A DNA stretch of 64,000 bases, from assembly GCF_014041915.1 (NCBI RefSeq), contig NZ_CP059472.1, positions 1,798,001-1,862,000 on the forward strand, read 5' to 3'. The DNA is from Marnyiella aurantia (GTDB lineage: Bacteria; Bacteroidota; Bacteroidia; Flavobacteriales; Weeksellaceae). The notes under the pieces were generated by a model. It had not been told where the DNA came from. It saw only the letters and a list, made by a program, of their open reading frames with translations, and made no database searches. Both the position numbers and the translations under genes were made by a program. Position 1 is the first letter of the stretch, and every line of letters starts with the position of its first letter. Below, piece by piece: positions 1 through 64,000 of the stretch.

Positions 1-1
1 T

Positions 2-1094
2 GTGCTGAAAGGAAAGGTAACTGCTAATGACGAAACGGGTAATCTTTTCAAATTATATCTATATTGAAGATGCTACAGGTGGTATCCGCGTGAACATCAA
101 TAAGACTAATCTTTATCAGGATGCGAGATTTAAAGTTGGTAAAGAAATTTATATCAAACTGAATACTTTACTTATTGGTAGTGTGAATGGTGAACTGCAG
201 TTGGGTCAGCTGTTCGGCAATAATGTAGGTCAGATCGCTGAAGCGGATGTATATAAATTCTTTTTCGACAGTAAGAAGCCACTGGCCGCACCCGTTCCTA
301 CGGAAAGAACAATTAGCCAACTTACAATGGCCGATGTTGGAAGATGGATAAAGCTCAAAGATGTGGAATTTATTAACACTGATCTGGGTAATAACTATGC
401 CTCAGGATCACCAACCAACAGGACACTGAAAGACTGTAATGGAAATACCATCATTCTGCGTACAAGTCATTTTGCAAATTTTGCTTCTGAAGAAATAGAT
501 GGTGGACGTGGCGATGTATACGCTATTCTAAGTGTTTTCAACGGAACGTACCAACTTTGGATTCCTAAGCAGATTCATGCTGATCTGGATAATCCAAGAT
601 GCGACGGAAGTATTCCGCCCACTAAAATCTTTGCAGAGGATTTCCAGAATGGTCTTACTGCAAACTGGACAAAAGTAAGCGTAGCTGGCACACAGGAATG
701 GACCACATCCAACCAGGGAGCAGGATCCAACTACTATGCTGTGATGAACGGCGGTGCTTTTGCCAATGAGGATTGGTTGGTTTCCAGTGAAATATCCCTT
801 TCCGGATTCGGAAACTATTCCTTATCTTTTGATTCAGACGGAATGGGCGCGGCAGGATTACCACTGCAGGTATTTATTACTGACTCTTATACCGGCAATC
901 CAACAACAACAAACTGGACACAGTTAACAGCTCCAATCGATACTAACCTTGGTGCGTGGGGATTCATTAACTCCGGTCTTGTGAATCTGAATGCATATGC
1001 CAACAAAAATGTGCGCATCGCATTCAAATATACAAGTTCAGCAACTGCTTCCACAACATGGGAGCTAGACAACGTAAAGGTTCTGGGACAATAA
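2..1094 (+). CDS. DUF5689 / choice-of-anchor J secreted protein, 5' partial and frameshifted
   Basis: This is the C-terminal part of a secreted or surface protein whose start lies before the window. An ATG at 27 opens a 355-residue frame, but the homology does not begin there. Bases 2-64 in another frame encode LKGKVTANDETGNLFK, the typical start of a DUF5689 (OB-fold-like) domain, which then continues as IEDATGGI in the 27-1094 frame. A one-base shift therefore lies between about 21 and 64. Residues 1-190 of the open frame are DUF5689; residues about 205-355 (from AEDFQNG to the end, with a terminal WELDNVKV strand) resemble the choice-of-anchor J jelly-roll domain. No T9SS sorting domain follows. 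Binding target unknown. Family assignment is from pattern recognition and the frameshift is read directly. Confidence 0.75.
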
Positions 1095-1117
1095 CCAAAC
1101 CACACACTGTATACTGA

Positions 1118-1150
1118 GAAAAGACTGCGAATCCGCAGTCTTTTCTTTTA
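1118..1150. terminator. Rho-independent terminator
   Basis: A perfect 12-bp stem (1118-1129 with 1134-1145) closes a 4-base loop. It is followed by a T-rich run, and its A-rich 5' side supplies a T-run on the other strand. It sits between two convergent genes and probably ends both. Confidence 0.8.
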
Positions 1151-1169
1151 CGTTATATCCTTTAAAAGA

Positions 1170-1640
1170 TTAAAATGAAACTTCGTTCACTTCTTTACCT
1201 CTCTGGAAATTCATCGTCTTCTGGTTACCTTTATATGCGATATTTACCAGATTAAACTGTTTTGGAAAAGTTCCCAATAATATAGTATTCTTAATCCTTA
1301 TAGTACTTACATCTCCTATACCCCCGGATTCAAAATAAACCCATACGGTTTCACCTTTTACCTGACTTCCCGTGAAAGTAAGTGTTTTAGCTGCCCCGTT
1401 AATGTACACATCAATATTGTTATTAACGTACTTTTTCACTTCAGCCTCAAACTGTGCAGTATTTGGATTTATCTTTATGGCATCGGAAATATGGCTGGTA
1501 TTCAGCTTCGTGGTAAACTTCAGCGTTTTGCTGCCTTCCACGTAATCCACTTTAGTCATTGATGAATAAAAGTCCTGCGTGGCAAAACCCATCATCAGAA
1601 AAACTGTTAAAATGGAGATTATATGTAAATATTTTTTCAT
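1170..1640 (-). CDS. DUF6702 family exported protein
   Basis: A protein of about 156 residues of unknown function. The start chosen is the ATG at 1640 (MKKYLHIISIL), which gives a clean signal peptide ending near FATQ. A longer frame from 1679 only adds a basic, non-conserved leader. The mature part starts with an aromatic-rich DFYSSMTKVDYVE stretch, followed by alternating beta strands (KTLKFTTKL, DVYINGAA, VWVYFESGG) as in the DUF6702 family of Bacteroidota. It lies 61 bp downstream of the LOG-family gene on the same strand and may be the last gene of that transcript. No catalytic motif is visible. Confidence 0.7.
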   Translation of the reverse strand: MKKYLHIISILTVFLMMGFATQDFYSSMTKVDYVEGSKTLKFTTKLNTSHISDAIKINPNTAQFEAEVKKYVNNNIDVYINGAAKTLTFTGSQVKGETVWVYFESGGIGDVSTIRIKNTILLGTFPKQFNLVNIAYKGNQKTMNFQRGKEVNEVSF

Positions 1641-1701
1641 CTTTTTTATCGTTTTAACTGCAATATCGCAATTGCCCAAAAGTTGACAAATTATATGCCA
1701 A

Positions 1702-2460
1702 TCAGAAGTTTACCCCAATGGTGTACTTGTCGTAGAATGCTTTAATATGAGCCACTGCCTCATCGGCGGTATCAACCACCCGGTACAGATTCAGATCCTC
1801 CTCTGAAATCATTCCGTCCTTCAGCAGCGTTTGCTTAAACCAGTCCAGCAGTCCGCTCCAAAACTCACTGCCTACCAATATTACCGGGAAACGCGCAATC
1901 TTCGCCGTCTGTATTAGTGTAAGAGCTTCAGAGAGCTCGTCTAAAGTGCCAAAACCGCCCGGCATTACAATAAATCCCTGTGAGTATTTTACAAACATTA
2001 CCTTCCGTACAAAAAAGTAATTAAAATCGATCGAATAGTTTTTGTCTATATAGGGATTAAAATGCTGTTCAAAAGGAAGATCTATATTGAGCCCGATGGA
2101 TTTACCCTCTGCCTGTCGTGCGCCCTTGTTTCCAGCCTCCATAATTCCGGGTCCTCCACCAGTGATGATACCGAAGCCAATACCGGTAATTTTTTCGGCG
2201 ATTTCAGTGGCAAGGTCGTAATATTTGTCTCCTTCTTTCAGCCGCGCCGATCCGAAGATGGAAACGCACGGACCTATTTTGGCCAGTTTATCATAACCGT
2301 CCACAAGTTCAGCCATTATTTTAAAGACCATCCAGCTGTCCTTACCAATGGACTCGTCCCAAGTTTTCTCCCGAAAGTGACTTTGTACGCGCTGGTCCAG
2401 TTCATCCTTGGGACCTGTCATTATCTTAGTCAGGCCTTTTCCTCTTTTTATCTTACTCAT
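1702..2460 (-). CDS. LOG family (TIGR00730) Rossmann-fold protein
   Basis: A 252-residue member of the LOG (Lonely Guy) family. Characterised members hydrolyse nucleoside 5'-monophosphates to base plus ribose 5-phosphate (cytokinin-type phosphoribohydrolase); the substrate here is unknown. Visible motifs are GGGPGIMEA at residues 101-109 and PGGFGTLDE at 167-175, the family's nucleotide-binding and catalytic signature, with an Arg-Lys pair at about 152-153. A long N-terminal extension (residues 1-60) precedes the Rossmann core, as in the larger bacterial members. The gene starts 8 bp after the MurU-like gene and is the fourth gene of the amgK-rapZ-murU operon. It may salvage nucleotides, but the context does not prove a link to amino-sugar recycling. 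Confidence 0.85.
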   Translation of the reverse strand: MSKIKRGKGLTKIMTGPKDELDQRVQSHFREKTWDESIGKDSWMVFKIMAELVDGYDKLAKIGPCVSIFGSARLKEGDKYYDLATEIAEKITGIGFGIITGGGPGIMEAGNKGARQAEGKSIGLNIDLPFEQHFNPYIDKNYSIDFNYFFVRKVMFVKYSQGFIVMPGGFGTLDELSEALTLIQTAKIARFPVILVGSEFWSGLLDWFKQTLLKDGMISEEDLNLYRVVDTADEAVAHIKAFYDKYTIGVNF

Positions 2461-2468
2461 AAAACCTT

Positions 2469-3182
2469 TTATTTAAAATACCTTTCGGCTAATGCAATAG
2501 CCTCAGGTTTTCCTACATCAACCAAATGTGCCGAATGCTCAAAGCCGAAGATCTGCCCGATAGACATTAAGTCCAGATATTCTTCCATGATGGAGAACTT
2601 ACCCGTGCGGCTCATCTTATTGAAAACACCTCTGTTTACGCAGTGAATCCCACTGAAGGCTAGTGGTTTAAAACCGGTGTCTGGCTCTGCCAGCCGCTCT
2701 TCACCAGTGTCAAGATTTGTCCATCCGCGCAATTGTTGTTCCTTGTTGAAAAGAAGTTTTCTGGAACTATTCCTGTCAGATACTGCCAGGGTCACAAAAT
2801 TCCTTTTACTCTGATGATATTTTACCAGATCCGTAATATTCAGGTCTGTTAAAATGTCGGCATTCAAAATCAGAAAATCTTCCTCAGATTCAAGGAAATG
2901 TTTGGCAAACAGCAAACCTCCGCCGGTTTCCAACAGCTCGGCACGCTCATCCGAGATTTCAATCTTCGCGCCAAAATTGTCCTTCTCCTTCAGAAACTGA
3001 ATAATCTGTTCGCCGAAATGGTGAATGTTGATGACAAATTCATTGATGCCATACGACTGTAGGTATTTTATATTTCTTTCCAGTAAAGGCACACCGTTCA
3101 CCGGCGCCAGTGCTTTTGGATGATGGTCTGTAAAGGGTTTCAGGCGGGTGCCCTTACCTGCAGCGAAAATCAGTGCTTTCAT
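2469..3182 (-). CDS. murU: MurU-like sugar-1-phosphate nucleotidyltransferase
   Basis: A 237-residue nucleotidyltransferase with the N-terminal signature FAAGKGTRLKPF and PKAL lysine (residues 6-24), the NTP- and metal-binding motif of this superfamily; NADIL near residue 110 supplies the metal-binding Asp. The length and the AmgK-like kinase in the same operon point to N-acetylmuramate 1-phosphate uridylyltransferase (MurU). Together they would turn recycled MurNAc into UDP-MurNAc, bypassing de novo synthesis. The substrate is inferred from neighbours; a mannose-1-phosphate or glucose-1-phosphate transferase cannot be excluded. It is preceded by the RapZ-domain gene (8 bp gap) and followed by the LOG gene (8 bp gap), so the three are almost certainly co-transcribed. 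Confidence 0.75.
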   Translation of the reverse strand: MKALIFAAGKGTRLKPFTDHHPKALAPVNGVPLLERNIKYLQSYGINEFVINIHHFGEQIIQFLKEKDNFGAKIEISDERAELLETGGGLLFAKHFLESEEDFLILNADILTDLNITDLVKYHQSKRNFVTLAVSDRNSSRKLLFNKEQQLRGWTNLDTGEERLAEPDTGFKPLAFSGIHCVNRGVFNKMSRTGKFSIMEEYLDLMSIGQIFGFEHSAHLVDVGKPEAIALAERYFK

Positions 3183-3190
3183 GCCCTTAC

Positions 3191-3610
3191 TTAAATTGTA
3201 ACTTCTGCATTAAGTTGCGGTTGTTCATCATGATGGATCACTACGTTTGCCTCTGGATAATTTTCGCGGATAAAGTGCGCAGTCTTTTCAGCACAGTATA
3301 CGGAGCGGTGTTGGCCGCCGGTGCAGCCGAAATTGATCTGAAGATGTTCAAACCCTCTTTCCAGGTAATTCTCGATGCTGATGGAAACCATATTATGTAC
3401 AAGCTGAAGAAATCTTGGCATTTCTGTTTTGGCCTCCAGATATTCCTGTACTGAAATATCACGCCCTGTTTGCGCTTTATACTCCTCTATCCGCCCCGGA
3501 TTCAGGATACCGCGGCAGTCGAAGGCAAAGCCGCCGCCGTTGCCGGTAGTATCTTTGGGAATTCCCCCTTTTTTATAGGAAAAGCTGTGTATATCTATTG
3601 TTAAACTCAT
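3191..3610 (-). CDS. Stand-alone RapZ C-terminal domain protein
   Basis: This 139-residue protein matches only the C-terminal domain of RapZ. It has FAFDCRGILNPGR (residues 28-40) and the hallmark GCTGGQHRSVYCAE (95-108), with C96, H101 and R102 in the ligand-binding loop. In E. coli RapZ this domain binds glucosamine 6-phosphate and adapts small RNAs to RNase E. The N-terminal P-loop kinase-like domain of full-length RapZ is missing altogether. The gene sits between the AmgK-like kinase (3 bp gap) and the MurU-like transferase (8 bp gap). A role as an amino-sugar phosphate sensor or as an activity modulator of its two neighbours is inferred. No RNA target is visible here. Confidence 0.85.
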   Translation of the reverse strand: MSLTIDIHSFSYKKGGIPKDTTGNGGGFAFDCRGILNPGRIEEYKAQTGRDISVQEYLEAKTEMPRFLQLVHNMVSISIENYLERGFEHLQINFGCTGGQHRSVYCAEKTAHFIRENYPEANVVIHHDEQPQLNAEVTI

Positions 3611-3613
3611 TTA

Positions 3614-4624
3614 TTATAATAGTGATTGTTTGATTTTTTTATTCGTTTCGCCGGACTTCAGACAGGTTATGAGCTTTTTAAGTTCGGGGTATAAGTGCAT
3701 GTCTTTCCATTTCTCGCTTAATGAGTATAAATTATCGGTTCCTGCACTGAGACTTGATATGAAATGAGCCTTTTTCTGGATGAGTCCCCGGAAACCATAC
3801 GCACCCAAAACCTGCATAAAACGGACAAGTTGCAGCGGTCCGAGTGAACTCTGTAGTTGTTCGCGAACCGTGGGGTCATCATGCATATCAAAGTAATAGT
3901 TTAACATCTCAGCACGAAAGTTAATCGAAAAGTTAGCTTTGGCCTGGAACAGAAAAGAAATTACGTCATACATGGCCGGTCCTTCCATTGCGGACTGGTA
4001 ATCTATGAAGTAAACCTCATCTTCATCATTTACCATAATATTCCGTGCCTGAAAATCACGCAGCATCACAGAGCGTGGTCCCAGATCGGTAAGTTTCTCC
4101 GTAAGCTCGCGGAATTCCCGCAGCAGGCTGGATTTATGGTAAGGAAGCTCCAGTACATCTGCAATGAAGCTTTTAAAATAAAAGAGATCGTTCTGTATCG
4201 GCAGTTCGTCATACACTTCATATTCAAATGCGTTGCTGAAATCAACCTTATTTACTGATTTTTGCTGAAGGACAAACAGGCTGTTGAGGCTCTTACGAAC
4301 AAGAATTTTGACCCTTTCACTTTCACCTTCCTGGCTGATTATTTCTGAAAGTGTACGTTTACCCAAATACTCCTGCACATACAGGGTTCGGTCTTCGGAA
4401 ATACTGAAAATTTTTGGAGTGTTGAGCTGCAGTTGCTGAAAAACGTCTGTCAGATAATAAAACGATTCATTTTCCCTGAGATTGCTGTTGCTGGTCACGA
4501 TGAAATTCCGGCCACCTGAGGTAGCGAAATAGTTGCGTCGGGATGATCCGCTTTCGGCGAGTGCATAAAAAACCGAACATGTACTTCCGGTATAATTTTC
4601 AAGAAACTGTTGAGCTTTTTCCAA
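3614..4624 (-). CDS. amgK: AmgK-like aminoglycoside phosphotransferase-fold sugar kinase
   Basis: A 336-residue APH/choline-kinase-fold protein. AmgK phosphorylates the anomeric hydroxyl of MurNAc/GlcNAc for peptidoglycan recycling. The catalytic loop is at residues 187-197 (MLRDFQARNIM, D190 and N195), and the metal-binding Asp is D208 in FIDYQSA. The usual His of the HxD motif is Leu188. The neighbouring MurU-like gene makes AmgK the best call over a generic APH enzyme, and no resistance-gene context is seen. It is the first gene of the operon, with a -7 box on the minus strand at 4642-4649 that leaves a leader of only about 10-15 bases. Function is inferred from fold plus operon. Confidence 0.75.
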   Translation of the reverse strand: MEKAQQFLENYTGSTCSVFYALAESGSSRRNYFATSGGRNFIVTSNSNLRENESFYYLTDVFQQLQLNTPKIFSISEDRTLYVQEYLGKRTLSEIISQEGESERVKILVRKSLNSLFVLQQKSVNKVDFSNAFEYEVYDELPIQNDLFYFKSFIADVLELPYHKSSLLREFRELTEKLTDLGPRSVMLRDFQARNIMVNDEDEVYFIDYQSAMEGPAMYDVISFLFQAKANFSINFRAEMLNYYFDMHDDPTVREQLQSSLGPLQLVRFMQVLGAYGFRGLIQKKAHFISSLSAGTDNLYSLSEKWKDMHLYPELKKLITCLKSGETNKKIKQSLL

Positions 4625-4640
4625 ATGATCAGACTATCCC

Positions 4641-4678
4641 GCAAATATAACACATTGATTGTGATTTGTTATATTTGC
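4641..4678. promoter_or_regulatory. Mirror-image divergent promoter pair
   Basis: Two 12-bp arms (4641-4652 and 4667-4678) form a perfect inverted repeat around a 14-bp centre. Each arm contains a full Bacteroidota -7 box: TATATTTG on the minus strand (4642-4649) for the amgK operon, and on the plus strand (4670-4677) for the WG-repeat gene. The two start sites would point away from each other, and no clear TTG -33 element is seen at the usual distance for either. Confidence 0.7.
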
Positions 4679-4761
4679 CGCAGTTTGTAATTCGTGAACT
4701 TAAAAGGAATGGTGAAATGGCGGTTGGCCGTTTATTACCTAAAGTAAAATGTAAAAGGAAT

Positions 4762-5493
4762 ATGATGATAAAATGGTTTTCGGTATTGTTGTCTTTGATG
4801 GTGGTTTTTGGCTCTGCGCAGTCCAAAAAAACATCAAAAGTTGCAAAGCCAGCTGCTGCTAAACCGGCGCTGGTGAAAATTAACCATGAAATACCGGCAC
4901 TTATTCCTCAAATACGTAATGGCCTCTTTGGCTTTGTAAATCAGCAGGGCAAAATAGTTATTAAACCGGAGTACAGTAATGTGGGCTTTTTTACAGAAGA
5001 CTGCAATCTTTTAAATTCAGAAAATGCAAAAGTCCGAAAGTTCGGAAGTAGTAACTATGCTTCCGTTCGCCGTCAGGGAGTAGATTTCAGGATTGATATG
5101 AGCGGAAAAAGGGTTTATCAGTACAAGGAAGCCGACCTTGCTAAATGTCCTTTCGTTTTTATGAAGCAACGTTTCCATGCCTATGTGCGAAGGGGATTTT
5201 ACGGAATCATTGAGCAGCCTCATTTCAGGAACGAAGACGATTATCAAAGCTATGTGATTTACCCGCAATACCAGTATCTGCACATCCTGGAAGGTGACAA
5301 CCTGGACAGCCCAATGATTGTCGCTTCCCAAAATGACCGCTTTGGTGTTATTGACATAAATAACAATGTAGTAATCCCTTTTGAATATTCTGATATAAAG
5401 CGTAATTACAGCTGGAAACTGGCTAAACTCTTTGAAGTGAGCAAGGATGGTGTGAACTATTTTTTTATTGATGCCAAAAACAAAGGCTACTGA
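4762..5493 (+). CDS. WG repeat-containing exported protein
   Basis: A 243-residue protein from the tandem ATG at 4762/4765. This start gives a signal peptide (MMIKWFSVLLSLMVVFG) cut near SAQS; the frame extends upstream to 4666, but that part overlaps the promoter and is not protein-like. A short Ala/Pro/Lys-rich linker is followed by at least two WG-type repeats: GLFGFVNQQGKIVIKPEYSN and RFGVIDINNNVVIPFEYSD. These are beta-propeller-like KWG units found in secreted Bacteroidota proteins of unknown role. It is divergent from the amgK operon and shares its promoter region. Confidence 0.75.
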   Translation: MMIKWFSVLLSLMVVFGSAQSKKTSKVAKPAAAKPALVKINHEIPALIPQIRNGLFGFVNQQGKIVIKPEYSNVGFFTEDCNLLNSENAKVRKFGSSNYASVRRQGVDFRIDMSGKRVYQYKEADLAKCPFVFMKQRFHAYVRRGFYGIIEQPHFRNEDDYQSYVIYPQYQYLHILEGDNLDSPMIVASQNDRFGVIDINNNVVIPFEYSDIKRNYSWKLAKLFEVSKDGVNYFFIDAKNKGY

Positions 5494-5504
5494 TAAATTT
5501 TTTG

Positions 5505-5512
5505 TATTTTCG
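5505..5512 (+). promoter_or_regulatory. Probable -7 box for the TPP riboswitch transcript
   Basis: TATTTTCG differs from the TAnnTTTG consensus at one position and lies 9-16 bases before the first conserved riboswitch bases, so the transcript would begin directly at the aptamer. Confidence 0.5.
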
Positions 5513-5520
5513 CGCCATTA

Positions 5521-5593
5521 AGTTTAAGGGGTGCTGTAAAAAGCTGAGATTATACCCAATGAACCTGGAACAGGTAATGCTGTTTAGGGAGTG
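5521..5593 (+). ncRNA. TPP (thiamine pyrophosphate) riboswitch, THI box
   Basis: All signature blocks of the TPP aptamer occur in order: GGGGTGC (5528-5534), GCTGAGA (5543-5549), TACCC (5553-5557), GAACCTGG (5561-5568), AGGTAATGC (5572-5580) and AGGGA (5586-5590). It lies in the 168-base leader of the TonB-dependent receptor gene. Immediately downstream, GATC-TTCG-GATC (5593-5604) followed by a T-rich stretch could be a small expression-platform hairpin. TPP binding would be expected to lower expression of the receptor. Confidence 0.95.
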
Positions 5594-5661
5594 ATCTTCG
5601 GATCTTTTATTGTATAATTTTTTACGTCCCCTTTTATTCAATTAATCTAAAAATTAAAAGA

Positions 5662-7770
5662 ATGAAAGGATTTGTTATTTTAGGACTTTGTGCAGGTCCT
5701 CTCTATTTTGCGCAATCTATGCCGAAAGACACGGCAAAAATTCAGGAAATTCAAAGTGTAACTTTCACAAAACGTCTGCCTGTAGCACGTGAAATTGTAA
5801 ACGTGGCGAAGGACCTGGACCACAAAAACCTCGGTCAGGACCTTCCGGTTCTCCTCAAAAATCAAACTTCCGTGGTGGCAACCTCCGACGCAGGTAATGG
5901 CATAGGCTATACCGGATTCCGGATTCGTGGCGTGGGCGGAAGCGGCATCAATGTAATGATGAACGGCGTGCCGTATAACGATTCGGAATCGCAGGGGACC
6001 TTTTTTGTCAATGTGCCCGACCTTACCAGTTCGGCCTCTCAAATCATTATTCAGCGCGGAGTGGGAACCTCATCGAACGGTGTCTCGGCATTTGGAGCCA
6101 CGGTGAACGTAATTTCAAAAGATCCCGCGGAGGAGTTTTATGTCCGTTCAGATAATTCCTACGGTTCCTTCAATACCTATAAATATTCAGCTGAGGTGGG
6201 CTCGGGGAAATTCTGGAACAACCGCCTGAGTTTGATGGGTAGGTATACAGGCATACATTCGGACGGTTATATAGACAGAGCTTCAGCTGACCTTCAGTCT
6301 TATAATCTGAGTGCACTTTTTGAGGAGGGAAATACCTCTGTGAGATTCCTCGCATTTGGCGGCAGGGAAAAAACCTATCAGGCGTGGAACGGCATTGACC
6401 GCGAAACCTGGCTGACGGCGCCCCGTTCAAACTTCTCAGGAGCTATTTATGATTCTGATTGGGAAAACATAATAGGTTTTTATGATAATGAAACCGATAA
6501 TTACCGCCAAAACCATTATCAGCTGTTGTGGAATCAGCGTATCAGTCCTCAGTGGAAGCTGGAAACCACACTGCACTATACCAAGGGTAAAGGCTTCTAT
6601 GAAAACTATAAACAGGGCGCGGCTTATTCAAAATATAACCTGTCTGACCAAGTTGCTGGCGCGTATTCGGATTTTATACGAAAAAAGTGGCTGGACAATG
6701 ATTTCTATGGTGGGGTAAGTACGCTTTACGGTAAGTTTGACAATCTGGATCTGAACTTTGGCCTTGTTGCAAACCACTATTTTGGTAAACATTTCGGTCA
6801 GGTGTCTGATGTGTATGTTCCAGCTATTTCCTCACACGAATATTACCGCAATAATGGGGTTAAGGATGAACTTGCAGGTTTTGCAAAAGCCATCTACCGA
6901 CTTAATAAGTTTGAAATTTTTGGCGATTTGCAGCTCAGGAACATTTCCTACAATACGTCAGTAATCATGGAGGGCGATGATGAAGGCATGAACCTGAGTA
7001 AGGAGTGGCTATTCTTCAATCCTAAATTCGGTTTGAATTACCTCATTGATTCGGGAAAAATCTTCTTATCCTACGCTCATGCACAACGCGAGCCCAACCG
7101 CGATGACCTTTTTGCCAATACTGAAACCCAGCCGGAAAAACTTCATGATTTTGAGGCAGGAATGGAAAAAACCCTGGGTAATGTTATGCTTACTGCCAAT
7201 CTGTATTTTATGAACTACCGCAATCAGCTGGTACTGAACGGTAAAATTAATGATATTGGTGAGTTTATCCGCGAAAACAGCGGAGAGAGTTACAGAACCG
7301 GGATTGAACTGGGAGCCGCGGCAAAACTCTCCGAAAACTGGAACGTATCCGGTAATCTGAATATAAGCCGAAACCGCAACCGCAACTTTATTATTGAAGA
7401 TGCCAGCGGAATACAGGACCTGGGGGATACACCTATCTCATTTTCCCCGGGTTTAATTGGTAATCTTATGGTAAATTATACTCCTCTCAAAAACTTCAGT
7501 TTGGGTCTGCAGAACCAGTATGTTGGCCGGCAGTTTCTGGACAATACAAATACTGCGGAGCTGCAGCTGGAAGATTATCTGCTTACCGATTTTAACGCCA
7601 GATATATTCTGAACCTGAAAAAAACCGATCTGGATTTCAAACTTCTTGTAAATAATATTCTGGACCGTAAATATGTGAATAATGGTTATGTTGATGACGC
7701 TTCACCTTATTATTTCTCGCAGGCCGGTATAAATTTCATGTTTGGGATTTCGGTATTATTGAAGAAGTAA
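5662..7770 (+). CDS. TonB-dependent receptor, predicted thiamine transporter
   Basis: A 702-residue outer membrane receptor. It has a signal peptide (residues 1-19, cut after YFAQ), a candidate TonB box near IQSVTFTKRLP (about 30-40), a plug domain (about 50-160, with FRIRGVGGSG and INVMMNGVPYND), and a 22-strand barrel ending ...NFMFGISVLLKK. No N-terminal carboxypeptidase-like domain is present. The TPP riboswitch in its leader is the decisive clue: TPP-regulated TonB receptors of Bacteroidota are outer membrane thiamine transporters. Nothing in the protein alone proves the ligand. No thi biosynthesis or PnuT gene lies beside it, so it appears to be a lone uptake gene. Confidence 0.85.
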   Translation: MKGFVILGLCAGPLYFAQSMPKDTAKIQEIQSVTFTKRLPVAREIVNVAKDLDHKNLGQDLPVLLKNQTSVVATSDAGNGIGYTGFRIRGVGGSGINVMMNGVPYNDSESQGTFFVNVPDLTSSASQIIIQRGVGTSSNGVSAFGATVNVISKDPAEEFYVRSDNSYGSFNTYKYSAEVGSGKFWNNRLSLMGRYTGIHSDGYIDRASADLQSYNLSALFEEGNTSVRFLAFGGREKTYQAWNGIDRETWLTAPRSNFSGAIYDSDWENIIGFYDNETDNYRQNHYQLLWNQRISPQWKLETTLHYTKGKGFYENYKQGAAYSKYNLSDQVAGAYSDFIRKKWLDNDFYGGVSTLYGKFDNLDLNFGLVANHYFGKHFGQVSDVYVPAISSHEYYRNNGVKDELAGFAKAIYRLNKFEIFGDLQLRNISYNTSVIMEGDDEGMNLSKEWLFFNPKFGLNYLIDSGKIFLSYAHAQREPNRDDLFANTETQPEKLHDFEAGMEKTLGNVMLTANLYFMNYRNQLVLNGKINDIGEFIRENSGESYRTGIELGAAAKLSENWNVSGNLNISRNRNRNFIIEDASGIQDLGDTPISFSPGLIGNLMVNYTPLKNFSLGLQNQYVGRQFLDNTNTAELQLEDYLLTDFNARYILNLKKTDLDFKLLVNNILDRKYVNNGYVDDASPYYFSQAGINFMFGISVLLKK

Positions 7771-7833
7771 CTAGGTTTAGATCACCATCGGTGGATTTTG
7801 ATTCGGCGGAAATTTTTTTCGCCGAAAAAATCC

Positions 7834-7841
7834 TAAATTTG
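7834..7841 (+). promoter_or_regulatory. -7 box, near-leaderless start
   Basis: TAAATTTG matches the Bacteroidota -7 consensus. The ATG of the following gene is only seven bases beyond it, so the mRNA would have almost no leader. A TTCGGCG/CGCCGAA inverted repeat (7802-7826) lies just upstream and may end the receptor transcript, although its T-run is in the loop. Confidence 0.65.
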
Positions 7842-7848
7842 CGGACTC

Positions 7849-8625
7849 ATGAATATTTCTGCACTTATTCTCGAATATCTGAAGGTCAGGCATAAAGCTA
7901 CTTTAACGGGCTTTGGTGACTTCCTGCTGGAAAATGCGGCTGCTGTCCTTAACCCGGAACATAAAACGCTGCTGCCACCTGCGCAAAAGATCACCTATAA
8001 ACCGGATTATGAAGCTCAAGGTCCGGATTTCGAATACTTCGTGGCCGAACAGAAAGGCTTAACTGCTGCAAAGGCTGCGGAAGAAATTAAATCCCAGATC
8101 ACGTTCTGGAAAAACAAGATCAACGAAGGTGAAAACTTCACCGTTGGAGGATTGGGTATTTTCAAAATTTCTGCAGATTCCGTTCACTTCGAGGGAAACA
8201 GAGTGGAAGGTGATCATTCAGACTTCTACGGACTTGAGGAAATTAATCTTGTTGAGTTAGGGAAAAGTAGGGGCAAGTCTGTAACTACTTCGGAAAGGAA
8301 AGAATATTCATTGGTGAAAAGTTGGGTGTGGCTCCTTTTGTTAGCTCTGCCGATAGGCGCCCTGGCTTATTTTGGTGTCACCCAACCTGAGATGCTTTTT
8401 GGCAGAAAGTCATTTACACCTGCGTCGTTGGAAACCATGAAGGACACCGTAAAAATTGTTGCCGCAAGGAAAGATACGGTCAATTCTATGAAAGTAGATT
8501 CCGCAATAGCCGATTCAAATAATACAACAGCAGCGGTTCCGGTGGCACCGAAAACCTGGAAATCAAAGAAAAACACTACAAAAAAATGGCGCAAACCAAA
8601 AAAGCAAGGGAATCACTCACGGTAA
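7849..8625 (+). CDS. CCDC81-like HU-domain membrane protein
   Basis: A 258-residue protein with two small HU/IHF-like domains (about residues 1-55 and 58-125; KATLTGFGDFLL and FTVGGLGIFKI are the characteristic beta-arm entries), as in the bacterial HU-CCDC81 families. A single membrane segment follows at about 160-180 (SWVWLLLLALPIGALAYFGV). The rest is a periplasmic low-complexity tail ending in a Lys/Trp-rich stretch. Many relatives carry a C-terminal SPOR domain that binds peptidoglycan; this one does not. A link between envelope and cell body is assumed for the family but unproven. Its last 40 bases overlap the start of the thioesterase gene in another frame. Confidence 0.75.
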   Translation: MNISALILEYLKVRHKATLTGFGDFLLENAAAVLNPEHKTLLPPAQKITYKPDYEAQGPDFEYFVAEQKGLTAAKAAEEIKSQITFWKNKINEGENFTVGGLGIFKISADSVHFEGNRVEGDHSDFYGLEEINLVELGKSRGKSVTTSERKEYSLVKSWVWLLLLALPIGALAYFGVTQPEMLFGRKSFTPASLETMKDTVKIVAARKDTVNSMKVDSAIADSNNTTAAVPVAPKTWKSKKNTTKKWRKPKKQGNHSR

Positions 8626-9104
8626 TGACCAATATCGTTCTGCCGAACGAAACCAATTCGCTACGCAACCTTTTTGGAGGTGAACTGCTGGCAAAGATGG
8701 ACCGCTGTGCCTCCATTTCAGCTGCACGTCATTGCGAAAGACGTGTGGTTACCGCATCGGTAAACCACGTTTCTTTTAATCATCCCATTCCGGAGGGCGG
8801 TATTGTAGTTTTGGAATCGAAAGTTTCACGTGCATTCTCTACCTCGATGGAGATCTATGTTGATGTTTGGCTGGACGATCCCATTAACCAGAAAAAAATT
8901 CATACGAACGAAGGCATTTATACTTTCGTGGCTGTAGACGAATTTAACCGTCCGATTCCGATTCCTAATATGGAACCTGAAACCGAACAGGAAATTTCAC
9001 GTTACGATGCGGCCCTGCGCAGAAAGGAACTTTCGCTCATTCTTTCCGGACGTATGAAACCCGCTGATTCTGTAGAGCTTAAAAAACTGTTTGGCCAGGG
9101 ATAA
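8586..9104 (+). CDS. Acyl-CoA thioesterase, YciA-like hotdog family
   Basis: A 172-residue single-hotdog enzyme that hydrolyses acyl-CoA thioesters to free acid and CoA in the cytoplasm. Family signatures are TNIVLPNETNSLRNLFGGELLAKMD (residues 15-39; the conserved Asn and Asp sit in the helix and active site) and VNHVSFNHPI (about 59-68). The start at 8586 keeps the conserved KKARESLTVM lead-in. It overlaps the HU-domain gene by 40 bp, so translation is probably coupled. Its physiological acyl chain cannot be read from the sequence. Confidence 0.85.
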   Translation: MAQTKKARESLTVMTNIVLPNETNSLRNLFGGELLAKMDRCASISAARHCERRVVTASVNHVSFNHPIPEGGIVVLESKVSRAFSTSMEIYVDVWLDDPINQKKIHTNEGIYTFVAVDEFNRPIPIPNMEPETEQEISRYDAALRRKELSLILSGRMKPADSVELKKLFGQG

Positions 9105-9134
9105 TCCTGGTCTTCCTCTCCAATTTGCTGATTA

Positions 9135-10067
9135 ATGAGAATACTGCAGCTTGACAAAAATCATCCGCTGATCAAACAGCAGCTTTCGGAAAAGGGTTTT
9201 GTTATTGATGATGACTTCAGCAGCACTTATGCCCAGCTTCTGGATATTATTGAGCCTTATGAAGGGATCATCATCCGCAGTCGCGTCCCAATGGACCGGA
9301 ACTTCATCCAAAAAGCCGGAAATCTAAAATTTATTGCCCGCGTAGGTGCCGGACTGGAAAATATTGACCTGGAAGCTGCCGCCGAATTTGGTGTCTCCGT
9401 CATCAGCTCGCCGGAAGGGAACCGCGATGCTGTGGCCGAACATGTATTAGGGATGCTGCTGGTACTGACCAACCGTCTCTTTGTATCTGCTGAAGAAGTG
9501 AAGCAGGGACTTTGGAGAAGGGAGGAAAACCGGGGCGATGAACTCACCGGGAAAACGTTCGGTATCATTGGATACGGAAATATGGGAAAAGCAGTCGCCC
9601 GAAGACTTTCCGGTTTCTCACTGAATGCAATATTTTACGATATAAAACCTGATCTTGGGGATGCGTTCGCTTCTGCGGTTAATCTTGACAAGTTAATGGG
9701 CACTGCAGACATTATCAGCCTCCATATTCCGCTTACGGAGGAAACTCATTACCTTGTGGATGAGGTTTTCATTAATGGGATGGCTAAGGATTTCTACCTC
9801 ATCAATGCATCAAGAGGTAAGAATGTTAAAACGAAAGCTTTAGTTCGTGGTTTAAAATCGGGTAAGATAATAGGTGCCGCACTGGATGTTCTTGAGTTTG
9901 AAAAACCTTCTTTTGAAAAACTGGATTCCGAAAGTGATGACCTTAAATATCTTCTTCAGTCCGAAAAGGTTATTGTTACTCCCCATATTGCCGGCTGGAC
10001 TCACCAAAGTAAGGAAAAACTCGCTCAGGTAATTGTAGACAAGATTGTGGCAGAGTTTGCATCCTGA
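9135..10067 (+). CDS. D-isomer-specific 2-hydroxyacid dehydrogenase
   Basis: A 310-residue NAD-dependent dehydrogenase. The Rossmann motif GYGNMG is at 146-151, with the acidic residue after the second strand (FYDIKPD) favouring NAD over NADP. The catalytic trio is the Arg in INASRGKN (about 231), a Glu in the LEFEKPSF region and the His in TPHIAGWT (about 284). It resembles the SerA-type catalytic core without an ACT domain, so phosphoglycerate dehydrogenase is possible, but no serC or serB gene is adjacent. It follows the thioesterase by 30 bp and is probably in the same transcript. Confidence 0.8.
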   Translation: MRILQLDKNHPLIKQQLSEKGFVIDDDFSSTYAQLLDIIEPYEGIIIRSRVPMDRNFIQKAGNLKFIARVGAGLENIDLEAAAEFGVSVISSPEGNRDAVAEHVLGMLLVLTNRLFVSAEEVKQGLWRREENRGDELTGKTFGIIGYGNMGKAVARRLSGFSLNAIFYDIKPDLGDAFASAVNLDKLMGTADIISLHIPLTEETHYLVDEVFINGMAKDFYLINASRGKNVKTKALVRGLKSGKIIGAALDVLEFEKPSFEKLDSESDDLKYLLQSEKVIVTPHIAGWTHQSKEKLAQVIVDKIVAEFAS

Positions 10068-10232
10068 GTACCTGATAGTTCAGCCCTTACTCACCGCTTA
10101 TTGTTAAAATTATATAACAGTAGGTTGCCGATTTTGTAATGTTCTTTTGTTAAAGTAATCATAATGTTCCTTCGGGTCCGCCTTCAGGGCTTTGCTTTTT
10201 GCTAAATTGCCGCTCATTTTGTAAAGAAGATA

Positions 10233-11498
10233 ATGAGAAAAGGATTTTGGCTTGGCTTAATGTGTCTGATGTTGCTGGGCTCCTGTAAGAAGGAGCTGGA
10301 AATTTTCCAGAAAGAGCCAGAAACACACCTGCCTAATTTCGGAAATGTTAAGCTGAATGAAGTATTTAGCCGTAAGGACAGCAAGCAGGCAAATGGTGAT
10401 TCTATTGACGCCGTTATTCAGAATTATTATAATACAGTATGGGAAGGTGGCGACCTTTGGGGCGGATTCCTTATAGCCAAAGGCGACGATATTCTCTTTG
10501 AAGGTTACCGTGGATTTGCACAGGACAACAAACAGGAACCGATTACCCAATCCACACCTTTGCACGTAGCATCCATCAGCAAAACCATAACGGCTATGGC
10601 AGTAATGAAGCTTGTGGAGGCCGGAAAACTAAAGCTGGACGATGAAATAACCAAGTACTTTCCAGATTTACCTTATCCCGGCGTTACTGTTCAGTCTCTG
10701 CTTACGCAGCGTAGCGGCTTACCAAAATACGAGTATTTTATTGAGAAAATAGAACCAAAGCCGGCGGAACTCAGCAAAAAATATCTCACTAATCAGGACA
10801 TCCTGAATCTTATGATCCGTCATAAGCCTGAAGCTGCCCGAAGCCCAAACACCGGCTTCATGTACTGTAATACTAACTTTGCCGTGCTGGCCTTACTGGT
10901 AGAGAAAGTTACTGCTACCCCGTTCCCCGCAGCAATGGAACAGATGGTCTTTAAACCCCTGAAGATGAAGAATTCATTTATTTTTCAGGAGAAAGATACC
11001 CTTACCGCTTCCAAATCATTCTATAACCGAGGTCCGAAAGTATATCCGTATGACCGTCTGGATTTAATTTATGGCGATAAGAATGTGTATACCACACCAC
11101 GTGACCTGCTTAATTTTTCCCGGGCTATGTACGCTGAAAATTTCCTGAGAAAAGACCTGAAGGATATGGTTTTTGAACCTTACAGTAACGAGCGTGCGGG
11201 CATCAACAATTACGGTATCGGTTTCCGTATGAAGGTTTATGATAACGGCAACAAGCTTACCTTTCACACCGGTTGGTGGCATGGGACCAATTCGGTATTT
11301 GCTCATCTGCTGGGTTCCAATGTGACTATTGTGGCTATTGGTAATAAGTTTTCCCGTCAGCCCTACACAGCACTGTCGCTGGCCGCCCTGTTCGACCAGT
11401 ATCCAATTGAAGTGGACCGCTTAAAGAATACTCTGAAGAAGGGTTCCGCAGCTTCTTCCGGAAGTGAGGAAGATTCTGCAGGTATAAATGGCGGATAA
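10233..11498 (+). CDS. Serine hydrolase lipoprotein, beta-lactamase class C fold
   Basis: A 421-residue lipoprotein with lipobox LLGSC (Cys18). The penicillin-binding fold carries the three active-site motifs: SISK (S114-K117), YCN (about 211-213) and HTG (about 342-344, in FHTGWWHG) in place of KTG. This family (PF00144) contains class C beta-lactamases, DD-peptidases and esterases; this member is more likely an esterase or peptidase at the envelope than a resistance enzyme. The C-terminal tail is Ser/Gly/Glu-rich and disordered. The 165-bp gap before it holds no other gene. Confidence 0.8.
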   Translation: MRKGFWLGLMCLMLLGSCKKELEIFQKEPETHLPNFGNVKLNEVFSRKDSKQANGDSIDAVIQNYYNTVWEGGDLWGGFLIAKGDDILFEGYRGFAQDNKQEPITQSTPLHVASISKTITAMAVMKLVEAGKLKLDDEITKYFPDLPYPGVTVQSLLTQRSGLPKYEYFIEKIEPKPAELSKKYLTNQDILNLMIRHKPEAARSPNTGFMYCNTNFAVLALLVEKVTATPFPAAMEQMVFKPLKMKNSFIFQEKDTLTASKSFYNRGPKVYPYDRLDLIYGDKNVYTTPRDLLNFSRAMYAENFLRKDLKDMVFEPYSNERAGINNYGIGFRMKVYDNGNKLTFHTGWWHGTNSVFAHLLGSNVTIVAIGNKFSRQPYTALSLAALFDQYPIEVDRLKNTLKKGSAASSGSEEDSAGINGG

Positions 11499-11503
11499 AT
11501 CTT

Positions 11504-11511
11504 TAAATTTG
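11504..11511 (+). promoter_or_regulatory. -7 box before the Ig-like lipoprotein gene
   Basis: TAAATTTG, an exact TAnnTTTG match, lies 14 bases before the ATG at 11526. Confidence 0.6.
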
Positions 11512-11525
11512 CACAAAATCAATAA

Positions 11526-13274
11526 ATGCTGAAGCCTTTTTTCCTTATACTGACAGTTTTGCTGTTATTTTCCTGCGCCAGAGTGGGTTCGCCTGTAGGA
11601 GGAGAGCGGGACACCATTGCCCCACGTGTCATGGGCTCAAATATAGATACCCCAAGAGTGAATGTTCCCAGGGACCTGAAGGAACTTCGGATATCTTTTG
11701 ACGAGTACATTACCCTCAAGGATGCAAGCAAGAACCTCATTATCTCGCCCCCACTTAAGAAAATTAAAAGGATCCTGCCTTCCAGTCTTGCCACTAAAGA
11801 AATAGTGATTCAATGGGAAGATACGCTTCAGGCAAATACTACCTACAGTTTTAATTTCGGAAGTTCCATTCAGGATCATAACGAAGGGAACATGCTCCCT
11901 TATTATAACTATGCATTTTCAACAGGCGAGAAAATTGACGACCTTTATATTAGTGGTGAAGTTACAGAGGCGCTTCAGATTAAAGCTACACCAGCCAAGA
12001 TAAGCAGGGTGGTTGGTCTGTACCAGGCAAAGGATTCAATGGATTACCGCCAGAAGCCCTATTATATTACAAGGGTGGATGAGGACGGTTATTATGAACT
12101 TAATTACCTGTCGCCGGGTACCTATCGAATTCTTGCTTTTGAAGATGAGAATTCGAACTCTGTGTATGATCCTGGAAAAGAGAAGGTGGGCTTCCTTAAA
12201 GAGCCTGTGGTTGTTGAGAATTCGGTTTCCGGATTGCCTATCAGTCTCTTTCCGTCGAAGAAATCATTCCGCTATCAGGAAATGAAGGAAATGCCCGGAG
12301 GTGTGCTGATGCTTTTCGAAGGAAATCCACAGAGCGTGGAAGTCCGTTCGGTTTCAGAAAAGCTGAGAGATTTCAGAGTAACTCACCGTCCGAAATCCGA
12401 CAGTGTGAAGATTTGGTTTGATGCAGTTAGACAGAATATTGGAACTGATGTAAGTGAGAATCTGAGATTAAGCTATGATGCCCAGGGTAAACAGGATACG
12501 GTATCGTTGTTTTACAAAAGAGACGCGACAAATGAAATGACCATTTCAAATACCGAGGGAGCGCTGTTACCACCACGAACCGACTTCAGGGTGACCAGTA
12601 ACTATATAGTGGACAGAATTCAGCCTGAAAAATGGACTCTTACCATAGACAGTCTTACTGCAGTACCGTTTACTGCCAGAATTTCTGAGACAAACCCTTA
12701 CCAGATCCTGGTTAATGCCGGATTTGTGGAGGGCAATAAATACCAGCTAACCATCCCAAGCAAAACGGTCTCTTCTTTTTATGAAGCTACCGCAAAACCT
12801 TACCGTTTCGATTTTGAAGCAGATAAAGTTCAGAATTATGGCAGCTTTACGGCCCGCCTTACCAATAAACCTGATTCACGTTACTGGATTCAGCTGCTGG
12901 ACTCATCAGAAAAAGTACAGTACACCACTTTTACAGATGCTGCTGAGGTGAAATTTAATATAGTGAAGCCTGGCGAATATTTTGTACGTATTTTAGTAGA
13001 TAATAATGGTAACGGTCATTGGGATGAAGCCGATTTCCTGAATCAGCAGTTTGCCGAGGACGCATATATTTTCTACAAGAAAGTAAATATCCGTCCGCTT
13101 TGGGAACTGGTGGAAGACTGGGATCTGAAGGATACGCGAAAACTTGACCCTATAAAACCGGAATCAACTACGCCGCAGGCTACACCTGCCAATACCGAAG
13201 AACCGGTCCGCACTCCGGATATCCGCGGAAATGTACCTTCCACAAGACCGGCAAGAACCCTGGAAAGAAACTGA
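11526..13274 (+). CDS. Ig-like domain lipoprotein (SbsA_Ig type)
   Basis: A 582-residue lipoprotein with lipobox LLFSC (Cys17). Residues about 25-140 form a bacterial Ig-like (Big_5/SbsA) domain: the DTIAPRV start, DLKELRISFDEYITL and the TTYSFNFGSSIQD strand are typical. Later segments (ENSNSVYDPGKEKVGFL, DNNGNGHWDEADF) look like calcium-loop or SdrD-like beta-sandwich repeats. It is common in Bacteroidota, of unknown function and probably on the cell surface. Its stop codon overlaps the start of the next gene (TGATG), so the pair is translationally coupled. Confidence 0.75.
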   Translation: MLKPFFLILTVLLLFSCARVGSPVGGERDTIAPRVMGSNIDTPRVNVPRDLKELRISFDEYITLKDASKNLIISPPLKKIKRILPSSLATKEIVIQWEDTLQANTTYSFNFGSSIQDHNEGNMLPYYNYAFSTGEKIDDLYISGEVTEALQIKATPAKISRVVGLYQAKDSMDYRQKPYYITRVDEDGYYELNYLSPGTYRILAFEDENSNSVYDPGKEKVGFLKEPVVVENSVSGLPISLFPSKKSFRYQEMKEMPGGVLMLFEGNPQSVEVRSVSEKLRDFRVTHRPKSDSVKIWFDAVRQNIGTDVSENLRLSYDAQGKQDTVSLFYKRDATNEMTISNTEGALLPPRTDFRVTSNYIVDRIQPEKWTLTIDSLTAVPFTARISETNPYQILVNAGFVEGNKYQLTIPSKTVSSFYEATAKPYRFDFEADKVQNYGSFTARLTNKPDSRYWIQLLDSSEKVQYTTFTDAAEVKFNIVKPGEYFVRILVDNNGNGHWDEADFLNQQFAEDAYIFYKKVNIRPLWELVEDWDLKDTRKLDPIKPESTTPQATPANTEEPVRTPDIRGNVPSTRPARTLERN

Positions 13275-13732
13275 TGAAGAAGGCTCTTAAAATTTTCCTG
13301 TATATCGTAGCTGTGTTGGTCCTGATACAGTTCATTCCGGTTGACCGGACCAATATACCGGTAGATCCGAATTTGGATTTTGTGAGGGTGATGGATACGC
13401 CTTCTGAAGTGGAAACGGTTCTGAAAAGATCGTGTTATGACTGCCATTCCAACGAAACACGCTATCCGCAGTACTCATACATCGCGCCTTTCTCATGGTC
13501 TGTAAAGCATCATGTAAATAAGGCCAGGAAGCATTTGAATTTTTCAGAATGGGGTGGCTACAATAAGGAGCAGAAGCAGGGGATTCTTGATAAAACAGTT
13601 CGCGTACTGGAGGACCGAAAGATGCCTTTGCCTGTTTATGTATCTTATCACGAAGAAGCAGCGCTTACGCCTGAAGCCCGTAAAATGTTGGCTGCCTATT
13701 TTAAGTCGCTGTCCGAAGCCCAGAATAAATAA
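13274..13732 (+). CDS. Haem-binding domain protein (PF14376-like)
   Basis: A 152-residue membrane-anchored protein. An N-terminal membrane segment (residues 5-22, LKIFLYIVAVLVLIQFIP) is followed by one c-type haem motif, CYDCH (about 54-58), in the sequence context SCYDCHSNETRYPQYS typical of the Haem_bd family. The WSVKHHVNKARKHLNFSEW stretch supplies candidate distal ligands. It faces the periplasm and its electron partner is unknown. It shares one base with the stop of the preceding lipoprotein gene. Confidence 0.8.
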   Translation: MKKALKIFLYIVAVLVLIQFIPVDRTNIPVDPNLDFVRVMDTPSEVETVLKRSCYDCHSNETRYPQYSYIAPFSWSVKHHVNKARKHLNFSEWGGYNKEQKQGILDKTVRVLEDRKMPLPVYVSYHEEAALTPEARKMLAAYFKSLSEAQNK

Positions 13733-13758
13733 ACGCTCCCTTTTCCGAAAGCGTTTAT
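13729..13758. terminator. Bidirectional terminator hairpin
   Basis: A 9-bp stem (13729-13737 with 13750-13758) overlaps the stop codon of the haem-binding gene and lies between it and the convergent fumC. Confidence 0.55.
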
Positions 13759-13777
13759 ATGTTAGTATTTCGTGCGG

Positions 13778-15160
13778 TTAAATCATATTTTCCGGTTTTA
13801 CCCATTCGTCAAACTGTTCAGCGGTCAGTAAGCCAAGGTTCACTGCTTCCTCCTTCAGCGTTGTGCCGTTGATATGAGCCGTCTTTGCAATTTTTGCCGC
13901 ATTTTCATAACCAATATGAGTATTGAGGGCCGTTACCAGCATTAAGCTTTTGTCCACCAGTTCTTTTATGCGTGGCAGGTTGGGTTCAATTCCAACCGCA
14001 CAGTGGTCATTAAAGGATATGCACGCATCTCCCAGCAACTGTGCAGACTGCAGGAAGTTATAGGCCATCAGCGGTTTGAAGACATTCAGCTCATAATTTC
14101 CCTGCGTGCCGGCAAACGAAATGGAAGTATCGTTTCCCAGAACCTGTGCGCAAACCATTGTTAATGCTTCATTCTGCGTGGGGTTCACTTTACCGGGCAT
14201 AATTGAGGAGCCGGGTTCATTTTCCGGGATGAATAGTTCGCCAATTCCGCTGCGGGGACCGGAAGCCAGCATCCGGATATCCTGTGCGATCTTAAAGAGT
14301 GCTACTGCAAGCTGCTTAAGAGCTCCGTGGCTTTCCACAATCGCGTCGTGCGCAGCTAGCGCTTCAAATTTGTTCGGTGCAGTAACAAAAGGCAGTCCTG
14401 TAAATTCCGAAATATACTTTGCCACCAGGACATCATAACCTTCCGGCGTGTTTAATCCTGTACCTACGGCAGTTCCGCCCAGCGCCAGTTCCTGCAGATG
14501 ATCCAGCGTATGTGTTATTGACTTCATCGCATAATCCAACTGAGCTGCGTAACCGGAGAATTCCTGACCAAGTGTTAAAGGTGTGGCATCCATCAGATGC
14601 GTACGGCCTATTTTAACAATATCTTTGAATTCATTGCTTTTTGTGAGCAGCGTATCGCGAAGAATTTCAACTGCCGGCAAGGTGTGTTCTACCACTTTTT
14701 TGTAAGCGGCGATGTGCATCGCAGTCGGAAAGGTGTCATTGGAGCTTTGTGATTTATTTACATCATCATTAGGGTGAATGACTGATTTTTCGCCCAGCTT
14801 TCCGCCACTGTTTACATTCGCACGGTTGGAAATCACTTCGTTCATATTCATATTACTCTGAGTGCCGGAACCTGTTTGCCAAATAACCAGCGGGAACTGA
14901 TCGTCCAGTTTGCCCTCAAGAATCTCATCACAGGCCTGAGCTATATGATCCCGTTTCTCCCCCGAAAGTACACCCAGATCCGCATTTGCATAAGCTGCCG
15001 CCTTCTTAAGATAGGCAAATGCTTCGATAATCTCGGCCGGCATGGAGCCTTCCGGACCAATTTTAAAGTTATTTCTCGAACGTTCGGTCTGTGCGCCCCA
15101 GAACTTATCTGCCGGCACCTGAACCTCACCCATCGTATCTTTTTCGGTTCTGTAATTCAT
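13778..15160 (-). CDS. fumC: Class II fumarate hydratase
   Basis: A 460-residue iron-independent fumarase that interconverts fumarate and L-malate in the TCA cycle. The fumarase/aspartase superfamily signature [13 protein letters not shown] is at about 316-328. SGTQSNMN near 97-104, [17 protein letters not shown] near 127-143 and [10 protein letters not shown] near 184-193 are the other substrate-binding regions. The length is normal for FumC. It faces away from a class I fumarase with a 160-bp shared upstream region. Fumarase and not aspartase or argininosuccinate lyase, on the basis of overall identity. Confidence 0.95.
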
Positions 15161-15294
15161 TTTAGATATTTTGAGATTAAAGTTAACTATTTTATAATTG
15201 AAGTGCGGATCCTCTCATCTAAAACTTTACTTTCGCTGTTAGTAATTGCCGTTAGGCCTGCATAATATCAGTTTTTCATCCCCTTAATTTTCAC

Positions 15295-15302
15295 TAATTT
15301 TG
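15295..15302 (+). promoter_or_regulatory. -7 box for the class I fumarase gene
   Basis: TAATTTTG lies 18 bases before the ATG, in the region shared with the divergent fumC. On the minus strand the best candidate for fumC is an imperfect TAACTTTA box near 15180. Confidence 0.6.
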
Positions 15303-15320
15303 CACCACCAAACTTAAGCT

Positions 15321-16931
15321 ATGGAATTTCAATATCAGGAACCTTATCCTATACTAAAGGACGATACTAAATATAGAAAACTCAGTTCAGAATATTTAAA
15401 AATAGATTACCTGGGCGGACGTGAAATCCTGTCGGTAGATCCTAAAGCGCTCGAGCTTCTGGCAGAAAATGCCTTGGCTGATGTTTCTTTTATGCTTAGG
15501 TCTTCGCACCTGCAGAAACTCCGGAATATTATAGACGATCCGGAAGCCACGGATAACGACCGTTTCGTTGCCTATAACCTGCTGCAGAACGCTGCTGTTG
15601 CTGTGGAGGGGGCCCTGCCGTCATGTCAGGATACAGGTACAGCAATCTGTGTGGCGAAAAAAGGGGATAATGTTTATACAGGAGCTGACGACGCGGAATG
15701 GATTTCGCGCGGTATTTACAATACTTACCAAAGCAGAAACCTGCGTTTTTCACAGGTCGTACCTTTATCCATGTTTGAAGAGAAGAATTCGGGGACCAAT
15801 CTTCCGGCCCAAATCGATATCTATGCAACTAAGGGCGAGGAATACAAATTTCTATTTTTGGCAAAAGGCGGTGGTTCTGCAAACAAGACTTTCCTTTATC
15901 AGAAAACCAAATCTTTGCTTAATGATAAAGCTCTCGAAGCTTTTGTTCGTGAGCGCATCATGGATCTTGGTACCGCTGCCTGCCCACCGTATCACCTGGC
16001 GCTGGTAATCGGGGGAACTTCTGCTGAAGCGAACCTTGCGGCAGTGAAAAAAGCCAGTGCCGGTTATTATGACCATCTGCCAACCGAAGGAAACATGGGT
16101 GGCCAGGCCTTCCGCGATCTGGAATGGGAGCGCCGCGTTCAGGAAATCTGTCAGGAAACCTCCATCGGAGCGCAGTTCGGCGGTAAGTACCTTACCCATG
16201 ACGTTCGCGTAATCCGCTTACCGAGACATGCTGCTTCCTGCCCGGTAGGAATGGGTGTTTCCTGTTCTGCTGACCGTAACATCAAGGGGTTCATCAACCG
16301 CGAGGGCATCTTCCTGGAGCAACTGGAAACAGATCCTAAAAGATTTTTGCCGGAAACCGCACCTCACCTGGAGGCTGCCGTACAGATTAACCTGAACAGA
16401 CCGATGCCGGAAATCCTGGCAGAACTCTCACAATATCCCATCAAAACCCGTTTGAGCCTGAATGGAACACTGATCGTAGCGCGTGATATTGCACATGCAA
16501 AGATTAAGGAACTTATAGACAGCGGACAGCCAATGCCTGAATATTTCAAGAATCATCCTGTGTACTACGCCGGACCTGCTAAAACGCACCCGGACGGAAT
16601 GGCCTCCGGAAGTTTCGGACCTACAACAGCGGGCAGAATGGATGTTTATGTGGATGAATTCCAGAGTTTGGGCGGCTCTATGATAATGCTGGCCAAAGGA
16701 AACAGATCTAAAGAAGTGACCAACGCCTGTGCAAAGTATGGTGGGTTTTACCTGGGTTCTGTAGGTGGTCCCGCCGCAATCCTTGCTAAGGAGAATATTA
16801 AATCGGTGGAGATTGTAGATTTCGAAGAATTAGGAATGGAAGCCGTTCGTAAGATTGAAATTGAAAACTTCCCGGCTTTTATTATATCCGATGACAAAGG
16901 GAATGACTTCTTTGAATCTATAGGCAGCTAA
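15321..16931 (+). CDS. Class I (4Fe-4S) fumarate hydratase
   Basis: A 536-residue single-chain class I fumarase, an oxygen-sensitive iron-sulfur enzyme for fumarate/malate. Three cluster cysteines sit in PSCQDTGTA (about 101), AACPPYH (about 219) and ASCPVGMG (about 312). The C-terminal beta domain contains the conserved [24 protein letters not shown] stretch. It is unrelated in sequence to the divergent FumC. In E. coli the corresponding genes fumA and fumC also lie together and are chosen by iron and oxygen status; the same division of labour is inferred here. Confidence 0.93.
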
Positions 16932-17015
16932 AAAATTCCAGGGAAACAGAGGTTATAATTGAGGGTCTGCGTCTAAAAAGTACAGTGAAAACTTTTATTA
17001 TCAACTAAATTAATT

Positions 17016-17023
17016 TAATTTTG
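17016..17023 (+). promoter_or_regulatory. -7 box before the small membrane protein
   Basis: TAATTTTG lies 17 bases before the ATG at 17041. Confidence 0.55.
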
Positions 17024-17040
17024 CTCAAAATCTGAAATCG

Positions 17041-17328
17041 ATGTTATTACTATTATCTTCATTCTGGCCAGGCTACCAGTTCTTTTGGTTCGTATTTTTT
17101 GTATTTATGTTGCTGGTAGGATTCTGGTGCATTATCATGTTTTTCGGTGTAGTAATCCCGATGTGGCTTACTTCCGGCCTGAAGGAGTATTTTGGTAAAA
17201 CAGCACCTTTTGATCCGGAAGATGTTCGGAGGAAAACTGTAGTAGAACAGGGTGCTGAAGTTATTTACAGTAACCCGAAAGGAAACGGACCTTTCATTCA
17301 CCACAACGACGGTCACGGTCATCACTAG
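17041..17328 (+). CDS. Small membrane protein with a His-rich tail
   Basis: A 95-residue protein, not assigned to a family. One long aromatic hydrophobic region (residues 5-45) gives one or two membrane segments. The polar part contains DPEDVRRKTVVEQGAEVIY, and the end is His-rich (HHNDGHGHH). The tail might bind metal, but it is short. It has its own promoter and stands alone between the fumarase and prfA. Confidence 0.6.
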   Translation: MLLLLSSFWPGYQFFWFVFFVFMLLVGFWCIIMFFGVVIPMWLTSGLKEYFGKTAPFDPEDVRRKTVVEQGAEVIYSNPKGNGPFIHHNDGHGHH

Positions 17329-17499
17329 TTGATGTCATCGCTTTTCCCCACAAACCCGGGAAATAGCGGTTACAAAGCAAAATCATATATATGTTCAGTC
17401 TCTGTTCGCAGGGACTGATTTTTTTTGCTGAAAAGTGTGGTCTTCGGAATTGCCCATGCTCTGACTTTCCCTCCGCAATACATTTTCTCTCATTTTCCT

Positions 17500-17507
17500 T
17501 ATCTTTG
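17500..17507 (+). promoter_or_regulatory. -7 box of prfA
   Basis: TATCTTTG lies 19 bases before the ATG at 17527. This supports the internal start over the upstream in-frame start at 17425, which would place the promoter inside the gene. Confidence 0.65.
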
Positions 17508-17526
17508 CCCTCACAAATTCTCAGAA

Positions 17527-18612
17527 ATGTCCAAATCCCTAATCCCCAAGCTGGAAGCTATTAAGCAGCGCTATAACGAAGTTGCCGACCTTATTATCCA
17601 GCCTGATGTAATTTCCGACCAGAAGAAATATTCCGCCCTAAACAAAGAATACAGCGATCTTGGTAAGATTGTTACTGTTTTCGATAAATATAAGCAGGCG
17701 CTCACAACTATAGAGGAGTCGGACGAGATCATTGCCGATGGATCAGACAGGGAGTTTGTGGAAATGGCCAAGATGGAGAAGAATGAAGCCATTGAGAAGA
17801 TTCCCGGTCTGGAGGAGGAACTTAAGGTACTTCTTATTCCAAAGGATCCTGCGGATGATAAAAACGTAATCATAGAACTGCGTGCAGGAACGGGAGGAGA
17901 TGAAGCCGCGATTTTTGTAGAAGATGTGTACCGCGCCTATTCCATGTTCTTTAAAGCAAAGGGCTGGAAGCACGAAATTACAGATGCAAGTGAAGCATCC
18001 AAAGGATACAAAGAACTTATACTTAAGGTAGAAGGCGATGGTGTATATGGTATTATGAAGTTTGAATCCGGGGTGCACAGGGTACAGCGTGTTCCTGAAA
18101 CGGAGTCTCAGGGAAGGGTTCACACCTCCGCTATTACGGTAGCCGTATTACCTGAAGCAGAAGAAGTGGATTTTGAACTGAATCCCGCAGATATCGAAAT
18201 GCAGACCTCGCGTTCAGGTGGTGCCGGCGGACAGAACGTAAACAAGGTAGAAACCAAGGTACAGCTTACCCACAAACCCAGCGGAATGGTAGTGGTGTGC
18301 CAGCAGGCACGTTCCCAGCTGGCCAACCGCGAACTTGCAATGGAAATGCTTCGTACAAAACTGTATGATATTGAACTGCAGAGGGTAACTGGAGATATTG
18401 CTGCGCAGCGTAAAACAATGGTATCAACTGGTGACAGATCGGCGAAAATTAAAACGTATAATTACTCCCAGGGCAGGGTTACAGACCACCGCATCAACAA
18501 ATCCATCTATAATCTGGATGCCTATATGAACGGCGATATTCAGGAGATGATTGATGCAGTTATCATGGCCGAAAATGCGGAAAAAATGAAAGGTGAGGAG
18601 GAAAATTATTAA
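17527..18612 (+). CDS. prfA: Peptide chain release factor 1
   Basis: A 361-residue class I release factor that terminates translation at UAA and UAG. The peptidyl-tRNA hydrolysis motif GGQ is in [16 protein letters not shown] at about 222-237. HTSAITVAV (about 200) is the RF1 form; RF2 would have HTSFASV. The start at 17527 (MSKSLIPKL) gives the normal RF1 length. The frame continues upstream to 17425, but those 34 residues are not RF1-like and overlap the promoter. Confidence 0.95.
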
Positions 18613-18660
18613 TATTTAATTCAGATGTCCTATATTAGCGCACATTAAAATATTTAAAAT

Positions 18661-18927
18661 ATGAAAAAATCAATCTTTATGGCGGCTGCATTTGCCGCAG
18701 TGACTCTAATCTCATGTAAGAAAACGGAAACTACTGCTACAGATGTGAACGCAGATTCTACTGATGCTGTAGTTATCGTAGATGCGGATTCTATGCCGGT
18801 TATGTCTGATTCAACGGCTGTTGGAGGCGCATTAGATGCTACCGGTGATGCTATTGAAGATGGTGCTCAGAACGTGAAAGAAGGCGCTCAGGAAGCTACC
18901 GACGGTGATGGTGATGTAACTAAATAA
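18661..18927 (+). CDS. Small acidic lipoprotein
   Basis: An 88-residue lipoprotein with signal peptide and lipobox TLISC (Cys19). The mature part is a disordered, Asp/Ala/Thr-rich chain (DADSMPVMSDSTAVGG) ending in two short amphipathic repeats around NVKEGAQEATDG. No family assigned. It is followed by a strong terminator and is therefore probably a single-gene transcript. Confidence 0.7.
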   Translation: MKKSIFMAAAFAAVTLISCKKTETTATDVNADSTDAVVIVDADSMPVMSDSTAVGGALDATGDAIEDGAQNVKEGAQEATDGDGDVTK

Positions 18928-18950
18928 TCACTTTTACCAATATGAATTAA

Positions 18951-18979
18951 AGTCTTCCCAACCGGGAAGGCTTTTTTTG
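18951..18979 (+). terminator. Rho-independent terminator
   Basis: AGTCTTCCC pairs with GGGAAGGCT across a 4-base loop, followed by seven T residues. Confidence 0.85.
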
Positions 18980-19039
18980 TGCAAAAAATTCAGATCTATC
19001 TGCTGTATTTCTAATTAGGAATATATTTAACTTAATCCT

Positions 19040-19047
19040 TAATTTTG
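19040..19047 (+). promoter_or_regulatory. -7 box, possibly leaderless transcript
   Basis: TAATTTTG ends three bases before the ATG at 19051, so transcription would start at or inside the start codon. Confidence 0.55.
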
Positions 19048-19050
19048 AGT

Positions 19051-19536
19051 ATGAAAAAGTACCTTTTATTCCTATATATAATATTCCTGGCACAAGTTCA
19101 GGCACAGCAGGAAATCATACCTCAGCTTAAATTTGAAGAACTGGAGAATAGGATTGCGGAAATGCCGGCTGACTTGCTGGTCGTTAATTTCTGGGCTACC
19201 ACCTGTGCTCCCTGCGTGAAAGAGTTACCCGATTTTATGGAAGTAAACCGTAAATATGAGTCCAATCCAGGATTCAAAATGCTTTTGGTCACCTTGGACA
19301 GAACCAGGGACATGGAAAGGGTTAAGAAATTTATCACTGATAAAAATATTGCCGCGAAGGTGGTATTGCTGGACGATAACAAACGGATGAACACCTGGAT
19401 TCCGCGTTTTGATCCCGAATGGGGTGGCGAAATACCGGTAACTATTTTTTACAGAAAAGGGGTTAAAGTGCACTTCCATAACGGGGAGATGTCTAAACCC
19501 GAACTCGAAGAAATAATCAGTAAGCATTTAAATTAA
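19051..19536 (+). CDS. TlpA-like periplasmic thioredoxin
   Basis: A 161-residue exported thioredoxin-fold protein. The signal peptide ends after AQVQAQ. The active-site motif is CAPC within NFWATTCAPCVKELP, as in TlpA/ResA oxidoreductases that reduce disulfides, for example in apocytochromes. The cis-Pro loop is EIPVTIFY. The ATG at 19051 is preferred over the in-frame TTG at 19045. It is followed after 18 bp by a second thioredoxin-like gene, so the two are probably co-transcribed. Confidence 0.85.
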   Translation: MKKYLLFLYIIFLAQVQAQQEIIPQLKFEELENRIAEMPADLLVVNFWATTCAPCVKELPDFMEVNRKYESNPGFKMLLVTLDRTRDMERVKKFITDKNIAAKVVLLDDNKRMNTWIPRFDPEWGGEIPVTIFYRKGVKVHFHNGEMSKPELEEIISKHLN

Positions 19537-19554
19537 ACGCAAATAATTAGTAAT

Positions 19555-20196
19555 ATGAAATCTCTAAAAATCTTCTTATTGGGTATTTTACTTTTGGCGG
19601 CCGGTTTTGCACAGTCGCAGTCGGCGGTAAGTTTTACTACAAAATCTTCCAAGACCGGTTATGCAGTTGGCGACGAAGCTACAGACTTTAGACTGAAAAA
19701 CACAGACGGCAAGATGGTATCGCTCAGTGATTATAAATCTGCAAAAGGTTTTATCATCATATTTACATGCAATCACTGTCCCTATGCCAAAAAGTATGAA
19801 GAACGAATCGTGGCACTGGACAAAATGTATAAAGCCAAAGGTTATCCCGTAATCGCAATTAATCCAAATGATGCGACCGTTCAGCCGGAAGATGGTTTTG
19901 AAGAGATGAAACAGCGCGCCATAGAAAAAGGTTTTACATTCCCTTACCTTGTGGACGAGGGGCAGAAAATTTACCCCCAGTACGGTGCAACCAAGACACC
20001 GCATGTATTTTTGCTTAATAAGGAAAAGGGCCGTAACATCGTAAAATATATTGGTGCTATCGACAATAACTACGAAGATGCCTCAGATGTCTCCGAATTC
20101 TATCTTCAGGACGCCGTGAACAGTTTGCTGCAAGGGGAGAAAATTAAAACGGAGAAAACCGTTGCGATAGGCTGTACCATTAAGGTGAAAAAATAG
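19555..20196 (+). CDS. Exported thioredoxin/AhpC-like redoxin
   Basis: A 213-residue exported protein of the AhpC-TSA/redoxin group. It has a signal peptide (cut near GFAQSQ), then DEATDFRLKNTDGK typical of redoxins, and a CNHCPYAKKY site that replaces the peroxiredoxin motif with a CxxC. The cis-Pro region is TKTPHVFLL. A further Cys lies near the end (AIGCTIK). Such proteins act on periplasmic thiols; the substrate is unknown. It is paired with the preceding TlpA-like gene. Confidence 0.8.
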   Translation: MKSLKIFLLGILLLAAGFAQSQSAVSFTTKSSKTGYAVGDEATDFRLKNTDGKMVSLSDYKSAKGFIIIFTCNHCPYAKKYEERIVALDKMYKAKGYPVIAINPNDATVQPEDGFEEMKQRAIEKGFTFPYLVDEGQKIYPQYGATKTPHVFLLNKEKGRNIVKYIGAIDNNYEDASDVSEFYLQDAVNSLLQGEKIKTEKTVAIGCTIKVKK

Positions 20197-20297
20197 AAAA
20201 TACTTACCGCGGATTGGGGTAAGAGGAGATTTTTCATGCTGCTTCCTTCATCAACGTTTTAAAATCAGTAACTTTATGGCCTGTTAAAGCAAGCAAA

Positions 20298-22415
20298 ATG
20301 CGCAAAGAAATTCAGAACAAAACCCCCGATTTTTCGTCCGATTTTGATGTTAAACTTCCTTATTTTTTTGAAAAGGACGGACTCGAAATGAAATCGGCAT
20401 ACACTGCTCAGGACTCAGAAAAAATTACTGAAAAACAATATTCGGCCGGAACTGCTCCATATTTACGTGGTCCTTATTCCACAATGTATGTACAGAAACC
20501 CTGGACCATACGTCAGTATGCCGGATTCTCCACTGCGGAAGAATCCAATGCATTTTACCGCCGGAATCTTGCGGCTGGACAGAAAGGACTTTCTGTAGCA
20601 TTTGACCTTGCAACACACCGTGGGTATGATTCAGATCATCCGCGTGTAGTAGGCGATGTGGGAAAAGCCGGTGTAGCCATTGACTCCGTGGAAGACATGA
20701 AGATCCTTTTTGACCAGATTCCACTGGATCAGATTTCGGTTTCAATGACAATGAACGGAGCCGTACTGCCCATTCTTGCGTTCTATATTGTGGCTGCCGA
20801 AGAACAGGGAGTTTCTCAAAATCTTCTTTCAGGAACCATCCAGAATGACATCCTGAAGGAGTTTATGGTCCGTAACACCTATATCTATCCGCCTACTCCT
20901 TCCATGAAAATCATCGCGGATATATTTGAATATACTGCTAAGAATATCCCGAAATTCAACTCAATTTCTATTTCCGGCTATCACATGCAGGAAGCCGGCG
21001 CCACACCGGTTCTGGAAATGGCCTATACCCTGGCAGACGGTCTGGAATATGTACGGACCGGAATTCAGGCCGGAATGAAGGTTGATGATTTTGCCCCCAG
21101 ACTTTCGTTTTTCTGGGCTGTTGGGATGAATCACTTCATGGAAATTGCGAAAATGAGGGCTGCTCGTTACATCTGGGCCGACCTTTTAACGCAGTTTTCG
21201 CCGCAAAATCAAAAATCTCTGGCGCTTCGTACACACTCGCAGACTTCAGGCTGGAGCCTTACAGAGCAGGAGCCCTTCAATAATATTACACGAACTGCAA
21301 TTGAGGCACTATCAGCAGCTTTGGGCGGAACACAGTCTCTGCATACCAATGCACTGGATGAAGCCATTGCTTTACCCACCGACTATTCCGCAAAAATTGC
21401 CCGTAACACTCAAATTATCCTGCAGCAGGAGACCGGCATCTGTGATGTTGTAGATCCAATGGGCGGCAGTCATTTGGTTGAGACTCTTACTCAGCAGATG
21501 ATTGATGAAGCTATGAAGTATATTGATGAGGTGGAGAAAGAAGGAGGTATGACCAAAGCCATCGAAGCCGGAATTCCAAAAATGCGGATTGAGGAAGCGG
21601 CCGCCAGGAAGCAGGCAAAGATTGACAGTGGTGAAGAGTTCATTATAGGTGTAAATTCCTTTAAATCTTCGCAGAAACAGATGGAACTGGAAATCCTGGA
21701 TATTGACAACTCTGAGGTTAGAAGAAAACAGATTGAAAGGCTTGATACTATTAAAGCCAGCCGCAACACAGCAGATGTTGATGAGATACTGGAAAAGTTA
21801 AGCAATGCAGCGGAAAGCGGAACCGGAAACCTTCTGGAGATATGCATCGAAGCAGCCCGCCGCCGTGTAACACTGGGTGAAATGAGTGATGCTATGGAGA
21901 AAAGCTACGGGCGCTACAAAGCAAACATAAGAACAATACAGGGAGTTTATGCGATGAATGCTTCAAAGAACGAATATTTTGAAAAAGCCCTGGCTCTGAC
22001 CCAGCAGTTTGAAGACCAGCAGGGCCGGAGACCTCGGATTATGGTTGTTAAAATGGGTCAGGACGGTCATGACCGGGGTGCCAAGGTAGTAGCGACTGCC
22101 TTTGCCGATATGGGTTTTGATGTTGATGTTGCACCGCTTTTCCAGACTCCGGCCGAAGTTGCCATGCAGGCTGTGGAAAACGATATCCATATCCTCGGAG
22201 TTTCTTCTCTTGCCGCAGGACATAAAACTCTCGTTCCTCAGGTGGTTGAAGAACTTAAGAAATTAGGTGCTGACGATATCAGGATTGTTGTGGGTGGCGT
22301 AATTCCCCAGCAGGATTATGAATTCCTGCACAAGAATGGTGCAGACCACATTTTCGGTCCTGGCACCAATCTGCCGAAATCTGCCTGTGAGATTCTGGAA
22401 AAGTATCTTAACTAG
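20298..22415 (+). CDS. scpA: Methylmalonyl-CoA mutase, large (catalytic) subunit
   Basis: A 705-residue adenosylcobalamin enzyme that interconverts succinyl-CoA and (R)-methylmalonyl-CoA. The N-terminal TIM barrel contains the substrate-binding [23 protein letters not shown] region. The C-terminal B12 domain has the DxHxxG motif in GQDGHDRGA (about 586-594, lower-ligand His near 590), and GVSSLAAGH is the SxL element. The small non-catalytic subunit usually sits directly upstream; here the upstream gene is a redoxin, so it must be elsewhere. The accessory GTPase MeaB is two genes downstream. Confidence 0.93.
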
Positions 22416-22457
22416 AATAAATCCCAAACAGAAATTCCTCCACATTCGGAGGAATTT

Positions 22458-22736
22458 TCAGTTTTGGGAAATCAGATAATCATATACCATTTGGTGTTGG
22501 TCCGGAGTAAGTTTTGCACGCGGCGCCATTCTGCTCAGTGTTTCAATCCACTCCGCATCGGTATGTTTAGTCGGTTCAGGTAAATTATGACATTTATTGC
22601 ACGAGTTTTCGAAGACAGTTTTTCCCTGAGAAAGTTTTTCAGAAGAGGTGTACTTAGGTCCTGTTACCGCATTACTTCTTGCGCACGAGACCATGAAAAG
22701 CGAAACTGCCGCCGCTGTTAGGATTGTCTTTTTCAT
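22458..22736 (-). CDS. c-type cytochrome lipoprotein
   Basis: A 92-residue lipoprotein. The start chosen is the ATG at 22736 (MKKTILTAAAVSLFMVSC, lipobox Cys19). The frame extends upstream to 23018 only as antisense to the epimerase gene. The single haem motif CNKCH is in FENSCNKCHNLPEP, and a Met in SRMAPRAKL or in HQMVYDYL may be the distal ligand. It is a small periplasmic electron carrier, divergent from the epimerase gene and convergent with the mutase gene. Confidence 0.85.
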   Translation of the reverse strand: MKKTILTAAAVSLFMVSCARSNAVTGPKYTSSEKLSQGKTVFENSCNKCHNLPEPTKHTDAEWIETLSRMAPRAKLTPDQHQMVYDYLISQN

Positions 22737-22811
22737 AATAGTTTTGATTTGGTCAAACAAAATTACATGGTAAGCACTACCTTTAATTATATAATTCCTA
22801 AAATTTAATGC

Positions 22812-23804
22812 ATGACTCTCACCTACAATGATTACAGGCTGCAGCTTCGGGAAACTTTTAAAATCGCCTACGGTAATTACGACTACCGCGATTCTCTTAC
22901 GGTGGCACTTTCTGCAAATGGTGAAACTGGGTTTGGCGAATGTGTAGCCATCAACTATTACAATATAGATCTTCAAAAATTCAAACTTGATCTGGAATCT
23001 GTAAAAGACAGGCTTCACAGTCTATCCATTATTCATCCGCTGGAATTTTACTCTTTTCTGCTAACTCTTGAACTTCATCCTTTCCTGCGTTCCGCACTGG
23101 ATTGTGCTTATTGGGACCTTTTTGGTAAGCTGGAAAACAGAACTTTCGCTGAAGTTGTGGATTTGCATCAGGACAACTTGCCTGAGTCATCCTTCACTAT
23201 AAATGTCGCTGGTTTTGATGAGCAATTCGAAAAGATAAAGGCCAGCAAATGGACTAGATTCAAGGTGAAATGCAACGGACTGGACCGCGGTAATGTTTTC
23301 AAACTGCTGGACAGTGGTAAGGAGGTTGCGCTTGATTCTAACACCAGCTTTACTGAAGAAGACTGCATTTTTCTGGAATCGCAAACGCTTACTCAAGGCT
23401 TCTCTTATCTGGAACAGCCTCTGCCGGCAGGCCAATTTTCGCTACTTACCAAAAACAAAAACGCTCATTGGATGTGTGATGAAGACTGCCAAAGCGTGGA
23501 AGATTTACAATCTTTGTCCAGTCATTACCGAAGTGTCAACATCAAGGTGATGAAACTGGGTGGGATAACTCCAGCCCTCGAAATGATCTCGGCAGCGCAC
23601 AGTTTCGGCTTCAAGGTGATGATTGGCTGCATGACGGAATCGACCGTCGGAATTTCTGCAGGTATGGCATTGGCCGGACTTTGCGATTATGCAGATCTGG
23701 ACGGAGCGAATCTGATTTCCAATGATTTTGCTGAAGGCAGCAAGGTGGTTGAAGGCAAATTGCTTCTGTCTGAAGCCCCCGGCCTTGGGATCCGGTTGAT
23801 CTAA
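22812..23804 (+). CDS. Dipeptide epimerase, enolase superfamily
   Basis: A 330-residue enolase-superfamily enzyme close to L-Ala-D/L-Glu epimerases, which convert the muropeptide L-Ala-D-Glu to L-Ala-L-Glu during wall recycling. The catalytic KxK is K151-V-K153. Metal ligands are D175 (ALDSNTSF), E201 (LEQPL) and D223 (CDEDC), and the second catalytic Lys is K245 (NIKVMKLGG). MTESTVGISAG near the end is characteristic. It would fit with the AmgK/MurU-like recycling genes at the start of the window, although the two are 18 kb apart. The exact dipeptide specificity is not readable. Confidence 0.85.
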   Translation: MTLTYNDYRLQLRETFKIAYGNYDYRDSLTVALSANGETGFGECVAINYYNIDLQKFKLDLESVKDRLHSLSIIHPLEFYSFLLTLELHPFLRSALDCAYWDLFGKLENRTFAEVVDLHQDNLPESSFTINVAGFDEQFEKIKASKWTRFKVKCNGLDRGNVFKLLDSGKEVALDSNTSFTEEDCIFLESQTLTQGFSYLEQPLPAGQFSLLTKNKNAHWMCDEDCQSVEDLQSLSSHYRSVNIKVMKLGGITPALEMISAAHSFGFKVMIGCMTESTVGISAGMALAGLCDYADLDGANLISNDFAEGSKVVEGKLLLSEAPGLGIRLI

Positions 23805-23845
23805 TTCAGCGGGCGGTAAAATTTGAGCCTTTGGCAGGTAAACAT

Positions 23846-23853
23846 TAAATTTG
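23846..23853 (+). promoter_or_regulatory. -7 box of meaB
   Basis: TAAATTTG lies 14 bases before the ATG at 23868 and supports this start over the in-frame TTG at 23823. Confidence 0.6.
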
Positions 23854-23867
23854 GTTTTTATTTCGGT

Positions 23868-24857
23868 ATGGACATAACAAATGAGGTTTTAATTGAGGGA
23901 ATTCGAAGTGGAAACAAACGCTTACTGGCCAAAGCCATTACGCTTGTAGAGAGCAAGAAGCCCGAACACCGGGAACAGGCCGAAGCTTTACTTCAGGAAA
24001 TAATGCCTTTTTCAGGAAACTCCGTCAGAATCGGTATCACCGGCGTACCGGGCGCAGGTAAATCTACATTCATTGAAAGCTTTGGAAAACTGGCTATAGA
24101 AAAAGGACATAAGGTTGCTGTCCTGGCCATTGATCCCAGTTCTTCATTAAATAAAGGTTCTATACTGGGCGATAAAACCCGCATGGAAGAACTCGCCCGG
24201 GAAGAAAATGCCTTTATCCGGCCTTCACCCAGTTCAGGATTTCTTGGAGGAATTGCCAATACTACTTTCGAGACGATGCTTCTGTGTGAGGCTGCAGGTT
24301 ATGACTGCATACTGATTGAGACGGTAGGGGTGGGCCAGAGCGAAGTTTTGGTTTCCGAAATAACTGATGTTTTCCTTTTCCTGAAAATCATTGGGGGCGG
24401 CGATGAGCTTCAGGGCATAAAGCGCGGAATAATGGAGATGGTAGACCTTATCTTCATCAACAAAGTAGATTCGGAAAACATACTCGCTGCCAAAAGGACA
24501 AAAACCGAACTGATGCGGGCACTACACTTTCTCCATCCTAAGGAAAAGGACTGGAAAGTGCCGGTAGTGCTGGGCTCAGCATTAAATCATGAAGGCCTTA
24601 AGGACGTGTACAGCAATATAGAACGCTTTATTGAACTTAAACGTAAGAGTGGCCGCTTCCAGGAAGTCAGAATGTTACAGGCAGCCCACCGTTTCGAATT
24701 CTGGGTACAGGAATATATCCGTATAATGACTCAAAAAGAAAATTCCGCAGAGAACTTATTTATTCAGCATAAAAAAAATGCCTCCGAACTGAAAGGCAAT
24801 CCCAGTTCGGAAGCAAAGAAGTTTGTAAATGAAATACTGAAAAAGACTATTTCCTGA
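23868..24857 (+). CDS. meaB: Methylmalonyl-CoA mutase-associated GTPase MeaB
   Basis: A 329-residue G3E-family P-loop GTPase that loads and protects the cobalamin cofactor of methylmalonyl-CoA mutase. Walker A is GVPGAGKST (59-67). DPSSSLNKGSILGDKTRM is the MeaB signature, ETVGVGQSE is the switch/Walker B region, and INKVD is the guanine-specificity motif. Its client, the mutase large subunit, is encoded 1.4 kb upstream. Its 3' end overlaps the convergent DUF4251 gene by 11 bp. Confidence 0.93.
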   Translation: MDITNEVLIEGIRSGNKRLLAKAITLVESKKPEHREQAEALLQEIMPFSGNSVRIGITGVPGAGKSTFIESFGKLAIEKGHKVAVLAIDPSSSLNKGSILGDKTRMEELAREENAFIRPSPSSGFLGGIANTTFETMLLCEAAGYDCILIETVGVGQSEVLVSEITDVFLFLKIIGGGDELQGIKRGIMEMVDLIFINKVDSENILAAKRTKTELMRALHFLHPKEKDWKVPVVLGSALNHEGLKDVYSNIERFIELKRKSGRFQEVRMLQAAHRFEFWVQEYIRIMTQKENSAENLFIQHKKNASELKGNPSSEAKKFVNEILKKTIS

Positions 24858-25374
24858 CAGTTTCGTTTGCAGCGATATACCCGTCATAAGATATTGGCTG
24901 GCGGTCGGTTGTATCTACAGAGACAAAAGCTTTTCCATTGCTATAAACTTCAATGTTGATCATACTGATATGTGAAACATCATTTGGCCTGATCATGAAT
25001 ACTGCATTACCTTTTTTAGACGTTGATTTCTGGACTGTAAAATCCTCAGACGTAAACCGTAAACTCTGTTTATTAGTGTCGTAACCATTGCTGTTGTACA
25101 GCCTTCCGAAATAGGGTAATGTGCAGGTCAGTTTTTCCTTCTCTATAACAAGTGTGTACCCACTGTCCAGAGTAGTCAATCGGGTTGGCGTATAATTCGG
25201 AATCGCGTTGGTAACCGCATTAATATCCGCCCCTACTGCATTTGCTTTCTGTGCATGGAAGGTGAAGTCACCGGCGCTTGTAAGTTGCTGTGTAGCTGCC
25301 GGCTCCAGGTAGTTTTGCGAAGAACAGTTCAGGAACAGTCCCAGGCCTACAATCATTAAAAATATATTTTTCAT
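24847..25374 (-). CDS. DUF4251 lipoprotein
   Basis: A 175-residue lipoprotein with lipobox FLNC (Cys17). The family signature is clear: TFHAQKANAV, then LPYFGRLYN (about 87-95), and near the C-terminus the NGKAFVSV...RQPISYDGYI block. DUF4251 proteins are common in Bacteroidota and of unknown function. It ends tail to tail with meaB, sharing 11 bp. Confidence 0.85.
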   Translation of the reverse strand: MKNIFLMIVGLGLFLNCSSQNYLEPAATQQLTSAGDFTFHAQKANAVGADINAVTNAIPNYTPTRLTTLDSGYTLVIEKEKLTCTLPYFGRLYNSNGYDTNKQSLRFTSEDFTVQKSTSKKGNAVFMIRPNDVSHISMINIEVYSNGKAFVSVDTTDRQPISYDGYIAANETVRK

Positions 25375-25481
25375 TTTTTTTGAATTTATTTATAAGTTGT
25401 TAGCTTATATTCAGCAAATCTAAGACCGTAAATTTATTGGAATAATAATTGCAAAACCGTAGAAATCAAATATCATTTACT

Positions 25482-26288
25482 ATGAAACTTATAAACACAA
25501 TCGGAATAGGCGCCATGATGTTCGCGGCAGTTGCATGTTCAACTAATCCAATTACCGGAAGAAGATCTCTTCAGTTAGCAAATGATGCAGAAATTGCGTC
25601 AATGGCTGCCCAGGAGTATCAGAAAACAATAACCCAGTCTAAAATAATCAGCGGCACCACACAGGCAAAAAGTGTTGCCAATGTGGGAACACGTATAAAG
25701 AATGCGGCTTACAATTATTATAAAACCTTAGGACGCGAAGGCGACCTGACCAATTATCAGTGGGAGTTTAAACTTATTGACAACAAGCAGATTAATGCCT
25801 GGTGTATGCCTGGTGGTAAAGTGGCGGTATATACAGGTATTATGCCGGTTACACAAAATGATACAGGGCTGGCAGTTGTAATGGGCCATGAAGTTTCCCA
25901 TGCATTAGCCGGACACGGTAACGAAAGAATTTCACAGGCTATGGTTGCCCAACTTGGTGGGGCGGTTATTGGTTCGCAGGTATCGGGCGGCCAATGGGGT
26001 GCTATTTTTGAGCAGGTTTATCCAATTGGTGCACAGGTAGGTCTTATGGCTTACGGGCGTAAACAGGAACTGGAAGCAGATCAGATGGGCCTATACCTTA
26101 TGGGTATGGCAGGATACGATCCAAGACAGGCAATACCATTCTGGCAGCGTATGGAATCTGCCTCAACCGGAGCACAGCGTCCGCCGGAGTTCCTTTCCAC
26201 TCACCCGGGGCCGGAAAACCGTCAGGCCGCATTAAATTCGTATATGGATAAAGCTCTGACTTATTACAGAGCAGCGGGCGGGAAATAA
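25482..26288 (+). CDS. M48 family metalloprotease lipoprotein
   Basis: A 268-residue zinc metallopeptidase, related to the LoiP/BepA type that works on outer membrane proteins. The start at 25482 gives a signal peptide with Cys19 in VACSTNPITGRRSL, a stretch shared by these lipoproteins. The zinc motif is HEVSH (126-130) in VVMGHEVSHALAGHG, and the third ligand is the Glu in RKQELEADQMG (about 193). It is terminated by the hairpin at 26313-26349. Confidence 0.88.
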   Translation: MKLINTIGIGAMMFAAVACSTNPITGRRSLQLANDAEIASMAAQEYQKTITQSKIISGTTQAKSVANVGTRIKNAAYNYYKTLGREGDLTNYQWEFKLIDNKQINAWCMPGGKVAVYTGIMPVTQNDTGLAVVMGHEVSHALAGHGNERISQAMVAQLGGAVIGSQVSGGQWGAIFEQVYPIGAQVGLMAYGRKQELEADQMGLYLMGMAGYDPRQAIPFWQRMESASTGAQRPPEFLSTHPGPENRQAALNSYMDKALTYYRAAGGK

Positions 26289-26312
26289 TAAATAACAAAC
26301 AGTAACTTACAG

Positions 26313-26349
26313 ACCTTCTCAATATTTTATAAATTTGGGAAGGTTTTTT
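26313..26349 (+). terminator. Terminator with a -7 box in its loop
   Basis: An 8-bp stem (26313-26320 with 26337-26344, one G-U pair) is followed by TTTTTT and would end the M48 transcript. The 16-base loop plus the first stem base contain TAAATTTG (26330-26337), a consensus -7 box for the next gene. Confidence 0.65.
26330..26337 (+). promoter_or_regulatory. -7 box inside the terminator loop
   Basis: TAAATTTG lies 24 bases before the ATG at 26362. Confidence 0.55.
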
Positions 26350-26361
26350 AAATATAGCGAT

Positions 26362-26697
26362 ATGAAAAATTTAACCCTGGTGGGTATTATCCTCCTAGCT
26401 TTAGCCTTTTTACTGTACTACATGCTACCGGAATTTTCAATGGTTAAACTCTTTGAACCAATAAGTCTAATGGGCATACTTGCGGGAATCGGGATTGGTC
26501 TTATAATAGGTGGTGTTGTGGGCTATGTAAGCAAAGGTTCTGCGTTAAAAGAGGAGCAGAAAAGACGTGAGTACAAACAACTTCTGAAAGAAAAAGCTGA
26601 ACTTGAGAAGATTGCCGCTGCGAATGCTGTAAATCAGAATACCACAGCCACCCAACCTTTAAACCGCGATAAAGAAAATACGCAGAACTTTTATTAG
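26362..26697 (+). CDS. Small inner membrane protein with a coiled-coil tail
   Basis: A 111-residue protein with two membrane segments (about 4-20 and 32-56, the second rich in Gly and Ile: GILAGIGIGLIIGG). A charged helix (KEEQKRREYKQLLKEKAELEKI) probably forms a coiled coil in the cytoplasm. The layout resembles LapA-type (DUF1049) envelope proteins, but identity is too weak to name it. The ATG at 26362 is preferred over a TTG at 26335 that lies in the promoter box. Confidence 0.6.
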   Translation: MKNLTLVGIILLALAFLLYYMLPEFSMVKLFEPISLMGILAGIGIGLIIGGVVGYVSKGSALKEEQKRREYKQLLKEKAELEKIAAANAVNQNTTATQPLNRDKENTQNFY

Positions 26698-26709
26698 TCC
26701 TGCGTATTT
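26676..26709. terminator. Bidirectional terminator
   Basis: AAATACGCAG (26676-26685) pairs with CTGCGTATTT (26700-26709). The loop contains the stop codon of the plus-strand gene. It separates two convergent genes. Confidence 0.7.
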
Positions 26710-26715
26710 GTTTTC

Positions 26716-27336
26716 TTAGAATTGGTAACCCAAGCCAGCCATCAGCATACTGGGTCGGTTATCATAGCGGATTACAGCATCCGTATTATTGTTTATGAAC
26801 TCCCGCTGGTCTTTGGAGAAAGAACCTTCATATCTTCCGGAAATAATAATACTCCTTATTTTAACCTGAGCACCGAGTTGATACCCTACTGTAAAGTTAT
26901 TTTCAGCGTTTTCCTTAAAGTCATTGTACTGGTTTTCTGAGCTTAGGTTGTGGCTGGCTACCGGACCTGCATAAATCCCTACTGTCTCCCCCCATACATT
27001 ATAACCTAACAGCACAGGTAGGTCTGCACGGTTACTTTTTGCTTCAATCTTTGAGTCAGTGATTGGCTCGGTAAGTTCATTTGTAAATGTAGTGTAGTAA
27101 AGTTCAGGCATTACAAATAGGCCGCTTACCAGATTAACCTTCACGGAAAGACCTGCGTTAAAGCCTACATTGGTTTTACCTTCAGCTTCAAAAGCCTCCT
27201 CGGCACCTGCCTTTACACTTTCCCAGGTTGGTTTTCCCGCCGGAAAAAGACCGTGAGCTTTAACAGCAACCGCCACCTGAGCGGATGCACATACAGAAGT
27301 GAAGACGAGCGCAGTGGCTAATAGTTTAATTTTCAT
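26716..27336 (-). CDS. Outer membrane beta-barrel protein (PorT-like)
   Basis: A 206-residue protein with a signal peptide (cut after ASAQ) and alternating beta strands with a terminal aromatic (GLGYQF), as in small 8-strand barrels of the OmpA/PorT-like group. Its start codon lies 11 bp inside mlaF, so it is translationally coupled to the MlaE-MlaF lipid transporter genes. A role as an outer membrane partner is possible but only inferred from this coupling. Confidence 0.7.
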   Translation of the reverse strand: MKIKLLATALVFTSVCASAQVAVAVKAHGLFPAGKPTWESVKAGAEEAFEAEGKTNVGFNAGLSVKVNLVSGLFVMPELYYTTFTNELTEPITDSKIEAKSNRADLPVLLGYNVWGETVGIYAGPVASHNLSSENQYNDFKENAENNFTVGYQLGAQVKIRSIIISGRYEGSFSKDQREFINNNTDAVIRYDNRPSMLMAGLGYQF

Positions 27337-28138
27337 CAGTCTTAGGATTAGTTACAATATTTTCAATGGATGTTTTGTCGTTCGTCAGGAAATATTCCCG
27401 GAGTTCTTTAAACAGTTCTGAGGAATAAACGAAGTCAATAAGATTTTTATTGCGTGCAGTAATTACATTATCCTTATTGCCTTCCCATTCCTTAATACCC
27501 AGACGCAGGTAAACAATTTTTTCGCCAATTGTCATTACCGAGTTCATATCGTGAGTATTTATGATCGTTGTAGTTTTGTATTCCTTTGTAATATCAACCA
27601 AAAGATCATCAATAACATTCGCAGTGTACGGATCCAGACCGGAATTAGGTTCGTCACAGAAAAGGTATTTCGGGTTGTTTACAATGGCACGTGCAATGGC
27701 CACTCTTTTCTGCATTCCGCCCGATATTTCTGCCGGAAACTTTCTGCCCGCCTTATCCAGGTGTACCCTTCCCATTACATCAAAAACCCGTCTTTTCTTC
27801 TCCCTGAATGTCAGGTTGGTAAACATATCCAGCGGAAACATAATGTTTTCCTCCACGGTCATGGAGTCAAACAGTGCACTACCCTGAAATACAGTGCCGA
27901 TTTCGGCGCGCAGGATCTGCTTTTCCTCACGTTTCATTTGTGTAATATCGCGACCGTCAAAAAGTATCCCACCACTCGTAGGTTCGTAAACATTGAGCAG
28001 CGATTTCAGAAAGACAGTCTTGCCGGAGCCACTTTGCCCGATAATGAGATTTACCTTGCCGGTCTCAAAGGTTGTGGATATACCTTTAAGGACTTCAGTT
28101 TCGTCAAATTTTTTACGGAGGTCTTTAATTTCTATCAT
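27326..28138 (-). CDS. mlaF: MlaF-like ABC transporter ATP-binding protein
   Basis: A 270-residue ATPase of the Mla/MCE phospholipid transport system at the inner membrane. Walker A is GQSGSGKT (34-41), the signature is ISGGMQKR, Walker B is LFCDEPNSGLDP, and the switch His is in NTHDM. The start at 28138 overlaps the mlaE stop codon by one base (TAATG), the usual coupling; longer forms reach into mlaE. The substrate-binding MCE protein MlaD is encoded separately at 39.9 kb. Confidence 0.9.
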   Translation of the reverse strand: MIEIKDLRKKFDETEVLKGISTTFETGKVNLIIGQSGSGKTVFLKSLLNVYEPTSGGILFDGRDITQMKREEKQILRAEIGTVFQGSALFDSMTVEENIMFPLDMFTNLTFREKKRRVFDVMGRVHLDKAGRKFPAEISGGMQKRVAIARAIVNNPKYLFCDEPNSGLDPYTANVIDDLLVDITKEYKTTTIINTHDMNSVMTIGEKIVYLRLGIKEWEGNKDNVITARNKNLIDFVYSSELFKELREYFLTNDKTSIENIVTNPKTDEN

Positions 28139-28890
28139 TACCCTAAAATAATCTGTGTTAATATTAATTCTGAAATAATGATGAAAACCATGGTCCAAAC
28201 TACAGCCTGCGTGCTGGACCGTCCTACTTCCAGCGAGCCACCGCTTACGTTATATCCAAAAAAAGAGGGAACACTGGCAATAATAAAGGCGAAAACGATC
28301 GTTTTAATAAATGCGTAATAATAAAACAGCATTGGCATATACATTTGCACCCCCGTTGTAAAATCCGAAATGGTCCAGTTGCCAGTAAGTTCGCCAGCTG
28401 CGAACCCTCCCATAATACCTACCGCCATACTTAAGCCTATAAGCAGCGGATTGTAGATGACGCAGGCCAGTATCTTTGGCAAAATCAGAAAGTTGGGTGA
28501 GTTTACACCCATAATATCCAATGCATCTATCTGTTCTGTAACCCTCATCGTACCAATACTGGAAGCGATATAAGAACCCACCTTACCGGCAAGAATGAGG
28601 CTGATGATAGTGGGTGAAAATTCCAGTACGAGAACCGCTTTAGTTGCATATCCAATAAATGGTGTAGGGATCGGTATAGATGAGGAACTGAAATTATTGA
28701 ACATCTGGATGGCGGTAACGGCTCCTACAAAGACGGAAGTGAAGACTACCAATCCAAATGAATTTACACCCAGATCATTTATTTCCCTGAAAAAAAGTTT
28801 AATGAAAACCGACATTTTCTGTGGTGTTCTTATGGCTTTTCCAAGCAGCAGAAAATATTCTCCGAAGGCGGTTAGGAACTTTTTAATCAT
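28138..28890 (-). CDS. mlaE: MlaE-like ABC transporter permease
   Basis: A 250-residue membrane permease of the MlaE family with five to six helices. VGAVTAIQMFNNF is the conserved amphipathic entry, and LAGKVGSYIASSIGTMRVTEQIDALDIMG the coupling region that contacts MlaF. MlaE works as a dimer with MlaF and MCE subunits to move phospholipids between the membranes; direction is debated. It lies 40 bp downstream of the glycosylphosphotransferase gene. Confidence 0.9.
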   Translation of the reverse strand: MIKKFLTAFGEYFLLLGKAIRTPQKMSVFIKLFFREINDLGVNSFGLVVFTSVFVGAVTAIQMFNNFSSSSIPIPTPFIGYATKAVLVLEFSPTIISLILAGKVGSYIASSIGTMRVTEQIDALDIMGVNSPNFLILPKILACVIYNPLLIGLSMAVGIMGGFAAGELTGNWTISDFTTGVQMYMPMLFYYYAFIKTIVFAFIIASVPSFFGYNVSGGSLEVGRSSTQAVVWTMVFIIISELILTQIILG

Positions 28891-28930
28891 TCTGCTAAAT
28901 TAATGTTTTTAAAATAAAAATTTCGCCGGA

Positions 28931-30307
28931 TCAGCCTGCTTTTTTGTCTCCCCCAATCACCAGAAATACAGTTTTTAAGATGATGACCAAATCCAGGACC
29001 ATGCTCCAGTTTTTTACGTAAAAGGTGTCAGCAAGAATGCGTTTTTTCATTTCAATACTCATATCGCCATAATCGCCCCGCAACCCGTTTACCTGTGCCA
29101 GACCTGTAATCCCCGGCTTTACCATACTCCGGATGGCGTACCGGCCGATACGGGTTTTATAGTAGTCATCCACCAGCAGCATATGGGGCCGCGGCCCCAC
29201 GACGGACATATGTCCCAGAAGGACATTAATGAACTGAGGCATTTCATCAATACTCGTAAACCGGAGGAATTTTCCCACTGCAGTTATCCGGTCATCGTTC
29301 TTCTGTGTAGTTCTGGTAGTAGATTCCCCATTAACCACCATCGTGCGGAATTTTATGCAGTGAAAAACCCGGTCATGCAGGCCATATCGCTTTTGCCTGA
29401 AGAAAACCGGTCCTTTGCTGTCCAGCTTAATAAGCAGTGCTATAAAAGGAAATAACCATGAACAGACCGTGACAAGGATTATAAGTGAAAACAGAAGATC
29501 CCAAACGCGTTTCAGGAAGAAATTGGTGAAATATTGCAGCGGGAATTTAGCTTGTGTAAGTACAGGCTGTGTTTCTATATAATTTAGTTCATAATTGAAG
29601 AAATTACTGTGGTCAACTTCCGGAATAAGTGCAATGCGAACCTTGCAGAGTTCCGCCTGGCGGAAAATTTCACTTCGTACTTCGGTTGATATACCTGCAT
29701 TATCAGCCGGCATATACAGTGTGTAGATTCCGTTCTGACGCCAGAATTCCACAAGCTCTTCAGTTTTTACAGGTCCATCCGGGTAATCATAGATGATTAG
29801 ACCATAATCATTACGGGTGCGCAACACCTCTTCAAGAATTTGCAGTGCATCACTCTTCGCGCCCAGAAACATTATATTCCGGATGTTAATACCCATACTG
29901 CGTATGGACTTCAGCAGGAAGAAAATTGCAGACTTTAGCAGGAAAAAGATGATGAATATGCTGATTGCCAAATCGAAACGTTCGCTTTTCAGAAAAATGT
30001 TATTGCTCACTTTTCCAAGCAGGATAATCCCGAACAGAAAGATAAGAATATGTGTTACTATCCTTTCAAGATACAGCGTATAGGTAAGGTTCCTGGGGAT
30101 ATCATACAGTCGCGTTCGCCCACTCAGCAGTATCCAGAAAAGGGTAAGCAGCAGGATAGACATTGAGTTCTGCTCCCAGTCTATATCCTTTATCTTAAGG
30201 TCAATATTTCGTCGGATAAAGAAAAATACAAAAACTGCTGCGATAATCAGTATATCGAGCAGAATAATGAATCCTTTAAAATACCGTGAAAACCGAAGTT
30301 GTTGCAT
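28931..30307 (-). CDS. Polyprenyl glycosylphosphotransferase (exopolysaccharide initiation)
   Basis: A 458-residue WbaP/WcaJ-type enzyme that transfers a sugar 1-phosphate to undecaprenyl phosphate, the first step of exopolysaccharide, capsule or O-antigen assembly. Four N-terminal membrane segments (about residues 10-135) lead to a CoA-binding-like domain. Then comes a further hydrophobic helix (about 275-295) and the catalytic domain with KFRTM, the Asp-Glu of SIDEMPQF, VGPRPH and KPGITGLAQVNG. The sugar (glucose or galactose) cannot be told. No polysaccharide cluster flanks it here. Confidence 0.9.
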   Translation of the reverse strand: MQQLRFSRYFKGFIILLDILIIAAVFVFFFIRRNIDLKIKDIDWEQNSMSILLLTLFWILLSGRTRLYDIPRNLTYTLYLERIVTHILIFLFGIILLGKVSNNIFLKSERFDLAISIFIIFFLLKSAIFFLLKSIRSMGINIRNIMFLGAKSDALQILEEVLRTRNDYGLIIYDYPDGPVKTEELVEFWRQNGIYTLYMPADNAGISTEVRSEIFRQAELCKVRIALIPEVDHSNFFNYELNYIETQPVLTQAKFPLQYFTNFFLKRVWDLLFSLIILVTVCSWLFPFIALLIKLDSKGPVFFRQKRYGLHDRVFHCIKFRTMVVNGESTTRTTQKNDDRITAVGKFLRFTSIDEMPQFINVLLGHMSVVGPRPHMLLVDDYYKTRIGRYAIRSMVKPGITGLAQVNGLRGDYGDMSIEMKKRILADTFYVKNWSMVLDLVIILKTVFLVIGGDKKAG

Positions 30308-30349
30308 GAACTCAAATCAGATCCTAAAAGTAAGTAAATTTACGGTTAC

Positions 30350-30979
30350 TCAGGGAATGTTGAGGTATTTATGAGTCTGCACTGAGGCTTGCCAGCGTGG
30401 ATTCTGAAGGATGAAATCTGTTATAAGCGGGTAAATCTCATCTCTTTTGCTCCATTCGCTCTGCAGATACAGCTTACAGTTAGGACCAACTTTGGCCGCC
30501 TGTTCTTCTGCAAATTTAAGGTCATGGCGGTTAAAGACAATTACCTTAAGTTCGTGCGCCATCCCGTAAATTTCGGCCTGGGGCAAGCCCGTTTTTTTAG
30601 GTGACAAGGTAATCCAGTCCAGGATACCGCTGCGTGAATATGCACCGGACGTTTCAATATGAATGGTACAACCCAACTCCTTTAAACGGAGTGTCAGGAG
30701 TTCCAGATTCCACATCAGAGGTTCGCCTCCGGTAAGGACAACGGTTTTACAATGGCTCGCTGCCGTTTCCGCGACTTGGTTCACATCCATCAGTGGATGT
30801 AGTGTGGGGTCCCAGCTTTCCTTTACATCACACCAATGGCAGCCCACATCGCAACCGCCAAGCCGTATAAAATAGGCTGCGGTTCCCGTGTGGGCACCTT
30901 CGCCCTGAATGGTGTAAAAATGTTCCATTACCGGAAGCATTTTTCCTTCTTTCAATACTATTTCCTGATCTGTCGTCAT
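30350..30979 (-). CDS. queE: 7-carboxy-7-deazaguanine synthase
   Basis: A 209-residue radical SAM enzyme that makes 7-carboxy-7-deazaguanine in the queuosine pathway. The cluster motif CX3CX2C is C43, C47 and C50 (GGCDVGCHWCDV). The N-terminal FYTIQGEGAHTG and TGGEPLM (SAM-binding GGE motif) are typical of QueE. It follows folD by 8 bp; FolD supplies one-carbon folates and the pair is probably one transcript. No queC, queD or queF is in the window. Confidence 0.92.
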   Translation of the reverse strand: MTTDQEIVLKEGKMLPVMEHFYTIQGEGAHTGTAAYFIRLGGCDVGCHWCDVKESWDPTLHPLMDVNQVAETAASHCKTVVLTGGEPLMWNLELLTLRLKELGCTIHIETSGAYSRSGILDWITLSPKKTGLPQAEIYGMAHELKVIVFNRHDLKFAEEQAAKVGPNCKLYLQSEWSKRDEIYPLITDFILQNPRWQASVQTHKYLNIP

Positions 30980-30987
30980 TTAATTTT

Positions 30988-31863
30988 CTAAAATTTCCTT
31001 TTGTAGGCCAGCAGTGTGTTTTTCATCAGCATGGCGCGGGTCATCGGACCTACGCCTCCCGGTACAGGGGTGATCCAGGATGCTTTTTCGACACAACTGT
31101 CAAAGTCTACATCACCTTCCAGGTGGTAACCTTTGGGTCCCTCATCTTCAACACGGGATATACCTACATCAATAATCACGGCGCCATCTTTAATCATATC
31201 GCCTTTCAGGTACTTAGGAGCTCCCAGGGCTACAATTACAATATCTGCGCTTTTAGTATATTCTTCAATATTCTGAGTGTGACTGTGTACCACGGTTACC
31301 GTAGCATTGCCGGGGTTACCTTTTGTACTCATAAGGATGCTCATCGGTCTTCCGACAATTCGGCTGCGTCCTATAACCACACAGTGCTTCCCCTGGGTGG
31401 GAATATTATATCTTTCCAGCAAAGTCATGATGCCATAAGGTGTAGCAGGCAGGTAAGCTTCCATTTCAAGAGCCATTCTGCCGAAGTTCTCCGGGTGAAA
31501 ACCGTCTACATCTTTTTCAGGGCTTATCGCCTCAATCACTTTTTCTTCATCCATTCCCTTTGGAATAGGTAGTTGGACTATAAAACCGTCAATATCACTG
31601 TCCGCATTCAGTTTTTCAATTTCGCTCAGCAACTCAGTTTCAGTTATGGTGTCATTAAACTTCAGGAGTGAGGATTTGAATCCCACTTCCTTACAGTCCT
31701 TCACCTTGCTGCTTACATAGGCTTTGCTGGCACCGTTTTCGCCTACTAGTATCGCTGCTAAGTGTGGAGGTCTCTGTCCGGAAGAAACAATCTCGTCTAC
31801 TTCACTTTTAATTTCCTGTTTAATGTCTTTGGAGATCTTAAGTCCATCCAGAATCTGCGCCAT
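30988..31863 (-). CDS. folD: Bifunctional methylenetetrahydrofolate dehydrogenase/cyclohydrolase
   Basis: A 291-residue FolD enzyme that oxidises 5,10-methylene-THF to 10-formyl-THF in two steps. The substrate-site stretch VGENGASKAYVSSK includes the catalytic Lys. VIGRSRIVGRPM is the NADP-binding motif, and PVPGGVGPMT near the end is the family signature. The start at 31863 (MAQILDG) gives the usual length; 22 in-frame upstream codons are not conserved. A minus-strand -7 box (TAATTTTG, 31993-32000) leaves a leader of about 120 bases. Confidence 0.93.
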   Translation of the reverse strand: MAQILDGLKISKDIKQEIKSEVDEIVSSGQRPPHLAAILVGENGASKAYVSSKVKDCKEVGFKSSLLKFNDTITETELLSEIEKLNADSDIDGFIVQLPIPKGMDEEKVIEAISPEKDVDGFHPENFGRMALEMEAYLPATPYGIMTLLERYNIPTQGKHCVVIGRSRIVGRPMSILMSTKGNPGNATVTVVHSHTQNIEEYTKSADIVIVALGAPKYLKGDMIKDGAVIIDVGISRVEDEGPKGYHLEGDVDFDSCVEKASWITPVPGGVGPMTRAMLMKNTLLAYKRKF

Positions 31864-31992
31864 ATTTATTTTACTTTTATTATTTAATGTATCTTCAAAA
31901 TCATAACCAGGCCCCCTCAGTCTTAACAACTATACCAAAGCCCTTTTTTTCCCTGAAATTCTTGCTTTAATTACCTCTATTTTATACTGATG

Positions 31993-32000
31993 CAAAATTA
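31993..32000 (-). promoter_or_regulatory. -7 box for the folD operon
   Basis: TAATTTTG on the minus strand lies 129 bases upstream of folD. It would serve folD-queE and perhaps the following glycosylphosphotransferase and mla genes. Confidence 0.5.
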
Positions 32001-32038
32001 AAGTTATATTTTGGTGTTTGCACAGTAAGTCCGGCCTG

Positions 32039-33679
32039 TTATTTCTGATTTTTATAGTAGTTAATTAGGCCATTGGTTGAACTGTCATGGGAACTAACCT
32101 CTTCTTTGTCCTCAAGTTCAGGAAGTATCCTTCCCGCTAAGGTTTTTCCGAGCTCCACCCCAAACTGGTCGAAACTGAAAATATTCCAGATAATGCCCTG
32201 TACAAAAATTTTATGCTCATAAAGTGCGATGAGCTGTCCAAGTGAAAATGGCGTGAGTTCCCTGAATAAAAGAGAGCTGCTTGGTGTATTGCCGTGGAAT
32301 ACTTTATGATTCTGAATTTTTCTTATTTCTTCTTCGGACTTGCCTGCCTTCCTTAGTTCGTCCTGCACTTCGATGGGTGTTTTTCCAAACGCCAGCGCTT
32401 CTGTTTGGGCAAAGAAATTGGCGAGAAGTTTTTCCTGATGATCGGAAACATCATTGCAGGACTTCACAAACGCGATAAAATCTGCCGGAATAAACTCAGT
32501 TCCCTGATGGATGAGTTGATAAAAAGCATGTTGACCGTTGGTGCCTGGCTCGCCCCAAATTACAGGTCCGGTTTCATACTGAACGAAATGACCGTTGCGG
32601 TCCGTACATTTACCGTTGCTCTCCATGTCACCCTGCTGAAGATAAGCTGGGAAACGGTCGAGATACTGTGAATAGGGAAGTATTGCATAGGTTGAAGCGT
32701 GATGAAAATTTCTGTACCAGATTCCCAAAAGTGCCATGATAACAGGTACGTTTTCCTGAAACTCAGCTGTCCGGAAATGAATGTCAGTCTCATTTGCACC
32801 TTTCAGCAGCAGTTCAAAATTTTCATAGCCCACGGCCAGCACTATACTCAGACCAATAGCGCTCCACAGGGAATAACGGCCGCCTACCCAGTCCCAGAAC
32901 TTAAATATATTCTCTTCGGCTATGCCGAATTCCTTTACAGCTTCAGTGTTTGTGGAAAGTGCCACAAAATGTTTTGCCACATCATTTTGAGTGCCTTTGC
33001 GCAGGAACCAGGTTTTTGCAGATTCTGCATTTGTCATGGTCTCCTGGGTTGTAAAAGTCTTGGAGGCTATTATGAAAAGGGTAGTCTCTGGATCCAGTTC
33101 CTTAACTGTTTCAGCAATATGATTGCCGTCTACATTGGAAACGAAATGAACATTTAATTTGGTTCGGTAGTGCTTCAGTGCCCTGCACACCATTGCGGGT
33201 CCCAAATCTGAGCCGCCGATCCCTATATTCACAACATCGGTGATCTCTTTTCCGGAAAATCCTTTATGCCTGCCCGAAATTACCTCCTCAGAAAAGGACT
33301 TCATCTGGTTCAGAACCTTTTTTATGGCAGGTTTTATATTTACACCATCTACCCTGATTTCTTCCTCTGAAAAATCCCTAAGCGCCGTATGCAATACCGC
33401 CCGACCTTCTGTTTCGTTAATGATATCGCCGGCAAACATATTCTGAACAGCGGTCTTCAGTCCGCATTCTTCGGCTAAATTTTGCAATAGTTGAAAAGTC
33501 CTGTCGTCTATGAGATTTTTGGAAAAATCAAAGAGATAGTTTTCTCTCAGGACGGAAAATTGTCTGAACCTTTCGGAGTTATAATTGAAGAGTGTCCGCA
33601 GCTCAAAATCATTCTTGGCGAAATGTTCGCTAAGGGCCGTCCAGGCATTGGTTTGGGTAGGATTAATCTTGGGCAGCAT
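32039..33679 (-). CDS. pgi: Glucose-6-phosphate isomerase
   Basis: A 546-residue glycolytic isomerase (glucose 6-phosphate to fructose 6-phosphate). Signatures are [16 protein letters not shown] (about 147-162), [13 protein letters not shown] (about 208-220), the ESNGK active-site stretch (catalytic Glu, about 355), and [14 protein letters not shown] with the catalytic His. The C-terminal Lys lies in GRILPEL-adjacent sequence. Standard length for the long bacterial form; it stands alone on the minus strand. Confidence 0.95.
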
Positions 33680-33822
33680 ACGTGAGGTTTTTGGTCACCC
33701 GGTCGGGTTTTAAAGTGCTAATTTACGGAAAATTGTATGGATGGAGAAAAGCCACAGAAAAACCTCCGGCACACATGCCGAAGGTTAATAAATTCCTCTG
33801 TACATTTTATCTTACTGTACAA

Positions 33823-34733
33823 CTACTTGTCAGAAAGCTGCGGTTTCACGTGCAGATTTATTTTCCTCCTCCGCAGGAGATAGATTATCAGAGCACCCAC
33901 CAGTAGTAATGGCCAAAGTGTCACCAAGCCAACAATCAGTTTTTGGGTTAGGTAAAAGCCTTCAACAAAGGCATTCGTACTTTCATACAGGAAATTGGAT
34001 TTGTACTTATTGTCCATATTGCGCAGATTTGTAACCGCGATTTCTGCCACACGTACATTGGGTTCTTTCAGAAAAATATCTACTGTACTGTATTTAAGTC
34101 TGTCGCTCATCTGCATATTGGAAACCTTCTGATAGTTGCCCTCAGCCATATTCTGGTCTCCAAGTTTCACTTTGTCTTTGTTAGCCTGTATTTGGCTGAT
34201 GTTATTGGCAGTGCTTTTAATTCTGTCTGCCTCCAGCTTTGCCAGTTCAATATTAGCAGTTACATCTTCCGCAAGAATGACCCTGGAGTTCAAAAATATT
34301 TTGCGGTCATTGATGAACTGTAGCAGAACACCGAGTTTTTCGGTAGGGACCCGAACCTGCATATTGTTTTCAGTCTGGAATTTTCGCAGCATTACCGCAT
34401 TTTCATCACTGGTGTTAAAGGTTTCTTCGGAGATGACACGGGAATTGAGTCGGCTTGTGGTCACAAATCCACCCATTTCCTGCAAGGACTTTTCAATTGC
34501 TACGGTTGCTTCGTAAACATCTTTCACTTCCATATCCACTTCCGCGGTTTTAATGAATCTTTTTCCTTCTACCTGCATTGTTGCGGCTGTGCTGATGCTG
34601 TCGGTTACCGGGAAGGGACTGGCCAGTCCGTCCTGGGCTTCATCGGCACTGCCGGTATATTCACTCTATTACATGCGGCTACCATAAGCAGAAACATACT
34701 GCCTAAAACAATTTTTGATTTCAAAGTTTTCAT
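33823..34733 (-). CDS. DUF4349 lipoprotein, frameshifted near its N-terminus
   Basis: As assembled this gene is broken. The native start is the ATG at 34733 (MKTLKSKIVLG, lipobox VAACN, Cys about 21), but that frame stops after about 43 codons. The rest of the protein runs in another frame, open from about 34664 and containing EYTGSADEAQDGLASPFPV, then the ATG at 34578 and the DUF4349 domain. Restoring one base at 34660-34670 gives a continuous protein of about 303 residues. The domain has a long central coiled coil (about 130-175) and one C-terminal membrane helix (LIVGLVTLWPLLLVGALIIYLL) with a basic tail. Function unknown. Confidence 0.8.
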
Positions 34734-34758
34734 AAGCTGTCTTTTTGTTGATTTGTTA

Positions 34759-34778
34759 ATTCAAAATTGCTTTTGAAT
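34759..34778. repeat. 8-bp inverted repeat upstream of the DUF4349 gene
   Basis: ATTCAAAA (34759-34766) and TTTTGAAT (34771-34778) flank TTGC, 26 bp upstream of the native DUF4349 start. The 274-bp gap between that gene and lon holds this repeat and the lon terminator; nothing else is recognised. Confidence 0.4.
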
Positions 34779-34958
34779 ACTTATGAATCTTTGTAAAACA
34801 CTTTTATACTTTGCGTAAAACAATGTGTGTTTACAGAGGGTTGTAAATCAAGGGTTTGTAAAATTGGTTTCAGGAAGTTTCTACAAAACCTTATTTAAAA
34901 ATCATGATGAAAATGCAGAAAACAGGTTACTGAGAGTCAAACCGTTGTGGTTTTAAAC

Positions 34959-34984
34959 AAAAAAAACTCTTCAATTATGAAGAG
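34959..34984 (-). terminator. Rho-independent terminator of lon
   Basis: CTCTTCA and TGAAGAG (34967-34973 and 34978-34984) form a perfect 7-bp stem with a 4-base loop. On the minus strand an eight-base T-run follows. Confidence 0.85.
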
Positions 34985-35007
34985 CTTTTCAACGTAAATA
35001 AATTCGG

Positions 35008-37395
35008 TTACTTTTCCAGGGCAAGTTCAACTACCTCACTCATCCGGTTTACGTAACTGACCGTAATATTTCTCAGATAATCTTTCTTGATCTCCTCTAC
35101 ATCCTTTCTGTTGGCCTCGCACAAAATTATGTGGGTGATACCCGCACGGGTTGCGGCCAGTAATTTCTCTTTAATTCCGCCCACAGGCAGCACCTTGCCG
35201 CGGAGGGTAATCTCACCTGTCATGGCAAGATGAGGTTTTACCTTTTTGTTCTTAAAGCTGGAAACGATTGAAGTGAGCATAGCGATCCCGGCAGACGGTC
35301 CGTCCTTAGGTGTAGCACCTTCCGGAACGTGTACATGTATGTTTTTTTTCTGCAGATCGTCCGAAGAGATACCCAGGTAGTCATGCTTCGCTTTAATATA
35401 TTCCAGGGCAATGGTTGCAGATTCCTTCATTACATTCCCAAGGTTTCCGGTCATCGTAAGGTTTCCCTTTCCTTCACTTAAAATACTTTCGATGAAGAGA
35501 ATATCGCCACCTACCTGGGTCCACGCCAGACCAGTAACAACACCGGGTACATCTGAAATTTCTGAAAGGCTTTTTGGCCGCGGTACACCCAGGATTTCAT
35601 CCACTTTTGCGATGGATATCTTAGGTTCATACTCTTTTTCCATAGCAGTTTGCAGTGCAACCCAGCGTGCAACAGCGGCAATCTGTTTTTCCAATCCGCG
35701 AACACCGCTTTCCGAAGTATGAGCATCTATAATATGCTTCAGTTCGGCATTACCCAGTTTAAAAGACTTTGCGGTAAGTCCGTTTTCTTCCTGCTGTTTC
35801 TTTATTAAATGCCTTTTGGCAATCTCAACTTTCTCTTCCAGAGTATATCCTGCAATCTCAATGATTTCCATACGGTCCAAAAGCGGACGCTGAACTGTAG
35901 AAAGTGAATTTGCTGTTGCAATGAACATCACTCTCGAAAGGTCGTATCCTAATTCCAGGAAATTATCATAGAAAGAATTGTTCTGTTCCGGATCCAGTAC
36001 CTCCAGCAGTGCCGAACTGGGATCACCGTGAATTCCCTGGCCGATTTTATCGATTTCATCCAGTACAATTACGGGATTGGATGTGCCTGATTTCTTTATA
36101 GATTGAAGTACACGACCTGCCATGGCACCAATGTAGGTTTTACGGTGTCCGCGGATTTCAGATTCATCGTGCAGGCCCCCCAGTGATAATCTTACATATT
36201 TCCGGCCCAATGCATCCGCTACAGACTTACCAAGCGATGTTTTGCCTACACCCGGAGGACCTACAAGACAGAGGATGGGCGATTTCATGTTGTTCTTCAG
36301 TTTAAGAACTGCCATATGCTCCAGGATTCTCTTCTTAATGTCGTCCAGTCCAAAATGGGCTTTGTCCAGAATTTTTTCGGCTTTATTGATGTCAAAAACA
36401 TCCTTAGTGTAAGTGTCCCATGGAAGATCTGTAAAGAAATCCAGGTAGTTGCGCTGCACGTTATAGTCGGGCGAACTGGGGTTTTGGCGCTGGAGCCTGT
36501 TCAGTTCTTTTTGGAAGTGATTCTCGACGTCCTCGCTCCATTTTACATTCTTGACCTTGAGCAGAAGTTCCTCCACGTCGGATTCGGGCCCTCCGCCTAA
36601 CTCTTCCTGAATGGTCTTCATCTGTTGATTTAGGAAATAGTCGCGCTGCTGTTTATCCAGGTCTTTAGATGTTTTCTGATGGATTTGGTTACGAAGTTCC
36701 AGGATTCTGAAATCGTCATGCATCATCTCATAGCAGGTCTGAGCCCTCTTCAGCAGGTTTTTTTCCTCCAGCAGGCTTTGTTTCTTGCTGGCATTGAAAT
36801 TGGCATTCGCACAGATGAAATTCAGGAGTTCATCCAGACCCTGAATGTTTTTAATGGCGAAGTTTGCAGCATTGGGGATGCCGGGGTCCAAAGCAATTAT
36901 TTTTTCCGCAAGATCCTTAATGTTTTCAATCAGAGCTTCAAATTCCTCTTTATTTCTGGCCGCACTGTCTTTCAATTTTGTAATTTCGGCTTTGTAATAC
37001 GGTTGGTTTTCTACAAACTGTTTTGTTTTAAACCTGCCATATCCTTTTGTTATAGCCGTAACATTCCCTTCGGGCAACTTAATAATCTTTAAAATTTTGG
37101 CATAAGTACCTATTTGATAGAGGTCATGTGCTTCAGGGTTATCTACTGTTGCATTTTTCTGGCTTATAATGCCTATGAACTCACCACTTTGTTGTGCTTC
37201 TTCAAGCAGTTTTATTGAATTTTTGCGGCCGGCGGTAATTGGAACAATTACTTTTGGGAACATTACCATATTCCGGACCGGCAAAATAGGGAAAAGCGTC
37301 TGGCTGGTATTGCTTTCCGTCTCCTCAAAATCCTTCAGGTTTATCTCTTCAGCTACTAGGCTGAAACCATCATCTAAAATATCATCAAAATCCAT
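35008..37395 (-). CDS. lon: ATP-dependent protease Lon
   Basis: A 795-residue LonA protease that degrades misfolded and regulatory proteins in the cytoplasm. The N-terminal substrate-binding domain starts at about residue 35 ([14 protein letters not shown]). The AAA+ module has Walker [10 protein letters not shown] and Walker [10 protein letters not shown]. The Ser-Lys dyad is Ser in KDGPSAG and Lys in [10 protein letters not shown]. The start at 37395 ([11 protein letters not shown]) is preferred; the frame continues to 37464 with a non-conserved 23-residue leader. Ends in a strong terminator. Confidence 0.95.
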
Positions 37396-37632
37396 TCTCT
37401 GTTGTCTCTCTTTTACACCATGACAATCTGTCATTTCGGTTAGTAGCCCATTCTGAATAATCATAGCAACAGGAGCTATAAATATAAGCAGGCAATTTAT
37501 ACAGGCAGGTTCCCAATTCCTGTGCCAATGAAATTTTCATAAAAGAATGCGGACAAAATTTCCTTCAGGCACGCCGGATTGTACTTCTCCCATAAAAATG
37601 ATGCTATATTTCTCTTGTTTCTTAAAAATGTG

Positions 37633-37640
37633 TATTTTCG
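37633..37640 (+). promoter_or_regulatory. Probable -7 box of the PpiD-like gene
   Basis: TATTTTCG (one mismatch to TAnnTTTG) lies 29 bases before the ATG. The whole gap between lon and this gene is about 270 bp, and nothing else is recognised in it. Confidence 0.45.
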
Positions 37641-37669
37641 CTGACTGATAAAATATAGATTACAATATA

Positions 37670-39817
37670 ATGGCAATTTTAGGCGAAATTAGAAAACGAC
37701 CGATTTTATTAATGGGGATTATTGCCCTGGCGCTTCTTGCGTTTCTGGTTAATCCGGATACGTTTGATAAGCTCTTTGGCAAGGATCCAAACATTTTGGG
37801 AAAGGTAAACGGAGATGAAATTACAAGAGAGGAGTATTCTGATCAGCTCTTTGTCCTGCAGCAACAGGCACAGCAGCAGGGTCAGCCAGCTACCGGTCTG
37901 GAAGAGCAGGCCTGGCAGATGATGGTTCAGAGCAAACTTGTACAGCAGCAGTTTGAGAAAATGGGTCTGGAAATGACCGATGATTACTTCTGGAGCCAGC
38001 TTCAGTTCGATCCGATGTTTGCTCAAAATCAACAAAATTTCGATGAAAAGGGAAATTTTCGTCTGCAGGAAATAAAGAAGCAGGTAGAATCACTTGAAAG
38101 CGGTGGAGATGTTCAGTCTTTGAACCAGTGGAAAAAGATGCGGAAATCCATTGAGTACCGCATGATGGCACGCGAGCTGTTCTCGAATATCAATTCCGGT
38201 ATTACGATTGGTAAGAAAGAGGTGGAAGAGATCATGAGACAACGCGACAATCTTGCCGATATTGATTATGTTAAAGTTGATTATTCGTCCTTCCTTCAGA
38301 AGAATCCCATAAAAGTAACCACCGAAGATATTGCTGCTTATATTAAAAAATATCCAAACACCTATAAAACCGATGCCAGTGTAAATCTTGGTGTGGTTTA
38401 TTTCCCGGCTCAGGCCAGCGCACAGGATGATGCTGCCAAACTGAAGGAAATAACAGGACTTCTAACCGGTGGAAATACAAACGGAGGCGTTGTAGAAAAC
38501 TTCCAGAATACTGCAAGTGATTCCATGTTCGTAATGCTGAACTCGGATATGCCTTTTGATAACAGATATCTTGGTGAAAACGAACTGCCGCCATCCATCA
38601 GGGAATGGGTGAAGGGTGCAGCACCGGGACAGATTACAGGTCCTTACAAAGAACAGAATGTATATGTACTGTCCAAAATGTTAGACCGCAAGCCTTCTGA
38701 CTCAGTGCTTTCAAAGCATATCCTGATCGCATATGAGGGCGCACAAAGATCTACAGCAACACGTACCAAAGAGCAGGCTAAAAAGACAGCAGACAGTCTT
38801 TATGCAGTTATCCAAGGAAACTCTGCAGCATTTGCTGAAGGATTAAAGATCTCTGACGAGCCGGGAGCTGTTGAAAGAAACGGCAGCGTAGGTTGGGTAA
38901 CTCCTGCTTCACCATTTGATCCGGCATACCTGAACTTCCTGATGAGCAATCCAAAAGGGGCTACAGGGGTGCAGGAATCCAGTTTCGGATATCACATCAT
39001 CAATATTGAAGACAAGAAATCAGGTTCCATGACCTATAAGCTGGCCAATATTGTAAAAGCCGTAACGCCGTCTGAGCAAACAGAAAATACGGTAGATAAA
39101 AATGCCAGACGTTTCATTCAGCAGGTCCAGGGTAAATCATTTAATGATTTTGCAAATATTGCTAAAAAAGGTAATTTTCTGTTCAGTAACCCTAAAATGG
39201 TAAAAAGATTTGAAGGTCAGATTTCCGGACTGGGGACACCTGAAGATGCAGAAATCATTGCCTGGGCTTTTGATAAAAAAAGAGAGAAAGGTGATACTGA
39301 ATTCTTTGTGGTAGACGGTACAGGTGACCGTGTAGTTGCGATACTGAACGGCAAGCAGGAGAAGGGTCTTGCAGATCCGGAATCCGTAAGGGAACAGATA
39401 GAGCCCATCGTAAAAAATCAGTTGGCCGCTAAAAAGATCATTGAGAAAATGAATGCTGCCAAAGCAGGAAGTCTGGATCAGGTTGCCAAACTGTTTGGTA
39501 CCGCAAAACAGACTACTCAGGTTAATCTTCTTAATCCTTCCGTTGGAGGTTCCATGGAGCCACGCGTGGCGGGTGCTGCCTTTGGAGTTGCGAAAGGAAA
39601 AGTAAGCAATCCGGTAGAAGGTATGACCGGTGTTTATGTGGTACTTAAAAAGTCTGAGACATTGAACAAGCAGCCTGGCGACGTCAAGCAGATGACTGAA
39701 TCCATGACTCAGCAGAATGCAAGTTTCTTCGGACAGTCATTCATCAAGAGTCTGCAGGATAATGCCGACATCAAGGATTACAGAATTGAAGTGTGGGACA
39801 AAGGGGTAACCCAATAA
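37670..39817 (+). CDS. PpiD-like peptidylprolyl isomerase / SurA N-domain chaperone
   Basis: A 715-residue membrane-anchored periplasmic chaperone. One N-terminal membrane helix (about 12-28) is followed by a SurA/PpiD N-domain (about 40-230, with ILGKVNGDEITREEYSDQL). A parvulin domain lies at about 344-450 (LSKHILIAYEG, GSVGWVTP, SSFGYHIINIEDKK). A degenerate second parvulin-like part and a C-terminal tail follow. It helps fold exported and outer membrane proteins. It is terminated by a strong hairpin. Confidence 0.88.
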   Translation: MAILGEIRKRPILLMGIIALALLAFLVNPDTFDKLFGKDPNILGKVNGDEITREEYSDQLFVLQQQAQQQGQPATGLEEQAWQMMVQSKLVQQQFEKMGLEMTDDYFWSQLQFDPMFAQNQQNFDEKGNFRLQEIKKQVESLESGGDVQSLNQWKKMRKSIEYRMMARELFSNINSGITIGKKEVEEIMRQRDNLADIDYVKVDYSSFLQKNPIKVTTEDIAAYIKKYPNTYKTDASVNLGVVYFPAQASAQDDAAKLKEITGLLTGGNTNGGVVENFQNTASDSMFVMLNSDMPFDNRYLGENELPPSIREWVKGAAPGQITGPYKEQNVYVLSKMLDRKPSDSVLSKHILIAYEGAQRSTATRTKEQAKKTADSLYAVIQGNSAAFAEGLKISDEPGAVERNGSVGWVTPASPFDPAYLNFLMSNPKGATGVQESSFGYHIINIEDKKSGSMTYKLANIVKAVTPSEQTENTVDKNARRFIQQVQGKSFNDFANIAKKGNFLFSNPKMVKRFEGQISGLGTPEDAEIIAWAFDKKREKGDTEFFVVDGTGDRVVAILNGKQEKGLADPESVREQIEPIVKNQLAAKKIIEKMNAAKAGSLDQVAKLFGTAKQTTQVNLLNPSVGGSMEPRVAGAAFGVAKGKVSNPVEGMTGVYVVLKKSETLNKQPGDVKQMTESMTQQNASFFGQSFIKSLQDNADIKDYRIEVWDKGVTQ

Positions 39818-39831
39818 ATAAATAGTAATGA

Positions 39832-39857
39832 AGCGGCCGGAATGGCCGCTTTTTTTG
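39832..39857 (+). terminator. Rho-independent terminator
   Basis: AGCGGCC pairs with GGCCGCT across GGAAT, followed by seven T residues. Confidence 0.85.
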
Positions 39858-39894
39858 GCCTTGTATTTTCAAATTAGAGATGGAGAAAAAATCC

Positions 39895-39902
39895 TATCTT
39901 TG
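39895..39902 (+). promoter_or_regulatory. -7 box of mlaD
   Basis: TATCTTTG lies 25 bases before the ATG at 39928 and just after the preceding terminator. Confidence 0.6.
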
Positions 39903-39927
39903 CTAGACTTAAGTTATACCAATTTAG

Positions 39928-40878
39928 ATGAAATTTTCAAAAGAGATAAAAGCAGGGCTTATTGCTGTGCTTTCCATTGTCGGCTTTGTGCTGATTTTTC
40001 AGTTTATGAAAGGCAAAAGCCTCTTTACCACCGATAATATTTTCTACGCAAAATATAATAACGTGGAAGGTATTGAGCCCGCCAGCAAGGTTTCCATTAA
40101 TGGGCTTAAAGTGGGGCAGGTAAACACCATTATACCGGTTACGGATAAGAACGGAAGGGTGTATTTCGTAATATCCTTTGCGGTGGACAATGATTTTAAA
40201 TTTTCAAAGGAGTCTGTTGTCGAGGTTTTTGAACCCGGAATCATGTCTGCTAAGGAAATGAGAATTAACCTTGCCTACAAAGGCCCAACGGCTAAGGACG
40301 GAGATACCCTTGTAGGAAACTATAAGCCGTCCTTAATAAACAATCTTGGCGAGCAGGTGGGTCCGGTAAAAGATCAGTTGGAAAGTGTACTTAAAAAAGT
40401 AGATTCACTGGCCTACAGTGCAAATCAGGTGTTGGATGACAGAAACCGTGCGGAAATCCGTGCTTTGCTCATCAGTCTGAACCGGACCGTGGCATCATTT
40501 GAAAATACAAGCCGTCAGGCAAATTCCCTGGTTGCCAATAACGACCCGAAACTTCAGCGTGTGCTGGACAATGCCAATGTAACAATGATGTCCGCCAACA
40601 CTGCGGTGGACAAATACGGCAGACTCGCAGAGAGTATCGATACCCAGAAACTGAATGCAACAGTTGCTAATCTGGATGCTACTGTAAGCAAACTGAATAA
40701 TGTAATCTCCGGAATCGACAGAGGCGAGGGATCCTTAGGTAAGGTAATGAAGGACGAGGAGCTGTACAATAATCTGAACTCCGCTTCAAATAACCTGAAT
40801 GCCTTAATTGAAGACCTGAAAGCAAACCCGAAGCGATACCTGAATTTTTCCGTATTCGGCAAGAATACCAAAGACTAA
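39928..40878 (+). CDS. mlaD: MlaD family (MCE) lipid-binding protein
   Basis: A 316-residue MCE-domain protein of the Mla phospholipid transport system. One membrane anchor (residues 8-27) precedes the MCE domain (about 38-115, with YNNVEGIEPASKVSINGLKVGQV). A long helical part rich in coiled coil follows, and it ends in LKANPKRYLNFSVFGKN, a tail typical of Bacteroidota MlaD. It is separated by 12 kb from mlaE-mlaF, the other parts of the transporter. The next gene (Fe-S membrane protein) begins 14 bp later on the same strand. Confidence 0.88.
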   Translation: MKFSKEIKAGLIAVLSIVGFVLIFQFMKGKSLFTTDNIFYAKYNNVEGIEPASKVSINGLKVGQVNTIIPVTDKNGRVYFVISFAVDNDFKFSKESVVEVFEPGIMSAKEMRINLAYKGPTAKDGDTLVGNYKPSLINNLGEQVGPVKDQLESVLKKVDSLAYSANQVLDDRNRAEIRALLISLNRTVASFENTSRQANSLVANNDPKLQRVLDNANVTMMSANTAVDKYGRLAESIDTQKLNATVANLDATVSKLNNVISGIDRGEGSLGKVMKDEELYNNLNSASNNLNALIEDLKANPKRYLNFSVFGKNTKD

Positions 40879-40892
40879 AACTCCTTTTCAAT

Positions 40893-42221
40893 ATGCAGTA
40901 TATTGACAATATTATTTTCCTGGTTGCCCTGGTTGCGGGTTTCGGACTGTTTTTCAGAAGTCTGAAAGAAATTTACAGAAACATTAAACTGGGCCGTGCC
41001 ATTGACCGGACGGACCGCCCCGGTGACCGCTGGAAAACCATGGCTAAAGTGGCTATGGGGCAGAGCAAGATGGGAAAGCGACCCATTGCGGCGATCCTTC
41101 ACCTTTTTGTTTACGTAGGTTTTGTGATCATCAACATTGAACTGCTGGAAATTATGGTTGACGGTATTTTCGGAACCCACCGCTTTCTGGCTTCCGTCAT
41201 CGGAGATTCTCTGTATGGTTTCTTTACAGCTACACTTGAGGTTCTGGCCCTGCTCGTAATTATGGCAGTAGTAATCTTCTTCATCAGACGAAACTTCTAT
41301 GGAGTAAAACGTCTGACGATGAAAGAACTCTTCGGTTGGCCGAAACAGGATGCCAACTGGATTCTTATCATTGAATTTGCCCTGATGACCGCCTTCTTCA
41401 CGATGAACGCTTCAGACTGGGTACTGCAGCAGAGGGGTTTGCTGGCTACTCACGGCAGTTTCCCGGTTTCCTCAAATATTCTTGCACCGCTGTTCAGCGG
41501 CCTGGGCGATGGTACTTTATATTATCTGGAGCGTGGTGCCTGGTGGTTTCACTTCATAGGAATCCTGTTCTTCATGAACTACCTTTACTACTCTAAGCAT
41601 CTTCATATTATATTGGCTTTCCCGAATACCTGGTACGCGAATCTGCAGCCAAAGGGTAAATTCAATAACCTGGCATCGGTGACTGCGGAAATCAAGCTGA
41701 TGATGGATCCTAATGCCGATCCCTACGCAGCCCAACCGGATGCAGATCCGAATGCGGTGCCGGATAAATTTGGAGCCAACGACATCTTCGACCTTAATCA
41801 GGTACAGTTGCTCAACGCTTATTCCTGTACCGAATGCGGTAGGTGTACCGCCGTTTGTCCTGCAAATATTACCGGTAAGAAACTTTCGCCACGTAAAATA
41901 ATGATGGATACCCGCGACCGTATTGAAGAGGTCGCCTGGAACATCAACAAAAACGGCAAATTTGAGGACGATGGCAGAAAATTGCTTGACGACCATATAC
42001 AGCGTGAGGAAATCTGGGCATGTACAACCTGTAATGCCTGTGTAGAGGCCTGTCCTGTACTTATAGACCCGCTCTCCATCATTATGGAGATGCGCCGCTT
42101 CCTCGTAATGGAACAGTCAGCAGCACCTCAGGAACTGAACCTGATGATGACGAACGTGGAGAATAATGCCGCACCGTGGCAATACAATCAGGCCGACAGG
42201 TTAAACTGGGCAAACGAGTAA
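40893..42221 (+). CDS. Membrane 4Fe-4S oxidoreductase, nitrate-reductase-gamma-like plus ferredoxin domain
   Basis: A 442-residue protein with about five or six N-terminal membrane helices (residues 5-245) that carry several His residues (ILHLF, WWFHFIG, KHLHI) suited to b-haem binding. A cytoplasmic domain follows with two 4Fe-4S motifs: CTECGRCTAVCP (about 310-321) and CTTCNACVEACP (about 376-387). With the next gene it equals a split form of the Emo/HdrDE-like oxidoreductases, which pass electrons to menaquinone. The electron donor (ETF is one candidate) is inferred and not shown. Confidence 0.8.
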   Translation: MQYIDNIIFLVALVAGFGLFFRSLKEIYRNIKLGRAIDRTDRPGDRWKTMAKVAMGQSKMGKRPIAAILHLFVYVGFVIINIELLEIMVDGIFGTHRFLASVIGDSLYGFFTATLEVLALLVIMAVVIFFIRRNFYGVKRLTMKELFGWPKQDANWILIIEFALMTAFFTMNASDWVLQQRGLLATHGSFPVSSNILAPLFSGLGDGTLYYLERGAWWFHFIGILFFMNYLYYSKHLHIILAFPNTWYANLQPKGKFNNLASVTAEIKLMMDPNADPYAAQPDADPNAVPDKFGANDIFDLNQVQLLNAYSCTECGRCTAVCPANITGKKLSPRKIMMDTRDRIEEVAWNINKNGKFEDDGRKLLDDHIQREEIWACTTCNACVEACPVLIDPLSIIMEMRRFLVMEQSAAPQELNLMMTNVENNAAPWQYNQADRLNWANE

Positions 42222-42222
42222 G

Positions 42223-42281
42223 GTGATGATTTGAAAATAGGATGATGCGAATTTGTTTTACAGTAAGCGTCACATCATCAC
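42223..42281. repeat. Intergenic inverted repeat of GATGAT type
   Basis: GTGATGAT (42223-42230) and ATCATCAC (42274-42281) are exact complements, and an inner GATGATG at 42241-42247 also matches CATCATC at 42273-42279. The 84-bp gap between the two Fe-S genes is made almost entirely of this AT-rich repeated sequence. Confidence 0.5.
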
Positions 42282-42305
42282 ATCAACTAATTAGCAAATT
42301 AAACA

Positions 42306-43091
42306 ATGGATTTCACTATAAAAACAATGGCAGATTATGCTGCCGAAGGAAAATCTCCGGAAGTTCTGTTCTGGGTAGGCTGTGCCGGAAGTTTTGACGA
42401 CCGTGCGAAGAAGATTACACGTGCATTCTGCAAAATTCTCAATAAAATTAATGTTGAATTTGCCGTACTCGGACCTGAGGAAAGCTGCACCGGCGACCCA
42501 GCCAAACGTGCCGGAAACGAGTTCGTTTTCCAGATGATGGCACTCACCAACATTGAAATCCTGAATGCCTACGATGTAAAGAAAATCGTGACGGCCTGCC
42601 CACACTGTTTCAATACCATCAAGAATGAATACCCTAACCTGGGCGGAAACTATGAGGTGATTCACCATACGCAGTTCCTGAAACAGCTGATGGAAGAGGG
42701 AAGGCTAAAAATTGAAGGCGGCAGTTTCAAAGGAAAGAAGATTACCTTTCATGATCCCTGTTATTTGGGACGCGGAAACGGCGAATACGAAGCCCCACGC
42801 ATGCTCCTGGAGAAGCTGGATGCTGAACTCGTAGAGATGAAGCGCTGCCGGACTAACGGATTATGCTGTGGTGCCGGAGGTGCCCAGATGTTTAAAGAAC
42901 CTGAAAAAGGTAATAAGGACATCAATGTAGAGAGGACTGAAGAAGCTCTGTCGGAAAAGCCAAATATTATTGCTACCGGTTGCCCGTTCTGCAACACCAT
43001 GATGACAGACGGAATTAAGCACTTCAACAAAAATACAGAAGTAGAGGTTAAGGACATTGTTGAGCTCCTGGCCGAAGCTGAAGATCTCTAG
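42306..43091 (+). CDS. CCG-domain Fe-S protein (HdrB/HdrD-like)
   Basis: A 261-residue soluble protein with two cysteine-rich CCG-type domains, as in heterodisulfide reductase subunits B/D and glycolate oxidase GlcF. The first block is VGCAGSFDDRA, ESCTGDPAKRAGNE and CPHCFNT (C-P-H-C). The second is FHDPCYLGR, LCCGAGGAQMF and TGCPFCNTMM. They bind non-cubane or 4Fe-4S clusters. It is the partner of the membrane Fe-S protein just upstream (84-bp gap). Confidence 0.83.
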   Translation: MDFTIKTMADYAAEGKSPEVLFWVGCAGSFDDRAKKITRAFCKILNKINVEFAVLGPEESCTGDPAKRAGNEFVFQMMALTNIEILNAYDVKKIVTACPHCFNTIKNEYPNLGGNYEVIHHTQFLKQLMEEGRLKIEGGSFKGKKITFHDPCYLGRGNGEYEAPRMLLEKLDAELVEMKRCRTNGLCCGAGGAQMFKEPEKGNKDINVERTEEALSEKPNIIATGCPFCNTMMTDGIKHFNKNTEVEVKDIVELLAEAEDL

Positions 43092-43112
43092 GTAGACACG
43101 AGATTTCAGACC

Positions 43113-43171
43113 TTAGATTTCAGATGTAGAAATGTCTGAAATCTAAAATCTAACATCTAATATCTAAATCT
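43113..43171. repeat. 12-bp palindrome plus ATCTAAN heptad tandem repeat
   Basis: TTAGATTTCAGA (43113-43124) is the exact complement of TCTGAAATCTAA (43135-43146), a 12-bp stem with a 10-base loop. From 43141 to 43168 four perfect-period heptads follow (ATCTAAA, ATCTAAC, ATCTAAT, ATCTAAA), and a fifth partial unit ATCT runs into the start codon of the next gene at 43172. Confidence 0.8.
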
Positions 43172-43663
43172 ATGAAAATCGAAGAATCCAATATAACAGA
43201 AACCAATGACTACCGGGTAATTATCTATCCAGCGTCACGGCCATTCACACCTAAGGAAAGTAAAATAATTACGGAGAAGCTCTATGATTTCCTGGCTACC
43301 TGGGCTGCTCATGGAAAACCGCTGTCTTCCTCTTTTAAGATTGAAAAGAATCAGTTTATCGTTGTTTGTGTTGATGAGGAAAAGGAAGCTGCTTCCGGCT
43401 GCTCAATCGATTCCCTGGGCGGCGTAATGAGAGAGTTGGATCAGGAATTCAGCCTGGGACTTTTTGACCGGATGAAAGCAAGTTTTGTTGAGAACGGCGA
43501 AATCAAAACCATGAAACTGCAGGATTTCCGCAAAGGTTTGAAGGAGGGTGCCATTTCTACCCAAATTGAGGTTTTTGACTTCTCAAAGAACACCTATATT
43601 GCTTTCCTGAGCGATTTCCTGCTGCCACTGAACAAAAGTTGGGCGGGTGCTTACATCAGCTAG
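43172..43663 (+). CDS. Conserved cytoplasmic protein of unknown function
   Basis: A 163-residue soluble protein without signal peptide or membrane segment. It has an RVIIYPASRPFTPKES start, a central VVCVDEEKEAASGCSIDSLGGVMRELDQEF block (residues about 65-95) that is probably the conserved core with a Cys in GCSIDS, and an aromatic-rich end. Relatives in flavobacteria are sometimes labelled ABC transporter ATPase, but no Walker A, signature or Walker B motif is present, so that label should not be used. It may belong with the Fe-S genes upstream, since the gap is only 80 bp. Confidence 0.65.
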   Translation: MKIEESNITETNDYRVIIYPASRPFTPKESKIITEKLYDFLATWAAHGKPLSSSFKIEKNQFIVVCVDEEKEAASGCSIDSLGGVMRELDQEFSLGLFDRMKASFVENGEIKTMKLQDFRKGLKEGAISTQIEVFDFSKNTYIAFLSDFLLPLNKSWAGAYIS

Positions 43664-43731
43664 AAAAAGAAGGCGAAACCATTTGCAGGAATCTTTTTGC
43701 TGTGCAGCTGAACCAAATCTGTTAATTGCCC

Positions 43732-44862
43732 ATGCTCAAAATCCTATTTCTTACAACTGCCCACCAATATGATGATGACAGGATTTTACATCATCAGGCC
43801 AAAGAACTGGTTTCACAGGGGCATAAGGTGAAGATTTGCAGCCTTTCCTCCAACTATCTCGGCGAGATAGAAGGTGTTGAAATTGAGTCACAGGCAATCC
43901 TGAATGAAAGTGCCACTGGTAAACTGGAGTATTTGCGGAAGATTTGTGCACGGTTCAATCCAGACCGTATTATCTGTTCGGAACCTCTTGCAGTTATCGC
44001 TGCCTGGCTTGCGACACGAAAATCTAAGGCAATTACCGTCTATGACGTTACTGAATGGTACCCATCCACAAGGATGGTAGCAACTTACCCAACTCTCCTT
44101 AAACCCTTTCACGCCCTGCGTTTTTTTCTGATCCAGCTTTTTGCCGGCGCGGTAAGCGACCGGTATATATTTGGCGAGCCAAGTAAGAAGTTTCCGTTAT
44201 CCTATATTTTTCCCTTCAAAAAAAAAATACTGTTGCCGTATTATCCCATGAAAAGGTATATTACAGAAAAGATTAATGTTTTGCGCCGGGACAGCATCAC
44301 TTTAGCTTATACCGGAACATTCAGTAAGGAAAAAGGGATAGAGCATTTTTTTAATGCTGCCTCTGAACTCCGGACCCGCAGATCTAGCCTTAAATTAAAT
44401 ATCCTCCTTGTCGGAAGTGCGAAAGGGAAAGAAGGTGAGGCATATTTTGACTTTATTCTTAAAAAATACCATTGGGAGAATATTCAGATTCTTCCGCCTG
44501 TGCGTCTTGAGTCCTTCACCGAAAGCCTGACCGAAGCCGATGTCTGTTTTGATTTGAGACCTATAACATTTGAGAATGACCACTGCCTTCCTATAAAGAT
44601 TTTTTACTACGCCGCCGCCGGTAAACCGGTAATTTATTCGAATCTGAAAGCAACGCGCAATGCCGTGGATGTTGGCAAATTCGGCTGGCTGGTAAACCCC
44701 GAAGACAGCGCAACAATTGCAAGCCATATTGAAAGCTATCTGGACAGCCCCAATATTTACCGTAAGCATGCATTGAATGCCCGTGCGGCATTTCAGACTA
44801 AATACAATTGGGACCAGATTAAAGCATCGTTTACTGAATTTATAGTGGACAGTAAAAATTAA
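43732..44862 (+). CDS. Glycosyltransferase family 4-like protein
   Basis: A 376-residue GT-B fold glycosyltransferase. LKILFLTTAHQYDDDRILHHQAKELVSQGHKV opens the N-terminal Rossmann domain. AYTGTFSKEKGIEHF (about 197-211) and LPIKIFYYAAAGKPVI (about 285-300, with the Glu of the usual EX7E replaced) belong to the nucleotide-sugar-binding C-domain. Start chosen at the ATG 43732 over a TTG at 43726. Four bp separate it from the flippase gene, so both probably build and export a surface glycan. Sugar unknown. Confidence 0.82.
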   Translation: MLKILFLTTAHQYDDDRILHHQAKELVSQGHKVKICSLSSNYLGEIEGVEIESQAILNESATGKLEYLRKICARFNPDRIICSEPLAVIAAWLATRKSKAITVYDVTEWYPSTRMVATYPTLLKPFHALRFFLIQLFAGAVSDRYIFGEPSKKFPLSYIFPFKKKILLPYYPMKRYITEKINVLRRDSITLAYTGTFSKEKGIEHFFNAASELRTRRSSLKLNILLVGSAKGKEGEAYFDFILKKYHWENIQILPPVRLESFTESLTEADVCFDLRPITFENDHCLPIKIFYYAAAGKPVIYSNLKATRNAVDVGKFGWLVNPEDSATIASHIESYLDSPNIYRKHALNARAAFQTKYNWDQIKASFTEFIVDSKN

Positions 44863-44866
44863 GTGG

Positions 44867-46123
44867 ATGCAGAAAACCTTCATCCATACTTTTCTCTCAC
44901 GGGCTCTTATCCTGATTCTTAATTTTGGAATCATCATTTTCGCGACCAATGTCTGGGGCAGTCAGGGAAAGGGAAGCATTTCCATGCTTATTGCCGATCT
45001 GGCCATTATCGGGTTCATCAGCAATATCTTTGTGGGCAGTATAACCTACCTTACTTCAAGATATAAAACGGCAGATATCCTGGGTATAGCCTATGTATGG
45101 TCAGTAGTCGTGGGCATTTCCATTCCCTTGGTTGTCCATTTTGCCATACGTCCGGTTTACGATCTAAGATATCTTGTGCTCCTTTCTGTGCTGTTTTCAC
45201 TGCTTACGTCTAATATCAACCATTTCATTGGTAAACAGGATATTGCAAAATTCAATCTGTACACCATCCTGCAGCAGGGTGTCCATCTTGTATTCATTTT
45301 GGCAGCCTTCTATATTTTTGGTATTACCAGTCTCAATACCTATTTTATAACGCTTATTGCCTGTTATGGCGTCCTTTTCTTTGTAAGTACCCTACAGCTT
45401 TCCACTGAATCCAAACTGCCGGAATTTTCATTCTCCGGCGCGGTTATCCGGAGCATGTTCAGTTATGGTTGGAAGACGCAGCTAAGCGCCTTAATGCAGT
45501 TCATGAATTACAGACTTTCGTTCTATTTCCTGGAAGTATACCGGGGTATTGCCAGTGTAGGCGTATTTTCTATAGGTGTTGCCCTATCCGAAGGTATTTG
45601 GGCAGTGAGCAGGAGTCTTTCCACGATACTGTATTCTAAAGTTGTGAACAGCAGTAACCAACTGGAGTCGGTTGATGCCGCCAAGGTTGCGATAAAGCTC
45701 AGCTTCCTTGTGACTTCATTTTTTGTTCTGATTATACTCTGTGTACCGGCAGAAGTTTACACTATTGTTTTTGGCGAGGCTTTTTATCAGACCAAACTTA
45801 TATTTATGCTCCTGTCACCTGGGATTCTTGCCATAGCGGTAAGCAATATTGTGGGTTCCTATTTTGCAGGCGTAAACCGGCTTCAGGTACTGAATATAAA
45901 GTCATTTGTAGGGCTGGCCTTTACCGTTATTTCGTCCGTCTACGTCATTCCGAGATGGGGCATTATTGGCGCCTGCGTGGTGACTACCATTTCCTATTGC
46001 CTGTCTTCCGGAATCCTGTTCTGGAAGTTCTATAAGGGCACAACTTTCAAAGTTGCAGATTTACTACCTACGAAAGCAGAACTTACATTTGTAAAGCAAT
46101 TTTTCTCAACGGGGAATAAATGA
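44867..46123 (+). CDS. Polysaccharide flippase, Wzx/MATE-like (MOP superfamily)
   Basis: A 418-residue membrane protein with about 12 helices, typical of polysaccharide biosynthesis exporters that flip lipid-linked oligosaccharides across the inner membrane. Supporting features are the TFLSRALILILNFGIIIFATNVWG start and the SYGWKTQLSALMQFMNYRLSFYFLE stretch with charged residues inside a helix. It directly follows the glycosyltransferase gene. Its last 4 bases overlap a frame that leads into the next lipoprotein gene. Confidence 0.82.
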   Translation: MQKTFIHTFLSRALILILNFGIIIFATNVWGSQGKGSISMLIADLAIIGFISNIFVGSITYLTSRYKTADILGIAYVWSVVVGISIPLVVHFAIRPVYDLRYLVLLSVLFSLLTSNINHFIGKQDIAKFNLYTILQQGVHLVFILAAFYIFGITSLNTYFITLIACYGVLFFVSTLQLSTESKLPEFSFSGAVIRSMFSYGWKTQLSALMQFMNYRLSFYFLEVYRGIASVGVFSIGVALSEGIWAVSRSLSTILYSKVVNSSNQLESVDAAKVAIKLSFLVTSFFVLIILCVPAEVYTIVFGEAFYQTKLIFMLLSPGILAIAVSNIVGSYFAGVNRLQVLNIKSFVGLAFTVISSVYVIPRWGIIGACVVTTISYCLSSGILFWKFYKGTTFKVADLLPTKAELTFVKQFFSTGNK

Positions 46124-46142
46124 CTGGTTCGGTGGAACTCTG

Positions 46143-46150
46143 TATATTTG
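46143..46150 (+). promoter_or_regulatory. -7 box, near-leaderless
   Basis: TATATTTG ends five bases before the ATG at 46156, just after the flippase stop codon. Confidence 0.6.
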
Positions 46151-46155
46151 TTACC

Positions 46156-46659
46156 ATGAAAAACGTATTATTTTTCCTTTCCATAATTCTTTTATCAGCA
46201 GTTAGCTGCCGCAGCGATAATCCGGATGATATCCAGCGGATTGATCAGGTGCTGAATATTTATATCGATTCGCTGGGCCAGGATATGCTGGACAATACAA
46301 TACCCGGCTCTTATATTACTGTCAGCATGAATGATGTGGACGGCCTTACCGATAATGCTCCGGTACTGGTAAATCTGATGAAAGATGAAGCAAATGTCTC
46401 TTTTATCAAGTATACCGCCGGCGCGACAAGGACTCTTGTTGAAACTATGCCTGATAATTCACAGTTGTACCGCTCCAGGATCGCCCTGAATATGAGAAAA
46501 CAGCTTAACGACAGCGTACAAGCCGTTACAAATGATACGTTGGTGCTAAATTATTCACTCACGCCTCAGGTTTTTCAACTTTCTACGGCATTTTATAATG
46601 GTATACCTGTTTTCAGCAAAACACCGGGCGCACCCAATGTCATCAAAATAAACAAATAA
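46156..46659 (+). CDS. Lipoprotein of unknown function
   Basis: A 167-residue lipoprotein with lipobox AVSC (Cys18, MKNVLFFLSIILLSAVSC). The mature part has several beta strands (PGSYITVSMNDV, ANVSFIKYTAG) and ends in NVIKINK; no family is recognised. The frame extends 12 codons upstream to 46120, overlapping the flippase gene, but the promoter box and signal peptide favour 46156. Confidence 0.7.
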   Translation: MKNVLFFLSIILLSAVSCRSDNPDDIQRIDQVLNIYIDSLGQDMLDNTIPGSYITVSMNDVDGLTDNAPVLVNLMKDEANVSFIKYTAGATRTLVETMPDNSQLYRSRIALNMRKQLNDSVQAVTNDTLVLNYSLTPQVFQLSTAFYNGIPVFSKTPGAPNVIKINK

Positions 46660-46663
46660 TCCG

Positions 46664-46671
46664 TAAATTCG
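46664..46671 (+). promoter_or_regulatory. Possible -7 box of serS
   Basis: TAAATTCG (one mismatch) lies 69 bases before the serS ATG. Confidence 0.35.
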
Positions 46672-46740
46672 CACGGTACAGGGGGTTGCCGGCGGTACTT
46701 CAAGCATACACCCTTCAGTTCTCAACTTCAAATAATAGAA

Positions 46741-48009
46741 ATGTTACAAGTCAGTTACTTACGCGATAATAAAGACCTTGTGCTGCAGGGCCTTGCAAAA
46801 AGGAATTTTAAACAATCTTCTTTGGTGGATGATGCCATCCGTCATGACGACGACAGAAAGAAATACCAGTTTGACCTGGACCAGAATCTTGCCGAAATGA
46901 ACCGTATTTCCAAGGAAATCGGTATGTTTATGAAAGAGGGCAGGAAGGAAGAGGCCGAGGCTGCCAAAGCCAAAACTGCTCAGTTCAAGGAAAACGTTCA
47001 GAATCTGCAGCAGCAGCTTAAGGATTCCGAAGCCAAACTTCAGGAGATCCTTTACCTGATACCAAATATTCCTTTCGAAAAAGTGAAAGCAGGTACTACT
47101 TCGGACGATAATGAAATCATATTCCAGTCCCATGATGTTCATGGTTTGGGCGAAGGCGCCATACCTCACTGGGAGCTTGCAAAGAAATACAACCTGATTG
47201 ATTTTGAACTCGGAGTTAAGATCGCTGGTGCAGGTTTTCCGGTATATCTGGGCAAAGGGGCACGTCTGCAGCGCGCTCTGGTTCAGTTCTTTCTGGACAG
47301 GAACGTGGAAGCAGGATATGAAGAAGTCAATCCGCCACACGTGGTTAACGAAGCCTCCGGTTATGGTACAGGTCAGCTTCCGGACAAGGAGGGACAGATG
47401 TATTTCATCAATGAAGATAACCTGTATCTGATCCCCACCGCCGAAGTACCCGTGACCAATATGTACCGCGATGTAATTATTGATGAAGCAGACCTGCCTG
47501 TTAAAAACACAGCCTTTTCCCAGTGTTACCGCAGGGAAGCCGGAAGTTACGGCGCCCACGTTCGCGGACTGAACCGGTTGCACCAATTCGAGAAGGTAGA
47601 GATTGTCCGTCTGGAAAAGCCGGAAAACTCATATGCTGCGCTGGAAGAGATGGTAGAGCATGTAAAAGGTCTTCTTACAGACCTGGAACTTCCTTTCCGG
47701 ATCCTACGGCTTTGTGGCGGCGATATGGGCTTTACCTCCGCCATGACTTATGATTTCGAGGTGTGGAGTGCCGCTCAGGAAAAATGGCTTGAAGTTTCGT
47801 CGGTATCTAATTTCGAAACCTTCCAGGCCAACCGTCTGAAATGCAGATTTAAAGGGTCGGGTAAAACACAGCTTGTACACACACTTAACGGTTCAGCTCT
47901 GGCGCTGCCGCGTATAATGGCCGCGCTGCTGGAAAATAACCAGACCGCCGATGGGATTAAACTTCCTGCCAAAGTAGCGGAATATGCGCGTTTTGACATA
48001 ATTGGATAG
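46741..48009 (+). CDS. serS: Serine--tRNA ligase
   Basis: A 422-residue class II aminoacyl-tRNA synthetase that charges tRNA-Ser. The N-terminal long coiled-coil arm (about residues 30-105) reads the tRNA variable arm. Motif 2 is in FSQCYRREAGSYG...LHQFEKVE (about 260-285), and motif 3 is NGSALALPRIMAALLEN (about 382-398). Normal length, followed by a strong hairpin terminator. Confidence 0.96.
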   Translation: MLQVSYLRDNKDLVLQGLAKRNFKQSSLVDDAIRHDDDRKKYQFDLDQNLAEMNRISKEIGMFMKEGRKEEAEAAKAKTAQFKENVQNLQQQLKDSEAKLQEILYLIPNIPFEKVKAGTTSDDNEIIFQSHDVHGLGEGAIPHWELAKKYNLIDFELGVKIAGAGFPVYLGKGARLQRALVQFFLDRNVEAGYEEVNPPHVVNEASGYGTGQLPDKEGQMYFINEDNLYLIPTAEVPVTNMYRDVIIDEADLPVKNTAFSQCYRREAGSYGAHVRGLNRLHQFEKVEIVRLEKPENSYAALEEMVEHVKGLLTDLELPFRILRLCGGDMGFTSAMTYDFEVWSAAQEKWLEVSSVSNFETFQANRLKCRFKGSGKTQLVHTLNGSALALPRIMAALLENNQTADGIKLPAKVAEYARFDIIG

Positions 48010-48032
48010 CTAAACTTATTGTGATAATTGTA

Positions 48033-48056
48033 GAAACCACCTGCGAAGGTGGTTTC
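48033..48056. terminator. Bidirectional terminator hairpin
   Basis: GAAACCACCT pairs with AGGTGGTTTC across GCGA, between convergent serS and a lipoprotein gene. Confidence 0.8.
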
Positions 48057-48058
48057 GT

Positions 48059-48847
48059 TTATTTGGTGTAGATGATGACCTTTTGGTCTTTGTTTTTCAG
48101 GTTCTTACCGTCATCCCAGATGTCGGCACTGCGAACATTGATACGGATTGTTTTGCTGTCTATCTGCTCTACAAAGTCATGCTTGCCTTCAATAGACTTT
48201 ATCGGTTTTTGGAATTTGAGGGTATTGGTAAAGTTTCCGTTAAACATTTTTGCCATCCCAATGATACCTGAGGCCATCTGTCGGCCGTAGGCTTCAATGG
48301 AGTCCTGTTTTGTACGCGGCGGGACCGCCTTATCATTCGTCTTGATTTTCTGTATTTCATAGAGCGATTCAGCGATATTGAACTTCTGGGTATTGATTTC
48401 CAGTTTCTCGCCGTCCCATTTGGCGATGTCCTGCAGAGGGATGGATTTCAGTTCCTTTTTGCTGGCGAACAGACTAGCTACCTCTTCAGGCATCAGCTTA
48501 TCGTACTTAAGCGACAGTCCCATGATTTCATCCTTCTGGCGGTTTACTTTTACATACATTTTCTTTAATGCGCCAACTTCCTTTTCATTCAGGACTACCT
48601 TTCCGTCCTTCTGCATATCGTACAGACTCTGCCAGTTTGCAGAAAGTTTGGTAATGTCCGGCAGTGATTCTGATTTACCGGAAGTATTCAGCATTTTCAG
48701 AATCCCCATTGTACTCTGATCCATTAATATACTGGATTCCATACTTGTTGCAGCATCCTTATAGTAGGTAGTTTCAGTATTTACTGAGCATGACTGCAAA
48801 ATACCGAGCGTTCCTGCAGCCAGCCACAGTGTTAATTTCTTGAACAT
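48059..48847 (-). CDS. Lipoprotein of unknown function
   Basis: A 262-residue lipoprotein with lipobox LQSC (Cys20). The mature chain is Lys- and Met-rich and mostly helical in the first half (ESSILMDQSTMGILKMLNT, VGALKKMYVKVNRQKDEIMG). A C-terminal beta part follows (HDFVEQIDSKTIRINVRSADIWDDG). No known family recognised. It is a single-gene transcript between serS and the cbb3 locus. Confidence 0.65.
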   Translation of the reverse strand: MFKKLTLWLAAGTLGILQSCSVNTETTYYKDAATSMESSILMDQSTMGILKMLNTSGKSESLPDITKLSANWQSLYDMQKDGKVVLNEKEVGALKKMYVKVNRQKDEIMGLSLKYDKLMPEEVASLFASKKELKSIPLQDIAKWDGEKLEINTQKFNIAESLYEIQKIKTNDKAVPPRTKQDSIEAYGRQMASGIIGMAKMFNGNFTNTLKFQKPIKSIEGKHDFVEQIDSKTIRINVRSADIWDDGKNLKNKDQKVIIYTK

Positions 48848-48945
48848 ATTCCTTTTGTTTTTGACTTTTTTGATTCAAAAGCGGGACCAAAGTTAAAGGC
48901 CACCCGAAGGCAGCCTTTGTTCTAATTATGATTTATAAAAATCGG

Positions 48946-49689
48946 TTAATGACAAGTGGAATGATCTCCCTGGTGGTGTTCTGCTGAGTTATTATGGTTT
49001 ACCTGCATTGCTTCGTGCGTTGGAGAGAGGTAAGGGATTCCCAGCTCCATACCGCGTATTACGAAGAGCATACCCAAAACAAGCATCATTATCGGAATAA
49101 CCTTAAGGATTTTAATTCTGAAAGCATTAGTCATCAGGTTACCCAGTAATACGACTGCAAACATAAACGGAAATGTGCCTAAGCCGAAAATTGCCATAAA
49201 TAAAGCGCCTTGCCAGATGCCACCGGCTGCCAGCGAAGCTGTAAGCGCCATATAGACCATTCCGCAGGGCAGGAAACCGTTAAGGATACCGGTGGTAAAC
49301 CTGGAGCGGTAATCGGCTTTTTGCAGGAGGGAAGCAAGTTTCTTCTTCACCTTCAGAAGCAATCCCGACAAAAAAGGAATTTTCGAGGCGAAATCCTTTC
49401 CGCCAAAGGAGAACAGTGCCATAAAAATCAGGAGAATACCTACAGCAATTGTAAGGTACTGCTGGAGACCTGCGATATTAAACCCTTCGCCTACCAAGCC
49501 GAGCAGTGCTCCTAGTATAGAATAGGTTACAATCCTGCCCAGATTGTAGGTTATATTTTGCAGGTGATAGTTGGCCGCCTGTTTCCTTGTCAGTCCCATA
49601 GACATTGCAATGGGTCCGCACATGCCTATGCAGTGAAATCCTGACCCGATGCCCAGTACCAGGGCTGATAACAGAAGTGCATTTTCCAT
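48946..49689 (-). CDS. TauE/SafE-like (CcoS-linked DsbD_2 type) membrane protein of the cbb3 locus
   Basis: A 247-residue membrane protein with six or more helices, of the UreH/DsbD-like transmembrane family often filed as sulfite exporter TauE/SafE. FHCIGMCGPIAMSMG (about 18-32) holds a CxxxC pair, and FLPCGMVYMAL (about 138-148) the second half. The end is His-rich (VNHNNSAEHHQGDHSTCH). Its position as the last gene of the cbb3 operon suggests copper handling for the oxidase rather than sulfite export. It starts 2 bp after fixH. Confidence 0.78.
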   Translation of the reverse strand: MENALLLSALVLGIGSGFHCIGMCGPIAMSMGLTRKQAANYHLQNITYNLGRIVTYSILGALLGLVGEGFNIAGLQQYLTIAVGILLIFMALFSFGGKDFASKIPFLSGLLLKVKKKLASLLQKADYRSRFTTGILNGFLPCGMVYMALTASLAAGGIWQGALFMAIFGLGTFPFMFAVVLLGNLMTNAFRIKILKVIPIMMLVLGMLFVIRGMELGIPYLSPTHEAMQVNHNNSAEHHQGDHSTCH

Positions 49690-49690
49690 A

Positions 49691-50143
49691 TTACCATACT
49701 AAATCGTAATCCAATTGGTAGTTCTTCTCTGCTCTTGTCCAGTGTACACGAAGTACATAGTTGCCTTTGGCTAGTACTGCCGCAGGAATAAAGAGGCTGT
49801 TTCTGCCATCCAGCTCCATTTCTTTTATAACGTCCAGTTTCTGGTCTTCCGCACGGTGCAGATCAATGCTGAACTGGGTATTTATATTGTTGTATTCCTG
49901 TGGGAACGTAATCCGGATCCCCATTTTATCCTGAGAATATTGAGGTTTTTCCGGCAATCCGTTGGCAAGGGACTTTGCATCAATAACGTCCTGATACGCA
50001 AGTTCAGCTTCATAATAGTCATCAGTAATCAGTTCAGAATTCTTCCAGGTGCTTGTAAAATAAAAGATCATGGAAAGGATAAATATGATGAACAGCCCGA
50101 GTGCAAGGGCAACTCCATGGCCCCAAGTGAATTTTTTAAGCAT
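49691..50143 (-). CDS. fixH: FixH-like cbb3 oxidase assembly protein
   Basis: A 150-residue protein with one N-terminal membrane helix (about 9-30), followed by DDYYEAELAYQ (about 41-51), a stretch typical of FixH/CcoH. The rest is a periplasmic Ig-like beta sandwich ending in YVLRVHWTRAEKNYQLDYDLVW. CcoH/FixH associates with cbb3 oxidase during assembly. It lies between ccoG and the TauE-like gene with 2-11 bp spacing. Confidence 0.85.
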   Translation of the reverse strand: MLKKFTWGHGVALALGLFIIFILSMIFYFTSTWKNSELITDDYYEAELAYQDVIDAKSLANGLPEKPQYSQDKMGIRITFPQEYNNINTQFSIDLHRAEDQKLDVIKEMELDGRNSLFIPAAVLAKGNYVLRVHWTRAEKNYQLDYDLVW

Positions 50144-50154
50144 TTTGATTATAG

Positions 50155-51603
50155 TTAAAACTGTAATTTAAAAGGTCCTTCAAAATAAGTATCATACTCA
50201 TCTATGAGTTTACCCTCCGGATCGTAAATTCCGATAGTAATATTCTGTTTCGCTCTCGTAATCTCATTTTCCGGGAAAGACACTGATACAGATCCTTTGG
50301 TCATTTTGTCTTTATCCACCACCACAGTTTGCGTACCGTTTGCGGAAACTATTCCGTGGTCGGGATTGGTAATTTTAAGCGTTACCGCTTTCTTATCGTT
50401 TGTTTTGTTTAGTAAAGTGTAGTTATAGGTATTATATATTCTGCCATCGCGAATGATGAAGGAAGACCCTACAGGCTTGATGAATTTTGCTTCCATTTCG
50501 CCTCTGTTATAAAGAAGAAATCCTAAGAAGCCAACAAGAAGTGCCAGAACCAGTGTATAGGCTTTCATCTTGTTACTGAATACAAATGGCTTCTGCTGCT
50601 CAATCTCATCTTCGGTAGCATAGCGGATCAGTCCTGTAGGAAGTCCAACTTTTACCATCACCTCGTCACAGGCGTCTATACATGCAGTACAGTTTACACA
50701 TTCCAACTGTTGTCCGTCACGGATGTCGATACCGGTCGGGCAAACGACCACACATTGGTTACATGCAATGCAGTCGCCTTTTCCGGCGGCTTTCCGGTCT
50801 TCACCCTTACGCCATTTTGAACGGTTTTCGCCCCGTTTGAAGTCGTAGAATACATTTATAGTCTGTTTGTCAATCAATACTCCCTGAAGTCTTCCGTAGG
50901 GGCATACAAGTGTACAGACCTGCTCACGGAACCATGCAAATACAAAGTAGAATGCGCCGGTAAAAAGAATCATCACTAGGAAATTGCTGGGATTCGCGAA
51001 AGGCCCTTCCTGCATGATTTGGAAAACACGGCGGTAGCCCACGATGTACATGAACATAAAGTGGGTAATGATTACGCTGATGAGCGCAAAAATAGTCCAC
51101 TTTAGACCTCTCTTCCAGATTTTCTCGCTGTCCCATGCCTGATTATCCAGGCGTATCTGCTTGTTACGGTCACCTTCAATGGCATATTCAACCTTACGGA
51201 AAATCATTTCCAGGAAAATAGTCTGAGGGCAAATCCACCCGCAGAATATCCTGCCGAAAACTACAGTAAAGAGTAAGATGAAAACTATGGAAGCAATAGC
51301 TCCCAACGCGAGTATAAAGAAGTCCTGCGGATAGAACGGTTTACCGGCTATATAAAATTCCCGGTCCAGGACATTGATTAGCAGTAATGGATTTCCGTTA
51401 ATTTCAATAAAAGGAATTCCGAAATAGATGGCTAATAAAATAATTGAGACCAGATACCTGTAATTGGTATAACGGCCTCTGGGTTTTCTGGGGTATACCC
51501 ATTTTCTTTTGCCGGACTGATCCATGGTGCCTACAGAATCCCGAAATGTTTCGGGGCTGACCACCTGTCCCTGTCCGCCACTGTATTTTGTATCTTCTGA
51601 CAT
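50155..51603 (-). CDS. ccoG: Cytochrome c oxidase accessory protein CcoG
   Basis: A 482-residue membrane Fe-S protein that reduces copper for the cbb3 oxidase. It has about five helices. FCGWICPQTIFLE is a conserved CxxxCP element, and a 2x4Fe-4S ferredoxin domain carries CIACNQCVVVCPTGIDIRDGQ and CVNCTACIDACDEVM. A C-terminal Ig-like periplasmic domain follows (about 370-482). It follows ccoP after 91 bp. A family standard in length and order. Confidence 0.93.
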   Translation of the reverse strand: MSEDTKYSGGQGQVVSPETFRDSVGTMDQSGKRKWVYPRKPRGRYTNYRYLVSIILLAIYFGIPFIEINGNPLLLINVLDREFYIAGKPFYPQDFFILALGAIASIVFILLFTVVFGRIFCGWICPQTIFLEMIFRKVEYAIEGDRNKQIRLDNQAWDSEKIWKRGLKWTIFALISVIITHFMFMYIVGYRRVFQIMQEGPFANPSNFLVMILFTGAFYFVFAWFREQVCTLVCPYGRLQGVLIDKQTINVFYDFKRGENRSKWRKGEDRKAAGKGDCIACNQCVVVCPTGIDIRDGQQLECVNCTACIDACDEVMVKVGLPTGLIRYATEDEIEQQKPFVFSNKMKAYTLVLALLVGFLGFLLYNRGEMEAKFIKPVGSSFIIRDGRIYNTYNYTLLNKTNDKKAVTLKITNPDHGIVSANGTQTVVVDKDKMTKGSVSVSFPENEITRAKQNITIGIYDPEGKLIDEYDTYFEGPFKLQF

Positions 51604-51694
51604 AATTTATATTTAACGGAAAAAACATAACCCGTTACCTTTTCAATGTTGAATCAATAACGAATTATGCTTATACTATTTCATGTTCTATTTT

Positions 51695-52573
51695 TTATTC
51701 TTCCCAGTTGGCAGGATCTCCCTGAGGGGCCTGACCTCCCTGCGCCGGAGTGACCGGTTGTTTTTCCTGGTTAATGTGATACACATATGCTGCCACATTC
51801 TGGATATCAAATCCACTAAGTACACCATTCTTACCGAATGCCTGCATGGTAGGGTTGTTCTGTGAACCGTTTTCAACCATATGAAATACATTTTTAAAAA
51901 GTGTTTTCTCCGGTTGGTTTATCCAGTTGTTATCTGTAAGGTTTGGTCCAATTCCTCCTTTTCCACCTTCCATATGGCAGGAGATACAGTTGGTTTTAAA
52001 AACCTCCTCGCCGGCGGCAATATTATCTGCCGAGTAAACAGCGTTATCTATCGTTGGTGGTGGAGTTTCCTTCATCCATTTTTCGATGCTTGCAATCTGT
52101 TCCTTGTGTTCAACTTCATATTCTTTATATGGATCTGCAAAATCGGTAAGGAAATACGAGGTCATATACACGATACAATAAGCTACTCCAAAGTAGAACA
52201 GTCCCAGCCACCATTTTGGCAGTTGGTTGTCCAGCTCCATAATACCGTCAAAACCATGGTCGATCAGGATATCTTTTTCAACAGTATTGGACTGCTTCTT
52301 GAAAGCCGCATCGTACAGTCTTTTGAAATACGGAGTGTTCTTACCTTCCAGATATACTCTTTGCTCGTCCGGGCTCAGTTTCTTGAACTGGTCATTTTCA
52401 ATAAGGTCTCCAATAGCGCTGTGAATGAAAGCCATCACAGAACTGATTACTATCGTACCCACGAAATAGGGCGAAGTAATAAAGGAGGTATCCTGTACAA
52501 ACATATAGTACAGTATGAATAAGATACTCAGTATAATCAGGATGTTAATATAAACCGGCGTTCTATGTTTCAT
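51695..52573 (-). CDS. ccoP: cbb3 oxidase c-type subunit CcoP (mono-haem)
   Basis: A 292-residue membrane-anchored cytochrome c. Two N-terminal helices (about 8-50) and a FixP_N-type helix (about 115-140, WWLGLFYFGVAYCIVYMTSYF) precede one haem domain with CISCH (about 208-212). Proteobacterial CcoP normally has two CxxCH motifs; only one is seen here, as in other Bacteroidota. The end is Gln/Pro-rich. It lies 6 bp after ccoQ in the operon. Confidence 0.9.
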   Translation of the reverse strand: MKHRTPVYINILIILSILFILYYMFVQDTSFITSPYFVGTIVISSVMAFIHSAIGDLIENDQFKKLSPDEQRVYLEGKNTPYFKRLYDAAFKKQSNTVEKDILIDHGFDGIMELDNQLPKWWLGLFYFGVAYCIVYMTSYFLTDFADPYKEYEVEHKEQIASIEKWMKETPPPTIDNAVYSADNIAAGEEVFKTNCISCHMEGGKGGIGPNLTDNNWINQPEKTLFKNVFHMVENGSQNNPTMQAFGKNGVLSGFDIQNVAAYVYHINQEKQPVTPAQGGQAPQGDPANWEE

Positions 52574-52579
52574 GATGTT

Positions 52580-52774
52580 TTAGTTTTTTGTATTAAAAGG
52601 TTGATCGTCGTCTAAGGGTGCGTTTTCCTCTTCACGGTAATGTTTCTTAGGCCTGCTGAACACATAGAACACAAGTCCGAGAAAGAATACCATAAGGAGA
52701 AGCAATGAAATGATCTGGAGCCAGGTTGCGCCATCGCCATTTGCCATTATATCCTTTAAACTTTGCGGTATCAT
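52580..52774 (-). CDS. ccoQ: CcoQ-like cbb3 oxidase small subunit
   Basis: A 64-residue protein with a single membrane helix (about 19-40, LQIISLLLLMVFFLGLVFYVFSR) followed by KKHYREEENAPLDDD, the usual CcoQ arrangement. It stabilises the cbb3 complex. Located between ccoNO and ccoP, the expected place. Confidence 0.85.
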   Translation of the reverse strand: MIPQSLKDIMANGDGATWLQIISLLLLMVFFLGLVFYVFSRPKKHYREEENAPLDDDQPFNTKN

Positions 52775-52797
52775 AATACTTAATTTAGCGTTACCTG

Positions 52798-55059
52798 TTA
52801 ATCGTTACTTGCTGTTTTGATTTCAGTAGTCTTGATATCGGTACCCAACCTCTGCAGGTAGGCAATCAGTGCGATGATTTCCTTTTTCTCAAGCTCGCCA
52901 GCCGGTCTTTGTGCATAGGCAGCCTTCAGGTCAGGAGCTTCGTTATAGATTTCCTGAACAATCATGGACGCCTGCGTATTAGCCCACTGATCTGCTGAAT
53001 CTATTTCCGGTTTTGTGTACGGAACATCAAACACGTTTTTCATCAGATTCAGTTTCGCCGTCATATCGGAACGGTCCAGGTCATTTGTGATGAGCCATGG
53101 GTAACGTGGCATAATGGAACCTGCAGATGTAGATCTTGGGTTATACATATGCTTATAGTGCCATGAACTTGGGTTCTTGCCACCCTGTCTGTGCAAATCC
53201 GGTCCCGTTCTCTTGGATCCCCAAAGGAATGGTCGGTCATATACAAATTCTCCAGCCTTGGAATACTGTCCGTTCTTACCGTTGAAACGTACAACCTCGT
53301 CACGGAAAGGACGGATCATCTGCGAGTGACATGCATTACAGCCTTCGCGGATATAAAGGTCCCGACCTTCAAGTTCAAGTGGTGAATAGGGCTTAACCGC
53401 CGAGATAGTTGGCACATTTTCCTTAATGGTAAGTGTAGGAATGATCTGTACCGAACCTCCGATTGCCACTGCAATGAATGACAGGATAGAAAGGTAAACA
53501 GGCATTCTTTCCAGCCAAAGGTGTGCACCTTCGCCTTCTTTTCTCTTTTTCGTGATATTACCCAATGCAGGAGCTTCTGCAGGAACTTCTTTCTGGAATG
53601 ATCCGGATCTTACTGTCTTAACAATGTTCACCGCCATAAGAAGTGCACCGATTAGGTAAAGTCCTCCACCTACAAATCTCATGATATAGTAAGGGATAAT
53701 TGCAGTTACCGTGTCTAGCCACTGTTTGTAAACGAGGGTTCCGTCCGGGTTGAACTGCTTCCACATAAGTCCCTGAGTAAATCCGGAGATATATAAAGGT
53801 ACTGCGTAGAAGATGATACCCAATGTACCAAGCCAGAAGTGCCAGTTGGCAAGTTTAACAGACCATAACTTGGTTCTCCACATGATAGGAAGTAAGTAGT
53901 AAATCATACCGAAGGCCATGAAACCATTCCAGCCTAATGCTCCAATATGAACGTGACCAATAACCCAGTCAGTGTAGTGACCGATTTTGTTCAATGTTTT
54001 TGTTGCCAACAACGGCCCCTCAAAGGTTGCCATACCGTAGCAGGTAATTGCCACAACGAAGAACTTCAGAACAGGGTTTTCCCTAACCTTATCCCAGGCA
54101 CCTCTAAGTGTAAGTAATCCGTTAAGCATACCTCCCCAGGACGGTGCAATAAGCATGATGGAGAAACCGGTAGCAAGAGCCTGAGCCCATCCCGGTAAAG
54201 CTGTATACTGAAGGTGGTGAGGACCAGCCCAGATATATACGAAGATCAGTGACCAAAAGTGAATAATGGAAAGCTTATATGAAAATACAGGTCTGTCTGC
54301 AGCTTTTGGCAGGAAATAGTACATAAGACCCAGAATTGGAGTCGTAAGTACAAACGCTACGGCATTATGACCGTACCACCACTGTACAAGAGCATCTTTC
54401 ACACCGGCGTAAGCCGAGTAGGACTTCCATCCTGCAAATGATACAGGTACTTCAAGGTTGTTGAAGATATGAAGCATCGCAATTGCAATCCAGGTACCGA
54501 TATAGAACCAGATGGCCACATAAAGGTGACGTACACGTCTGATCGCTATTGTGGCGAACATATTGATACCGAATATAATCCAAATTACTGTGATAAGAAT
54601 GTCAATTGGCCATTCGTGCTCAGCATATTCTTTAGAGGTGTTAATTCCCATGAAGAAAGTGATCACTACGGATACAATCATTAACTGCCATCCCCAGAAA
54701 TGGATCCAGGAAAGGGTGTCGCTCCACATTCTTGTTTTCAGCAGTCGCTGCGTAGAGTAGTAAGCTCCGGCAAAGAAGCCATTACATACAAAGGCGAAAA
54801 TTACTGAACTGGTATGCAGCATCCTGATCCGTCCGAATCCAAATGCACCTTGAGAATCTATAAGGCCCTGGATGTTTCCGGCCGCCAGACTTTTTATGGT
54901 GTCATCATCACTACCCAGGAAAAATTCCGGCAGCTCAGGATAAAACAGCATTAAGGCTGCTGTGAGGCCAAATAAAAACCCTACGATCCCAAATATGACG
55001 GTTGCGTATAGAAATGCCCGAACAATATTATTGTCGTAACTAAACTTTTGTGTTTCCAT
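52798..55059 (-). CDS. ccoNO: Fused cbb3 oxidase subunits I and II (CcoN-CcoO)
   Basis: A 753-residue fusion. Residues about 1-480 are the CcoN haem-copper subunit with 12 helices; WWYGHNAVAF and GPHHLQYTALP hold the copper-binding and haem His ligands, and the HIGALGWNG region is near the haem ligands. Residues about 520-753 are the CcoO cytochrome c with GCNACHSQMIRPF. The enzyme reduces O2 to water with high affinity and pumps protons. This fusion is usual in Bacteroidota. It starts 6 bp after ccoS. Confidence 0.95.
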   Translation of the reverse strand: METQKFSYDNNIVRAFLYATVIFGIVGFLFGLTAALMLFYPELPEFFLGSDDDTIKSLAAGNIQGLIDSQGAFGFGRIRMLHTSSVIFAFVCNGFFAGAYYSTQRLLKTRMWSDTLSWIHFWGWQLMIVSVVITFFMGINTSKEYAEHEWPIDILITVIWIIFGINMFATIAIRRVRHLYVAIWFYIGTWIAIAMLHIFNNLEVPVSFAGWKSYSAYAGVKDALVQWWYGHNAVAFVLTTPILGLMYYFLPKAADRPVFSYKLSIIHFWSLIFVYIWAGPHHLQYTALPGWAQALATGFSIMLIAPSWGGMLNGLLTLRGAWDKVRENPVLKFFVVAITCYGMATFEGPLLATKTLNKIGHYTDWVIGHVHIGALGWNGFMAFGMIYYLLPIMWRTKLWSVKLANWHFWLGTLGIIFYAVPLYISGFTQGLMWKQFNPDGTLVYKQWLDTVTAIIPYYIMRFVGGGLYLIGALLMAVNIVKTVRSGSFQKEVPAEAPALGNITKKRKEGEGAHLWLERMPVYLSILSFIAVAIGGSVQIIPTLTIKENVPTISAVKPYSPLELEGRDLYIREGCNACHSQMIRPFRDEVVRFNGKNGQYSKAGEFVYDRPFLWGSKRTGPDLHRQGGKNPSSWHYKHMYNPRSTSAGSIMPRYPWLITNDLDRSDMTAKLNLMKNVFDVPYTKPEIDSADQWANTQASMIVQEIYNEAPDLKAAYAQRPAGELEKKEIIALIAYLQRLGTDIKTTEIKTASND

Positions 55060-55064
55060 ATTAA

Positions 55065-55268
55065 CTAATCACTTTTTTCTTGTGTATTACTTTTTTTATT
55101 TTCTGTTTCTGCCTCTCTTTCTACCGGATTGTCACGGTCCAGAAGAATTCTGACTGCCGGCGACTCGTCGTCTTCAAACTGCCCGTTGCGGGCGTTGTAG
55201 ATGAAAATGATAAGGAAAACAATCCCCACCGAGACACTGCAAAGGATCATCAAATAGAGTATATCCAT
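55065..55268 (-). CDS. ccoS: cbb3 oxidase assembly protein CcoS
   Basis: A 67-residue protein with one membrane helix (about 3-24), followed by the CcoS hallmark NGQFEDDESPAVRILLD (about 28-44) and an acidic tail. CcoS is needed for cofactor insertion into cbb3 oxidase. It is preceded by its own -7 box and a TGAT-N4-ATCA palindrome in the 120-bp gap after ccoI. Confidence 0.92.
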   Translation of the reverse strand: MDILYLMILCSVSVGIVFLIIFIYNARNGQFEDDESPAVRILLDRDNPVEREAETENKKSNTQEKSD

Positions 55269-55299
55269 TTCAGAGGCAAATTTAAGGTAAATGAAAGGC

Positions 55300-55307
55300 C
55301 AAATTTA
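55300..55307 (-). promoter_or_regulatory. -7 box of the ccoS-ccoNO-ccoQ-ccoP transcript
   Basis: TAAATTTG on the minus strand lies 31 bases before the ccoS ATG. Confidence 0.65.
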
Positions 55308-55318
55308 ATGAAAAATAA

Positions 55319-55330
55319 TGATATTAATCA
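55319..55330. promoter_or_regulatory. FNR/CRP-like palindrome before ccoS
   Basis: TGAT-ATTA-ATCA matches the core of the FNR box (TTGAT-N4-ATCAA). It lies 11 bases upstream of the -7 box, centred about 30 bases from the inferred start site, where a -33 element would be. Confidence 0.6.
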
Positions 55331-55388
55331 CGTTGGCAGCAAATGAATTAATTTAAAAGCCGTCTAAATAAGGCCTCTGCAAACGTTA

Positions 55389-57777
55389 CTAAATGGGTCT
55401 GCCAAAGTATTTCATACTGCGTATCCATGTGGTCGCAGATGTAAAAGCTACCACGCTGATGGAACTGATCGGCATCAGGATCGCAGCCACCAGCGGCGAC
55501 ATATAACCCATAACCGCTATGGTAAGGCCCACTACATTATAGGTAAGGCTTATGGCAAAGGTAAATTTCACAATAGTGACAGCATCTTTGGTAAGAAGCA
55601 GGTATTTATCCAGTTCTGCTACTTTTTCACCGTTCATGATCACATCGGACGAAGGTGTAAAGGAGTGGGTGTCATCTGCCACAGCTATTCCGACATTACT
55701 TTGCTTCAGGGCTCCGGCATCATTCAGACCGTCTCCCAGCATGGCGACTTTCTGACCTTTATCCTGCAGTTCGCGTATGAAATTAAGTTTACTTTCAGGA
55801 TCCTGGTTGAAACTCATTTCCTGTGCCGTAGGGATAATGGTACGAAGATGTGCCTCCTCAGAAGAATTATCGCCGCTAAGCACGTGGATATTGTAATTGG
55901 TCAGCTTGCCGAAAAGCCCCTGCAGATTTGCCCGGTATTCATTCTTGAAAATAAATCTTCCCAAATATTCATCATTTTTACTGATGTAAACCGCGGTCTC
56001 CAGATCCTGCGACTGTTGTCCGTTAAAACTTGCCGAACCAATTTTGTACTGCTGTCCGCGAACCGTTGCGCTGTATCCTTTAGACGGAATGTCCTGAAAG
56101 CCTTCTGTTTCAAAATAGGAATCTTCAACGTCCAGATATTGGTACAGTGATTTCGAAAGCGGGTGATTTGAGTTCTTCAGTAAAGATTTCAGGTTCAGAA
56201 GGTCAGCCTCCGGAATTTCCTGTCCAGTGTAACTTACGCTGGATTTTTTGCTCTGCGTTATAGTGCCGGTCTTGTCAAAAACCAGCGTTCCAACCTTAGC
56301 CAGTTTTTCTATTGTTAAAGTATCCTTTACGTAAAATTTATTTCGTCCCAGGATTCTCATAATGTGCCCGAAGGTGAATGGTGCCGAAAGTGCCAGTGCA
56401 CACGGACAGGCCACAATAAGTATGGCTGAAACAACCTGCCACATTTTCTCTTCATCAATGCGTATCCAGTAGATTCCCGCAAGGAGGGTGATTCCCAATA
56501 TTATGATGGTGAAGTACTTGCTTATGGTGTTGGTAAGTGTATCCAGTCCGGTCTCATGCTTTTTAAAAGCTTCCTTGTTCCAGAGTTGGGTAAGGTAACT
56601 CTGGTCCACATTCTTGATGGCCTCCACTTCCAGGACAGAGCCAATCTGTTTTCCGCCTGCAAAGATCTTGTCGCCGGGATGCTTGGTCACAGTGGCGCTT
56701 TCGCCGGTAATGAAACTGTTGTCAATGTTACCGGAACCGCTAATCAGTATTGAATCTACGGGAATTATTTCCTGATTCCTGACCATTATTCTGTCACCAA
56801 TCTTCAGTTCGGAGAGCAGGATGTTTTCCTGTTTACCGTTAAAGTCTACGCGTGTAACAGCAATAGGATAGAAGGATTTATAATCGCGGTCGTAAGAAAG
56901 TGCGCTGTAGGTTCTTTTCTGGAAGAATTTGCCCAAAAGCATGAAGAACAGCAATCCACATAGGGTGTCGAAATAGCCCGGACCATAATCTGTAAGGACT
57001 TCGTAGATGCTGCGGCCGTATAAAACCAGGATTCCCAATACTATCGGCACATCTATGTTGATGACTTTATTGCGCAAACCAAATACCGCAGACTTGAAAT
57101 AATCTGATGCCGAATAGAACACTACTGGTGTGGAAAGCAGAAAGAGGATGAATCTGAAAAGGTGCTTGTACTTGTCAAACCAGAAATCCGAAGATCCCAG
57201 GATTTCACCAGCATACTCAGGATAGGAGAAAAACATTCCGTTTCCAAACGCAAACCCTGCGATAGCCAGTTTTACCAGCAGGCTTTTGTCCCAGTGGTCC
57301 TCTTTACGGTCGGCAGTTTCCAGGTTAATTACAGGTTTGTAACCCAAATTGGTCAGGAATGTGGCCAGCTCACTAAGTTTCAGCTGATGATGGTTGAATG
57401 ATATCTGCACCGTTTTCCGTGTAAAATTCACCTGTGAATACCGGATTTCCGGCTTCAGCGTGTGCAGGCTTTCCAGCAGCCAGATACAGGACGAGCAGTG
57501 AATTACAGGAATTTTAAAGCTAACAAGCGTCGTTTCGCCTTCAGAAAAATCCGTAACATTGTCAAATATTTCAGGTGTGTCCAGGTATCCGTATTCCAGC
57601 GAGTTTTCGTCCGGTCTTACGCCCGAATTTTGGTTCAGTTCATAAAATGTCCCAAGATTGTTCAGGTTCAGGATTTCATAAAACCGATTTACAGCCGTTG
57701 CAGCAAAAAATTCTGCTGTCGAAGCTTATGCGCTCTTTTTCTGCCGGTTGCCCGCAGTGAAAACAATTATCTGACAC
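55389..57777 (-). CDS. ccoI: Copper-transporting P-type ATPase CcoI, frameshifted
   Basis: This P1B ATPase supplies copper to the cbb3 oxidase. The long open frame starts only at 57431 (680 residues), but the gene really begins upstream. From a GTG at 57777 the sequence encodes SDNCFHCGQP, then FCCNGCK, and stops because of one extra T in the TTTT run at 57680-57683. Dropping that T continues directly into SVYEILNLNNLG and HCSSCIW (HMA CxxC), giving about 795 residues. The core has CPC in the metal-binding helix, DKTGT (phosphorylation Asp), GDGLNDAGAL (hinge) and HP in SNHPLSKSL. Its -7 box is at 57799-57806. Confidence 0.88.
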
Positions 57778-57798
57778 AGTACTTTTATATATGACCTA

Positions 57799-57806
57799 CA
57801 AAAATA
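57799..57806 (-). promoter_or_regulatory. -7 box of ccoI
   Basis: TATTTTTG on the minus strand lies 21 bases upstream of the GTG start. Confidence 0.55.
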
Positions 57807-57841
57807 GGCCAAAAAAGGTTGTCCCTACGGTATAAAAGTGC

Positions 57842-57849
57842 TACTTTTG
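57842..57849 (+). promoter_or_regulatory. -7 box of the Crp/Fnr regulator gene
   Basis: TACTTTTG ends 19 bases before the ATG at 57869. The FNR-like palindrome begins one base after it. Confidence 0.6.
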
Positions 57850-57850
57850 C

Positions 57851-57862
57851 TGATAAATATCA
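57851..57862. promoter_or_regulatory. FNR/CRP-like palindrome between ccoI and the regulator gene
   Basis: TGAT-AAAT-ATCA has the same architecture as the site before ccoS. It would overlap the regulator's own start site (autorepression), and its centre is about 60 bases upstream of the inferred ccoI start site, a classic class I activator position. Confidence 0.6.
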
Positions 57863-57868
57863 TAAAAA

Positions 57869-58582
57869 ATGTCGCAGGAAAAACAGGTGATTTTAGAGGC
57901 CAGCATTAGGGATATTTTCAGCAAAGAAAGCCTGAAACAAAGGCTGTCTGCAGAGGATTTTGAAAGATACCGGTCGGCAACTGAAACTGTGACCTATCAT
58001 AAGGGAGAAATACTCTTTGACGAGCAGGAACTGCCCAAAAGTGTTTTCTACCTTCACGAGGGTACTGCCAAGCTTTCCAAGCAGGGAGCTTATGGAAAGG
58101 AACAGATCCTGAGATTCATTAAAGATGGCGATATCATTGGCTACCGTTCATTACTTTGTGGTGAAAACTTTCAGGCCAAAGCCGAAGCGATGACGGATGT
58201 TGAGGCCACTAAAATACCGGCCGACCTTTTTATGCACCTCCTCGAGCACGACAGCAAAATGTCTTTCGTGATGCTTCAGAAAATCGCATTTGAATTAGGC
58301 GAAAGTTCAAACACAGTTACCTTTTTGGCACAGAAAACTGTCCGCGAACGGCTTGCCGAAATCCTTCTTCTGCTGGAACAGAAACTGGGAACTGATCCCG
58401 AAGGTTTCATCAAGATCTCACTTACACGTGAAGAGATTGCCAACCTTATCGGTACCGCAACCGAAAGTGCCATCCGCCTGATTTCTGAATTTAAGCAGGA
58501 CAGCCTTATTGAAACCGAAGGCCGTAATATCAGGATACTGAACCACGAAAAACTTATCAAGCTGGGACACGTCGTTCTGTAA
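57869..58582 (+). CDS. Crp/Fnr family transcriptional regulator
   Basis: A 237-residue regulator with a cyclic-nucleotide-type sensor domain (about 20-130, with KGEILFDEQELPKSVFYLHEG) and a long dimer helix. The winged helix-turn-helix is at about 175-230. In the recognition helix (LTREEIANLIGTATESAIRL) E199 and R203 correspond to the CRP/FNR residues that read TGA. There is a single Cys (C97), so FNR-type iron-sulfur oxygen sensing is absent. It is divergent from ccoI, and two TGAT-N4-ATCA sites nearby make it the probable regulator of the cbb3 locus. Effector unknown. Confidence 0.88.
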   Translation: MSQEKQVILEASIRDIFSKESLKQRLSAEDFERYRSATETVTYHKGEILFDEQELPKSVFYLHEGTAKLSKQGAYGKEQILRFIKDGDIIGYRSLLCGENFQAKAEAMTDVEATKIPADLFMHLLEHDSKMSFVMLQKIAFELGESSNTVTFLAQKTVRERLAEILLLLEQKLGTDPEGFIKISLTREEIANLIGTATESAIRLISEFKQDSLIETEGRNIRILNHEKLIKLGHVVL

Positions 58583-58651
58583 TTCCAAACTCCATATCCG
58601 GTAATTAAAACCGACCGTCCCTATAAGGACTTTAATCCAAACAAAATAACA

Positions 58652-59467
58652 ATGTCTGTACATTCAGAACTCAAGAAAATTACCACCGAAACTTTGCGTA
58701 AGATGAAGTTCGACGGGGAAAAAATCACCATGCTCACCGCATACGATTTTACGACTGCAAAGATGGTGGACAGTGGCGGGGTAGACTCCATTCTGGTGGG
58801 CGATTCCGCAGCGAATGTAATGGCGGGTTATGAAACTACACTTCCTATCACCCTGGACCAGATGATCTACCATACACAATGCGTGGTCCGCGGAGTAGAG
58901 AGGGCACTTGTGGTGGCTGATCTTCCTTTCGGTACTTACCAAAGTAATTCGGATAAAGCACTGGAGTCTGCAGTACGGATGATGAAGGAAGGCGGTGCCC
59001 ACGCCGTAAAGATTGAGGGCGGGGTAGAGATCGAGAAATCAATTAAGAAAATTGTAAATGCCGGAATCCCCGTAATGGGACACCTGGGACTTACACCACA
59101 GTCCATCTATCAGTTCGGAACGTATAAGGTAAGAGCCAAGGAAGATGCTGAAGCTGAAAAACTCTTAAGTGACGCCAAACTTCTGGAAGAACTGGGCTGT
59201 TTCGCGCTGGTGCTGGAGAAAATTCCGGCTGGGCTTGCCAAAAAAGTTTCAGAAAGCATTTCCATTCCAACCATCGGCATCGGTGCGGGTGCCGACTGTG
59301 ACGGTCAGGTTCTGGTTTATCACGATATGGTTGGGATGAACAAAGGCTTTTCTCCTAAATTTTTAAGACGTTACCGCGACCTTTATACGGAAATCACCGG
59401 TGCAGTATCAGAATATGTAAAGGATGTAAAGTCCGCCGATTTCCCTAACCAAAACGAAAGTTATTAA
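58652..59467 (+). CDS. panB: 3-methyl-2-oxobutanoate hydroxymethyltransferase
   Basis: A 271-residue TIM-barrel enzyme that makes ketopantoate for pantothenate and Co[18 protein letters not shown] (about 24-40), [25 protein letters not shown] (about 47-71, metal-binding Asp in GDS), [11 protein letters not shown] and [16 protein letters not shown] are the family signatures. Its stop codon is directly followed by the ATG of a small membrane protein, so the two are coupled. Confidence 0.95.
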
Positions 59468-59794
59468 ATGAAAAATACCCAAATGATTCAGGGAATCCTG
59501 TCTGTTGCCGCAATTTTCTGCCTCGTTGTAGGATGGTTCAATCTGTTCTCGCCGGAAATCAACGCGCTTCTTTCCCAAAAAATCTTTTATATCTTAATTG
59601 GCGCAAGTTTCTTTTTCCAGGCTCCGTTCCTCAGTAATCCCAAAATGCGCTACCCCATGTATCTGGCTGCAGCATTCTGCATTATTGGTGCATTGCTTCC
59701 GGACAGTATGAATCTTCAGTTCCTGAAGACTGCAGGTTTGTTTGGTGGAGTCCTTCTGTCCATCTTCAACAGGCCGCGTCAGGTTCGTAACTAA
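59468..59794 (+). CDS. Small four-helix membrane protein
   Basis: A 108-residue protein with four predicted helices (about 8-30, 38-54, 62-80 and 86-102), short loops and a basic end (NRPRQVRN). No family assigned. The gene begins at the base after the panB stop codon, which implies coupled translation; a role linked to panB cannot be concluded. Confidence 0.7.
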   Translation: MKNTQMIQGILSVAAIFCLVVGWFNLFSPEINALLSQKIFYILIGASFFFQAPFLSNPKMRYPMYLAAAFCIIGALLPDSMNLQFLKTAGLFGGVLLSIFNRPRQVRN

Positions 59795-59890
59795 AATTTC
59801 CCCGCTCAATTTGTAATGAGATTAGGATATTGCTGTCGCTAAAAGCAACAGTATGTCCTATGTCGTAATCCGAAAACCGCCAAATTCCCG

Positions 59891-59898
59891 TACTTTTG
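59891..59898 (+). promoter_or_regulatory. -7 box of the RluA gene
   Basis: TACTTTTG lies nine bases before the ATG at 59908. Confidence 0.55.
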
Positions 59899-59907
59899 CT
59901 TTTTTGA

Positions 59908-60618
59908 ATGAATATGGGAAATGCAAAGCAGCAGTTTGAAGCATCACAAATCGTCTTCGAAGACAATCACCTTCTTATCGTTAATAAAGCAACCGGTCAG
60001 CTTGTTCAGGGCGACAAGACAGGTGACCTTTCTTTGCTGGACCTTATAAAGGATTTCATCAAAAAAAGAGATTCCAAGCCCGGTAATGTCTTTCTGGGAC
60101 TGGTGCACCGTATAGACAGGCCCACCTCCGGTCTGGTAATTTATGCAAAGACTTCGAAAGCGCTCACAAGGCTGACCCAAATGGTTAAGAACCGCGAAAT
60201 CAAAAAAACCTACTGGGCAGTGGTTCCCAAGGTGGAGATACCGGAAAAGCAACGCTTGATTCACTATCTTCAGAAAAACGAAAAGACCAATAAGGCAACT
60301 GTTTTCATAAAGCCTACGGAAAATGCCAAGGAATCCATTCTGAATTACGAGCGCTTAAAGACCCTTGATAATTTCCAGCTTCTTGAGATCGATCTGGAGA
60401 CAGGCCGCCACCATCAGATTAGGGCGCAGTTATCCAAGATAGGCGCTCCGATAAAAGGTGATCTAAAATATGGTGCCGCCCGCTCCAATCCGGATGGTGG
60501 CATCTACCTGCATGCCCGGAATTTAGAATTCAAACATCCCGTTACAAACCATAACATCCGCGTGACTGCGCCGGTACCGCAGAATGATGCGGTTTGGCGT
60601 GTGTGCGAAGAGAATTAA
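59908..60618 (+). CDS. RluA family pseudouridine synthase
   Basis: A 236-residue enzyme that converts uridine to pseudouridine in rRNA or tRNA. The catalytic Asp is D70 in HRIDRPTSGL. LETGRHHQIRAQLSKIGAPIKGDLKYG (about 158-184) is the second conserved block. There is no N-terminal S4 domain, as in the short RluA-type members, so the target position is not predictable. An alternative start is the ATG at 59914. Confidence 0.9.
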   Translation: MNMGNAKQQFEASQIVFEDNHLLIVNKATGQLVQGDKTGDLSLLDLIKDFIKKRDSKPGNVFLGLVHRIDRPTSGLVIYAKTSKALTRLTQMVKNREIKKTYWAVVPKVEIPEKQRLIHYLQKNEKTNKATVFIKPTENAKESILNYERLKTLDNFQLLEIDLETGRHHQIRAQLSKIGAPIKGDLKYGAARSNPDGGIYLHARNLEFKHPVTNHNIRVTAPVPQNDAVWRVCEEN

Positions 60619-60734
60619 TCTTAGAGAGTTTATAGGTTTTCTCTTCATTTTTCGTATCCATAGCGGTTATCCTGTTCCATTGCATATTTAATCCTTTTTA
60701 AGGCAATTCTCTCTGTTTAGTTAAAAATAATAAG

Positions 60735-60742
60735 TAATTTTG
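60735..60742 (+). promoter_or_regulatory. -7 box of the T9SS cargo gene
   Basis: TAATTTTG lies 17 bases before the ATG at 60760. Confidence 0.6.
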
Positions 60743-60759
60743 AATACCTAATTCACAAA

Positions 60760-62595
60760 ATGAACGTTATGAAAAAACTTTACAAAATGATTCTGGCCTC
60801 GCGCTTTACGCTCAAGGGCAGGGCGAAGAAAGGCGTAGTCTGTCTGGCGATCCTTATCGGTATGTCCTGCCATTTGGCGGCACAAAGCAGTGCCTACAGT
60901 TTTTCGCAATCTAACGGAACGTACACTCCGATAACCGGCACCGTACTTGGCACCGCTACCGGCAACACCAGTGCCCTGAACCTTAACAGTGTGGTATATC
61001 CCGTTACAATCCCGTTTAATTTTAATTATAACGGAGCACAGTACAGCAGTATGAATGTTTCCACCAATGGTTTTATCACCTTTGGTGCTACTCCTCCCGT
61101 TACCACTACTACAATTCCTATTTCCGCAACAGTTGCCTATGAGGGGGCAGTTTCTGCCTTTGGAAGGGATTTAAGTGGGGTCTTTGATGTAAATGGCATT
61201 AGTTCTACCCTCAGTTACGAGACGGTAGGGATTGCTCCCAACCGTGAAATGGTGGTGCAGTGGACTAATTTCAGGCCCGTGAGCAGTACTTCAACTACAA
61301 ATGTCTTTACCATTTCTTTTCAAATCCGTTTGGTGGAGACTGCTAATGTAATACACATGGTATATAGTAGCGCCGGTTATGTCGTGGGCAGCACCGCAGT
61401 ATCCGGAACAGCCCAGATTGGACTGAGAGGTAGTTCAAATGCAGATTTTAACAACCGCCTTAATCCTACGTCCGTGGAATTCGTGAACTCCTCACCGGGA
61501 ACTTCAAACACCAGTTCCCAGGCCTTTCATTCACTGAATGCGGTACCGGGGATGCCTTGTTCCGGTTTAACATACAGCTGGACTCCGCCATCCTGTTTTG
61601 CTCCGGTAGGACTTAGTGCTGGTTCTATAACCCCCAGTGGCGCTCAGATACAATGGAGTCCCTCCATTGCGCCAGGGGTTACTTACGATTTGTATTACAG
61701 TGCTACAGGGACTCCCCCTACAGCGACAACCACTCCTTCCATACCAAGCATAAGTGGCACTTCAGCAATGCTCAGTGGACTTTCGCCGGCTTCAAATTAT
61801 TATGTTTGGGTACGCGTGAACTGTGGCAGTATTCAGAGTGCGTGGGCCCTGCTGAACTTTGCTACCCAGTGCGATATCGTGACAGGTTCTTATTTTGAGG
61901 ATTTTAACGGTTACACCGGTACAACAAACGGAAACGCGGGAGTGTTGCCTAATTGCTGGACCAATCTGGGAACAACAAACGGTGCTCATATTGCGAACAG
62001 TACCTCGCCAACAGGCTCCAACACCCTTTATATGTGGACCTCGGGTACGCGGATTGCGTACGCAGCTTTGCCACCGATGAGTACGTTGCAGTCAGGTACC
62101 TATAAATTAGGATTCGAGGCTTTCGCCAGTGTTACCGCGAATGGGATTCTGCAGATCGGCTATCTGGATCCCACCAACAACTTTGTGGAACTGACCACCT
62201 TCAGTGTGCCCACAACCGGAACCCTGTATCCCTTCTCATTTAACTTACCGGCACTTCCTGCAGGCGTAACCCAACTTGCTATTAAAAATCCCGGTACACC
62301 AACGAACAGCCTGTCAATAGACAACCTATCTTACCAACCACAGGCGCTAAGTACAGTTGAGGTCACGAAGGAAAGGCTTTCGGTATATCCGAACCCCTTC
62401 GCAGATGTTCTGTCTGTTTCTGATGTCTCCGATGTACAGTCAGTGACGGTTACCGATGCTTCGGGACGCGTGATCAAAACCGTTAACAAGGTAAGCAGGC
62501 AACTACAGCTGTCTGATCTCTCTTCGGGATTGTATTTTGTCTCTTTGATGATGGATGATGGTTCCGTGCAAACCTTCAAGGTTATAAAAAGATAA
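60760..62595 (+). CDS. T9SS type A sorting-domain protein with a fibronectin type III domain
   Basis: A 611-residue secreted protein. The signal peptide is unusually long with a basic front (start at 60760 or 60769; hydrophobic core VVCLAILIGMSCHLAAQ). Residues about 45-265 are a Thr/Ser-rich beta domain. A fibronectin type III domain is at about 280-370 (APVGLSAGSITPSGAQIQWSP), then a jelly-roll-like part (EDFNGYTGTTNG...). The C-terminal T9SS type A domain (about 540-611) has LSVYPNPFADVLSV and LSSGLYFVSL, ending FKVIKR. It is therefore exported through the type IX system and attached or released at the surface. Binding target unknown. Confidence 0.9.
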   Translation: MNVMKKLYKMILASRFTLKGRAKKGVVCLAILIGMSCHLAAQSSAYSFSQSNGTYTPITGTVLGTATGNTSALNLNSVVYPVTIPFNFNYNGAQYSSMNVSTNGFITFGATPPVTTTTIPISATVAYEGAVSAFGRDLSGVFDVNGISSTLSYETVGIAPNREMVVQWTNFRPVSSTSTTNVFTISFQIRLVETANVIHMVYSSAGYVVGSTAVSGTAQIGLRGSSNADFNNRLNPTSVEFVNSSPGTSNTSSQAFHSLNAVPGMPCSGLTYSWTPPSCFAPVGLSAGSITPSGAQIQWSPSIAPGVTYDLYYSATGTPPTATTTPSIPSISGTSAMLSGLSPASNYYVWVRVNCGSIQSAWALLNFATQCDIVTGSYFEDFNGYTGTTNGNAGVLPNCWTNLGTTNGAHIANSTSPTGSNTLYMWTSGTRIAYAALPPMSTLQSGTYKLGFEAFASVTANGILQIGYLDPTNNFVELTTFSVPTTGTLYPFSFNLPALPAGVTQLAIKNPGTPTNSLSIDNLSYQPQALSTVEVTKERLSVYPNPFADVLSVSDVSDVQSVTVTDASGRVIKTVNKVSRQLQLSDLSSGLYFVSLMMDDGSVQTFKVIKR

Positions 62596-62617
62596 ACCAA
62601 TCAGTATCTAAACACGG

Positions 62618-62643
62618 AAGGCGGCTTTAATAGCCGCCTTTCT
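62618..62643 (+). terminator. Rho-independent terminator
   Basis: AAGGCGGCT pairs with AGCCGCCTT across a 5-base loop, followed by TCT. Confidence 0.75.
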
Positions 62644-62771
62644 GTTGCTGTTTTCAATACGTTTTCAGTCCGGTGTAAGTAGGAGAATTTATCGGGAAAA
62701 AGTGCTGTCGGAGTCTAAATGAGAATACTTCGTAATCGGACTCAAATTCCAGCTGACCCTTTTTCTTCCTC

Positions 62772-63326
62772 TTAATCATACCTCGCTGCCAAAGTCATCA
62801 GATCCCTGTAAAGAGGGTCCGATGATCTGTAAAAAAGGCGGATTAAACCGCGCATCTGATCTCCGGTTGGGGCAGAGATGTGGAAAACTTTAGCGTAGCC
62901 TACGTCGCTTTTGGCCAGTTCGTTATAATCTGCCTGATAACCGCGCAAATAATTTCCCTCTGTGTCGTAGTACAGAATAAAGTTATCAGGACTATATCCG
63001 CTGGCACCCTGTACCATACTGGCCGTTTCAGCAGCGTTGATATGAACAGACAGCTCTCCTTCACTCCGTCTATCGCGGTTCATGACTACATTCGCGCCGA
63101 ATTCGGCTGTTTTATAAGTAATGTTGCCATCGGTTGAATACCTTACCCGGATCACTGCAGATATGGGCATGTCGAATTTTGATAGATTTTCTGACACCAG
63201 GATAAATTGGTACTTTATACCGCTGTTGGAAGTCCAGTTATAAAAGTCAACAATGTCAACTTTTTTTACCTGAGACTGTAATAATGAGAAAAGCAGTATG
63301 AAAAAGGTGGTTACAATGGTTTTCAT
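62772..63326 (-). CDS. Exported protein of unknown function
   Basis: A 184-residue protein with a signal peptide (MKTIVTTFFILLFSLLQSQ). The mature part is a beta-rich domain (IKYQFILVSENLSKF, ISAVIRVRYSTDGNITYKTAEF) followed by YYDTEGNYLRGYQADYN and a helical end. No family is recognised, and it has no cysteine. It lies alone between the T9SS cargo gene and aconitase. The 232-bp gap to aconitase holds only the aconitase terminator. Confidence 0.65.
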   Translation of the reverse strand: MKTIVTTFFILLFSLLQSQVKKVDIVDFYNWTSNSGIKYQFILVSENLSKFDMPISAVIRVRYSTDGNITYKTAEFGANVVMNRDRRSEGELSVHINAAETASMVQGASGYSPDNFILYYDTEGNYLRGYQADYNELAKSDVGYAKVFHISAPTGDQMRGLIRLFYRSSDPLYRDLMTLAARYD

Positions 63327-63505
63327 AGATTGGTTATTAGTAACTCAAATGTATAAAAAACTATAGTTTATACACAAGTAGTAACATATGTACGTTTAGC
63401 GAAACCTGATTTTCGGGACAGGGATATTTGTTATGGTGGACCGTTAATACTTCGCCAATCTCATAGCAGATGATTCTCTAATATTTTCTGTGAAATAAAA
63501 TGAAG

Positions 63506-63533
63506 AAAGCCACAGCAAATCTGCTATGGCTTT
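63506..63533 (-). terminator. Aconitase terminator hairpin
   Basis: A 12-bp stem (63506-63517 with 63522-63533) contains one G-U pair on the minus strand and an A-C mismatch on the plus strand, so it suits the minus-strand transcript better. Confidence 0.6.
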
Positions 63534-63558
63534 TCTTTTATAGATAACGAGTAGGTTA

Positions 63559-64000
63559 TTACTTGGCTGCCTGTCTTGCTGCTTCTGCCGCAATAAGGTT
63601 AAGTGCAGATCCTGCTTTAAACCATTCAATCTGCTGTGCGTTATACGTATGGTTTGCCATGATGGTCTCCTTTGTGCCGTCTGCATGAACGATTTCCAAA
63701 GTAAGTGGCTTGCCAGGTGCAAACTGATCCAGATCCAGGAAGTTTACGGTATCATCTTCTTCAAACTTCTCGTAATCTGCTTCGTTCTGGAAGGTAAGAC
63801 CCAACATACCCTGCTTTTTAAGGTTTGTTTCGTGGATCCTTGCAAATGATTTTACCAGTACTGCCATTACACCAAGATGTCTTGGCTCCATAGCCGCGTG
63901 CTCTCTGGAAGAACCTTCACCGTAGTTCTGGTCACCCACAACAATTGAAGATATTCCTGCCGCCTTGTAAGCTCGCGCTACATTTGGTACCTCATCATAT
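63559..64000 (-). CDS. Aconitate hydratase, C-terminal part (cut by the window end)
   Basis: The last 147 or so residues of a mitochondrial-type aconitase that isomerises citrate and isocitrate in the TCA cycle. The C-terminal swivel-domain signature [24 protein letters not shown] (with the conserved Ser-Arg of the active site) begins near 63945. The frame is open to the window edge ([15 protein letters not shown]), so the ATG at 63939 is internal. With the two fumarases this is the third TCA cycle enzyme in the window. Confidence 0.93.

Follow-up and report, generated by a model that had tools for sequence, protein, structure and literature searches.

In Bacteroides thetaiotaomicron, OMthi (BT2390) and pnuT are located behind TPP riboswitches, and deletion of OMthi or pnuT in a synthesis mutant increased the EC50 for thiamine from 2.8 nM to 15.8 or 10.9 nM (PMC5613172). 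As stated in excerpts of the same study, transcripts of the OMthi and pnuT transport operons showed no significant change with thiamine, which would fit translational control, and in 2017 the function of TPP riboswitches in Bacteroidetes was still called uncertain (PMC5613172). A 2019 preprint on Bacteroides TPP riboswitches, as cited in an excerpt of PMC7366714, dealt with transcriptional or translational control. Expressed cobalamin and thiamine leader RNAs, found with Rfam, have been described in Flavobacterium psychrophilum (PMC9723704), and Flavobacterium johnsoniae is reported to be devoid of Shine-Dalgarno sites, with structure near the start codon lowering and tuning initiation (PMC6847099). 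According to the general scheme for translational switches, the ligand disrupts an anti-sequestor and a sequestor then blocks initiation; most riboswitches switch through P1 (PMC2258182).

The locus described here lies in a window of 64,000 nucleotides, i.e., the whole stretch of DNA analysed, from Marnyiella aurantia (Weeksellaceae, Flavobacteriales). It has in common with OMthi, as far as the latter is described in excerpts of PMC5613172 and PMC7366714, a TonB-dependent receptor directly behind a TPP riboswitch. It differs in that the genome has no ThiC and ThiE matches, and the likeness drawn here is one of domains and gene order.

A TPP aptamer in the leader of a receptor gene

A permissive covariance-model search yielded an RF00059 match on the + strand at 5517-5608, with 48.8 bits and an E-value of 1.1e-8, which extended over 105 of the 105 model positions. 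By contrast, cmscan run at the Rfam gathering score (54.3) returned zero matches within the 64-kb window. The first-pass annotation had named a covariance search for the THI element as the check on this aptamer; as that search was empty at the cut-off and positive under permissive conditions, a naive use of the check would have discarded the element. The gathering score is, however, an annotation threshold and not a biological property. Genome-wide (one contig of 2,613,493 bases, completeness 99.75), this was the single TPP match at E ≤ 1.

With regard to its parts, the P2, P3, P4 and P5 core was present, together with the GCUGAGA, ACCC, GAACCUG and GGUAAUG motifs, while P3a was missing from the window aptamer and P1 was not convincingly formed (-0.7 kcal/mol for its flanks). 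The aptamer had been called complete, which holds for the P2-P5 core only. Compared with the RF00059 TPP riboswitch, the conserved core, matched as a whole, and the thiamine-related gene are common to both, whereas the window aptamer has neither P3a nor a supported P1 and scores below the curated cut-off (48.8 vs. 54.3). We conclude that the TPP aptamer at 5517-5608 is real despite its score (Table 1).

Table 1. Coordinates of the aptamer, the receptor gene and the leader elements discussed in the text
Feature	Position	Strand	Basis
TPP riboswitch aptamer (THI element); P3a absent, P1 not convincing	5517..5608	+	RF00059, 48.8 bits, E 1.1e-8
P2 (5529-5532 x 5554-5557) around P3 (5533-5535 x 5542-5544)	5529..5557	+	Rfam alignment, listed pairs
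P4 (5564-5566 x 5586-5588) around P5 (5569-5573 x 5580-5584)	5564..5588	+	Rfam alignment, listed pairs
AAGGGG, flank plus 5' strand of P2	5526..5531	+	Proposed TPP-free partner: arm 5628-5633
-7 promoter-like box TATTTTCG, 5/6 fixed bases of TAnnTTTG	5505..5512	+	Box search
GATC-TTCG-GATC hairpin of the first-pass annotation	5593..5604	+	Sequence; probable spacer
Switching arm CCCCUUUUAUUC	5628..5639	+	Partners: aptamer 5526-5531 or start region 5660-5669
Start-codon hairpin, 5630-5639 x 5660-5669 (10 bp, one G-U), plus inner helix 5642-5646 x 5653-5657	5630..5669	+	Folds
TonB-dependent receptor, 702 aa, probable thiamine receptor (OMthi-like)	5662..7770	+	Plug + OMP_b-brl_3; homologue behind 70/90 order aptamers

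In line with the earlier description, the aptamer was found in the leader of an outer membrane receptor gene: the ORF at 5662-7770 matched PF07715 (Plug) and PF14905 (outer membrane beta-barrel) above the Pfam cut-off. The aptamer-receptor unit is preceded by the gene of a WG-repeat protein and followed by those of an HU/CCDC81-like protein (assigned below the Pfam cut-off), a thioesterase and a 2-hydroxyacid dehydrogenase. None of the adjacent genes tested is thus a thiamine gene, which agrees with the previous statement that no thiamine synthesis or inner membrane transporter gene adjoins the receptor.

A perfect TAnnTTTG box, a consensus quoted in an excerpt of PMC9723704, was present in 31 of the 45 leaders from the same family and in 21 of the 24 other leaders from the order, usually 12-15 nt upstream of GGGG. 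Because this box lies immediately 5' of the aptamer, transcription probably begins at around 5517-5520, at the 5' edge of the aptamer.

Conserved linkage and thiamine supply

The order set comprised 79 genomes (the own genome and relatives), in which TPP matches were counted at E ≤ 0.01. Such a match was found in 74 of the 79 genomes, and one above the cut-off in 21. After examination of 90 of the 92 matches (G047:C2 and G031:C13 were left out), a homologous receptor was observed downstream of 70 of the 90 aptamers, in 70 different genomes. The Rfam cut-off was reached by four of these 70 receptor-linked aptamers (L018, L019, L020 and L022), with 66 remaining below it, and by 17 of the 20 order aptamers with no receptor in the DNA examined. 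An even draw from the class gave a TPP match at E ≤ 1e-4 in 99 of 109 genomes and a receptor downstream of 54 of the 87 aptamers examined. As expected for an OMthi-like system, the gene is therefore located directly behind a TPP aptamer and the arrangement is conserved in relatives (70/90 and 54/87). Judging from this distribution, the riboswitch-receptor pairing is old, and its order-wide maintenance supports both thiamine as the cargo and direct control of the receptor by the riboswitch, which had been proposed from this one leader and is now predicted from a pair kept across the order.

With regard to thiamine supply, no match to ThiC was found in the genome with a search that was positive in 13 of 14 control genomes, and likewise no match to the ThiE family with a search positive in 11 of the 14. 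A thiamine diphosphokinase was detected above cut-off (PF04263 and TIGR01378). On this gene content, the bacterium can phosphorylate thiamine but not assemble it from its two halves, and must import thiamine or its phosphates. The lack of ThiC and ThiE matches together with the presence of the diphosphokinase makes thiamine itself the likely cargo of the receptor. The ligand had earlier been given as thiamine or a precursor; this narrows to thiamine or its phosphates, since precursors could not be joined in a genome with no ThiE match.

Two candidates for synthesis genes were considered and rejected. The ThiD and ThiG models gave weak matches in the genome, and the ORFs concerned, judged by eye, resemble a sugar kinase of the PfkB type and an enzyme similar to nitronate monooxygenase/FabK. 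The one PnuC-family protein of the genome (L032), at most a candidate for the inner membrane step, carries the NCBIfam name PnuC and shares 28% identity with the two TPP-linked PnuC-like proteins, L023 and L092.

One arm, two mutually exclusive partners

In the first-pass annotation, the expression platform was described as not obvious; this view is superseded by a start-codon hairpin and a mutually exclusive helix with the aptamer. Comparison of leaders showed that an arm, CCCCTTTTATTC in the window (5628-5639), is complementary to AAGGGG on the 5' side of P2. The same arm is also complementary to the start codon and its surroundings, GAATGAAAGG (5660-5669, the start-codon region GAAUGAAAGG), and both helices overlap in part of the arm. 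In the models, the leader thus contains a sequestor and a mutually exclusive anti-sequestor, as a translational OFF riboswitch would.

When window ORFs that do not overlap and encode 200 aa or more (42 in all) were compared, pairing between the start region and the upstream 66 bases was strongest for the receptor (-12.8 vs. a median of -6.05 kcal/mol), and the cost of opening the start was also the highest (12.0 vs. a median of 4.7). The free fold of the whole leader was not unusually stable (z -1.77).

Pairing was then evaluated in 118 leaders, 69 from the order and 49 from the class, each against 200 dinucleotide shuffles; L213, L224 and L206 (no start placed) and L048, L220 and L241 (start more than 200 nt away) were left out. 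Of the 69 order leaders, 50 ranked at or below 5% of shuffles for pairing of the start region with the leader, and 41 for pairing of the P2 strand. An overlap of 5 nt or more between the two partners occurred in 57 of them, compared with 19.7 expected from shuffles. Within the family of the window (45 leaders), the corresponding figures were 40, 29 and 42. In the window alone, start pairing ranked at 3% of shuffles and P2-arm pairing at 8.5%, so that for the latter the case is carried by the relatives. Exceptions within the order, all with no start pairing, were the f8 (L035, L037 and L041) and f11 (L057 and L065) leaders and the f6 leaders (L024, L071 and L076), the f6 leaders being about 20-25 nt in length. 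Outside the order, P2-arm pairing was observed in 14 and start pairing in eight of the 49 leaders, with partner overlap near chance (18 vs. 13.3 expected).

The energetics of both states were modelled in 62 order leaders, with enforced P2 as a stand-in for the TPP-bound form and the arm on the aptamer as the alternative. In the window, the modelled cost of opening the start was 11.4 kcal/mol with P2 enforced vs. 3.1 kcal/mol with the arm on the aptamer, and the start was predicted to be more open in the arm state in 44 of 44 family leaders and in 57 of the 62 order leaders. The family means were 10.8 and 4.3 kcal/mol, respectively. When the leader was shuffled, the two states differed in opening cost by 0.47 instead of 6.49 kcal/mol, and 36 of the 43 leaders in this control exceeded all 12 of their own shuffles. 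The energy gap between the two states averaged about 0.15 kcal/mol in the family (-0.16, sd 2.45) vs. -2.01 (sd 3.43) in shuffles, and given this similarity of the shuffle gap, the near-equality of the states says little by itself. In the minimum-energy fold of the window in the arm state, an AU-rich section of 7 bp remained paired in the start hairpin, which suggests an ON state that is relaxed rather than bare.

Covariation was assessed by a leader-wide swap test, in which pairing of each P2 flank or start with the leader it belongs to was compared with its pairing with foreign leaders. For the P2 flank, the mean share of better foreign leaders was 0.343 across the 118 leaders (p 4.9e-8), 0.391 in the order alone and 0.396 in the class alone; for the start region it was 0.271 (p 1e-10) and 0.398 in the class alone, all p-values of this test being too small because the rows are related. 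A reversed-flank control gave 0.439 (p 0.038) and hence a slight bias. A swap with fixed MAFFT arm windows showed no P2-arm covariation (0.484); here, the arm was misplaced in f8 (L035, L037 and L041), and one or more failed duplexes distorted the means of this version. In the best duplexes, which were chosen for pairing, the two positions preceding GGGG held A-U, C-G, U-A and G-C pairs, as exemplified by TAAACAGGGG paired with CCCCTGTTTA in L175 and TTAATACAGGGG paired with TTCCTGTATTAA in L200. In L090, the coding start is ATGTATAAAAAGA and the arm, CTCTTTTTATGCAT, changes in step. In Flavobacterium pectinovorum (L158), ATTCGTAA...TTACGNATG is replaced by ATTTGTAA...TTACAGATG, a change from C-G to U-A in the start hairpin.

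A second sample, which shares lineages with the first and is thus not independent of it, started from 80 named loci, 74 of which had an aptamer motif upstream of the receptor; 70 were used. The loci left out were L124, L132, L140, L161, L162 and L172 (no aptamer motif), L093, L121 and L122 (the same places as L042, L046 and L050) and L149 (misplaced start), and the start was repositioned in L116, L119 and L123. The start test was positive in 25 of 30 Weeksellaceae and 14 of 40 other leaders, and the P2 test in 23 and 16, respectively. In 34 of the 40 non-Weeksellaceae leaders, mostly from Flavobacterium, the start was covered by an alternative hairpin, ATTCGT...ACGNATG, the outer part of which falls upstream of the region tested. 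Furthermore, CCCC was immediately preceded by GAATAA or a near variant in 38 of these 40 leaders; this additional copy, which resembles the start, may retain the arm in the ON state. CCCC itself was kept in most of them though unused by the start hairpin, which points to GGGG of the aptamer as its partner.

A model for start-codon control and its alternatives

Taken with the conserved receptor linkage, these results make it likely, in our judgement, that a TPP riboswitch acts as a translational OFF switch on a stand-alone TonB-dependent receptor, through which a bacterium unable to synthesize thiamine takes the vitamin up. The elements of this model that were computed are the aptamer and its gene linkage, the absence of ThiC and ThiE, the exclusive helices and their conservation, and the modelled energies. 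An mRNA beginning at the 5' edge of the aptamer would leave little room for P1. In the absence of TPP, the aptamer would be loose and the 5' strand of P2 with its flank, AAGGGG (5526-5531), would pair with the arm CCCCUUUUAUUC; with the arm on the aptamer, the start-codon hairpin would be weakened and ribosomes could load. Binding of TPP would close P2 and free the arm to pair with GAAUGAAAGG (5660-5669), so that at high TPP the AUG would be buried in a 10-bp helix and less receptor would be made. Such a switch would not need a Shine-Dalgarno site. We infer both that TPP drives the change in the cell and that control is exerted on translation. The P2 5' strand with its flank (GAAAUAAAGGGG in Chryseobacterium, GAAUAAAGGGG in L051) resembles the gene's own start region GAAUGAAAGG.

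The thiM leader of Escherichia coli is a translational riboswitch of the sequestor/anti-sequestor type. By analogy, the window switch and thiM-type switches would share the proposal that the ligand breaks an anti-sequestor and a sequestor hairpin blocks initiation. The proposed window switch would differ in hiding the start codon itself, with no Shine-Dalgarno site involved, and in having as the alternative partner the 5' strand of P2, not P1 or the 3' side.

Two other routes from the aptamer to the receptor were weighed against this model. If TPP promoted an intrinsic terminator in the leader, control would be by transcription attenuation, and the hairpin and T-rich stretch pointed out earlier would be one possible site: the GATC-TTCG-GATC element was indeed found at 5593-5604, a 4-bp hairpin with TTTTATTG 3' of it, and TPP riboswitches can act on transcription (PMC2258182). 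We regard attenuation as quite improbable, because this region is not conserved between genera, in contrast to the start hairpin; small hairpins of other sequence were seen by eye in L055, L042 and L075, and the GATC hairpin is probably a spacer. In addition, a scan for intrinsic terminators gave none between the aptamer and the start codon, its two + strand matches being inside the aptamer and inside the coding region. Alternatively, a translational switch might operate through another aptamer strand, with P1 or the 3' strand of P4 (AGGG) freeing or trapping the arm. AGGG of P4 is complementary to CCCU in the arm, riboswitches usually switch through P1 (PMC2258182), and the P1 flanks of the 118 leaders showed a slight own-partner signal (mean rank 0.433, p 0.011; class 0.425, p 0.083), seen weakly in the class also as energies (own -3.61 vs. 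foreign -3.04 kcal/mol, p 0.083). However, the P4 3' strand paired with the leader at or below 5% of shuffles in two of the 69 order and three of the 49 class leaders, and the P1 flanks of the 69 order leaders did not prefer their own partners (own -1.45 vs. foreign -1.33 kcal/mol, p 0.57). As neither the shuffle nor the swap tests support P1 or the P4 3' strand as the switching strand in the order, both were rejected in that role, and we consider this version of the switch unlikely.

The receptor might also have another cargo, either a precursor of thiamine or an unrelated compound, with the riboswitch merely reporting thiamine status. In this regard, siderophore receptor family models matched the receptor below cut-off, and the solved structures closest to its profile were siderophore and PQQ-type receptors (best E-value 4.9e-18). 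Against this stand the linkage of the receptor to TPP aptamers in 70 of 79 genomes and the fact that precursors would be unusable with no ThiE match, and we give a different cargo a low probability. A score below the Rfam cut-off, the missing P3a and the unconvincing P1 would likewise fit a decayed aptamer with no regulatory function, but the core, the linkage to the receptor gene and the arm are preserved from family to family within the order, which renders decay extremely improbable.

Beyond the single locus, we lean towards the view that Flavobacteriales have a distinct TPP-switch architecture for translation without Shine-Dalgarno sites, consisting of a P1-less aptamer at the 5' end of the mRNA and an arm that would choose between aptamer and start. 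With respect to OMthi, this start-codon platform of the order was rare in the class sample (8/49). The P2-arm pairing may be older, at the level of the class Bacteroidia, than the start-codon version. Among the titles and abstract openings surveyed, for the most part exclusive of subscription papers and bioRxiv, none named a start-codon/P2-arm platform, and the Bacteroides preprint may already describe part of it. Apparently new are the start-codon architecture, its order-wide spread and the finding that 66 of the 70 aptamers are below the Rfam cut-off.

The latter has a practical consequence, since a cut-off that drops 66 of 70 receptor-linked order aptamers means that cut-off-based surveys of thiamine dependence would miss most uptake genes of this kind. 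The present analysis provides a nucleotide-level and testable TPP-riboswitch model for another large order beyond Bacteroides, and it suggests a way in which a riboswitch can control initiation where, as in this phylum, translation is not dependent on Shine-Dalgarno sites.

Spacing and composition of the leader around the arm

In one relative (locus L085, genome G006), some 60 additional bases, which harbor an inverted repeat (TCCCTCTCC...GGAGAGGGA), separate the C-rich arm from the start codon of the receptor gene. Nonetheless, pairing between the arm of this leader, at -96 to -83, and the start region is retained, with an energy of -13.9 kcal/mol. With regard to the named leaders from outside the Weeksellaceae, mostly from Flavobacterium, GAATAA or a close form was present directly 5´ of CCCC in 38 out of 40 (e.g., among L125–L170), and this element constitutes a further start-like copy adjoining the arm.

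Leaders without arm-to-start pairing

No pairing of the start codon with the C-rich partner (ACTCCGTG or ACCCC) was observed in the flavobacterial families f8 (L035, L037, L041) and f11 (L057, L065), where this partner appears to be located within a local hairpin loop; in f8, the flank (ACGGGG) and the partner (CUCCGU) had changed jointly. In family f6 (L024, L071, L076), the start codon is separated from the aptamer core by at most approximately 20–25 nt, so that the arm has no room, and the initiation region is perhaps covered by the aptamer itself.

Other loci in the window and genome

The RF00059 search of the whole M. aurantia genome yielded no TPP match near the thiamine diphosphokinase gene, directly 5´ of which lies an ORF judged by eye to be cobalamin adenosyltransferase-like. 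Within the window, three adjacent ORFs resembled an AmgK-type sugar kinase, an isolated C-terminal domain of RapZ and MurU, although none of the matches reached the cut-off; this suggests a putative cell-wall recycling cluster including a lone RapZ domain.

Coordinates of the additional loci
Feature	Location	Strand	Remark
Three neighbouring ORFs	window 2469-4624	-	NCBIfam matches, each below cut-off
Thiamine diphosphokinase gene locus (L031)	own genome 2,484,269-2,487,574		

First codons of the receptor gene

The 5´ codons of the receptor gene (window 5662-5673 and relatives) were uniform to a degree unusual for a signal peptide, with AAA as codon 2 in 42 and GGA as codon 3 in 32 of the 45 family members. 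Such uniformity is as would be expected if RNA pairing constrains these codons.
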